NCBI RefSeq assembly: GCF_002015045.1
Contig: NZ_MUXX01000022.1
Span: 1-35,169, forward strand
Reading direction: 5' to 3'
Length of the DNA stretch: 35,169 bases
Origin: Haemophilus paraphrohaemolyticus
Lineage (GTDB): Bacteria > Pseudomonadota > Gammaproteobacteria > Enterobacterales > Pasteurellaceae
Both the position numbers and the translations under genes were made by a program. The notes under the pieces were generated by a model that did no database searches, had not been told where the DNA came from, and saw only the letters and a program-made list of their open reading frames with translations. Position 1 is the first letter of the stretch; each line of letters starts with the position of its first letter. Below are positions 1-35,169 of this stretch, piece after piece.

Positions 1-3000
1 TATCCGCCATCACAATAACCGAGCTTTCAACATCTTGGCCAGAGCTAGATGCCCCAAGCGCAATACCCGCAATAGCCGTCTTACCTCCAGCAATAGCTTG
101 AGTTTTAATAGTGCGAGTTGCCGATACTTTACCCGATACATCGGCTACCGTCCGATTGATTTCATCAATGCGAGCCGAAAATCCATCTACACGATTAATC
201 TTAGATTCAGCAGAGCGTTGCCACTCAGTACGAGCACTAGTCTCTGATGATATAGCTCGACTAACCTCGTCCACCTTAGCTTTAGCATCAGATTGCCATT
301 GAGACCTTAACGCTTGTGCAGCAATAGTTGCCACTTCGTCTTTATTGGCTTTGGTTCCGCCCAATTGATTAATTGTCGCCTCAGCATTGCCAATACGAGA
401 GTTAGCTGAGTTTTCCCAAGCTACCCTTGCGTTAGATTCGTTAGTGAGCGATCTTTTAATGTCTTCAAACTGGATCACAGTCGTCAAATCTTCGGGAGCT
501 GGACTCCAGTCGGTTGCAACATTACCAATCTCTAATTTAGGATTAGTTGCAACACAAGTTCCCCCGCCAACCTCAACTTTAAATGAGCAGTTTGAAATAC
601 TTTTAATCGGCTTATCGAGTAACTGGATTGTTGATTTTAATCTGCCACTATAATCGCCTTGATGGTTGCTTAACCAACACTCAATCCACGTATACGTATT
701 ATCGGTGTAGTACAAAAACATAGATAAACCGACACGATTACGCCCGCCCCTGATAATGCCTTTCGCATTAAGACTAAAAGAAAGCGTGAGTTTTTTACCT
801 TGCCAGCTTTCTTTTGCAGATTGTGACACTGTCCACGATGTTCTATTTTCCGCTGAATTAAGCAGATAGTTACGAGCACCTACATCAAAGTTAATATTAT
901 TAAATTCAGACGACAGCTCTGCGACTTTACGTTTAGCTTCTTGAGATTGTGCTACGGCTTGTGTCGCAGAATCTTTTGCTGTATTGAGCTGGGTAATTAG
1001 CTCATTATCAAGTTGATTTTGATTTAATTTTCCATCTATTTCAGATGCTTGTATTTTTGATTTGTACTGACTGCCATTCCAGAGATACAACTTGCCGTCT
1101 CTTTCATTGTAAACCTGTTTTACCCCTTGAAACTGATTCACATTGAGGTTGGCCACAGTTTTCACCATCTCCAACTTACGTGCTGGGGCTGCAGTATCAA
1201 ACACTTCGTTGATGATGTTTTGACTGAGCTTTTCATTCAGCAGTTTCAGTTCTTTATCAATATCAACCGAGCTTTCGCCTCTTATTCCAGCTTGTTGATG
1301 GAAAGCCCCGACATTTTGCCCTCGCACGTGTCTAAGCCAGTAATAACGCACCTGTTTTGCACCAACTTCGTGCGTGTACATTCTTGCTGTGACTTTCGTC
1401 AAACGTTTGGCTGTTTTAATGTCATCTGTTTCACTAGTAAAAATTTCTGTCGCCGTCGCATCATCAACCCAATCCCACTCAAGCGTGATATTACCCAGAC
1501 CGCCAGTTGTTCTTACGCCTGTTGGCACTGGCGGTTTATTGATGGTAAAGGTCTGAGTTTTTTCACTCAATAACTGCCCATTCTCATTTTTAACTTGGAC
1601 AAGGACGCTATAATCTCCGTTTTCGAGACCGTCTATATTAAGATTGGGAGACGATTGCCCTAATCGCACGTCATATAGCACACCGCCTTTATAAATGCGG
1701 ATATCGTATTTGACGATGCCATTACCGCCAGTTACGCTACTGTCAACTGATACGCTCCCATCCGAATTTACTGCCACGCCAATGTTACTAATTTGCGGTG
1801 TAGTAAGTACGGTTGTTCCTGCTGGTTCAAACTTGGCGCCATTATCAACGATTGCCTCTTTTTGTGGCTCATGTTGTAACGCCATAATGGTGTACTTGCC
1901 TTTGCTCTCCTCTTTTACAGATAACGCCTTAAATAATTGGCTTGTTACTTGTTGAGTAGTTAAAGACCATACACCGTAGATTTCCAAACCTAGCGACGGT
2001 TGATCGAGTGTTACCTCTGCGCCATTGACTGAGATAATCTTAATATTTTGATGTTTAGCATTGGCATTGATATAGCTAAGATAACTATTACCGCTAAGGG
2101 TGATTTCGCGATCTAATGTTACGGTTTTGCCATTGACTGCTAAAACTCGACCACCGATATTCGTACCAGCATAGTGCGTATCAGCGACTTTGATAATGTC
2201 GCCAGGGATATGCATTAGCCCTTCTGCGCCAACAGTAAAGGTAACAGTTTTAGTTTCTAATTTTTCGGTTTGCAGCAACCATAAAGCAGTGCGGTGCGCT
2301 TGCCCTCTTGATGTACAGCCAAAAGCCGTGATTTTCTTAACATTTAATCCATTTTTGCGGATAGATTCGTCATCAGAGACATACTCAATAGCCTTTTCAT
2401 AGCTATTTTCTTTATCCGCGTATTCAACTTGAATTGCATTGTGGCGCGATTTTCTAGCCGAAAATGTATAACTAAAACCACTTTCATCCACGTTGGCATT
2501 TGTATAAGTCCAGACTGGATCTGCTGGCCTATCCATTACCACGGTTAGTTGCTGACCATTCCAAACTGGCATTGCTCTAAAAATTGAGCAAATGTCATTA
2601 ATAACTTGGTAGGCGGAGCGTTGCTCTGTCAGCCAAACATTACAAGTAAATCTTGGTTCTTGCCCACCAAATCCATCAGGCACTAATTGGTCACAATATT
2701 GAGCGACTTGATATAACGCCCATTTATCCGCACCAAACTCACCAAGTCTTCCACCCAAGCCATAGCGTTTATTCGTCACGACGTCATATAGCACCCAAGC
2801 CGGATTATCCGTCCAGTCAATTTTAAATGTACCATCCCACATACCTGTATATTGACGAGTACGAGTGTCATAGTTGCTTGGTACTTTTACTTTTAAGCCA
2901 AGTAGGTCATAGGTACGAGTAGGGATATTGCTAAAATATTCAGAGTCAAATTTAACCCCCATCAAAGCTGTGTTTGGATAAGCAAACTCAGTATCAATAA

Positions 3001-3602
3001 TTTCTGTGTAGCTCGACCAAATGGTATTATTTTGTAGGCGCTGTGTTGTGCTATCGTCTGTAGTTCTCTCGACTTTGACAATAAATGGCACGCTAGGCAG
3101 ATTGTCAAAAGTATGATGTTGCAAATACTGAGAGCTATACTTGCCACTAATTGACACAGGGTAAGTTCTTGAGCCAATAGTAATGATAAAGTTTACGGAT
3201 GTTCCGTTAGTATCGCCATTATCCTCTTGCTTAAAAAGCGATTGGACACCAATGGTTAAACGTAATCGAGATACTTTGGCATCCGTCACAGTTCTTGTAA
3301 GTGGTAGATTTTTCTTAACTAGGGTGCCAACACCGACCTCTTTTTCGGAGGTGTTAAACCCAGCCATTAAATCTTGTACTTGACCGCCTACACGCCCCTC
3401 TACCTGCACATTTTTGAAATTATAAGAGCCGTCTTTGTTTTGTACTGGTGTTTTGTCAAAATAGATGGACTTCATTCCATCGGCTAAACCGTAAACCTCG
3501 CCCTCTGAAATAACTTCAACAATTTTGACAAGTTGCTTACTTCTGCCGCTCTCTTTTGCCTCGACTGGAGTATGACCGCCGCCACCGCCACCTTTACCCA
3601 TT
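1..3602 (-). CDS. J: Tail tip / host-specificity protein J (3' end cut by window edge)
   Basis: This is the central tail-fibre protein that sits at the tail tip and binds the host receptor. About 1200 codons are present, and the C-terminal end lies beyond base 1. The start ATG at 3602 follows AAGGAG and encodes MGKGGGGGHTPVEAKES, typical of lambda J relatives. The N-terminal part has the J-type tail-hub pattern (SEGEVYGLADG, YTGMWDGTFKIDWTDNPAWVLYD in two pieces). A fibronectin-like segment comes next (TGGLGNITLEWDWVDDATATEI), then a long helical stalk. The last visible residues (ALGASSSGQDVESSVIVMADK, near base 1) match the DUF1983 domain that ends many J proteins. It is the last structural gene visible, 10 bases after I. 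The receptor-binding end is missing, so host range cannot be judged. Confidence 0.93.
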
Positions 3603-3611
3603 GAAAACTCC

Positions 3612-4199
3612 TTAAATTCCAGTATCCATCGTTTCTACACCCTGAGATATGATGAGAGAGCCTACTCTCATTCTCCCATACGCCAATGGCATAGGTTTTC
3701 CCTGTGCTGTCATATTCGACAGGTTCGAAAATGCCGTAGATTGTTTCTTTTCTTTTTCAGTGCCCATTTTCATTTCTGGCATTTTTGTGAGCATTTGAGC
3801 AACACCGCCCAATAATAGAGATGCCCCAACAGAGCCAACTACCCAAGCGGCATTAGTGCTAAGCAGACCAAATCCAAGCGGACCTAAAGCGATTGCACCA
3901 GCAATAATTGCGACACCTGCAATCACACCAAACAATCCGCCACGTTTTGAGCCTTTTAAAACAGGTGTAAAATGCACTGTTGCATCATCTTTTAGTTTGT
4001 GGCTCAGCCCTTGCTCGAGATAGCGATTATCAAAGTAGTCTCGCCCTACTCGCACGGTAAATAGCCCTTGTTGAATGAATTGGCGCAATTTAGGAATTTG
4101 GCTCGTTAAGGCTTGGACTATCTCTGCCGTAGTTTGGCAATCTAGCCTAAATTCAGATCCAAACTGTTTAAGGCTCCCGTAAAATCTAACGTTGACCAT
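3612..4199 (-). CDS. I: Tail assembly protein I
   Basis: The product is a 195-residue member of the lambda gpI family, which is needed to assemble the tail-tip initiator complex. The N-terminal half (MVNVRFYGSLKQFG) is a ubiquitin-like fold seen in the family. A hydrophobic glycine/alanine-rich stretch follows at about residues 88-135. The C-terminal motif AYGRMRVGSLIISQGVET is the family signature. The gene overlaps the end of K by 58 bases in another frame, as in lambda, so translation is probably coupled. J follows after 9 bases. Identification rests on motif, length and gene order. Confidence 0.9.
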   Translation of the reverse strand: MVNVRFYGSLKQFGSEFRLDCQTTAEIVQALTSQIPKLRQFIQQGLFTVRVGRDYFDNRYLEQGLSHKLKDDATVHFTPVLKGSKRGGLFGVIAGVAIIAGAIALGPLGFGLLSTNAAWVVGSVGASLLLGGVAQMLTKMPEMKMGTEKEKKQSTAFSNLSNMTAQGKPMPLAYGRMRVGSLIISQGVETMDTGI

Positions 4200-4876
4200 G
4201 CGTTATATCTCCAAATACTATGAGTGTGTTTAAGCCAATATCCATCATATAAATCACGCTTAGATAATCGTTTTGGTGCATGATGAAGAACCATTTGATT
4301 ACCGACATAAATTGCCGCGTGATTGGGTACATCAGCCCCGATGTTGATTAAGATAACATCGCCTGTTTGTGGCTCTTTTACTTGCTCAAAACCGTGTTTT
4401 GCCATGTTATCTAGGTAGAGATTAAACCCATCTTCCCACCAGTAATCGTCTCGTTCAAAGTCGGGTAAATTACAACCAGATAATCGGTAAAAATCTCTAA
4501 ATAATGTGTAGCAATCCATTTCACCGTGTTTAAAATCACGCCCTATTAAAAATGGAATTTTTGGGAAAATATGGATTTGCTCATCACAAACTAACCAAAA
4601 ATCTAACTGGCAATAAAGTTGTGTTTGCAAATCTGCTTGTGATAGTTTTGGCTCGCCTTGTGGATGTGAGTGGACTAAGGCAAAAACCTCACCTTTCTCA
4701 CTTGCTGCAATGTAATCTTCTGGCAAAATTTCAAAGTGGTTCTCTTTATCTTCCGCCATGTTTTCGCAAGGTATAAAGACTTTTTCATTACCTACTAAAA
4801 CAACAAAACCGCAACTTTCTTGCGGTTCTTTTGATTTTGAATAACTGATGATTTCGTTATGTAATTTGCCGTCCAT
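4142..4876 (-). CDS. K: Tail tip assembly protein K: JAMM peptidase plus NlpC/P60 domain
   Basis: The 244-residue product has two enzyme domains, as in lambda gpK. An N-terminal JAMM/MPN metallopeptidase domain shows Glu20 and the zinc motif H69-S-H71-P followed by S79-x-x-D82. A C-terminal NlpC/P60 cysteine peptidase domain has D121-C122 at its start and H186 in the segment NHAAIYVGNQ. Such proteins help build the tail tip and may cut peptidoglycan during DNA entry. The stop codon lies inside I, and L ends 2 bases upstream. The key residues of both domains are present, so both are probably active. Confidence 0.93.
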   Translation of the reverse strand: MDGKLHNEIISYSKSKEPQESCGFVVLVGNEKVFIPCENMAEDKENHFEILPEDYIAASEKGEVFALVHSHPQGEPKLSQADLQTQLYCQLDFWLVCDEQIHIFPKIPFLIGRDFKHGEMDCYTLFRDFYRLSGCNLPDFERDDYWWEDGFNLYLDNMAKHGFEQVKEPQTGDVILINIGADVPNHAAIYVGNQMVLHHAPKRLSKRDLYDGYWLKHTHSIWRYNAWSTLDFTGALNSLDLNLG

Positions 4877-4878
4877 TG

Positions 4879-5592
4879 TTACCCCAACTTATCAACGCTA
4901 ACAAATCCGCCATAGTTATGCGTATTGTTTCTCAACTTGCATCCAGTCAATAATCCACTGCACTTATCCTTTTTAGGATCTGCAGTTGGTTGGTCTTTTT
5001 CATCCGCAAGTGCTCTGCCTGTATAGCCACACTCAACGCTACGATATAACCAACTACAAGTAGATGTAATCATTCTTGCGCCAATTAATGCATTGTCTGT
5101 CTCAGATGGTAAAGCCAGTGTAAATTGAGCAATATCTCGATTTAATGAGGATAATTGCTCAATCACAAAGTAACTTAACGCCTCTTGCGTTGGATCTGCC
5201 TCTTTATTGCCATTTGCAAAATTCACCGCATCAAGATAGTGCATATAGACTAATCTTCGTCTGACAATCCCACCCAAACATTGATCAAAGCGGTTACAAA
5301 GTGCGGTAATAAATCCGTTAATATTTCCTAATGTAAGAGTTGGTCGATTACTTGGGCCATTACCTGACATTTCAAAACCATCTGCTTTTACAGCAAATGG
5401 CTCAAATGTTTTGCCTTGCCATACGATAGATTGTGATTTTTCATTAGTGCCAGCATAAAAGCGATATAATTCACCATTCATGCCGTCATTATCTTTTAAT
5501 CCTCGCAAATCTACCTCAAACAACTCAATGAGCGCATTTTGTTCGAGTTTGGCGAGGTTGAGTTTGAATTGGTTGCTGATGAGTTGTGGCAT
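4879..5592 (-). CDS. L: Minor tail protein L (iron-sulfur type)
   Basis: The product is a 237-residue gpL-family tail-tip protein. Lambda gpL carries a [4Fe-4S] cluster held by four C-terminal cysteines. Four cysteines sit in the equivalent place here (C179, C188, C211, C218), with the typical context CSWLYRSVECGYTG. The ATG at 5592 follows GGAGTAAACA. In lambda L directly follows M, but here a moron and a terminator separate them. An AAGTGCGGT uptake word lies inside the gene at 5299-5307. Confidence 0.9.
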   Translation of the reverse strand: MPQLISNQFKLNLAKLEQNALIELFEVDLRGLKDNDGMNGELYRFYAGTNEKSQSIVWQGKTFEPFAVKADGFEMSGNGPSNRPTLTLGNINGFITALCNRFDQCLGGIVRRRLVYMHYLDAVNFANGNKEADPTQEALSYFVIEQLSSLNRDIAQFTLALPSETDNALIGARMITSTCSWLYRSVECGYTGRALADEKDQPTADPKKDKCSGLLTGCKLRNNTHNYGGFVSVDKLG

Positions 5593-5604
5593 TGTTTACT
5601 CCAA

Positions 5605-5629
5605 TAAAAAAGCCGCTTAGAGCGGCTTT
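5605..5629 (-). terminator. Rho-independent terminator after the DUF4236 moron
   Basis: On the minus strand the stem AGCCGCT/AGCGGCT (5611-5617 and 5621-5627) with a 3-base loop is followed by a run of T (5605-5611). It lies between the DUF4236 gene and L, so it would end moron transcripts in a lysogen. Antiterminated late transcripts would read through. Confidence 0.85.
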
Positions 5630-5667
5630 GGTATATTAGTCTTAATTATAGGGGGGGATTTGTTAAT

Positions 5668-6189
5668 TTAATTTTTGGTAAAAACAAAGATATAGGCAAT
5701 TATGAATAGTATAAATGTCACAACAAGGATTTTACCTATTGGCAACTCACCGTTTTCATTTCGTTGATGGTTTAATTGTGAAAAAAAATTTTGAAGATCT
5801 TCTATTTCATTTCCAGAATTAACATCAATCGCTCTTTGGATATTATTCAAATAAAAGATCGATTCTCCTTCTACTTCTTCGCAATACCCATAAATCGCCT
5901 TCTCTTCAGGAAAATAATTAGTTGCGTCCACATTTAATGTAAATATCTCGCCATCGGTTACATAATCAATTAATACTTCTAGATAGTCCTCATCTTTATC
6001 TTGAGTAAATTTCAATTTATCCCGTTTAGATATACCTGTTCCTGGTATTCCTAAATTACGATAAACGCCATCTTTCCCTATATTAATTGATGCACCTTTA
6101 ACCCCAGCCGTGACACTTACACCTGATTTACTTAGATTTAATTTTACTCCCGGTAAAATTTTCTTTGTTTTTCTGAATCTAATAGCCAC
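5668..6189 (-). CDS. DUF4236 protein with C-terminal membrane segment (tail-region moron)
   Basis: The product has 173 residues. Residues 1-58 match the DUF4236 domain: RFRKTKKILPGVKLNLSKSG, then SVTAGVKGASINIGKDGVY and NLGIPGTGIS. The function of this domain is not known. The C-terminus (about 151-170) is one hydrophobic segment, so the protein is probably membrane-anchored. The start is GTG at 6189, supported by a perfect AGGAGG five bases upstream; no ATG is better placed. The gene lies between M and L, which are adjacent in lambda, and is followed by its own terminator. That is the layout of a moron, an added gene expressed from the prophage. I could not find a convincing promoter in the 82 bases upstream. 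Confidence 0.8.
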   Translation of the reverse strand: MAIRFRKTKKILPGVKLNLSKSGVSVTAGVKGASINIGKDGVYRNLGIPGTGISKRDKLKFTQDKDEDYLEVLIDYVTDGEIFTLNVDATNYFPEEKAIYGYCEEVEGESIFYLNNIQRAIDVNSGNEIEDLQNFFSQLNHQRNENGELPIGKILVVTFILFIIAYIFVFTKN

Positions 6190-6271
6190 ACAATCCTCCT
6201 AACTCAATAAAATTGAATGGCTAGTGATCCTACCTTATTTCAACTTTTTTATTTGTGATAAGGCTCTCAAA

Positions 6272-6616
6272 TCAGTTAAAAACTTGTCGAAACTGTAATG
6301 AATATTCAACGTAAGGACCATTATCAATTTTCGACCATTCGGAGCAAACAATTAATATACGCTTAGATTCACCAGGAGGAATCCACTCAAATGATTTGTA
6401 ACCGCCATGACGCATAAGGAAAGAATCAAGAGAACCAATCATGTTTCTTTCGCGTGTTTTATGGTATCTAATTGTTGCTGTGGTTGATAAAGGGATAGAG
6501 TTAATACTTTCAACTCTACGCTGCTCATAGCCATCGCCAAACTTAATTACATCAACTTTTGTCTTAAAGTCTAATTGCATCCCCCACTGCACTTTAAAAT
6601 CAAATAATTCCTTCAT
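6272..6616 (-). CDS. M: Minor tail protein M
   Basis: The 114-residue product fits the phage minor tail protein M family, about 109 residues in lambda. The conserved pattern is visible: KVDVIKFGDGYEQRRVESIN near the N-terminus, then FLMRHGGYKSFEWIPPGE, and a C-terminal YVEYSLQFRQVF. In lambda gpM joins the tail tip onto the tape-measure complex. It begins 4 bases after the tape-measure stop and is followed by the inserted moron. Confidence 0.9.
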   Translation of the reverse strand: MKELFDFKVQWGMQLDFKTKVDVIKFGDGYEQRRVESINSIPLSTTATIRYHKTRERNMIGSLDSFLMRHGGYKSFEWIPPGESKRILIVCSEWSKIDNGPYVEYSLQFRQVFN

Positions 6617-6620
6617 AACT

Positions 6621-8996
6621 TTACCCCATCATTCCGCCACTTCTTGTTTCAGTTCTGAGCACTTCATAAACCTGAGCTTTGGTTAATCTAGCAATCTTCG
6701 CTGCTAAAGCAGGATCGCCTTCCCCATCACCGAAGTTATTTGTTTGGTTAATGACAACCGTCTTACTATTTGATTCACCCAATGCTTTATTTAGATTGGA
6801 ATTGCTAGTAATCTGCCCACTTGCTCCTGGCGTGAATAACTCAGGACCTTTCTCCCCAACAAGATAGGTTCTTCCTCCGCCAACATAACCACCACTTGCA
6901 CGAGCCCCCGAAATAGTGACGCTTTTAAGTTGATTCAAAACTGCAGCACCTTGACTTGCAACAGCTGCCATATTCGCAAATTTCTGTGCTGGCGTAACTG
7001 CTGTAGGGTCATTCATAGCTTTCATAACTGCGGCATGTAAGTTAATTAAGGACTCTGCGATTTGAAATGATTTAGAGATAGCAAAAAGTGTTCTGTATGC
7101 AGCAGATTGCTTGCCACCTGCCGATTCCGCCAATCCTGCCAACCCATCAAATAATGATGCCGCGATATTTAGCTGTGTCGTTAGCGCTTGTCTATCTAAA
7201 TCTTCCTTGCGTTGCCGATACTGATCTTCTATTAGCGCCTTGGCCTCTTCGAACTGTTGAACATTGATAAGTTGCTGCTCATACAGCTCTTGCGCCTTAA
7301 CTAGCTGATCTTCTCGAGTAATATCACTTTGGACATACAGATCATTACCTGAACCACGAATATCATTAAAAAATGACCGCACTTTATTTGCTCTGTCATT
7401 ATCTTCTTTGATTTCTTTGGCTTTCTGTTTCTCTAACGCCTGATCGTACGCTTGGGCCTCTAGTGCTAAATAATGCTTTCTTAATTCTAATGCACTTCCG
7501 AAATTTCGCTCTTTAGCCTCTTTTTCAGAAATAGCCATCTTATTAATCGTCTCTATGCGTTGCTGATGTTGCAAGGCTAGTTTTTGCATTTCATTGGCAT
7601 ACTGCATATCTAAAGACGCAACATCACTCGTTTTACTACCTGAGTTATGTTTAGACTTAACAGATGTTTTCTTATTCTCGCCTTTGATTATTGCGGCAAG
7701 TTGCTCATTGTAATTTTGCTCAAGTTTGCCAAGTTCTGAATTTCTCAATTGGTCAATTGTTTCAAAACCACGTTTTTTAATTTCAACTTCACTTAGAACA
7801 AGATTTTGTATCGCTTTCTTGTCTTTTTCATGTTGCTCTGTTAGCTTTTGTTGTCGAGATTTTAGTTTATTTTCAATTTTTTCGAGTTGAGCCTTACCAG
7901 CTTTCTCTTTTTCTTCTTTCTCTGCTTTCTTGCGATTAGCCTCTGCAGCATCTGCATCAGCCTTTTGTTTATCTTGCTCTGCTTTTAATTTCGCACGAGC
8001 TTTATCTAGGTTGGCTTGCTGGCGTTCCATTTGATCGCGCATTGCAGCCAACACCTCATCGCTACCATCAAAAGCCCCAGATTCAAACTGTTGTTCTAGA
8101 GACTTTTTGGATTTCTCTAGGATAGATATTTCATTCTCTAAGTTTTTAACATGGGTAGCAGTATCAACCCCTTTCATCGCTTTGGTTAAGTTAATAAAAG
8201 CGGTTGAAAGACTATCTACCGCACCTTTAAAAAACTTAGTAATACCTGTGGTTTCGGCAAACTGTTCTTTTAGTTCATCTGTTGCTTGCCCTAGCGTATC
8301 TAGAGCGCCAGATAATGTACCATTTGCTGATGATTCACTAGTGCCGCCAACACGCTCTTGTAACGCTTTAAATATAACTTCTTGCGCCTTAGCTTTATCA
8401 CCAGTTTCAACAAACGAATTGATTAAATTCTGCTGTTCAGAGGTAAGCTCTATGCCTTTTCTTTTTAGGATAGATATTGCATCGGCTGGACTTCCTAAAG
8501 CGCGCCCAAGGTTTCTAGCCTCACTTGAAATATCAGTACCAAATGTTTCTGCTAAATCTTGAGATAGCTTGATTGCCTCTTTAAATGATTCCCCAGTAAC
8601 GCTTTTAAATGTCATCATTACTGACATTGCTTGGCGAACACCGTCTGTACTAGCAAGCGTATTCATCGCAACAGAACGAGCAAATTCATCTAATTGTGAA
8701 GAAGAAAAACCAACTGCTGCGCCAGTTGCTCTTAATTGAGCCTCTGTTCTGGCCATGTAACGCTCGGTTTCTTCGTAAATTTTTATCCCATCACCTAAAG
8801 AACTTACGAAAGAAACTACTGCACCTGTGGCAGCTAATGCCGCTGTAGCTAATCCACCAATCGCAATTTTAGTGAGATTAATACCACCATGCGTTTTCCC
8901 AAAGCCATCTAGAGATTTTTTAGCCTTGTTAATTTCTTCTGTAAACTTGGCTGTCTCTGCCTCGAGTTTTATTTTTAAATTGCTAATCTGGTCCAA
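6621..8996 (-). CDS. H: Tail tape measure protein (H-like)
   Basis: The 791-residue product sets tail length and is ejected with the DNA. Residues 1-20 are a helix starting MDQISNLKIKLEAETAKF. A hydrophobic stretch follows at about 46-70. The region SLGRALGSPADAISILKRKG-like (about 160-180) resembles the TMP_2 core. A long charged coiled coil runs from about 280 to 560. The C-terminal GGYVGGGRTYLVGEKGPELF is the signature shared by many tape-measure proteins. By comparison with lambda H (853 residues) the tail should be slightly shorter. It overlaps the end of the T frame by 14 bases. Confidence 0.93.
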   Translation of the reverse strand: MDQISNLKIKLEAETAKFTEEINKAKKSLDGFGKTHGGINLTKIAIGGLATAALAATGAVVSFVSSLGDGIKIYEETERYMARTEAQLRATGAAVGFSSSQLDEFARSVAMNTLASTDGVRQAMSVMMTFKSVTGESFKEAIKLSQDLAETFGTDISSEARNLGRALGSPADAISILKRKGIELTSEQQNLINSFVETGDKAKAQEVIFKALQERVGGTSESSANGTLSGALDTLGQATDELKEQFAETTGITKFFKGAVDSLSTAFINLTKAMKGVDTATHVKNLENEISILEKSKKSLEQQFESGAFDGSDEVLAAMRDQMERQQANLDKARAKLKAEQDKQKADADAAEANRKKAEKEEKEKAGKAQLEKIENKLKSRQQKLTEQHEKDKKAIQNLVLSEVEIKKRGFETIDQLRNSELGKLEQNYNEQLAAIIKGENKKTSVKSKHNSGSKTSDVASLDMQYANEMQKLALQHQQRIETINKMAISEKEAKERNFGSALELRKHYLALEAQAYDQALEKQKAKEIKEDNDRANKVRSFFNDIRGSGNDLYVQSDITREDQLVKAQELYEQQLINVQQFEEAKALIEDQYRQRKEDLDRQALTTQLNIAASLFDGLAGLAESAGGKQSAAYRTLFAISKSFQIAESLINLHAAVMKAMNDPTAVTPAQKFANMAAVASQGAAVLNQLKSVTISGARASGGYVGGGRTYLVGEKGPELFTPGASGQITSNSNLNKALGESNSKTVVINQTNNFGDGEGDPALAAKIARLTKAQVYEVLRTETRSGGMMG

Positions 8997-9695
8997 TTCT
9001 CAATACTCCTGAATTTGCAGCAGACACTTCCATCATTTCCTCATCCGTCATTTCTTTTGGCGGCTCATCAGAATTAAAGATAGAAAAATCTCTAGCGGTT
9101 ACAACCTGTTTTGCAGCTGCGCAGTTATAGACCGAACTTGTGATTATTCCGTAGCCATAATCAAGCATTTCAAGCGTGAATGGTCGTGCTCCGAAATATT
9201 TATACCAAGAAAAATACTCCGCAAGAGACATCTCACGGAGCATTCTTCGGTAGTCTGCACGCTTAAATTCGTGCGCAAGTTTTAAAACAAAATCAAGTTC
9301 GGCCTCTAGGCGTTTTTTACTTCGCCATCCGTACTCTCAGTTTCTTCACGCCCCTCAGATTTAGGGAAGTTACACACATTTTGAACAGCTTCTAAGACCA
9401 AATAAAAGTCGCTATTGGTAAGCGTTGTTAATACTTCTTTTTGCAACTCTTCAATAGTTTTATCTGTTTGAGAATGTGACAATGAAAAAGCGATTAATCT
9501 TGCGTGAGCCAACAAGTTATTTCTTGTCATTTGATTCAGTTTTGCATTAATTTCCTTTTCTGTATCTTCCGTTTTGATTGGTTCGGGTTTTTCTAGGGAA
9601 TTCATATACTCGATATATTCGAGATAATCTAAAGCTGATAACTCCGATAACTGAAGAACTTGACCACTTACTTCAAACTCGATTTGTTTTAACAT
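8983..9695 (-). CDS. GT: Tail assembly chaperone G-T fusion made by -1 frameshift
   Basis: The 237-residue fusion reads G from 9695 to the slippery heptamer at 9312-9318, then continues in the -1 frame to 8983. The T frame has no stop between the heptamer and the first ATG at 9243. The residues encoded there (KLAHEFKRADYRRMLREMS) are conserved T-family sequence, so T is made only as the fusion and not from 9243. In lambda, a small fraction of ribosomes shift and the G:GT ratio is required for tail assembly around the tape measure. The evidence is direct reading of both frames plus the known family. Confidence 0.88.
9306..9695 (-). CDS. G: Tail assembly chaperone G
   Basis: The 129-residue product begins MLKQIEFEVSGQVLQLSELS and has an acidic C-terminus. 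It occupies the G position between the major tail protein and the tape measure. The zero-frame product stops at 9306-9308, three codons after the slippery site. G proteins coat the tape measure during tail polymerisation and are not found in the finished virion. There is a 2-base gap to the upstream V gene. Confidence 0.88.
   Translation of the reverse strand: MLKQIEFEVSGQVLQLSELSALDYLEYIEYMNSLEKPEPIKTEDTEKEINAKLNQMTRNNLLAHARLIAFSLSHSQTDKTIEELQKEVLTTLTNSDFYLVLEAVQNVCNFPKSEGREETESTDGEVKNA
9312..9318 (-). promoter_or_regulatory. Programmed -1 ribosomal frameshift site A_AAA_AAC
   Basis: In the G frame the codons are GTA AAA AAC GCC TAG. The heptamer A_AAA_AAC fits the X_XXY_YYZ rule exactly. 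A one-base slip enters the T frame, which then reads CGC CTA GAG GCC GAA and stays open to 8983. The heptamer differs from the GGGAAAG of lambda. Confidence 0.85.
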
Positions 9696-9697
9696 AA

Positions 9698-10201
9698 TTA
9701 ATCACCTGCTTGATTTGTTTCAGCTAATAACGGTTTACCAACATTGGTTAGCTTGATTGTACGAGTCATTGTCTCATTTTGTGGGACAGCTTTACCTAAA
9801 GATGAAACCCAAGCAAAATATACATCTCGTGTACCGTTTGGATATACAACAAGGTAAAATTTCTTCTTACCGCTATCAAAGTCTGTGACGATAGCTTGTT
9901 GCGCAGTATCGCCTGGTAGCCATGCAAGAGTGATTGATGTTTCACCCGCTGATTTAGCACCTTGACTTGTTGACTTCCATTCTGCATTTGGATCATCTAA
10001 GTAGTTATCTTCATAACTTTCTGCGGTCACTTCGCCAGGCGATAACTCTTTAATTTTTGCAATACGCTCCCAGTTGTCGGCTTTTTTAATTTCTGCCGCT
10101 GAAATTGTGCCACCTTGAATAGCGGTAGTTTCTTTGTCATCTTTTAGACGGAAAAACTGAGTGCCTGCGCCTTTCATTGGTGTAGTGTCTTTCTTAGCCA
10201 T
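9698..10201 (-). CDS. V: Major tail tube protein (V-like)
   Basis: The product is 167 residues from MAKKDTTPMKGAGTQFFRLK. The ATG at 10201 was chosen because family members start like this and because the longer open frame to 10279 only runs into the U gene. The pattern RLKDDKETTAIQGGTISAAE, then TLAWLPGDTAQQ and FYLVVYPNGTRDVYFAWVSS, matches phage tail tube proteins of the lambda V / TIGR-type group. It lacks the Ig-like C-terminal domain of lambda gpV (246 residues), a common variation. It overlaps the end of U by 8 bases. Confidence 0.88.
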   Translation of the reverse strand: MAKKDTTPMKGAGTQFFRLKDDKETTAIQGGTISAAEIKKADNWERIAKIKELSPGEVTAESYEDNYLDDPNAEWKSTSQGAKSAGETSITLAWLPGDTAQQAIVTDFDSGKKKFYLVVYPNGTRDVYFAWVSSLGKAVPQNETMTRTIKLTNVGKPLLAETNQAGD

Positions 10202-10598
10202 TATTGACCTCATAAGTGATGTTGTATTGAATGTCGGCAGCGATCCACGTTGCCATTTGTTCGTCTTGCTCGTAATCAAAAGACGAGAATGCAGTTGTTT
10301 CAGTTAGGCTTACTAATGATTCTTCAACGATGCCGCTTTCATAGATTTCTTGCGCAAGTTTATCTAGGTCATCTTCTCTAGATGCTGAGCGCATAAATGC
10401 TGCAACATGTAGTGTCGCGTGTAATGTTCCGTCTAAATAACCAGTGGGCGTAACATTACTAATAAATACCGCTACTGTTGGACTCTGTGTTTCAATATCG
10501 GTGAATGATGGCTTGCCATTGCTAAATTCCTTAACTTTTGGTAAATGCGGTTGTAAAGCATCAATCACTGCCTGTCTGATCTTCGAATGGATTTTCAT
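10194..10598 (-). CDS. U: Tail terminator protein U
   Basis: The 134-residue product matches the size and pattern of lambda gpU (131 residues): an N-terminal helix with IRQAVIDALQPHLP, and a C-terminal beta region YNITYEVNNG. gpU caps the tail tube and stops its growth. The gene overlaps V by 8 bases and Z by 4, a packed order identical to lambda Z-U-V. Confidence 0.85.
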   Translation of the reverse strand: MKIHSKIRQAVIDALQPHLPKVKEFSNGKPSFTDIETQSPTVAVFISNVTPTGYLDGTLHATLHVAAFMRSASREDDLDKLAQEIYESGIVEESLVSLTETTAFSSFDYEQDEQMATWIAADIQYNITYEVNNG

Positions 10599-11140
10599 TT
10601 TTTTACCACTATCTGTATTTGCCTAATTAGTTGATTTCTCAACTCCATTGGCATTTCCTTTTCGTACGCTCGTTTAACCTCTGAGTGAAATGCCTCTGTA
10701 AGTGGAATTTTGAGTGGAATTTTGACTACATCGATAGGATAACGATCTTTCCCTTGTCGTTGCATTACTTGAGTTCGACCATTCTTAAGCTCTTGAATAA
10801 ACGACCGTTGATAAAAACGATTCCCGACTTTTAGTTGACCTTTATTTTCGCCTCTTCGAATAAATCTCCCATCACCTTTAACTAACCGGATAACGGGTAA
10901 ATTTCCTCGGTTAACTTTAATAAATGCACTTAATCGTCTTGGCTTGGCTCGTTCTAGTTTCGCTCGCCCTTTAATAAAGCGATTAGGCACATCCACTTTC
11001 TTGGACGTATCTATTACAGCTCTCACCATAACTTTTGCAGCAACATTATTAATCGTGCGCGCCATAGCTTGAGGGACGGCTTTTTTATCAATATCCGTTA
11101 GAACCTTTTTGGCTTTTTCGATGTCGTCATTAATTGCCAT
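10595..11140 (-). CDS. Z: Minor tail protein Z
   Basis: The 181-residue, strongly basic product begins with a helix (DDIEKAKKVLTDIDKKAVPQ) followed by ARTINNVAAKVMVRAV, the usual start of Z-family minor tail proteins (192 residues in lambda). gpZ is needed for proper connection of the DNA end in the tail. Order and overlaps (1 base with the FII-like gene, 4 with U) support the call. Confidence 0.85.
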   Translation of the reverse strand: MAINDDIEKAKKVLTDIDKKAVPQAMARTINNVAAKVMVRAVIDTSKKVDVPNRFIKGRAKLERAKPRRLSAFIKVNRGNLPVIRLVKGDGRFIRRGENKGQLKVGNRFYQRSFIQELKNGRTQVMQRQGKDRYPIDVVKIPLKIPLTEAFHSEVKRAYEKEMPMELRNQLIRQIQIVVKK

Positions 11141-11445
11141 TAGTAACTCGCATCCTCTTCAAGTTGAAGAATAATCGTTCCCGAATTAAAGCTGAAACCA
11201 CTGATAATATAATCAATGTTATTTATTGTTACGCGGTCATTTTTCTTTGGTTTATAACCAGAAGATTTGAATAGCGTAAGCGTACGATAAACTCCATTAA
11301 TTGGCTCAACTTCTCTAGGCGACTCATCTAACACCGCCTTGTATTTTTTGCCATTGATAACATAGACGGGCATCATCACATCTGATATGACTTTGTCCGC
11401 CTGTGCGAGCGCGTCATCAAACGGACTAAGCGTTGATCTTGACAT
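11140..11445 (-). CDS. FII-like head-tail attachment protein
   Basis: The 101-residue product has the length and beta-rich pattern of the lambda FII / phage_attach family (117 residues). It ends in a run of strands (DRVTINNIDYIISGFSFNSG). FII forms the head side of the head-tail joint. Its position between the capsid cement gene and Z is the FII position. Sequence signal alone is moderate, and order carries much of the call. Confidence 0.7.
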   Translation of the reverse strand: MSRSTLSPFDDALAQADKVISDVMMPVYVINGKKYKAVLDESPREVEPINGVYRTLTLFKSSGYKPKKNDRVTINNIDYIISGFSFNSGTIILQLEEDASY

Positions 11446-11749
11446 CTACAGTGCCCATCGATACGCCACTAGCATGCCAAGCAATACCTAAACGCTTGTT
11501 ACTACCCGCGGTAATGGTTGCACCATCGGTTGCTGACCAGTAAACAATTGCACCTTGTTTAATGTCATCTTCCGCTTTTGCTTTCACCGTAAATACACCT
11601 GCAGTTAAGCCAACGCCTGTCTCATTTTGTGCAACATCAGATACTGAGATTGCAGCAAGGTTTTCTAACATTACTACATCACCGCTTTTTACAGCAGCGG
11701 TAGCGGTAAAACGAACGGTGTTTCCGTCTTGCATATAGTTTTTAGCCAT
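11426..11749 (-). CDS. DUF2190 capsid decoration (cement) protein
   Basis: The 107-residue product starts MAKNYMQDGNTVRFTATAAV, which is typical of DUF2190 proteins. The pattern SGDVVMLENLAAIS, then TGVGLTAGVFTV, and WSATDGATITAG is that of this family of capsid cement proteins. The ATG at 11749 was chosen over the longer frame because AAAGGA lies upstream and the homologous start fits. It occupies the place of lambda D, after the capsid gene, and overlaps the FII-like gene by 20 bases. Confidence 0.85.
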   Translation of the reverse strand: MAKNYMQDGNTVRFTATAAVKSGDVVMLENLAAISVSDVAQNETGVGLTAGVFTVKAKAEDDIKQGAIVYWSATDGATITAGSNKRLGIAWHASGVSMGTVDVKINA

Positions 11750-11776
11750 ATTTAATGATCCTTTAATTTTGATAAT

Positions 11777-11806
11777 AAAAAACCGCACTTCGGTTAAAAG
11801 TGCGGT
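11777..11806 (-). terminator. Terminator built from a pair of inverted AAGTGCGGT uptake words
   Basis: ACCGCACTT (11782-11790) and AAGTGCGGT (11798-11806) form a perfect 9-bp stem with a 7-base loop. On the minus strand a T run (11777-11781) follows. It lies after the capsid stop and before the cement gene. Inverted uptake-sequence pairs acting as terminators are well known in Haemophilus. Here it would reduce cement expression unless Q-modified polymerase reads through. Confidence 0.85.
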
Positions 11807-11827
11807 CGTTATTTAAGGCGATTTAAG

Positions 11828-13870
11828 TTACTTATTGGTAACTTTTACAATGCCACGGTAGTCAATTACATTAACACCTGCATCAATGCGCACCTTGGTA
11901 GATACACCATCAACAGTGAAGCCTTGTTGTTGCTCCATGTATGGCGTATCAATGCCGTCAAGGTAAGAAACTTCAATCGCTTCTTTGTTGATTAAGTACC
12001 AAGATTTTGGATCGGCAACTTGTAAACGTGCGGATTTAACTGTCGGCACAATGTCGCGGATTGGATTGATAATGCCAGAATTGATATCAGCCCCCTCCAC
12101 ACTTGCTGAACCTAGAACTTGTTTAGCACGGGTGTAAAGTGAGGTTGGTAACAACATAAAATCAGGCTCAATCGCTAATGGTTCACCACGAGTATTGACA
12201 AAGCCATTCATCATTTGAATCGCTTTATCAATATTGGCCACATCTAATGCGGCATTATCAAATGAGTTTTTGTGCGAGGCATCAAATAATTTTTTGCCAT
12301 CTTGCGCAATCGCGTTACCAGTTAATAACGCAAACACTAATTTAGCGATGGTTGCACGTGCCGCTTGTCCCATTTTTTCAGGAATTTTTGTCAACAAGTG
12401 CATATCGTCATTGATGATTGCTTGACGAGTAATGCTAAATAATTGCCCATAAGTCGCTAATGCAACGCTAGCACCCTCATCACCGATTGTGCCGTAGGTG
12501 TACTCTTCACCCTCACCGACTTGCGGTAAGTAGCCAAAATCACCCAAGCCAACACGTTTCGCTGCACGGAAGTCGGTTAATGTGCCACGAGAGGTAAACT
12601 GATCAAAGTTTTCCGCTGCGGTTTCCCAACCTTTGAGCAAGGATTTGTGCGCTACATCAATTAAGATTTGACCAAAGTCAGAGCTTGAGTGGGTAAATGC
12701 TAAGCCAACCATGCCCATTGCATTTTGACCTGCAACGCTAATACCACGATCGACCAATGACGCACGAGCAAGCTCACGCAAGGTCATTGCGTTGTAGGCA
12801 TTGTCTTCGGCATCTGCTTTGTCTTTGTCGATACCTGCACGAGCCAATAAGGATTGTTTCACGCTATCACCAACAATGTTACCGTTATCGGCATAAGGCA
12901 TTACTGCGGCACTTGGCGTTGTACCTGCACCAAGTTTTGCTAATAATTTGTCTTTGGCTTGATCTGCGGTAATTGATAAATCACCTAAACACTCCACTAA
13001 CAAATCATTGTGCGTAGTACCAAACGGTGCAAATACCGCTTTAATGTCAGCGTTGCGTTTATTTAATTCGGCTTGCACTTGTGCAGTGTTATCTACCGGA
13101 GCTGTTGGCGCTTGATTTACCGGTTCGGTTGGTGTTGGTTGTGCATGGGTTGATGTTGCTTGTGGTGCGGCTACGCCAGCGTTGCCTTGTGGCTTAAACA
13201 ACATATTTTTAATTTCATTAGGCATTTTTTCAAAGTCCTCTAATTTTCTTGATTTAATAGATGCCATCGCCACAAGTGGTTCGGCTAGTTTGTTTGCAAA
13301 TCCTTGTTCAACGCATTCTTTTCCGTTGAGCCAAGTTTCTGCTGATAGCATTTCTGCTAATTCTTCAGGTGTTTTTCCTGTTTTGTTTGCATAGGCTGGG
13401 ATTAGCGTATTTTCGACCTTGTCTAATAGGTCAGCATACTTGCGCATATCTTCTGCATCACCACCTTGGATACCCCAAGGCTTATGGATCATCATCATTG
13501 CATTTTCCGGCATGATTACCTCATTGCCCGCCATTGCAATAACGCTCGCCATACTTGCCGCCAAGCCGTCAATGTAAACCGTCACATTTGCCGGGTGATT
13601 TTTTAGCAAGTTGTAGATAGCGATCCCATCAAATACATTGCCACCGGGCGAGTGGATGTGTAGGTTAATCTGCTTGAGGTTGTTTCCGCAGGATTTTAAG
13701 TCCTGCGCAAAGCTCGCAGCAGATACACCCAAAAATCCGATCTCATCGTAAATTGAGATTTCTGCCGTGTCGTTGGCTTTGGCTTTGATTGAGTACCAAG
13801 ACTGGTTATTCGTCTTTGTCGCGCTTGCTGTCATCGCTACCGGTGCTAAAATTATTTTCTGTTTTCGCAT
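11828..13870 (-). CDS. ClpP-like prohead protease fused to major capsid protein
   Basis: The product is one 680-residue protein. Residues about 20-200 are a ClpP-fold serine protease: the nucleophile S106 lies in GLAASMAS and the histidine H129 in MMMIHKP. A low-complexity linker rich in Q, T, P and A covers about 224-265. Residues about 320-680 are an HK97-fold major capsid protein. In lambda these are separate genes (C and E, with Nu3). Fusions of this kind are known in other phages; the protease probably frees the shell by cutting in or near the linker. The start at 13870 overlaps the portal gene by 65 bases, and an ATG at 13834 is an alternative. Confidence 0.9.
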   Translation of the reverse strand: MRKQKIILAPVAMTASATKTNNQSWYSIKAKANDTAEISIYDEIGFLGVSAASFAQDLKSCGNNLKQINLHIHSPGGNVFDGIAIYNLLKNHPANVTVYIDGLAASMASVIAMAGNEVIMPENAMMMIHKPWGIQGGDAEDMRKYADLLDKVENTLIPAYANKTGKTPEELAEMLSAETWLNGKECVEQGFANKLAEPLVAMASIKSRKLEDFEKMPNEIKNMLFKPQGNAGVAAPQATSTHAQPTPTEPVNQAPTAPVDNTAQVQAELNKRNADIKAVFAPFGTTHNDLLVECLGDLSITADQAKDKLLAKLGAGTTPSAAVMPYADNGNIVGDSVKQSLLARAGIDKDKADAEDNAYNAMTLRELARASLVDRGISVAGQNAMGMVGLAFTHSSSDFGQILIDVAHKSLLKGWETAAENFDQFTSRGTLTDFRAAKRVGLGDFGYLPQVGEGEEYTYGTIGDEGASVALATYGQLFSITRQAIINDDMHLLTKIPEKMGQAARATIAKLVFALLTGNAIAQDGKKLFDASHKNSFDNAALDVANIDKAIQMMNGFVNTRGEPLAIEPDFMLLPTSLYTRAKQVLGSASVEGADINSGIINPIRDIVPTVKSARLQVADPKSWYLINKEAIEVSYLDGIDTPYMEQQQGFTVDGVSTKVRIDAGVNVIDYRGIVKVTNK

Positions 13871-15329
13871 TTGTTGTACCTGTATTAGTTAAATCCGTGT
13901 CAAACTTGAGACCAAATTTGCGGTTTTCCTCGACCTCAACTTTACGTCTGCGTTTAACTTCTGCCGGGTTGCTACCGCTTGCGCGTACTGCTTGGCTTTC
14001 CGTTGCCAATCCACCTTTGATGCGCTCTTTCCACGCTTGCGCCTCTTTTGTCGGGTCGATCCACGGCATCACAGGGCCGCTATAAACGGCGTTATAAAGT
14101 GATGCAGAATCAATATCGACTGGCACCTCAATTTCGCCGCTGACAATCGCCATTTTTAGCCATTCTCTGTATATCGGGCGTGAGATGTGCGCGACAAAGG
14201 TATCTTGTAAAACGGAGTAACCCTCAAAGCTCTCCACCAACTCTTGGCGCTGGCTTGAGTAAGTGCCGTTATAGTCACGGGCAATGCTAGAGTAACTGGA
14301 GCGAGTACCAGCCGCCGTTGCTCTTAATTGTCCGTTTCTAAATGTTTCAAGGTTAACGTTAGGGCGGTTTGAGTTGATTAACCCGATGTCCTCGCCGGGT
14401 TTTAAATCATCAATGATTGCACCGGGAGCAATCTCAAAATCTCGCTCCGGACTGTCTGCGCTGTAATCCTCATTATCCCCGTAGAGTGCGGCATCACCTT
14501 TTTTGATGTACATCGTAAAGGCAGCGGCAATTCGTGCAGCCACACGCTCGCTCTCTTCGTAGTCTTTGAGGTCGGCAAGTCGGACGATTACGCCATGCAA
14601 CATCGATACGCCGCGCAACTGGTGCAAGCGTTTTTTAAACGCAAGGTGCAACATATTTTCCGCCGGCACTGTTTTAACTCGTCCAAAAGTGCGGTTGTTT
14701 TCTTGGGGGTTATCCATGTAAACGCGGTACGACTTAGGACGGCGCCATGCATCAAGCTCTACCCCTTGAATTAAATTTGCCGTATCAAGGGTATTCATCG
14801 GCACAAAATCAGGCTCTAGTGCCTCAAGGCTAAATGCAATGTCGGTGCTATGATTTAGTCCTGCCACCGTGCCGCGTACAAGCTGGATAAATACTTCACC
14901 ATCGCGCAACCAAGTGCGCAAAAGCATTCGCTCAAGTTCCGGGCGGGTAAATTGTCCGGTGACTTCCGGGCGCACAGACCATTCCGCCCATTTTTTGCGG
15001 ATTTGCTCTGCTAACTCCTCATCAACATCACCGCTTAAATTTAGCGGCTGTGGCTCAATGTGGATGCCTCGGGAGCCAATGACGCGCTCTTCCATTTTGT
15101 CCAAAATGCCGATCACAATGTCGTGATTTTGGTCTAATGCCCGAGCTTGCTCCCGCAAACTAACCGCACTTTGTTTGGTCGATACGTTCGCACCTTGGCT
15201 TTCGCGTTTTGCTTTATGTGTACGATTTGGCATTGCTGCCTCGTATGCATTCATCACATATCGGCTTTTTGCTCGCTGTGCACCCCATTTAGGCGAGATT
15301 GCGGCAATTGTTTTATCTAATATTCCCAT
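13806..15329 (-). CDS. B: Portal protein (lambda B family)
   Basis: The 507-residue product forms the dodecameric DNA channel at one vertex of the head. It is close in length to lambda gpB (533). Characteristic parts are YVMNAYEAAMPNRTHK near the N-terminus, LREQARALDQNHDIVIGILD, the wing region MLLRTWLRDGEVFIQLV, and SIARDYNGTYSSQRQELVES. The start is 3 bases after the gpW stop. The C-terminal codons overlap the capsid fusion. An AAGTGCGGT word lies at 14687-14695 and its complement at 15163-15171. Confidence 0.93.
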   Translation of the reverse strand: MGILDKTIAAISPKWGAQRAKSRYVMNAYEAAMPNRTHKAKRESQGANVSTKQSAVSLREQARALDQNHDIVIGILDKMEERVIGSRGIHIEPQPLNLSGDVDEELAEQIRKKWAEWSVRPEVTGQFTRPELERMLLRTWLRDGEVFIQLVRGTVAGLNHSTDIAFSLEALEPDFVPMNTLDTANLIQGVELDAWRRPKSYRVYMDNPQENNRTFGRVKTVPAENMLHLAFKKRLHQLRGVSMLHGVIVRLADLKDYEESERVAARIAAAFTMYIKKGDAALYGDNEDYSADSPERDFEIAPGAIIDDLKPGEDIGLINSNRPNVNLETFRNGQLRATAAGTRSSYSSIARDYNGTYSSQRQELVESFEGYSVLQDTFVAHISRPIYREWLKMAIVSGEIEVPVDIDSASLYNAVYSGPVMPWIDPTKEAQAWKERIKGGLATESQAVRASGSNPAEVKRRRKVEVEENRKFGLKFDTDLTNTGTTNAKTENNFSTGSDDSKRDKDE

Positions 15330-15332
15330 CGT

Positions 15333-15557
15333 TTAAAATCTCGCATATTTGATTCTGTGGCGTTTAACGTGCTGTCTTGTTTCCGCTAATAACTCATTAA
15401 GCATTTGTTGATAGCGGTCACGTTGTTTTGTCCATTCGGACACTTGGTAAGATACCGATCGCCCATTAAAGCTAACTTGGCTTTGGGCGTTTTCAATCTT
15501 CTCGTCAAGGGCTCGGATTTTTTCTTCGAGTTCGTCTCTTTCGTAAATCACAACCAC
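15333..15557 (-). CDS. W: Head-tail joining protein W
   Basis: The product is 74 charged residues with a helical N-terminus (DELEEKIRALDEKIENAQ), a beta turn (SFNGRSVSYQVSEW) and a second helix. This is the helix-hairpin-helix layout of lambda gpW (68 residues). gpW binds the portal after packaging so that FII and the tail can attach. It sits between large terminase and portal, exactly as in lambda, and overlaps the terminase end by 10 bases. Confidence 0.85.
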   Translation of the reverse strand: MVVIYERDELEEKIRALDEKIENAQSQVSFNGRSVSYQVSEWTKQRDRYQQMLNELLAETRQHVKRHRIKYARF

Positions 15558-17671
15558 CCACCTTTTTTCTTATTTCCGCCACCGTTTAGCCAATTACTTT
15601 TTGTTTTGGGTTTCGGTTGCGGTTTTACTTGTTCAATTTCTACCGCACTTTCAGTTTCTTCTTCTGGTGCGGATGATTCTCTACGGATCACGTTAGGGTT
15701 TACGCTTGGCAATTTCGCCCAGTATGGGACATTGTCTTCATCACCCCACTTAATACGCTCATAACCACGCAAAATAGCGATTGCATGGGTATAGCAAAAT
15801 AAGTCAAACGCCTCATTGTTGCCTTTCCCTGGTTTACGCCATTTACCGTCTTGTCCGCGCTCCTCATAGGTCAGCTCATCAAAAAACCATTCGCCTAACC
15901 ATGATGGGAAATGAATGTAATTGGCACCAACAGTCTCTCGACTCAGTGCATTACTAATGCGATCTTTGAGTTGGTCTGTTTGAAGTAGGTATAGCGGCAC
16001 ATCACCGCGAGCTTTAGCATGACGATCTGACCTTGAGGTGTTATCAGGATAAGTGCGAGAAATCAGTTTTTGGCGCTTGGTGCTATCGCCTTTGACGAGA
16101 TACACTCGTTTTGATATGCCATCACGCTTACATCTGCGCCAAAACTTATAGGCGTTATCTGTTACACCGTCCTCACCGCCACTATCCACCGCCATTGCAA
16201 GGATTGGCATGAATCCGCCGTCTAATCCCTCAATACGATATTGCTTATTGAGTACATCACTAATGAGTAAATCCCAGTCCTCAGGGTAGGCGGACGGATC
16301 AATGGGGAGGCTTTCCCCCTCTGAATTGCTCCGCATTGATGATTTAATGTTGTATCTATCAATGAGCCACCGTTCGCTGTTTTCGCCATATCCCACAATT
16401 TGGACGACAAAACGGCGATTCCGCCCACCCTGTACATCAACTGCAGCCAATAAAAAACGGCACCCATAAGGTACCGTTCTTTTTTCGGTTTCTTCGCGCC
16501 GTTCCATTAACTCATCACTTCTGCGTTGCTCAAGTGCGGAGCGTGGTAAATAAGGCAATCCCCAGTCTGTATTTGTTACTGCCTTTAGCGTTTCTTCACT
16601 GCCTGTCATTTCAAATTCATGTTCAGCAGTGAGTAATTTATAAGTTAATTGCGCCCATGTTTGATAAGCGGCTGCAGGGCCTTCCAGCCAAAATGATGCA
16701 ATACGTGAGTTTCTTCCTTCGCCATGGATTACACCGTCTTTATCTATCGTTTGCCCCTCTTTTAACCACTTGCCACCGATGTTTAATGCTCGTTTCTTGT
16801 CAGGATCTACGAGAGATTGGCAATGAGGGCATTGCAATCGAGCTTTTTCGCTCGCCTTAACATAATCAGTATCATCTCGATAGCCGACCATATTTGCCAT
16901 TGATGGCTCAAACCATTCTTTGCAATGTGGACATTGCCAATAGAATCTGCGTCTATCGCCACGGTTATATAGTGACAAAATACCTGTTGTTGGCGGCGCC
17001 TCGTGAGTCGTTTTGGGATGATGTTTTATATCAACAATATCCTTACCTGGCGAACTCTCTACAAGTGTCATACCAGCACTCATAAATGTAGTCGTTCGCT
17101 TGGACGCTAAACTAAATCCGTCGCCCTCACCGTCCACATCATCAGGCCAGCGGTCATAGTCTGTTAATGCAACATATTTGTAATCGGATGATGACAATAC
17201 GTTAATTGACGGCCAACCAATCTTTAATAGATTACCTGCCCTAAAATATTTATCGTGGACATTGTTATCGTTTTTACGCGGGCTTAATCTTTTTGCAATC
17301 TCAGGCGAGCATCTAAAAGTGCGATCTAAACGTTTACGACTATGTTCGCTGGCTTTTTCTTGGGTGAGTTGCACCAGTAAGAAGTCGGACGGATCGCAAA
17401 TAATGGAATAAATAATCCAGCCGTCAATTAAGCCGATTGTTTTGCCTGTTCGTGCAGGGCCAACAAAAATCACAGCATCATATTCACGAGAATTGAGGCA
17501 ATCCATCGGTTCGAGCATATAAGCAGCGGTGTGTTTGTCCCATTTGACGGAATTGCCACCACCAACGGGAACACGCATATATTCTGCAACCGCTTCCGAT
17601 ACTTTCATTCGGCGTGGGGCTTTGATGAGATTTGCCACATCACGGCGAATGTCTTTAGCAGATGCGAACAT
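15548..17671 (-). CDS. A: Terminase large subunit (GpA family)
   Basis: The 707-residue packaging motor and cos nuclease belongs to the lambda gpA family (641 residues). The Walker A loop GPARTGKT is at 71-78 after AVIFV. A zinc-ribbon-like CPHCKEWF/CPHC pair appears near 247-286. The C-terminal nuclease region contains LLAAVDVQGGRNRRFVVQIV, whose aspartate belongs to the active site. It overlaps the small subunit by 1 base. A GpA-type enzyme implies cos packaging with cohesive ends. Confidence 0.95.
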   Translation of the reverse strand: MFASAKDIRRDVANLIKAPRRMKVSEAVAEYMRVPVGGGNSVKWDKHTAAYMLEPMDCLNSREYDAVIFVGPARTGKTIGLIDGWIIYSIICDPSDFLLVQLTQEKASEHSRKRLDRTFRCSPEIAKRLSPRKNDNNVHDKYFRAGNLLKIGWPSINVLSSSDYKYVALTDYDRWPDDVDGEGDGFSLASKRTTTFMSAGMTLVESSPGKDIVDIKHHPKTTHEAPPTTGILSLYNRGDRRRFYWQCPHCKEWFEPSMANMVGYRDDTDYVKASEKARLQCPHCQSLVDPDKKRALNIGGKWLKEGQTIDKDGVIHGEGRNSRIASFWLEGPAAAYQTWAQLTYKLLTAEHEFEMTGSEETLKAVTNTDWGLPYLPRSALEQRRSDELMERREETEKRTVPYGCRFLLAAVDVQGGRNRRFVVQIVGYGENSERWLIDRYNIKSSMRSNSEGESLPIDPSAYPEDWDLLISDVLNKQYRIEGLDGGFMPILAMAVDSGGEDGVTDNAYKFWRRCKRDGISKRVYLVKGDSTKRQKLISRTYPDNTSRSDRHAKARGDVPLYLLQTDQLKDRISNALSRETVGANYIHFPSWLGEWFFDELTYEERGQDGKWRKPGKGNNEAFDLFCYTHAIAILRGYERIKWGDEDNVPYWAKLPSVNPNVIRRESSAPEEETESAVEIEQVKPQPKPKTKSNWLNGGGNKKKGGWL

Positions 17672-18132
17672 TATTCCTCCGTTTTTTGAATATGCTGTGC
17701 CATTTGATCGCGGATGTCGTCGATTACTTGCTGCACGCGAATAAGGGCATTAGGTTGTAAGCCACAATCACGTTCGAGAATGTCGGGTAACGTTTCCAGC
17801 GATTGAACAATGGCTTTAGCAAGAAAGCTCATCTCTTGTGCCACTTCAAACGCAGGGATTAGCTCTCCCGTCTCTCGCTCATACTTAAGCCTTTCGTTTT
17901 CCGCTTGCCAAAATGCTCGTCTTTCAACAGGGGATAAGCTATCAACATCTGCCGTCATTTTTTCTGCAAGCCCAATTTTAATTAAATCAGATATTGCATA
18001 CAGCTTTAATTTTGAGTTGCTACCTATAGCTGGCGTAAGCCCCGCAAGCCGTTGTGACACGGTTTGTCGATGCATTCCGACTAGTTCGGATATCTGATTT
18101 ATATTGAGTTTTAAATCGTATAAATTATCCAT
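17671..18132 (-). CDS. nu1: Terminase small subunit (Nu1-like)
   Basis: The product has 153 residues. The N-terminal winged-helix DNA-binding domain (about 9-35, LNINQISELVGMHRQTVSQR) recognises the cos region. A central linker and a C-terminal helix contact the large subunit. Lambda Nu1 has 181 residues. The gene lies directly downstream of the candidate cos site and overlaps the large terminase by 1 base. Confidence 0.88.
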   Translation of the reverse strand: MDNLYDLKLNINQISELVGMHRQTVSQRLAGLTPAIGSNSKLKLYAISDLIKIGLAEKMTADVDSLSPVERRAFWQAENERLKYERETGELIPAFEVAQEMSFLAKAIVQSLETLPDILERDCGLQPNALIRVQQVIDDIRDQMAQHIQKTEE

Positions 18133-18196
18133 AACTAACGCCGTTAAAATACCAAAAAACCAAAAAGATGATGATGCCTAGAATCTCAAAAAACTG

Positions 18197-18262
18197 TCGA
18201 AAACCGCGCGCCCGAAACCCCGTGGATGAGGGTATCCCGTCGGGAGTACCTTTTTGTTACAT
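18197..18262. other. Candidate cos site
   Basis: In the gene-free gap between the lysis terminator and nu1 there is a GC-rich block in otherwise AT-rich DNA. It contains a perfect interrupted palindrome TCCCG-T-CGGGA at 18235-18245, with further dyad bases GGTA and TACC outside it (18231-18250). Lambda cos lies in the same place, just upstream of nu1, and its nick site is also a GC-rich imperfect palindrome. The exact nick positions cannot be read from sequence. Confidence 0.45.
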
Positions 18263-18350
18263 ATACATCACATAACTTGCGTATTTTCTCGGGGGTTTTA
18301 TCTAACCAACCACGAAACCATACGCAAATTATGTAGCATTTAATTTGCAT

Positions 18351-18385
18351 AAAAATAAAAGCGAGAGCTATAACACTCTCGCTTT
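18351..18385 (-). terminator. Terminator after the lysis genes
   Basis: The stem GCGAGAG/CTCTCGC (18361-18367 and 18376-18382) with an 8-base loop is followed on the minus strand by a T-rich run. It lies 9 bases after the Rz1 stop and before the cos region. Confidence 0.85.
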
Positions 18386-18393
18386 ATCTTGAA

Positions 18394-18669
18394 TTACTGA
18401 GCCTTACTTCGAATATCTACCCAGTTACGCACACTATCCACTTGCTTAGCACACAAATCCCGCTCGCTCATTACTACAACTAGGTAATCTATTGCATCTC
18501 CGTAAGTCTCGCCTGTAAACATTGTTTGCGGGCAAGGCGTGAGATAAGCTTGCGGTGGTGTAAGGTAAACGGTCTTAATGCGTGGACTGCTGCAGCTGCT
18601 CAATAACAGCACGAGGCATAGGCACACGAGCGCAAGGCTCTTTAACCAAAATTGTTTTAATGCTTTCAC
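18394..18669 (-). CDS. Rz1: Rz1-type outer-membrane spanin lipoprotein
   Basis: The product has 91 residues with a lipoprotein signal: a basic start, a hydrophobic core, and a lipobox ending LLSSC-S (cysteine at about residue 26). The rest is periplasmic. Its 5' part overlaps Rz by 95 bases in another frame, the classical Rz/Rz1 arrangement. Together they span the periplasm and fuse the two membranes in the last step of lysis. It is longer than lambda Rz1 (60 residues). Confidence 0.85.
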   Translation of the reverse strand: MKALKQFWLKSLALVCLCLVLLLSSCSSPRIKTVYLTPPQAYLTPCPQTMFTGETYGDAIDYLVVVMSERDLCAKQVDSVRNWVDIRSKAQ

Positions 18670-18907
18670 GTTTTACCTCTGCTTGTTTGCGTAACTCATC
18701 AGCAAGCGATTGCTGATGTCTGACCGCTTCAATCTCTTGCTCGAGCTGAATGGTCAGATTGGCGTTCGCTTGTTCTTGCTCAACAATCGTTTGGGCTTGT
18801 GTGAGGTTTTCGGCTCTTAAGTGTAATACCGTCTGATGCTGACCCCATAACCAAACACACAAGCCCAAAATCACCGCCACTAATGCGACGTTAAATCGGC
18901 TAAACAT
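18575..18907 (-). CDS. Rz: Rz-type inner-membrane spanin
   Basis: The product has 110 residues with one N-terminal membrane anchor (about 7-22, VALVAVILGLCVWLW). A periplasmic coiled coil follows (ENLTQAQTIVEQEQANANLT and on). The C-terminus would meet Rz1. It overlaps the endolysin end by 28 bases and contains the start of Rz1 in another frame. Confidence 0.85.
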   Translation of the reverse strand: MFSRFNVALVAVILGLCVWLWGQHQTVLHLRAENLTQAQTIVEQEQANANLTIQLEQEIEAVRHQQSLADELRKQAEVKRESIKTILVKEPCARVPMPRAVIEQLQQSTH

Positions 18908-19437
18908 AATGCTTTCTCTTTTTCTCTACGGGAGACTAAGCCAGGTAATTTCTTACCGCCTGCATATACCCATTTAGGATACTCGTGGCAGGCTTGGTAA
19001 TAGTTGCCTGAACGTAACTGCTTGAATAAGGTTGAGTTGCGAACAGCACCACACCCCACATTGAAAGTAATCGACACTGCAGCATCAAAAACCGATTGTG
19101 GTAGCTGTTTACCATTGCCATATTTATTCACACATTGCTCGGCAATCACAATATCGTTCTTCCAACGCTCGGCAATTTCCAAATCAGAATATCTGTGTTT
19201 CGGATCGATTTTTTTACCGCTTGCTGCTGTTGAACCAATCCCCACCGTAAGTACATCAGCTGGGCATTGATACGGGTCTCGTCTACACCCTTCCGCATCG
19301 CCAATAATCTCCAAACCTTGCTTGGAGGTGCGAATTTCACCGCCAAAATTGGCAAACAATAACGGAATAATCGCCGCCACAGAACAGACACCCGTGCCGA
19401 ATCCTAAAGCGGTTCTTGTTTTAGATAACTTCATCAT
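18880..19437 (-). CDS. SAR endolysin, GH24 lysozyme family
   Basis: The 185-residue muramidase is related to phage P21 R / P1 Lyz. Residues about 10-31 form a weakly hydrophobic, glycine- and alanine-rich signal-anchor-release segment with a cysteine. The enzyme would therefore reach the periplasm by the Sec system and be released when the membrane depolarises. The catalytic triad reads E49-x8-C58-x5-T64, in GLEIIGDAEGCRRDPY and CPADVLTVGIG. Cysteine replaces the usual aspartate, a known variant. It overlaps the holin by 17 bases. Confidence 0.9.
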   Translation of the reverse strand: MMKLSKTRTALGFGTGVCSVAAIIPLLFANFGGEIRTSKQGLEIIGDAEGCRRDPYQCPADVLTVGIGSTAASGKKIDPKHRYSDLEIAERWKNDIVIAEQCVNKYGNGKQLPQSVFDAAVSITFNVGCGAVRNSTLFKQLRSGNYYQACHEYPKWVYAGGKKLPGLVSRREKEKALCLADLTSH

Positions 19438-19675
19438 CTAATCCCTTCTTCAATCTAGCCATTCTAACTTGATGCAATTCTTCTTTTCGCTCATCTTCGC
19501 GTTTTAACATTCTGCCTTCAGCACATTTTGAATACGCATTAACTAATGCAGTGAAAATACCAACCGCAATACTGAGCAACATTAAATTATTTTGTTCTCC
19601 CAGCCACGCCATCACACTTGAAAGTATTGACCAAAGATAACTTTGATTTCCTGGGTCTTTAAACATTGATTTCAT
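19421..19675 (-). CDS. Holin / pinholin
   Basis: The 84-residue product starts MKSMFKDPGNQSYLWS. One clear membrane helix is visible (about 30-50, LMLLSIAVGIFTALVNAYSK) and a weaker segment before it (YLWSILSSVMAWL). The tail is charged. It resembles the HP1-type holins of Pasteurellaceae phages. With an SAR endolysin a pinholin would suffice. ATG codons at 19687 and 19666 are alternatives; 19675 and 19666 have GGTGGAG in reach, while 19687 has no Shine-Dalgarno. It is the first gene of the lysis cassette, just after a terminator. Confidence 0.8.
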   Translation of the reverse strand: MKSMFKDPGNQSYLWSILSSVMAWLGEQNNLMLLSIAVGIFTALVNAYSKCAEGRMLKREDERKEELHQVRMARLKKGLDDEVI

Positions 19676-19700
19676 ACTCCACCCCATTTACAGGGCAATA

Positions 19701-19725
19701 AAAAAGCCCACCTGTTACAGTGGGC
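19701..19725 (-). terminator. Terminator just upstream of the holin
   Basis: The stem GCCCAC/GTGGGC (19706-19711 and 19720-19725) is followed on the minus strand by a T run (19701-19705). It is a second barrier between the late promoter and the lysis genes. A Q-type antiterminator must read through it. Confidence 0.8.
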
Positions 19726-19732
19726 GTTAAGT

Positions 19733-19770
19733 TCTGTTAAGATCTAGGTTACCACACCAAACTTAACAGA
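19733..19770 (+). repeat. Inverted repeat in the leader of the 19779 gene
   Basis: TCTGTTAAG (19733-19741) and CTTAACAGA (19762-19770) are perfect inverted arms 20 bases apart. A second GTTAAG precedes the first arm. The right arm covers the ribosome binding site AGAGG of the gene starting at 19779. It may be an operator or an mRNA hairpin that hides the start. Confidence 0.5.
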
Positions 19771-19778
19771 GGTTTAAA

Positions 19779-20258
19779 ATGAATAAAACAAGAATATCTC
19801 GTCAGCAAATTCTAAATAACATTCCTGAACAATATCGACATTATTTCAACATCGTTATTTTAGACATCACCCAAGACATATATCCTCTTTTCAAAAACTT
19901 TACTGATGCCGTTAATATCTTATGCAAGCACGCACAAATTAACAAAAAGGTTGATATATTCTTCACACCATCAAAGAGTAACGGTATCGTTTCCTCAGAT
20001 TACTTAACTCTCCAATATCAAATCCACCCAGAAGCAGTCCACGTTTACTATAACGGCTGCATATTTTACGATCTCGCCAAAGCCAATTTATACCCTCGTG
20101 AAATACAAATTGCGACTTTCCTAGAAGAATTGGTACATACTTATATGAATATCAGCGATGAGACCTTAGTTAAAAAGGTGGTGGCGTGGATGTATGAGGG
20201 CATTCATTACAATGAAAATACTGAACAGTATGAACCTATTTATTCCAAGGATAAGTAA
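19779..20258 (+). CDS. Unknown protein with a zincin-like EELVH motif, counter-oriented in the late leader
   Basis: I do not recognise a family. The 159-residue product has no signal or membrane segment. Residues about 112-132 (TFLEELVHTYMNISDETL) look like the helix of a small metallopeptidase such as ImmA/IrrE. However, the first histidine of HExxH is replaced by glutamate, so it would be inactive or is only similar by chance. The ATG follows AGAGG. The gene is on the strand opposite to the late operon and lies between the late promoter and the holin. It would be transcribed in the lysogen and be antisense to late mRNA. It overlaps the end of the next gene by 23 bases. Confidence 0.7.
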   Translation: MNKTRISRQQILNNIPEQYRHYFNIVILDITQDIYPLFKNFTDAVNILCKHAQINKKVDIFFTPSKSNGIVSSDYLTLQYQIHPEAVHVYYNGCIFYDLAKANLYPREIQIATFLEELVHTYMNISDETLVKKVVAWMYEGIHYNENTEQYEPIYSKDK

Positions 20259-20442
20259 TCGCGTCTAATGGGATTTTCAAACCATTTACTGACAGTCTCT
20301 CAGCTTGAATAACACCAGAGCAAATAGAATTGTTAGCTAAAAATGCATATTTGTTTTTCAAACATTCATAAAGTGCCTTGAGCAAATACTCTGGCACTTC
20401 CTCACCATCAATCTTAATTGTATCGCCTAATGTAATGTTCAT
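20236..20442 (-). CDS. Small unknown protein, first gene after the late promoter
   Basis: The 68-residue product (MNITLGDTIKIDGEEVPEYL and on) has no family I recognise. The ATG at 20442 was chosen because the longer frame to 20478 runs through the terminator hairpin. The gene lies between the pR'-tR'-like element and the counter-oriented 19779 gene. It has no membrane segment and one cysteine (C42). Confidence 0.6.
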   Translation of the reverse strand: MNITLGDTIKIDGEEVPEYLLKALYECLKNKYAFLANNSICSGVIQAERLSVNGLKIPLDAITYPWNK

Positions 20443-20453
20443 ATTCCACCAAT

Positions 20454-20486
20454 AAAAAAGCCCCGACTGGAAAACCAATCAGGGCT
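20454..20486 (-). terminator. tR'-like terminator below the late promoter
   Basis: The stem GCCCCGACTGG/CCAATCAGGGC (20460-20470 and 20475-20485) pairs at 9 of 11 positions with an AAAA loop. On the minus strand a T run follows (20454-20459). It begins about 45 bases after the predicted transcription start, like lambda tR'. Confidence 0.85.
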
Positions 20487-20537
20487 GTAAAATTCTTCTG
20501 CGGAATTAGCTATGCTTGTAACCGCAACTTACCATAA

Positions 20538-20566
20538 ATGATATAGTTTTACCGTGCGGTAATCAA
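20538..20566 (-). promoter_or_regulatory. Late promoter pR' with candidate Q-binding repeat
   Basis: On the minus strand, TTGATT (20561-20566), a 17-bp spacer and TATCAT (20538-20543) form a good sigma-70 promoter just after the Q stop codon. The spacer contains the inverted repeat TACCG-CA-CGGTA (20550-20561). In lambda the Q-binding element lies in this same position, between -35 and -10. Confidence 0.7.
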
Positions 20567-20572
20567 GACTTT

Positions 20573-20938
20573 TTACACAAAAATTTTGATTTCTGCACCA
20601 ATCAACGCACCTTCAACAAAATATTCAGCCAAAGCTAATTGCCCATCATAAGTACGACTAGATATTCCAGCTCGTTTCACTGCCTGCCGATAGTCCAACC
20701 CACAAACATAACGACTGAAAAGAATGTCAAAATGCTGTTCATTTTTCTCTTTCAGTTTCCGCACCTGCTTATCCACCTTCTCCAATGTCTCATCATCTAA
20801 CCGCATCAAATATCTACGCTGAGTTCGTATCTCAGGACTCTCACGCATAAACGACTGCATTGTCGGACACCCCCTGCAATCCGTAAATCGAACATAGCCC
20901 CCCCACAACATCAACACACGCTTTACATCAATTTGCAT
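20573..20938 (-). CDS. Q: Late antiterminator Q
   Basis: The 121-residue product belongs to the phage_antitermQ family (PF06530 type). The conserved C-terminal region contains QHFDILFSRYVCGLDYRQAV followed by RAGISSRTYDGQLALAEYFV. Q modifies RNA polymerase at the late promoter so that it ignores terminators. The two candidate terminators before the holin make this job visible here. The ATG at 20938 shares its A with the rusA stop codon; a GTG one codon earlier is possible. Confidence 0.85.
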   Translation of the reverse strand: MQIDVKRVLMLWGGYVRFTDCRGCPTMQSFMRESPEIRTQRRYLMRLDDETLEKVDKQVRKLKEKNEQHFDILFSRYVCGLDYRQAVKRAGISSRTYDGQLALAEYFVEGALIGAEIKIFV

Positions 20939-21300
20939 CACACTTCCTCAATCGTTACCACAACACCCGCATTTTCCTTACTCACGCCCACCGCTTTCAT
21001 CGCAATGCTTGGCACTTTCTGCCAGCAGTCATCTTCAATAATCTTCGCCTTCGACAAACTGTCTAACAGCACCTTCCACAAATTATCGAGGTCTCTTGCC
21101 CGATTATCAGGCATTGTAACTTCTACAGAAATTCCAACCGCTTGCGTAAAGGGTAATTCCGCCATACACCGCATAAACACCTGCGACTGAAACCGCTTAC
21201 CCTCGTCCGAAATGTAATGCTTACCTGCTCGTGTATGCCGCCAATAATGGTTTACACTTGGCGGGAACGGTAAAGCGAGTTCTAATTTGCGTTTGCTCAT
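20938..21300 (-). CDS. rusA: RusA Holliday-junction resolvase
   Basis: The 120-residue product has the length of E. coli RusA (DLP12 prophage). The start contains LPFPPSVNHYWRH. The acidic metal-binding residues lie in RARDLDNLWKVLLDSL (D70, D72) and in IIEDDCW (D90/D91), all matching the active site of the family. It resolves branched DNA made by the ERF/exonuclease system and during packaging. It is coupled to Q by a TGATG overlap and to the HNH gene by 4 bases. Confidence 0.92.
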   Translation of the reverse strand: MSKRKLELALPFPPSVNHYWRHTRAGKHYISDEGKRFQSQVFMRCMAELPFTQAVGISVEVTMPDNRARDLDNLWKVLLDSLSKAKIIEDDCWQKVPSIAMKAVGVSKENAGVVVTIEEV

Positions 21301-21911
21301 AATAAACCAACCTCTCTCAATTCGATGAGATAGCTGGATTTTCTTTTAATATTACAAACAGTTTGAGCACACACCCCAAACTTATCCCCAATTTTTTTAT
21401 AACTTTCATTAGATTCGAAAATCAATTTGACATCACTAGAAGTTAATTTCTTTGAGCGACTAGGCTTGTTTAGTACTTTAATTCTATGTTTTGTGTTCTG
21501 CTTGGCTGTTACCCATTCCAAGTTATCCACTTTATTGTTTTCTACATTCCCATCTTTATGATTTATTTCTAATCCAAATTTAGGACATTTACACTTTAAA
21601 AATGCCTTACCTACAAGGCGATGAATCATTTCATATTTACGATTCCCAAATTTGTCAGTTAACCCAACAAATCTATAACCATTTGCTTTTTTCCCAGGTT
21701 TTAGTTTTGTCAATTTAGTGCTTAGCATAGAATACACTTCACCATCAGGCATAATGATGTAATTAGGGTAATCTGAAATGGTTACCCCTCCGTTAGAATA
21801 AAGCTCATCCGATAAATGCTTTAACTCAGCCTCTCGTAATGCCCTAATGTGTTTATACTGTTGTTTCTTTCCTATGCCTAATATGTAATTATTTTTCCAG
21901 GAGACTACCAT
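21297..21911 (-). CDS. HNH endonuclease of homing type with NUMOD4-like and HTH parts
   Basis: The product has 204 residues. Residues 41-62 (GGVTISDYPNYIIMPDGEVY) resemble a NUMOD4 DNA-binding motif. Residues 97-142 are an HNH nuclease: H97, N117-H118-K-D-G-N, N130 and H142, in EINHKDGNVENNKVDNLEWV. Residues about 155-195 look like a helix-turn-helix (YKKIGDKFGVCAQTVCNIKR). The first 40 residues are charged and do not belong to these domains. The ATG at 21911 has AAGGA 8 bases upstream and overlaps the DUF1364 stop. Genes of this kind invade phage genomes as free-standing homing enzymes. Confidence 0.88.
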   Translation of the reverse strand: MVVSWKNNYILGIGKKQQYKHIRALREAELKHLSDELYSNGGVTISDYPNYIIMPDGEVYSMLSTKLTKLKPGKKANGYRFVGLTDKFGNRKYEMIHRLVGKAFLKCKCPKFGLEINHKDGNVENNKVDNLEWVTAKQNTKHRIKVLNKPSRSKKLTSSDVKLIFESNESYKKIGDKFGVCAQTVCNIKRKSSYLIELREVGLL

Positions 21912-22198
21912 TTTATTTTTCCTTCATTAACAAGTTGTTGCTGCGTTCTAATCATTCCCTCACAATGAGCTAACCTAAGTTCATCTCTTGTATACTCAGT
22001 TTTTAGCCTTCCATCTACAGCCGAATGACACCGCTCACACGCCCACGCCCCGAAAATATCATCAGGCTTCATACCCATACCGTTTAATCCGCCTATACGA
22101 TAATGAGCCAGTACTACCGTTTCGGGATTGCCATTACAAACACCAACCACACGTACCATACAATCACGCCCTTTAGCTTCTTTTCTTAAATTTGTCAC
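21905..22198 (-). CDS. DUF1364 nuclease-domain protein (YbcO-like)
   Basis: The 97-residue product closely follows E. coli DLP12 YbcO: NLRKEAKGRDCMVRVVGVCN, then NPETVVLAHYRIGG and EGMIRTQQQ near the end. Zinc-binding residues C13, C21, H32, C54 and C57-H58 form the His-Me-type nuclease fold known for this family. I place the start at GTG 22198 because AGGAGG lies 5 bases before it and the YbcO start aligns there. An ATG at 22213 would place that Shine-Dalgarno inside the gene. It is a nin-region gene upstream of rusA and Q. Confidence 0.85.
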   Translation of the reverse strand: MTNLRKEAKGRDCMVRVVGVCNGNPETVVLAHYRIGGLNGMGMKPDDIFGAWACERCHSAVDGRLKTEYTRDELRLAHCEGMIRTQQQLVNEGKIKW

Positions 22199-22215
22199 TT
22201 TCACCTCCTGCATAG

Positions 22216-22244
22216 TTGCATTGTGCAATCGTTTAATATAAAAT
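22216..22244 (+). promoter_or_regulatory. Promoter and possible HigA operator for higBA
   Basis: TTGCAT (22216-22221), a 17-bp spacer and TAAAAT (22239-22244) form a promoter 30 bases before higB. The -35 lies in a palindrome TTGCA-TTG-TGCAA (22216-22228), a likely site for autorepression by HigA or the HigBA complex. Confidence 0.6.
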
Positions 22245-22273
22245 ATTGTTATCCACAACCACAATGAAAAACT

Positions 22274-22579
22274 ATGATTAACCTAACCGCCTCGCACTTT
22301 CGTGATGATTATCTCTACCGCTTTTACCAATTTGGCGAAAGCCACAGTAAAATTCCTGCGAACCTAACCAATGTGCTTGCTCGCAAATTGGATATGATCA
22401 ACGCAGCCGAAAACATCAACGATTTACGAGTGCCACCAGCTAACCACCTTGAACTACTCGAACCGAAAGAGAATAAAATCTATTCCATTCGAGTGAATAA
22501 ACAGTACCGTCTGATTTTCAAATTTGAAAACGGCACACTGTCCGATTTATTTTTAGATCCACATACATACGCACTATAA
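22274..22579 (+). CDS. higB: HigB-type toxin
   Basis: The 101-residue product belongs to the HigB/RelE mRNA-interferase family. Conserved parts are LARKLDMINAAENINDLRVP in the middle and YSIRVNKQYRLIFKFENG, whose basic and aromatic residues form the RNA-cutting surface. It is translated first, with the antitoxin 9 bases downstream, the reversed order typical of higBA. It may stabilise the prophage or block other phages. Confidence 0.9.
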   Translation: MINLTASHFRDDYLYRFYQFGESHSKIPANLTNVLARKLDMINAAENINDLRVPPANHLELLEPKENKIYSIRVNKQYRLIFKFENGTLSDLFLDPHTYAL

Positions 22580-22588
22580 GGACGAACA

Positions 22589-22918
22589 ATGAACATTACA
22601 GAACGCAAACCAACCAGTGTAGGCGAAATCCTACTAGAAGAATTTTTAGAACCACTTAACTTAAAAGTAGGCGATTTAGCTCAAATTTTGGACGTACACC
22701 GTAACACCGCCAGCAGCCTAATCAATAACAACACTCGCATTAGCTTAGAAATGGCGGTTAAACTCTCGAAAGCGTTCAGTACCAGCCCTGAATTTTGGCT
22801 GAACCTACAAACTGCCGTGGATTTATGGGAACTCAACCACAACAAACGCTTTCAGCAAACATTAGCGAACGTGCGAGTAGCGAATCAATGGCAAGCAATG
22901 CCAGCTTTTGCAATGTAA
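22589..22918 (+). CDS. higA: HigA-type antitoxin
   Basis: The 109-residue XRE-type protein contains the helix-turn-helix VGDLAQILDVHRNTASSLIN (about 26-46) followed by SLEMAVKLSKAFSTSPEFWL, the HigA signature. It would neutralise HigB and repress the operon through the palindrome at 22216-22228. The ATG follows AAGGACGA. The pair belongs to the plus-strand island that interrupts the early right operon. Confidence 0.9.
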   Translation: MNITERKPTSVGEILLEEFLEPLNLKVGDLAQILDVHRNTASSLINNNTRISLEMAVKLSKAFSTSPEFWLNLQTAVDLWELNHNKRFQQTLANVRVANQWQAMPAFAM

Positions 22919-22920
22919 AT

Positions 22921-23005
22921 CCCCCTACGCTTGACAACCTCCTCTGTTGGGCGTAGGATATTTATCAAGTTCTTAGAGGGTCATAGCTCTAATTACTGGA
23001 AATTT
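22921..23005 (+). ncRNA. Candidate C4-type antisense RNA in the antirepressor leader
   Basis: Two hairpins follow each other directly after higA. Hairpin 1 has arms CCTACGC (22924-22930) and GCGTAGG (22951-22957), with an inner CAAC/GTTG stem and the loop CTCCTCT, which is complementary to Shine-Dalgarno sequences. Hairpin 2 has TTAGAG (22973-22978) and CTCTAA (22987-22992) around the loop GGTCATAG. This loop can pair with CTATGAACC at 23169-23177 with one bulged base. In phages P1 and P7, C4 RNA is cut from the leader of the icd-ant transcript and blocks antirepressor translation. The layout and loop content match; the RNA family itself was not searched. Confidence 0.6.
22931..22959 (+). promoter_or_regulatory. 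Sigma-70 promoter-like sequence upstream of the antirepressor
   Basis: TTGACA (22931-22936), a 17-bp spacer and TAGGAT (22954-22959) match a strong promoter. The inverted arms CCTACGC/GCGTAGG bracket it. If this promoter is real, hairpin 1 is a DNA operator; if hairpin 1 is RNA, transcription must start further upstream in higA. The two readings compete. Confidence 0.45.
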
Positions 23006-23224
23006 ACAAGAGCGGTATTCACATTCACCACCGTAAGCGTGATTTTTTATACCTGCAATATAGCTTATATAGTGTTTTGCTATATCAGCTCTAACAATTT
23101 ATTCAATGCCGAGTGGGCGACTAATACAACACCTTCAGGGAATACGTCCATCCGTTCTCTTGTACGGACTATGAACCACTTGGCAACCCTTTCAAATTTC
23201 ATAGAACAAAACAGGAGTAGGCTT

Positions 23225-23860
23225 ATGTCTAATCAAATCTCAACTTTCAACTTCGAAAATCAATCAATCCGCACAATCGCAATCAATAATGAACCTTGGT
23301 TTATTGCTAAAGATCTTTGCGATGCTATCAACATCTCCAACTATCGCGATGCAATCGAAAGATTAGATGAAGATGAAAAGGGTGTCGCTTTAACCGACAC
23401 CCTTGGCGGAAAGCAAGAGATGGCGGTAGTCTCTGAAAGCGGAATGTACACCTTAATCCTTCGCTGTCGTGATGCCGTTAAAAAAGGCTCAGTTCCTCAT
23501 CGCTTTAGAAAATGGGTAACAGCGGAAGTCCTCCCCCAAATTCGCAAAACAGGCAGTTATTCGCAAAACGTGGAAGAAATCAGACCGCTTGAAATCACGC
23601 TCAAAGTACAAATGCTTGATAACCTCTACTATATGGCAAAAAACGCAAGCGAACTTTGCCACCAATACCGCAAGATGATGAACGACATCATCAACACATT
23701 AAACATCGAATACTTCCGACCATCGAAACCTGATTACAAATATCAGTTGGTTTCAGAGATGCAATTCGCCCTTGATGATGTAGAAGTTATCCTAAAAACG
23801 CATACACGAGAGCAAACCGCAAAAAACATTGAGCTCGCCAGACTACGCCGCTCATTCTAA
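23225..23860 (+). CDS. BRO-family antirepressor
   Basis: The product has 211 residues. The BRO-N domain (about 5-108) is clear: IRTIAINNEPWFIAKDLCDA, then SESGMYTLILRCRDAVKKGS and FRKWVTAEVLPQIRKTGSYS. The rest (about 115-211) is helical and not assigned. Such proteins usually inactivate CI-type repressors or bind DNA in lytic induction. The ATG at 23225 was chosen because AGGAG precedes it and BRO-N begins there. The same frame stays open back to a TTG at 22931, but that lies inside the leader. The leader part of the frame could encode an Icd/Ash-like peptide (see findings). Confidence 0.88.
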   Translation: MSNQISTFNFENQSIRTIAINNEPWFIAKDLCDAINISNYRDAIERLDEDEKGVALTDTLGGKQEMAVVSESGMYTLILRCRDAVKKGSVPHRFRKWVTAEVLPQIRKTGSYSQNVEEIRPLEITLKVQMLDNLYYMAKNASELCHQYRKMMNDIINTLNIEYFRPSKPDYKYQLVSEMQFALDDVEVILKTHTREQTAKNIELARLRRSF

Positions 23861-23864
23861 CCAC

Positions 23865-23890
23865 ACCGCCCTACGGGGCGGTTTTTGTTT
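23865..23890 (+). terminator. Terminator after the BRO gene
   Basis: ACCGCCC/GGGCGGT (23865-23871 and 23876-23882) with a TACG loop is followed by a T-rich run. It closes the plus-strand island and lies against the end of the convergent DUF1367 gene. Confidence 0.9.
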
Positions 23891-24359
23891 AATAAAAAAA
23901 CGCATACAAGCGGTCTAAAATCCGCTCATCATTGCAACCTTTAAAAATATTTTGCATTGCCGCATTGATTAACGCGGAATAACACCGCTCAAATTCGTCT
24001 TGCTCCATATTGCCGTAAGAGAGTGATTTCGCCACAAATCTGGCTTCTACGGGCTTACCTTCTTTGGCGTTAATGCTCCAGCAAACGTCCTTAAACCCTG
24101 CCAAAATGGTTAAATCTTTGCGAAACGCCTCAAACTGCGTACGTTCATCAAAATATCGCCATTCGGTTTTATCCGCTGCCCAATGGTCAAAACAGAACTT
24201 GAAGAAAGCGAATACCTTGCGATGAAAGGCAGGATTGCGAACCTGTTTAATCTCCACTTGGTACTGCTCCCCCGTCTTGAACTTCATCAAGGCTTCGGCT
24301 TGCATATCATCCAGCGGAACAAGCATTCCCCCTGCCATTTTGAGCATTTCAAGTTGCAT
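23889..24359 (-). CDS. DUF1367 protein
   Basis: The 156-residue product matches DUF1367: MKFKTGEQYQVEIKQVRNPA and FHRKVFAFFKFCFDHWAA near the start, and SLSYGNMEQDEFERCYSALI later. The family is common in lambdoid replication/nin regions and its function is unknown. The ATG at 24359 shares its A with the stop of the loader gene, so translation is coupled. An ACAAGCGGT uptake word lies within the last codons at 23906-23914. Confidence 0.85.
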   Translation of the reverse strand: MQLEMLKMAGGMLVPLDDMQAEALMKFKTGEQYQVEIKQVRNPAFHRKVFAFFKFCFDHWAADKTEWRYFDERTQFEAFRKDLTILAGFKDVCWSINAKEGKPVEARFVAKSLSYGNMEQDEFERCYSALINAAMQNIFKGCNDERILDRLYAFFY

Positions 24360-25201
24360 TATTTCCGATAACTCTCCCAATCAAACGCAATCATCGCACC
24401 GCCACCTTCTCGCATACGGTCAACAATTCGCTCGCCCACATACGCTCCTAGTTCTTGTTGTGATAGGTTGCTGATTAAAATCGTCGGTTTCATCGCTTCG
24501 TAACGCTCATTGATGATTTCAAACAAAATGATTTTTTCCGCTTCGCTCCCAAACTGCACCCCAATTTCATCAATTACCAGCAAATTAGGAGCAATGTAGG
24601 CTCGCATCACTTGCTCTTCGCTCTCTTCCGCATTTTTGCTCCATGAGGATTTCACTTTACGGGCAATGCGTAACGCCGTGGTAAGCAAGGCTTCGTCTTG
24701 GTATTGCTCGATTACGTGATTGATAATCGCACAAGCTAAATGGTTCTTACCCGTACCAGGTTTACCACATAAAATCAGCCCACCACCTTTCGCCTTACGC
24801 TCTTGCCACTTGTTCGCATAGGCTTGGCAGAATCGTTTTGCTTTAGCGTTCGCCTCCGTCTGCTCGTAGTTCTCAAAGCTCGCTTGCTCAAAACGTTTTG
24901 GCACGCCAGAGTGATATTTCAAATCAGCAATCAAGCCCATTTGCATCCGTGCTTTCCGCTCCGCTTCACGCTGTTTTAACCGAGCAATCTCGCCTTGCAG
25001 ACATTGCGGGCAGTCGGTTCTGGTCGTCCGTTCAATCGCATCAAAACGGCGTACCCATTGGCGATAATTACCGTGATGTTCACAGCTTGCCACCGATTCC
25101 GATGTCACACAGCCATCTAACGGTTTGAAACCTTGCAATGCTGCCTGCAAACGGCTTTCAAGGTTTTTGAGTTCCTCTTGGAATTTTTCTTCAGGGTTCA
25201 T
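24359..25201 (-). CDS. dnaC: DnaC-like helicase loader
   Basis: The 280-residue AAA+ ATPase loads the host DnaB helicase at the phage origin. An N-terminal zinc motif uses cysteines/histidines between 31 and 67 (C64-x2-C67). Walker A is GKPGTGKN (146-153), with the Asn variant typical of DnaC. Walker B is LLVIDE (207-212). Sensor residues follow in TILISNLSQQEL. It functionally replaces lambda P. It overlaps the O-like gene by 4 bases. Confidence 0.9.
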   Translation of the reverse strand: MNPEEKFQEELKNLESRLQAALQGFKPLDGCVTSESVASCEHHGNYRQWVRRFDAIERTTRTDCPQCLQGEIARLKQREAERKARMQMGLIADLKYHSGVPKRFEQASFENYEQTEANAKAKRFCQAYANKWQERKAKGGGLILCGKPGTGKNHLACAIINHVIEQYQDEALLTTALRIARKVKSSWSKNAEESEEQVMRAYIAPNLLVIDEIGVQFGSEAEKIILFEIINERYEAMKPTILISNLSQQELGAYVGERIVDRMREGGGAMIAFDWESYRK

Positions 25202-25974
25202 ACTAAGTCCTTAGCCCAATCAGGCGTGTCTGTCGTGCCATAATCTCGCTCTGCAAAGCCAACGTGGGCGTTTGGCTTGGTAGAAGCGGTCGAATGTTGC
25301 GGATTTTTTGCAACAATGCCCGAGCTAGGCTGCTCGTCACGCCATTGCCAATCTGCCTTGAAGCCTTTCCAACCACGCTCAATCGCAATCGTGATCGCCT
25401 CACACAGAGAAATCCCTGCCTTGCCAGCCTCACGCTCAAAGCCTTTTATCGCCGTGTCTGTAATCGGGCATTTCAACGCCTTGCGATGTTTTACAAAATC
25501 CGTTGCTAGTTCGCCATCAATGCCGAATTTTTCCAAAATCTCAAAATCATCAGATTTTTTCGCCTTCGTGCGTGCGTGTGCGTTACTACCCGTTAGGGTA
25601 GTATTTTTGGTATTGGTATTTTGTTTAGTGGTATTTTGTGTGTGAGCTGAGTTCACAGGTACTTGTGAGGTAAGTTCACAGGTCGCAACTTTGTCAAAAT
25701 TAACCGAGAAAACATTCATTCCTCTGAAGCCTTTCGATTTAGTTAAAAGTCCAAGCTCAACAAGTTTTTCACAGGCGTCTATAACGCCTCTATTGCTTAA
25801 ACTGCACTTTTCCATCATTTGCGAAATTGAGACCGCATCTTTTTGTTTATTCCAGCCAGTAGTTTGACGGACAACTAGCATATAGCACTTAAATTCTGCA
25901 CCACTTAAAACGCTCATCAACTCATCAATTACCGCATTTGGAACTTGAAAACTGTTTGGGATAAATTTGCTCAT
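25198..25974 (-). CDS. O: Replication initiator, O-like
   Basis: The product has 258 residues. The N-terminal winged-helix domain (about 1-95) matches phage_rep_O: FIPNSFQVPNAVIDELMSVL, then CYMLVVRQTTGWNKQKDAVS and SNRGVIDACEKLVELGL. A low-complexity linker (about 105-140) rich in T, N and K is encoded by repeat-rich DNA. The C-terminal part (about 140-258) may contact the loader. In lambda the origin lies within O, and here the linker DNA is the likely place. It overlaps Rha by 4 bases and the DnaC-like gene by 4 bases. Confidence 0.85.
   Translation of the reverse strand: MSKFIPNSFQVPNAVIDELMSVLSGAEFKCYMLVVRQTTGWNKQKDAVSISQMMEKCSLSNRGVIDACEKLVELGLLTKSKGFRGMNVFSVNFDKVATCELTSQVPVNSAHTQNTTKQNTNTKNTTLTGSNAHARTKAKKSDDFEILEKFGIDGELATDFVKHRKALKCPITDTAIKGFEREAGKAGISLCEAITIAIERGWKGFKADWQWRDEQPSSGIVAKNPQHSTASTKPNAHVGFAERDYGTTDTPDWAKDLV
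25585..25683. repeat. Repeat cluster in the O-like gene; candidate replication origin
   Basis: The DNA holds a palindrome ACTACCC-GTTA-GGGTAGT (25585-25602), two copies of GGTATTTTGT (25615-25624, 25630-25639; 15-bp period) and two of AGTTCACAGGT (25650-25660, 25673-25683; 23-bp period). They encode the non-conserved linker of the initiator. Lambda ori has iterons and an AT-rich block at the same place in O. Confidence 0.45.
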
Positions 25975-26663
25975 TGCATCAACTCCGAAGCGTAACGATT
26001 TGCGATAAATGCCATTCCCTTACTGGTTACACGGGTTTGGGTAAAATTGTGACCGTGTTCTGCTGTGCCAGTCTTAACGGCAAACAGCTCACGCTCGTGA
26101 TATTTTTGATAAGGCAGCAAGTTATTTGATTGACGATACAAAATACGGTCTTCTACCAAGCGCTGAATCATTGCCTTTTCAGGCATTTTCAAAATCTTGG
26201 CGGTTTCTCGTAGTGATTTGGTTGTACCAACTTCAACATAGTGTTCAACAAATGCCGCTTTCGGTTTCATCCGCTGATTTTCCAACAACAACGCTTGTTT
26301 TTGCTCTTCCAAATCTGCTGCCAAACGCAAGGCTTCCGCAAAAGTCTGCGGTAATTGCACCGCTTGTTTTGCTTCTAACTCTTGCCAGCGGTCGATAATG
26401 CGTTTACGCAGTTTCACGTTGTAGCCAGCAATCAAAGTGAGTGTTAGGTCTTTTGGTAGGTAAAAGCACGGATAAGTGCGTCCCTTGCTGTCGGTGTAAT
26501 CTCCCCAAAAATGGGGAGATTGAATTTCAAGCTCTTCTAACATTAAACGCACATCACGCATAACGTGGTCGTGACGTTTTTCGCATAACTGAGCAATCTC
26601 AACGCTACTCATCGTTAAGCTTGCATTTTTTTCGGTAATCGGTAATAATTCTGTCGCTTTCAT
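25971..26663 (-). CDS. Rha-family regulator with C-terminal KilAC (antirepressor) domain
   Basis: The product has 230 residues. Residues about 17-100 are a Rha domain (SSVEIAQLCEKRHDHVMRDV, then YPCFYLPKDLTLTLIAGYN). Residues about 125-225 are a KilAC/ANT domain (VEVGTTKSLRETAKILKMPE, then TRVTSKGMAFIANRY). Proteins of this type act as antirepressors or as regulators in the early operon. Its start codon would be covered by the small plus-strand RNA predicted at 26656-26712. It is followed directly by the O-like gene. Confidence 0.88.
   Translation of the reverse strand: MKATELLPITEKNASLTMSSVEIAQLCEKRHDHVMRDVRLMLEELEIQSPHFWGDYTDSKGRTYPCFYLPKDLTLTLIAGYNVKLRKRIIDRWQELEAKQAVQLPQTFAEALRLAADLEEQKQALLLENQRMKPKAAFVEHYVEVGTTKSLRETAKILKMPEKAMIQRLVEDRILYRQSNNLLPYQKYHERELFAVKTGTAEHGHNFTQTRVTSKGMAFIANRYASELMQ
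26621..26649 (+). promoter_or_regulatory. pO-like promoter for a small antisense RNA
   Basis: TTGCAT (26621-26626), a 17-bp spacer and AATAAT (26644-26649) lie on the plus strand inside the 5' end of the Rha gene. A terminator follows about 40-60 bases later, and no plus-strand gene is in between. Confidence 0.55.
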
Positions 26664-26712
26664 TAAAGATTTATTCCTGTATAGAACCCGTGTTACTGCA
26701 CGGGGTTTTTTA
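26656..26712 (+). ncRNA. Predicted OOP-like antisense RNA
   Basis: The predicted RNA is about 57 bases. It starts near 26656 and ends at the hairpin CCCGTG-TTACTG-CACGGG (26687-26704) with a T run (26706-26711). It would be complementary to the Rha ribosome binding site and start codon, and its last bases reach the cII stop codon. In lambda, OOP RNA starts between cII and O, has the same orientation as cI, and is antisense to the end of cII. Position and direction agree here. Confidence 0.5.
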
Positions 26713-26985
26713 TTTGCCTACATTCTCAATGCCTTTACTCGCTAGGAGTTTTAGTGCATCAAGTTCTCTATCGCTTAAATTAGTTAATCCCTTCTCAACA
26801 ACCGTTAAGCCGAGATAATCCAAATAAGCACAAAACTTATCTAAATGTTCTGCTTTAAATCGGCAAATTGTGGCGGCATCTACGCCAATCGCTTCTGCCA
26901 CGTGGCAATCTTTAACCCTTACAGATTGATTCCGAATTGAGTCTGCAATTTTCATTGCATCTAACGTTAATTCCTTGCGTGCCAT
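26710..26985 (-). CDS. cII: CII-like transcription activator
   Basis: The 91-residue product has the lambda CII pattern (97 residues): an N-terminal helix with KELTLDAMKIADSIRNQSVR, a helix-turn-helix HVAEAIGVDAATICRFKAEH (about 28-48), and a C-terminal oligomerisation and degradation tail. CII activates the establishment promoter for the repressor by binding TTGC-N6-TTGC. A perfect copy of that site lies over its own start codon (26975-26988). It follows cro by 15 bases. Confidence 0.85.
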   Translation of the reverse strand: MARKELTLDAMKIADSIRNQSVRVKDCHVAEAIGVDAATICRFKAEHLDKFCAYLDYLGLTVVEKGLTNLSDRELDALKLLASKGIENVGK

Positions 26986-27007
26986 TGCGTTATACCTCCG
27001 CTATGCT
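26975..27007 (+). promoter_or_regulatory. pRE-like promoter with perfect CII site
   Basis: TTGC (26975-26978), six bases, then TTGC (26985-26988) is the canonical CII target. The six bases between them form the -35 region. Exactly 17 bp downstream lies TATGCT (27002-27007) as -10. Transcripts would run antisense through cro and into cI, as from lambda pRE. Confidence 0.75.
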
Positions 27008-27210
27008 TCGGGTGATGGGAAAATATCATCGAGGGAGCAAGACACTCCGTGTTGATTTAATGCTTTTACTAATTTTCTAGAATCCAACAGAGAAGGAATG
27101 CGTTTACCTGTTTCATAATTTGCGATCCTAGATTGCCTCCACCCTAAGCTTTGAGCGAGCTCTAGCTGTGTAATACCGATGTTTTTCCTTGCTTCAGCAA
27201 GATTATTCAT
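27001..27210 (-). CDS. cro: Cro-like repressor
   Basis: The 69-residue XRE-type protein has an HTH ITQLELAQSLGWRQSRIANY (about 13-32) followed by ETGKRIPSLLDSRKLVKALN. It is divergent from cI and first in the rightward (here minus-strand) early operon. It should bind the three ATTTAGT-containing operators and shut down cI and early transcription. The HTH core WRQSRIANYET is shared with the CI protein (WGQSRIANYET), so both probably read the same sites. Confidence 0.88.
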   Translation of the reverse strand: MNNLAEARKNIGITQLELAQSLGWRQSRIANYETGKRIPSLLDSRKLVKALNQHGVSCSLDDIFPSPEA

Positions 27211-27228
27211 AGAAACATCCTCATTTGT

Positions 27229-27286
27229 GATTATTTAGTATTTGATTAAATCACATTTAGTGTTTTATATCAACACATTTAGTGTT
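27229..27286. promoter_or_regulatory. Operator region OR: three operators at 22-bp spacing
   Basis: The core ATTTAGT occurs at 27233-27239, 27255-27261 and 27277-27283, each exactly 22 bp apart. Two copies are within the identical 13-mer CACATTTAGTGTT (27252-27264, 27274-27286); the third (next to cro) is degenerate. The 13-mer is an imperfect palindrome. The layout is that of three lambda operators on one face of the helix. Confidence 0.75.
27245..27273 (-). promoter_or_regulatory. pR promoter for cro and the early right operon
   Basis: On the minus strand, TTGATA (27268-27273), 17 bp and TTTAAT (27245-27250) form a strong promoter. The middle operator fills the spacer, so CI or Cro bound there would block it. 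Confidence 0.75.
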
Positions 27287-27316
27287 TTGTTTATGTATTG
27301 CGAGCCGTGATATATT
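27287..27316 (+). promoter_or_regulatory. pRM-like promoter for cI
   Basis: TTGTTT (27287-27292), an 18-bp spacer and TATATT (27311-27316) lie next to the operator nearest cI, as expected for a repressor-maintained promoter. The predicted start gives a leader of about 20 bases with AGGAGA before the cI ATG. Confidence 0.5.
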
Positions 27317-27341
27317 TATATCGTCAACTAGGAGAACCAAA

Positions 27342-28010
27342 ATGAGTAGTGTCGGAGAAAGACTAAAAGCCTTTAGAGAAAAGCTAGGCGTAAAACAGAA
27401 AGAATTTGCTGAACTCTGTGCGAAAGCAGATAAACGCGAAGATGTGAAGTGGGGACAATCTCGCATTGCGAACTATGAAACCAATAGTAGAACGCCAAGC
27501 CTCGAAGATATTGCGATTATTTCGCAAGTGTTAGGAATAGAGCCTGCTGTATTAGCTTTTAGTACAGACGAAATCGAAGTGGTAGGTAGACCAAAAGAGG
27601 GCGTTGTTGCAGTAGTAGGACAGGCTACAATGGGGAGGGAAGACCGTATCTATCTAGAAGAAATGCATACTGGCTATGTGCGTATTTTCAGCCAAGACCC
27701 ACAAGCCTATTGCCTAAGCGTGCGAGGTTCGAGTATGGAACCTCGTATCCACAGTGGCGAATATGTGCTTATTGAGCCCTCGGTGCGCGTGTGTAATGGC
27801 GATGATGTCCTTGTTCGTACGGTAGACGGGCAATATATGATAAAAATTCTCGAATATAAGCGAGATGGCGAATACCGTTTCTCTAGTATCAATCACGATC
27901 ATAAGCCCTTCAACCTGCAAGAAAATGAAGTAGAATGTGTTCACGCGGTTTCTGCTATTTTGAAACAATCACGCTTTATTTCGTTCGAAGAAATTAACGA
28001 TGAAGACTAA
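27342..28010 (+). CDS. cI: CI-type repressor with LexA-like autoprotease domain
   Basis: The product has 222 residues. The N-terminal HTH (about 5-65) contains VKQKEFAELCAKAD and WGQSRIANYETNSR. The C-terminal S24 peptidase has the catalytic serine S131 in VRGSSMEP and lysine K168 in QYMIKIL. It should therefore be cleaved with RecA help after DNA damage. The cleavage dipeptide is not an obvious Ala-Gly; the region is VVGQATMG (91-98). The ATG at 27342 follows AGGAGA; the open frame back to 27282 runs through the operators and is not used. Two accessory genes follow on the same strand. Confidence 0.92.
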   Translation: MSSVGERLKAFREKLGVKQKEFAELCAKADKREDVKWGQSRIANYETNSRTPSLEDIAIISQVLGIEPAVLAFSTDEIEVVGRPKEGVVAVVGQATMGREDRIYLEEMHTGYVRIFSQDPQAYCLSVRGSSMEPRIHSGEYVLIEPSVRVCNGDDVLVRTVDGQYMIKILEYKRDGEYRFSSINHDHKPFNLQENEVECVHAVSAILKQSRFISFEEINDED

Positions 28011-28037
28011 AATAGCAGTTGAATTTATTAGGTAGAT

Positions 28038-28781
28038 ATGATGAATAAAGTTACCTTGATTAGAGAAAGAACGGAGATGGGGGTTACGCAGCCCTTTATT
28101 TGCCAAACAGAAAATGAACAGTGGTTTGTGGTAAAAACCACGGCAATGATGCCAATCGCACAATTATTGGCAGAAGTCATTGGTTCTATGTTGGCTCACG
28201 AAATAGGCTTGCCTAGCCCTCAATTTTGCTTTGTGGATATTACAGAAAAATCAACACAATATGTCTCAGCACAATGGCGTTCAGCCTTACCACCTGGCTC
28301 TGCATTTGGCTCTGCGTTTATCAGAAATGCGAAAGTTGCCAAAACAGCTCAAGCAAAGAATGTGAATTACCTCTCTGAACCAGAACAAAAGCTACTTTAT
28401 ATGTTCGATCTCTGGATATTAAATTCTGACAGAACCGCCTCACAAATTGGCACAGGTAATATCAATCTTCTATTTGATGAAACGCAACAAAAAATTCTTG
28501 TTATCGATCACAACCTTGCTTTTGACGAAACCGCAATATTTAACGAACATATTTTTTCACCACAAAATCGCGATTGGGAATTAGACTGGGTAGATAAAGA
28601 GACCTTTACACAAAAAGCCATTGACACCTTAACTAAATTTGATCATATTTACCAAAGCATTCCTGACGATTGGTTTCCGCTTGATGATGAGGCGTTTCAA
28701 CAAATGGAAACAAAAATCAGAAAAATTCAGTCAATTTTGAATCGCATTAAAGAAGAACACTACTGGGACAACATCAAATGA
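28038..28781 (+). CDS. HipA-like kinase in the rexA position
   Basis: The 247-residue product has the short HipA-like kinase fold (HipA_2 type) without the N-terminal HipA subdomain. A candidate ATP lysine is K33 (WFVVKT). The catalytic loop is FDLWILNSDRT (D124, N129, D131-R132), followed by NINLL (141-145) and the metal-binding IDHNLAF (D157). HipA kinases phosphorylate glutamyl-tRNA synthetase or other translation targets; the substrate here is unknown. No HipB partner is adjacent. It starts 27 bases after cI and overlaps the DUF3037 gene by 4 bases (ATGA), so it is probably on the cI transcript and made in the lysogen. Confidence 0.82.
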   Translation: MMNKVTLIRERTEMGVTQPFICQTENEQWFVVKTTAMMPIAQLLAEVIGSMLAHEIGLPSPQFCFVDITEKSTQYVSAQWRSALPPGSAFGSAFIRNAKVAKTAQAKNVNYLSEPEQKLLYMFDLWILNSDRTASQIGTGNINLLFDETQQKILVIDHNLAFDETAIFNEHIFSPQNRDWELDWVDKETFTQKAIDTLTKFDHIYQSIPDDWFPLDDEAFQQMETKIRKIQSILNRIKEEHYWDNIK

Positions 28782-29593
28782 AACAACCTATTTTATACAG
28801 TTTTGTACGGTATCGACCATACTTTGAAACAGGTGAGTTTGTCAATGTTGGCTTGCTAATATGCGAACCTGAAAAAAGAAAACTGACCTACCGTCTTGTC
28901 AATAAAAACAACAAAAGAGTGAATGATTTCTTTTATCGCAGTAAATTATTTGAAAACATACACGACACGATTAGCGATGAACTTAATTATATTGTTAATC
29001 AGCAATTTAATTTTACTGCACAAGAAATGGCAACATTTTTCCACCACTACGTTGATGTAAAAGAAGGTATAGTACAATACAGCAATGCGATTGTGGGAAT
29101 GGTTGATGATCCGAAGGTTTATATCAATAACTTATACACAAAGTTTATCCAAAATGCCGGTGTAAAATCAGAAAGCCAAGAACAAACTATACTAAAGCAT
29201 TACAAAGCTTTATTTAAAGCAGATAACGACCAAATATTACTCAACTATAAGCAACATAGCGTGAAAGGTGAAATGGCAAAATTCACTTTGCCTCTTGCCC
29301 TAAAAAATCAAAATGACAAGCAAATACTCAAAGCCGTTAAACCACTTGCCTTTGATCAGCTTGAAAGTCCAAGTATGATAGAACATTGCGATAGTTGGGT
29401 AGCCAAAATCAATCGAGCAAATGAAGAAGAACTATTGAAAAAAGAGAATATCCTTTTTGCACTTGATACGCCAGACACAGCAAGTAAAACCAATATTCTG
29501 AATACCATTAAACGCACATTTGATAAGTTTAAAATTCAGCATATTGACTGGCAAGAAGATAAACAGCTGCTTAAATTTGCTAAAAACCTTTAA
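28778..29593 (+). CDS. DUF3037 protein in the rexB position
   Basis: The 271-residue product has the DUF3037 start YSFVRYRPYFETGEFVNVGL followed by LICEPEKRKLTYRLV. The remainder is helical and charged, without membrane segments. Lambda RexB is a membrane protein, so only the position is shared. DUF3037 genes are often found beside HipA-like kinase genes in bacterial genomes, which suggests a working pair (partner, substrate or antidote), but the function is unknown. The ATGA overlap indicates coupled, balanced synthesis. A strong terminator follows. Confidence 0.82.
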   Translation: MKQPILYSFVRYRPYFETGEFVNVGLLICEPEKRKLTYRLVNKNNKRVNDFFYRSKLFENIHDTISDELNYIVNQQFNFTAQEMATFFHHYVDVKEGIVQYSNAIVGMVDDPKVYINNLYTKFIQNAGVKSESQEQTILKHYKALFKADNDQILLNYKQHSVKGEMAKFTLPLALKNQNDKQILKAVKPLAFDQLESPSMIEHCDSWVAKINRANEEELLKKENILFALDTPDTASKTNILNTIKRTFDKFKIQHIDWQEDKQLLKFAKNL

Positions 29594-29598
29594 TACTA

Positions 29599-29626
29599 AA
29601 CCGCCCACCGAGGCGGTTTTCTTTTA
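29599..29626 (+). terminator. Terminator closing the cI - HipA-like - DUF3037 operon
   Basis: AACCGCC/GGCGGTT (29599-29605 and 29612-29618) with a 6-base loop is followed by a T-rich tract. It separates the lysogenic operon from pL. Confidence 0.9.
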
Positions 29627-29771
29627 CCTAAAATCCCCAAATTTACAAATTTCCTTTCAAATCTCACCGCTTATAGTTCAAAAAACAAGCAATCAAACAT
29701 TTTCCTAAATTTAAAAATCCTTGTAAAAACAAGCGTTTAATCACGAAATGAAATTTCTCTACAAAATAAAT

Positions 29772-29812
29772 CACAATCTGTTATTGAATTATAAATCACA
29801 ATTGGTGATAAT
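29772..29812 (+). promoter_or_regulatory. pL-like promoter with operators
   Basis: TTGAAT (29784-29789), 17 bp and GATAAT (29807-29812) form a promoter. Its spacer holds ATCAC-AATTG-GTGAT (29795-29809), a perfect interrupted palindrome. A related copy (CACAATCTGTTAT) begins at 29772. Both resemble the OR 13-mer CACATTTAGTGTT, so CI and Cro probably bind here too. It faces the recombination genes. Confidence 0.65.
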
Positions 29813-29854
29813 AACCTCATCAAACGAACTGAAAGACAGACAACAATCAGTTCA

Positions 29855-29870
29855 TGCTCTTTAAAAATTT
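29855..29870 (+). promoter_or_regulatory. boxA-like antitermination sequence
   Basis: TGCTCTTTAAAAATTT closely resembles the boxA of enterobacterial rRNA leaders (TGCTCTTTAACAATTT). It lies about 35 bases after the predicted pL start, where lambda has nutL. A clear boxB hairpin was not found. Confidence 0.6.
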
Positions 29871-29878
29871 GAAACAGG

Positions 29879-30376
29879 TTAGGGAAGATTGCGCTCGGTT
29901 CGTTCTAAAACAGCAGCGCGAATTGCGGGATTAAGTTCATAAACCCCACTTACCCAACTGAGAGAAATAAGCTTTTTATCAAGTAATTTCTCAACGGCAA
30001 GGACAACCCGTGGATCGTTATTAGGAACCTCACGATTTAACGCAACTGTCATCAGCACAGACCATTCCAAAGATGAAAGTGCTGAAAGCTGCTTGTGTGC
30101 TTTAGATTTAGATGCCCACTCATTGTTTAATTTACTCTTCAGAAAAGCGACTAGGCTACGCCAAACCAATAAGCTGAGCAGTGAAAAAAGTAAGATGGCT
30201 ATGTCATTTAAGCTAAGCCAAGTGGGGAAATTAGCAGGTGTTCTTGCAATAAAAAACTGTGAAAGAGCCTCTGGCATAAACAGGTAGAAAAGAAGCAGGA
30301 AGAATAACCACATTGTAAAGTCCTTGAGCAAAATTTTAGTTACCAATGTATTCAGTAGTTTTACAAAAACTTCCAT
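29879..30376 (-). CDS. SieB-like superinfection exclusion membrane protein
   Basis: The product has 165 residues. Two membrane helices are visible (about 21-43, FTMWLFFLLLFYLFMP; and about 57-73, AILLFSLLSLLVWRSL), followed by a soluble domain (TSLEWSVLMTVALNRE-like region and a C-terminal winged-helix-like part). This layout matches the SieB family of P22 and lambda, which aborts infection by other phages. The ATG at 30376 follows GAGGAAAACACC. It is read against pL from its own promoter. P22 sieB lies in the same pL region. Family identity is by pattern and position and was not searched. Confidence 0.65.
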   Translation of the reverse strand: MEVFVKLLNTLVTKILLKDFTMWLFFLLLFYLFMPEALSQFFIARTPANFPTWLSLNDIAILLFSLLSLLVWRSLVAFLKSKLNNEWASKSKAHKQLSALSSLEWSVLMTVALNREVPNNDPRVVLAVEKLLDKKLISLSWVSGVYELNPAIRAAVLERTERNLP

Positions 30377-30397
30377 GGTGTTTTCCTCATAAATTTT

Positions 30398-30442
30398 AAG
30401 TTGTGGCGAAAACATTATATTCCTCGAAGTTGTGGCAAACAA
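30398..30442 (-). promoter_or_regulatory. Promoter of the SieB-like gene with direct repeats
   Basis: On the minus strand, TTGTTT (30437-30442), 17 bp and TATAAT (30414-30419) form a strong promoter. Two copies of AAGTTGTGGC (plus-strand 30398-30407 and 30427-30436, 29 bp apart) flank the -10 and may be a regulator site. Confidence 0.7.
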
Positions 30443-30451
30443 GAGGCGAGC

Positions 30452-30477
30452 TTACCCCTCGTTAAAAGGGTAATTTT
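30452..30477 (+). terminator. Possible early terminator (tL1-like)
   Basis: TTACCC (30452-30457) and GGGTAA (30468-30473) can form a hairpin followed by TTTT. It would act on the pL transcript after it has crossed the sieB gene in antisense. The stem is short, so the call is weak. Confidence 0.35.
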
Positions 30478-30490
30478 CCCTAACCTGTTT

Positions 30491-30747
30491 TGAGTTTTAG
30501 ACAATTTGGACGAACACTCGCAGAAAGCTACCGTGCAAGCAGTTACCCGATGGTGAGGGTTAGTAATAGCGTGGACAATTAGACCCACCGCCCAACAAGA
30601 TGGATTAAAAGCCCCGAATTAACCGCCCAAACGATAGCCGAAAGCCTGTGTTTAGCCTGTATAGCGAGAAAGCAGTCGCACACCACGACGAAGCCCCTAG
30701 AACAGGCATTTAAAAAACTCTGATGAATCAGAGCGGGAGGTAAGACT
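30491..30747 (+). other. Gene-free leader before the first left-operon genes
   Basis: About 257 bases hold no convincing gene. One plus frame is open from 30484 to 30723 except for a single TAG at 30580, and it reads protein-like after that stop (PELTAQTIAESLCLACIARK). No good start is present, so it may be a decayed gene. A second option is structured RNA: a hairpin CTCTGAT-GA-ATCAGAG (30718-30733) ends one base before the Shine-Dalgarno GGGAGG of the next gene. Confidence 0.4.
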
Positions 30748-30912
30748 ATGAAACGAATGAAATCAATCTTGTCAATCGTCTTTATTGCCGCATTATTGGG
30801 CATTGTTGGTACGATGGACTACAACGATTATGTACAAATGGAACGATACAAATGTGAACGTGGCGGTAATGTTTGGACAGTAGAAACCAATGGCGACCAA
30901 TACTGCAAGTGA
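30748..30912 (+). CDS. Small membrane protein, unknown
   Basis: The 54-residue product has one N-terminal hydrophobic helix (about 6-23, SILSIVFIAALLGIVG) after a basic start, then a short polar tail with two cysteines (C36, C53) that could pair in the periplasm. The ATG is preceded by GGGAGG. It is the first gene of the left operon after the leader and is followed 6 bases later by the next gene. No family recognised. Confidence 0.7.
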   Translation: MKRMKSILSIVFIAALLGIVGTMDYNDYVQMERYKCERGGNVWTVETNGDQYCK

Positions 30913-30918
30913 GGATAT

Positions 30919-31140
30919 ATGCCAAATAAAATTTATGACGATGGCCCACGTTACGCCAAAGTAACGATAAACCAAACTGATAAGGGATATGTTGCATCGC
31001 TGTTTTTGGATAAAAAGCTGTATCACTCGACCGCGCCAATGCTTGCGAAAAACAACGCCATTATGCTGGTTAACCGCAAAATTGAGCGGTTGAACATCGG
31101 AAAGCGAAAGATTGACCGTATACCGTTTTACAAGGAATAA
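30919..31140 (+). CDS. Small basic protein, unknown
   Basis: The 73-residue product MPNKIYDDGPRYAKVTINQT and on has a basic C-terminal half (VNRKIERLNIGKRKIDRIPF). The ATG follows GAGGATAT. No family recognised. A basic RNA-binding peptide such as N would fit the position, but no arginine-rich N motif is seen, so I do not assign it. Confidence 0.7.
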   Translation: MPNKIYDDGPRYAKVTINQTDKGYVASLFLDKKLYHSTAPMLAKNNAIMLVNRKIERLNIGKRKIDRIPFYKE

Positions 31141-31142
31141 CA

Positions 31143-31316
31143 GTGCAAAAAAGAAGAATACGATCTCCTTGTGAGTGTGAAAGTGACGTGGATTATTACG
31201 AGCAATTTGAAGAGCAAGAGAGCAATAAAGATGATTTCATCGAACCTGATGATGACTTTGAACCTTACGATGATGATTGCGAATACTGGAAATCAAATTG
31301 CTACGGCAGAGGATAA
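31143..31316 (+). CDS. Small acidic protein, unknown
   Basis: The 57-residue, strongly acidic product contains EEQESNKDD and EPDDDFEPYDDD, with four cysteines (two in CEC near residue 10, two near the end). The start is GTG, 2 bases after the preceding stop; the next gene begins 6 bases later. The charge resembles DNA-mimic or anti-nuclease proteins such as lambda Gam-type inhibitors, but no similarity is visible, so this remains a guess. Confidence 0.6.
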   Translation: MQKRRIRSPCECESDVDYYEQFEEQESNKDDFIEPDDDFEPYDDDCEYWKSNCYGRG

Positions 31317-31322
31317 CAAAAA

Positions 31323-31928
31323 ATGAGCATTTATAGCAAATTAGCAGAAGCCCGAGTTGAATTACAACAAAGAGGTGTAAAACAATCAGGGGCAAATACA
31401 TTTAGTAAATACACCTATTTTGAATTAGGCGATTTCTTACCAGCGATCAATGAAATCTTTGCTGAAAAGAAATTGTGTGGCGTGGTGTCTTTTACAGAGC
31501 AAATCGCAACGCTAACCATTCACGATAGTGAAAGCGATGAAAAAATTACATTTACTAGCCCAATGGCAACCGCCCAGTTAAAAGGCTGTCACGAAATTCA
31601 AAATCTTGGTGCTGTTCAAACTTATCAACGTCGTTACTTGTATATGGCTGCACTTGAAATTTCCGAAAATGATGTTCTTGATGAAAACAAAGGAAATGAA
31701 TCAATAAAAGAAGACAGCAAACAGAAAATGAAAACAAAACAATCAAATGGTATAGATCCGCAAGTAGTTTTGAACGGCTATAAAGTTGCAATAACTACCG
31801 CCAAAACATTAGAACTAGTTGAAAAATATAAAAGTTCTATTGTTGAAAAACTAAAAGATTTCCCTGCAGAATTGAAAGAAGCTATTTCAATTTATGACGA
31901 TAAAAAGAAAACTATCCAAGGTGCGTAA
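31323..31928 (+). CDS. erf: ERF-family single-strand annealing recombinase
   Basis: The 201-residue product has the ERF core: MSIYSKLAEARVELQQRGVK, then KYTYFELGDFLPAINEIFAE, and GAVQTYQRRYLYMAALEISE, whose aromatic/arginine stretch is diagnostic. It anneals complementary single strands, replacing lambda Beta. The lysine-rich C-terminal part (about 130-201) is variable in the family. The exonuclease start directly follows its stop. Confidence 0.9.
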   Translation: MSIYSKLAEARVELQQRGVKQSGANTFSKYTYFELGDFLPAINEIFAEKKLCGVVSFTEQIATLTIHDSESDEKITFTSPMATAQLKGCHEIQNLGAVQTYQRRYLYMAALEISENDVLDENKGNESIKEDSKQKMKTKQSNGIDPQVVLNGYKVAITTAKTLELVEKYKSSIVEKLKDFPAELKEAISIYDDKKKTIQGA

Positions 31929-32600
31929 ATGAATCATAAATTAAAAATTCGATGTTCTTCATTAAGTAAAATAATGTCAGAACCACGAGGAAAGTCTAAA
32001 AAGGAAAAGAAAGAATTATCCGAAACAGCTAAAACAGCCATACGTGAAATGTTTCGATACGATATGTTTGGTTTCCAAAAATTTGAAGGCAGTAAAGAAA
32101 CTGAAAAAGGTCATATTTGCGAACAAGCAGGAATAGAACTTGCTGGTGCTGTTCGTTTCCTTGATTTAGAAAAAAATACAGAACGCCGAGAAAATGAATT
32201 TATCAGCGGTGAATGTGATATTTATGTCCCAGAGTCGAATTTAATTATTGATATAAAAAACTCTTGGGATATTGGTACTCATCCTTTCTTTTATGAAGAA
32301 GCAAAAGATAAGGCTAAAAATGCTGGTTATGACTGGCAAATGCAAGGCTATATGTGGCTTTGGGAATGTGAAGAAGCTCATATAGATTTCTGTTTATTCC
32401 CTACGCCAGTTGAATTACTTAGTTCTTGGGAAAATCCTTTCAAATATGTGGATTTAGTTAATGATATTCCTCAACAAAAACGTATCACAACTGTTGTTAT
32501 TGAACGTAATGAAGAACTAATTGAGAAAATTAGAGAACGAGTAACATTAGCTCAATCATACTATGAACAGCTATTTGAAGAATTATTACATAAGGGGTAA
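31929..32600 (+). CDS. YqaJ / lambda-exonuclease family 5'-3' exonuclease
   Basis: The 223-residue product has the PD-(D/E)xK active site: E64 in GHICEQAG, D97 in SGECDIYV, and D108-I-K110 in IIDIKNSWD. It resects double-strand ends for ERF to anneal. It equals lambda Red alpha (226 residues) in length. It lies between erf and ssb, the usual three-gene recombination cassette. Confidence 0.9.
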   Translation: MNHKLKIRCSSLSKIMSEPRGKSKKEKKELSETAKTAIREMFRYDMFGFQKFEGSKETEKGHICEQAGIELAGAVRFLDLEKNTERRENEFISGECDIYVPESNLIIDIKNSWDIGTHPFFYEEAKDKAKNAGYDWQMQGYMWLWECEEAHIDFCLFPTPVELLSSWENPFKYVDLVNDIPQQKRITTVVIERNEELIEKIRERVTLAQSYYEQLFEELLHKG

Positions 32601-32603
32601 ACA

Positions 32604-33077
32604 ATGGCAGGCGTAAACAAAGTAATTATCGTCGGACGTTTAGGTAACGATCCTGAAATGCGAACAATGCCAAACGGCGATCCAGTCGCTAAGATTAGCG
32701 TTGCAACATCGGAGGAGTGGACGGATAAACAGACTGGCGAAAAAAAACAGAATACCGAATGGCATAACATTATCGCTTTTCGCAAATTAGCCGACATCAT
32801 TGGGCAATATCTGAAAAAAGGCTCGCAAGTGTACGTTGAAGGTAAAATCCGTACTCGCAAATGGCAAGACCAAAACGGACAAGACCGCTACACCACCGAA
32901 ATTATTGCCGACCAGCTACAAATGCTAGGCAGTTCACAAGGTGGCAACAGTAACAACTGGGCACAAGAGCCACAGGGTAAGCCAAAACCACAACAATCTC
33001 AACAAAAAGAATGGGACGGCTACACCGATCACGAACGCCAACAAGGCAATAATTTTGATGATGATATTCCGTTTTAA
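32604..33077 (+). CDS. ssb: Single-stranded DNA-binding protein
   Basis: The product has 157 residues. The OB fold (about 1-110) starts [20 protein letters not shown] and includes [21 protein letters not shown] glutamine-rich linker follows, and the tail DDDIPF recruits partner proteins, as in E. coli SSB. It completes the erf-exonuclease-ssb cassette. Confidence 0.95.
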
Positions 33078-33145
33078 TGGTTAAACATTCAGTAACTGCT
33101 AATTAGGGCGTTTTTATTACTCTATAATCTAACAAGGGAAAAAAT

Positions 33146-33526
33146 ATGCAAATTTCTTCCAAAAGAAGATGTGCTCTTAAAATAGGTGAAGAGCAATTTA
33201 AAAAGATGTCTGAAGAATCACAAAGAGCAATGCTAACGCTAGTATCTGGTTTAAACGCTTGCAAAACCAAATCAGGAATGCTTAGTGTTTATCACTTAAA
33301 ACATAAATTTGAAAAGGTGAAACTAGCAGAGTTACAAGGTTGCTACACAACAGAAGCGTGCTTTTCTTATATATTAGCCCGAGTTGGAATTTTAGTATAT
33401 CCCAAAGGCGATAGAGAAAATTACGATGGGCACCTGCCTATGTATGCTCGTTTATCTGTTAGTAAGGTAAATCACTATTGTGAGATTTTAAAAGAATTGG
33501 GAATTAACCCACGCCCTCAGTTTTGA
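33146..33526 (+). CDS. Unknown 126-residue protein
   Basis: No family recognised. The product is basic and mostly helical at the N-terminus (KIGEEQFKKMSEESQRAMLT) and ends CEILKELGINPRPQF. It has five cysteines. The ATG follows AAGGGAAA, and a TATAAT (33123-33128) 18 bases upstream may belong to a promoter, although no clear -35 is seen. Its stop codon is inside a terminator hairpin. Confidence 0.75.
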   Translation: MQISSKRRCALKIGEEQFKKMSEESQRAMLTLVSGLNACKTKSGMLSVYHLKHKFEKVKLAELQGCYTTEACFSYILARVGILVYPKGDRENYDGHLPMYARLSVSKVNHYCEILKELGINPRPQF

Positions 33527-33536
33527 GGGCTTTTTT
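33513..33536 (+). terminator. Terminator overlapping the stop of the 33146 gene
   Basis: GCCCTCA/TGAGGGC (33513-33519 and 33524-33530) with loop GTTT is followed by six T. The TGA stop codon is the first triplet of the right arm. Confidence 0.9.
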
Positions 33537-33556
33537 GTACCTAAAGGAAACTAAAA

Positions 33557-34327
33557 ATGACACAGAAAAAATACGAATTACTTAAAGACGATACTATTAC
33601 TGCACCAAACGGAAAGACACTCTACCGCATTAAAGCCCTTATTGATTTTGGTGTAGTTGTAGCAGGCTCTCTCGGTGGCTATATCGAAAAAGAAGATAAC
33701 CTAGCTCATACTGGCAATGCTTGGGTGTATGGCAATGCTCGGGTGTCTGGCAATGCTGAGGTGTATGGTGATGCTCGGGTGTCTGGTAATGCTCGGGTGT
33801 ATGGTGATGCTCGGGTGTATGGTAATGCTCGGGTGTATGGTAATGCTCGGGTGTATGGTGATGCTCGGGTGTCTGGCAATGCTCGGGTGTCTGGCAATGC
33901 TGAGGTGTCTGGTGATGCTGAGGTGTATGGTGATGCTGAGGTGTATGGTGATGCTCGGGTGTCTGGTGATGTTCGGGTGTCTGGTGATGTTCGGGTGTAT
34001 GGTAATGCTCGGGTGTATGGTAATGCTTGGGTGTATGGCAATGCTCGGGTGTCTGGCAATGCTGAGGTGTCTGGTGATGCTGAGGTGTATGGCAATTCCG
34101 ATCTCGTTTGGTTTTCAAAAGTGGGAACAGAGCAAGGCACACTTACCGTTTATAAATCCAAAAATGGCTCATTACTTGCCACTCGTGGTTGTTTTAGTGG
34201 AACGGTCGATGAGTTTTTAGCGAAATCAGCAAAAGTTCACAATGAACGAATCAAACGAGAATACCAGTTACTCATTGAAGTCGCAAAATCTTGCCTTCTT
34301 GGAGAAAGCTATGTACCTACTTTTTAA
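33557..34327 (+). CDS. Hexapeptide-repeat (left-handed beta-helix-like) protein
   Basis: The product has 256 residues. The N-terminal cap (1-52, YELLKDD, LYRIKALIDFGVVVAGSLGG) is the conserved head of a phage family that also resembles the start of E. coli YdcK. Residues 53-178 are 21 hexapeptides G-[ND]-[AV]-[REW]-V-[YS], a pattern expected to form a beta-helix with three turns per coil. A C-terminal domain (about 179-256) is not repetitive (FSKVGTEQGTLTVYKSKNGS). No acetyltransferase residues are seen. The function is unknown. It is preceded by a terminator and AAGGAAAC. Confidence 0.85.
   Translation: MTQKKYELLKDDTITAPNGKTLYRIKALIDFGVVVAGSLGGYIEKEDNLAHTGNAWVYGNARVSGNAEVYGDARVSGNARVYGDARVYGNARVYGNARVYGDARVSGNARVSGNAEVSGDAEVYGDAEVYGDARVSGDVRVSGDVRVYGNARVYGNAWVYGNARVSGNAEVSGDAEVYGNSDLVWFSKVGTEQGTLTVYKSKNGSLLATRGCFSGTVDEFLAKSAKVHNERIKREYQLLIEVAKSCLLGESYVPTF
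33713..34090 (+). repeat. 21 tandem 18-bp repeats inside the hexapeptide gene
   Basis: Each 18-bp unit reads GG[C/T] [A/G]AT G[C/T]T then CGG, GAG or TGG, then GTG T[A/C]T. Differences are restricted to these positions. No indels occur in 378 bp. The array has no stop in any of the six frames. Confidence 0.95.
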
Positions 34328-34616
34328 CCCCTTCACCCTCCGCAAATGCCTACGGGACTACATCAACAAATACGCCAAACAGGCACGTGTGATCGTGCAT
34401 CTTAAAGGCAACCTTGCCAAATTACATCACGAAAACGACCGCTTGTTACGAGAAAATCATCGGCTTAAGCAGATGGTAAAAGACAAAGATGAGCGGATTA
34501 CCCAAATGCACACTACACTCAAAAACAACATCGATCTTGCCCGCACGATTGAATTTAATAGTCTACCGCGGAAGATGAAAAGAGAGGTAGAAAGACAAAT
34601 CAAAAGAGGGAAATAA
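34311..34616 (+). CDS. Coiled-coil protein, unknown
   Basis: The product has 101 residues from MYLLFNPFTLRKCLRDYINK. The ATG at 34311 was chosen because GGAGAAAGCT precedes it, and it overlaps the repeat gene by 17 bases; the earlier frame to 34242 lies in that gene. Residues about 35-80 form a coiled coil (KGNLAKLHHENDRLLRENHR and on). The rest is basic. A GACCGCTTGT uptake word lies at 34437-34446. No family recognised. Confidence 0.75.
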   Translation: MYLLFNPFTLRKCLRDYINKYAKQARVIVHLKGNLAKLHHENDRLLRENHRLKQMVKDKDERITQMHTTLKNNIDLARTIEFNSLPRKMKREVERQIKRGK

Positions 34617-34643
34617 AAAAGGGCTTACGCCCCTTTTATTTGA
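34617..34643 (+). terminator. Terminator after the coiled-coil gene
   Basis: AAAAGGGC-TTAC-GCCCCTTTT forms a stem with one bulged C, followed by ATTT. It lies just after the stop codon at 34614-34616. Confidence 0.7.
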
Positions 34644-34682
34644 CAACTGCACTTCATAATATAACTTTCAAAGAGAACCAAA

Positions 34683-34853
34683 ATGCAAACAATATTTATC
34701 TCATTTATCACTTCGTTAATTGTTTCCTGTATCGTTCATTATTTTTTTATGACCCAAATAGAAAAATGGTTCGACGCTTTCTTTAATGAAGAATCAAAAG
34801 TTTTTGAAAAATACGCAAAAGAGATTACAGAAATTGTGAAGAAAAACTTATAA
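34683..34853 (+). CDS. Small membrane-anchored protein, unknown
   Basis: The 56-residue product has an N-terminal hydrophobic helix (about 3-22, TIFISFITSLIVSCIVHYFF) and a charged amphipathic tail (EESKVFEKYAKEITEIVKKN). The ATG is preceded by AGAGAACC. No family recognised. It stands alone between two terminators. Confidence 0.65.
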   Translation: MQTIFISFITSLIVSCIVHYFFMTQIEKWFDAFFNEESKVFEKYAKEITEIVKKNL

Positions 34854-34905
34854 ACAGACCTTGCAAAAATTCTTACCAATAAAGCTGCTGCATAATCATT
34901 TCCTC

Positions 34906-34932
34906 AAGCCACGTTAATGCGTGGCTTTATTT
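34906..34932 (+). terminator. Terminator after the small membrane protein
   Basis: AAGCCACG-TTAATG-CGTGGCTT (34906-34913 and 34920-34927) is followed by TATTTTT. Confidence 0.9.
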
Positions 34933-34957
34933 TTACTCAAGCAAAAGGAACTGAAAG

Positions 34958-34991
34958 CTTGTAAGTTAGCTTATAAGTTTACTTGTAAGTT
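34958..34991 (+). repeat. Three direct repeats CTTGTAAGTT with 12-bp period
   Basis: CTTGTAAGTT (34958-34967), CTTATAAGTT (34970-34979) and CTTGTAAGTT (34982-34991) follow each other at exactly 12 bp. Just downstream is the uptake word GACCGCTTGT (35005-35014) and a partial inverted copy (35020-35029). Confidence 0.75.
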
Positions 34992-35060
34992 TTTGATGAA
35001 AATTGACCGCTTGTTGAATATAAGCGGTTAGATGTAATAGGAAATAACTTACTGTATTCA

Positions 35061-35088
35061 TTGAAATAATAGATTATGATTTTATATT
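35061..35088 (+). promoter_or_regulatory. Promoter for the gene at the right edge
   Basis: TTGAAA (35061-35066), a 16-bp spacer and TATATT (35083-35088) lie about 40 bases before an ATG with AAGGAAAT in front. Confidence 0.45.
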
Positions 35089-35130
35089 GATTATTTCGTA
35101 AACCTTTATAACTCCCACTAAGGAAATAAA

Positions 35131-35169
35131 ATGAAATCAGTAAAAACAGCATTGAAAAATCTAAAAAAG
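35131..35169 (+). CDS. Start of a small basic protein, cut by the window edge
   Basis: Only 13 codons are visible (MKSVKTALKNLKK). The ATG follows AAGGAAATAAA, and a promoter-like sequence lies upstream. The start is basic, but nothing can be said about function. Confidence 0.5.
   Translation, partial: MKSVKTALKNLKK

Follow-up and report, generated by a model that had tools for sequence, protein, structure and literature searches.

A HipAD kinase and DUF3037 gene pair behind the phage repressor of a Haemophilus paraphrohaemolyticus prophage, a probable anti-phage toxin–antitoxin module

The window analysed here, a stretch of 35,169 nucleotides from Haemophilus paraphrohaemolyticus (contig NZ_MUXX01000022.1), is a temperate phage genome. 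Genes for the terminase large subunit, portal, head protease, tape measure and tail assembly lie on its minus strand, and genes for Erf-like annealing, exonuclease and single-strand binding (SSB) proteins on its plus strand. The immunity region, at 26.7–29.6 kb, is of the lambda type, with CII-like and Cro-like genes read leftward and an HTH/Peptidase_S24 repressor gene read rightward, followed by genes for a HipA-like kinase and a DUF3037 protein (HipD). The features of the region are as follows.

26710..26985, minus strand: CII-like protein (Phage_CII, E 3.1e-4, 21.4 bits against a cut-off of 21.3)
27001..27210, minus strand: Cro-like HTH protein, divergent from cI
27251..27263, no strand: operator-like palindrome WCACN5GTGW, cro/cI intergenic region
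27273..27285, no strand: operator-like palindrome WCACN5GTGW, cro/cI intergenic region
27342..28010, plus strand: cI-type repressor, first gene of the unit (Pfam HTH and Peptidase_S24; a longer GTG-started ORF runs from 27282)
28041..28781, plus strand: HipA_2 kinase (HipA of HipAD, PDC-M66A, phrog_3162), probable toxin (alternative ATG at 28038; model pLDDT 92.3)
28778..29593, plus strand: DUF3037 protein (HipD, PDC-M66B, phrog_5137), probable antitoxin (model pLDDT 87.7, pTM 0.53)
29598..29619, plus strand: intrinsic-terminator-like stem-loop with T-rich tail, end of the unit
29784..29812, plus strand: pL-like promoter TTGAAT-17-GATAAT, 5' of the Erf, exonuclease and SSB genes (a consensus match only, equally frequent in shuffled sequence)
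29796..29808, no strand: operator-like palindrome within the pL-like promoter

An earlier note, made from the letters of this DNA, had placed two genes behind cI on the same strand, in the slot that holds rexAB in lambda, with the second gene overlapping the first and a terminator closing the unit before pL; this anatomy holds throughout. The kinase ATG at 28041 follows the repressor stop by 30 bp, the kinase stop and the HipD start overlap in the ATGA at 28778–28781, and the stem-loop at 29598–29619 is the longest of five terminator-like sites in 27000–30500, a region in which shuffles yield 2.4. Similar hairpin sequences (ACCGCC...GGCGGT) are readable by eye 3' of other copies of the pair. 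With the Erf, exonuclease and SSB genes 3' of the unit, the pair sits between cI and the pL operon, the pL promoter itself being a consensus match. The span given in the note, 28038..29593, does contain both genes, but its first position is probably not the start codon, because 16 of the 20 other aligned kinases begin at the second Met (28041), the remaining four carrying N-terminal extensions.

Further features lie beyond the unit. On the minus strand at 29879–30379, opposing the pL-like unit, a 166-aa membrane-like protein with hydrophobic stretches is encoded, which matches phrog_37512 (unknown function, E 3e-26) and no Pfam family above cut-off. To the eye it looks like a SieB-type exclusion protein, a likeness that Pfam does not bear out, and its position suggests another exclusion gene. 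The 33 bp at 30414–30446 are identical to an unannotated place in five Mannheimia haemolytica phage records, at the start of the minus-strand membrane-like gene. At 33557–34327, a 256-aa protein is encoded in which a six-residue G[DN]A-x-V repeat recurs in long series; owing to the repeat, three other frames stay open there over 144–167 aa. Within this gene, 237 bp (33711–33947) share 86% identity with a part of the Streptococcus phage record Javan174 that carries a glycerol kinase annotation.

A Pfam HipA_2 match (E 2.6e-75, residues 6–246) covers almost all of the kinase, which also matches PADLOC family PDC-M66A (E 1.5e-18) and whose predicted structure resembles PI4KII, CtkA and HipA/HipT. 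In an alignment of 24 kinases, whose identity to the window kinase goes down to 27%, residues K32, E45, D123, N128, D130, N140, N142 and D156 (numbered from 28041) are identical in all 24. Four of these, D123, N128, D130 and D156, are the catalytic-loop and metal-site residues that had been read as intact under the numbers D124, N129, D131 and D157. The kinase was also said to have no HipB partner, and indeed the adjacent HTH gene is the S24 repressor, while the Cro-like and CII-like genes are on the other strand. Membership of HipBA or HipBST was rejected: those systems possess HipB or HipS, neither of which is encoded next to the window pair, N-subdomain 1 is absent, and only the short HipA_2 kinase domain matches. 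The suggestion that the kinase acts on a translation factor has so far found no support.

In HipD, the DUF3037 match occupies the first half (E 5.3e-18, residues 7–123), and PADLOC assigns the protein to PDC-M66B (E 7.8e-17). The C-terminal half of the model shows a weak likeness to restriction-endonuclease-like folds, at a level barely above the usual background. A PD-(D/E)xK nuclease motif was considered there and rejected, since the invariant Lys of strand three has no acidic residue two positions ahead of it: K188 is conserved in 24 of 24 sequences, and position 186 is acidic in none of the 24. Compared by sequence with solved structures, the HipD profile reached a best E of 0.15, and hhalign found no relation to the DUF1828 protein of a related phage (L072).

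Both proteins match PADLOC candidate PDC-M66 (families PDC-M66A and PDC-M66B), which corresponds in the current literature to HipAD (DS-6), a name attributed by citing papers to Brenes and Laub (2025). According to the DefensePredictor study, DS-6 of E. coli consists of a HipA-related kinase and a partner with DUF3037 and DUF1829 domains, provides anti-phage defence, and loses it when a predicted catalytic kinase residue is changed; AlphaFold3 predicts contacts between kinase and partner and, somewhat more weakly, between the partner (DS-6B) and DNA (PMC13092281). A HipA/DUF3037 pair beside Retron-Sda1 is reported to defend against Bas51 without the retron; in the Sda1 operon, defence is abolished when the kinase is lost, whereas cells suffer toxicity when DUF3037 is lost (PMC12548924). 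In Escherichia phage PhiR5_1 (PV340545), cI, 'HipA toxin', 'HipD antitoxin', Kil, Gam and Bet are annotated in this order. Our assignment is made on the PADLOC profile matches and the comparison with PhiR5_1, the DS-6 and Sda1 pairs being likened by description.

The window pair shares with HipAD of E. coli the order of a HipA-like kinase and then a DUF3037 protein, in PhiR5_1 also directly behind cI. It differs in that the PhiR5_1 proteins are only 36–40% identical to its own, its nearest relatives are in Pasteurellaceae, and DUF1829 is not detectable in its HipD (Pfam, E 0.1); the domain was not detected in HipD of PhiR5_1 either (Pfam, E 0.01). The Sda1 pair comprises the same two kinds of gene but sits in a retron operon, whereas the window pair lies behind a phage repressor (PMC12548924). 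This latter position is shared with lambda rexAB, RexABpp of P. putida (PMC12894663) and BstA (PMC8585504), defence cargoes thought to share the repressor transcript; P. putida RexAB is placed behind a CI-like gene, two genes further on (PMC12894663), and the region behind cI is described as a hotspot that includes rexAB and bstA (PMC8585504). The protein families are nevertheless different, and homology to RexAB was rejected on Pfam, PADLOC and PHROG scans of the pair. The term DUF3037 is absent from a phylogeny paper on HipA (PMC8262856), and among the titles and abstracts listed in a limited literature search, no paper was plainly on Pasteurellaceae prophage copies. The window pair is thus a prophage copy of HipAD, a system already described, in an already known cargo slot. 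The earlier view of a two-part toxin/partner exclusion system agrees with what DS-6/HipAD (PMC13092281) and the Sda1 pair (PMC12548924) are reported to be.

The two genes travel together. Viral contigs were scanned with the DUF3037 protein, and all 29 that matched have the kinase gene just upstream of DUF3037; in one contig (L004) both proteins are the same as in the window. The observed pair is real, and such recurrence is not a product of chance. Scanned likewise, bacterial and archaeal genomes contain 24 DUF3037 loci, with an adjacent kinase in 20, two of them partial (L053, L066), and none detected in L062, L065, L068 and L069. These counts bear out a conserved linkage of HipA_2 and DUF3037, for which a search across prophages had been proposed. 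The L053 kinase retains its C-terminal part only, and stops occur within the stretches tried in L054 (kinase) and L055 (DUF3037). Plasmids carry the pair as well, with 16 of 20 matching records annotated with both genes and four without annotation there. Some distant copies, mostly Verrucomicrobial, have a gene for a TIR (L063, L064), macro-domain (L066, L067) or Fic (L057) protein immediately upstream of the kinase. These domains are NAD- or nucleotide-linked, so those copies may be larger systems with HipAD as one arm.

The 67 kinase-bearing sequences, window and duplicate loci included, fall into 35 non-redundant groups, and an HTH or S24 gene is directly upstream of the kinase in 16 of them. 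In 14 groups a repressor of 218–254 aa ends 30–122 bp before the kinase, with an S24 domain in all 14 (and no HTH match in L028 and L029); an HTH protein takes this place in L002 and a short S24 fragment in L055. One extra ORF separates repressor and kinase in three groups (L025, L026, L030), and an HTH-S24 repressor lies about 1 kb upstream in two (L059, L061). The repressor slot is not required for the pair, since 14 of the 35 groups (L050–L054, L056–L058, L060, L063, L064, L066, L067, L070) show no repressor among the nearest upstream genes, as searched by tblastn with two cI proteins and, in each group, by Pfam on one ORF close upstream. Other prophage sites are used too, because the L052 copy adjoins a phage capsid gene.

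The slot itself is a mosaic, in which the same or near-identical cargo stands under repressors only 62–63% identical, and near-identical repressors precede other cargo or none. Loci L014 and L021 have identical kinases and identical DUF3037 proteins behind repressors of 63% identity; in L023 and L033 the cargo is 100% and 99% identical and the repressors 62%; L021 and L033, conversely, have repressors 99% identical and kinases 91% identical. The DNA of L014 and L021 is 39–53% identical in the interval that begins about 1050 bp and ends about 450 bp ahead of the kinase start, and 97–100% identical from that point through the cargo. The break consequently falls inside the repressor gene: its DNA-binding half has been exchanged, and the two loci agree in the S24 half and in the cargo. 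Among 5426 E. coli genomes, 283 contain 80% or more of the cI-hipA-hipD block and 2192 give some match; of 25 records taken from across the ranking, 21 match only in cI. Seven E. coli slots were read, and they hold no annotated gene (three), two hypothetical genes (one), a hypothetical and an ASCH gene (one), ImmA/IrrE and DUF4411 (one) or HipAD (one). Phage L072, with a repressor about 41% identical to that of the window, carries cargo matching PADLOC candidates PDC-S22 and PDC-M24B, and L073 and L074, with related repressors, carry cargo genes lacking a clear defence match. The order at L072:5713-8702 is a KilA-N protein (PDC-S22), an unmatched 180-aa protein, a DUF1828 protein (PDC-M24B) and two small genes that look hicA/hicB-like by eye, possibly a defence cluster in the same slot.

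Judged from its anatomy, the pair is likely to be expressed together with cI from the repressor transcript. No promoter-like site was found on the plus strand in 27000–28620; this is weak evidence, because the same scan found none for cI itself, and across the whole stretch such sites are no commoner than in shuffles. Inside the kinase gene, TTGACA-17-CATATT (28621–28649, plus strand) agrees with the consensus at 10 of 12 positions, at a frequency equalled in shuffles, and could be a candidate promoter giving extra HipD alone. The palindrome WCACN5GTGW, a pattern picked after reading the sequence, occurs three times in the window, against 1.49 expected by chance, and 20 of 100 shuffles reach three; two matches are between cro and cI and one within the pL-like promoter. 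L047, whose repressor is 60–61% identical, also has three, flanking the unit on either side, a count attained by 2 of 200 shuffles; L007 has no match. A general operator test covered 12 loci, and in 10 of them the locus's own region pair was equalled by one or more of its 11 controls; controls scored as well in 1 of 11 cases for the window, 8 of 11 for L014 and 11 of 11 for L023, and only L001 and L030 beat every control. Only the palindrome, then, speaks for putative operators bracketing the unit, the general test being weak. The window also encodes a Rha/KilAC antirepressor (25971–26663, minus strand) and a second, Ant-type antirepressor (22931–23860, plus strand), which would be relevant if antitoxin supply were tied to cI.

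Taken with the anatomy, motifs and linkage observed in this copy, the published relatives lead us to read the pair as a prophage-borne HipAD (PDC-M66, DS-6) anti-phage toxin–antitoxin module, with a probability of about 0.82; by analogy with those relatives, the kinase would be a toxin held by HipD and freed on infection to stop growth. Its expression, activity, trigger and target we infer as follows. The lysogen's repressor transcript would supply the kinase, and the ATGA overlap would couple translation of HipD to that of the kinase, so that HipD could keep the kinase inactive. Infection by another phage would upset the complex, and the freed kinase would phosphorylate some essential target, halting growth before the infecting phage multiplies. 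Of the roles of sensor, substrate or antidote offered earlier for DUF3037, that of antidote is favoured by the toxicity of DUF3037 loss in the Sda1 relative. In a more specific version, which we consider unlikely, HipD would be an antitoxin responsive to DNA, its scaffold a restriction-endonuclease-like domain that is catalytically dead, and would be drawn off the kinase by foreign phage DNA or its processing. In this version, since kinase and HipD would both be made from the repressor transcript, an infecting phage inactivating the repressor, by an antirepressor or through SOS, would in addition cut the antitoxin supply and make the repressor part of the trigger.

The probable tie of both proteins to the repressor transcript would also suit a plain addiction or lysogeny-maintenance module, in which prophage loss, or shut-off of that transcript on induction, frees the kinase and protection against other phages is incidental. 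Sda1 toxicity and the plasmid-borne pairs fit such a module too, but both published relatives are reported to defend against phages, the slot of the related phage L072 holds other candidate defence families, and some copies stand outside any repressor unit; we hold it to be improbable. The same toxicity, which fits an inhibitor, makes it highly improbable that DUF3037 is instead a sensor or activator, one that switches on an otherwise idle kinase after binding phage DNA or protein. The fold of the C-terminal half of HipD and the published AlphaFold3 models, which place DNA on DS-6B, would suit that role, but the fold match barely exceeds background. That the pair is decayed or silent cargo with no present role is hardly credible: relatives such as L053, L054 and L055 look broken, but the two genes of the window have their full length, keep the conserved motif residues and retain the ATGA overlap, with a terminator-like site behind them.

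Read as a HipAD module, the pair widens the range of a system described in E. coli: a set of Pasteurellaceae-type prophages has it too, at the position that rexAB takes in lambda. Cargo of this kind can persist while the DNA-binding half of the repressor is swapped, and related repressors carry other cargo, which recommends the slot behind cI for searches for defence genes. With these phages, a set of lysogens also exists in nature in which to study how an induced prophage withstands the toxin that it encodes.
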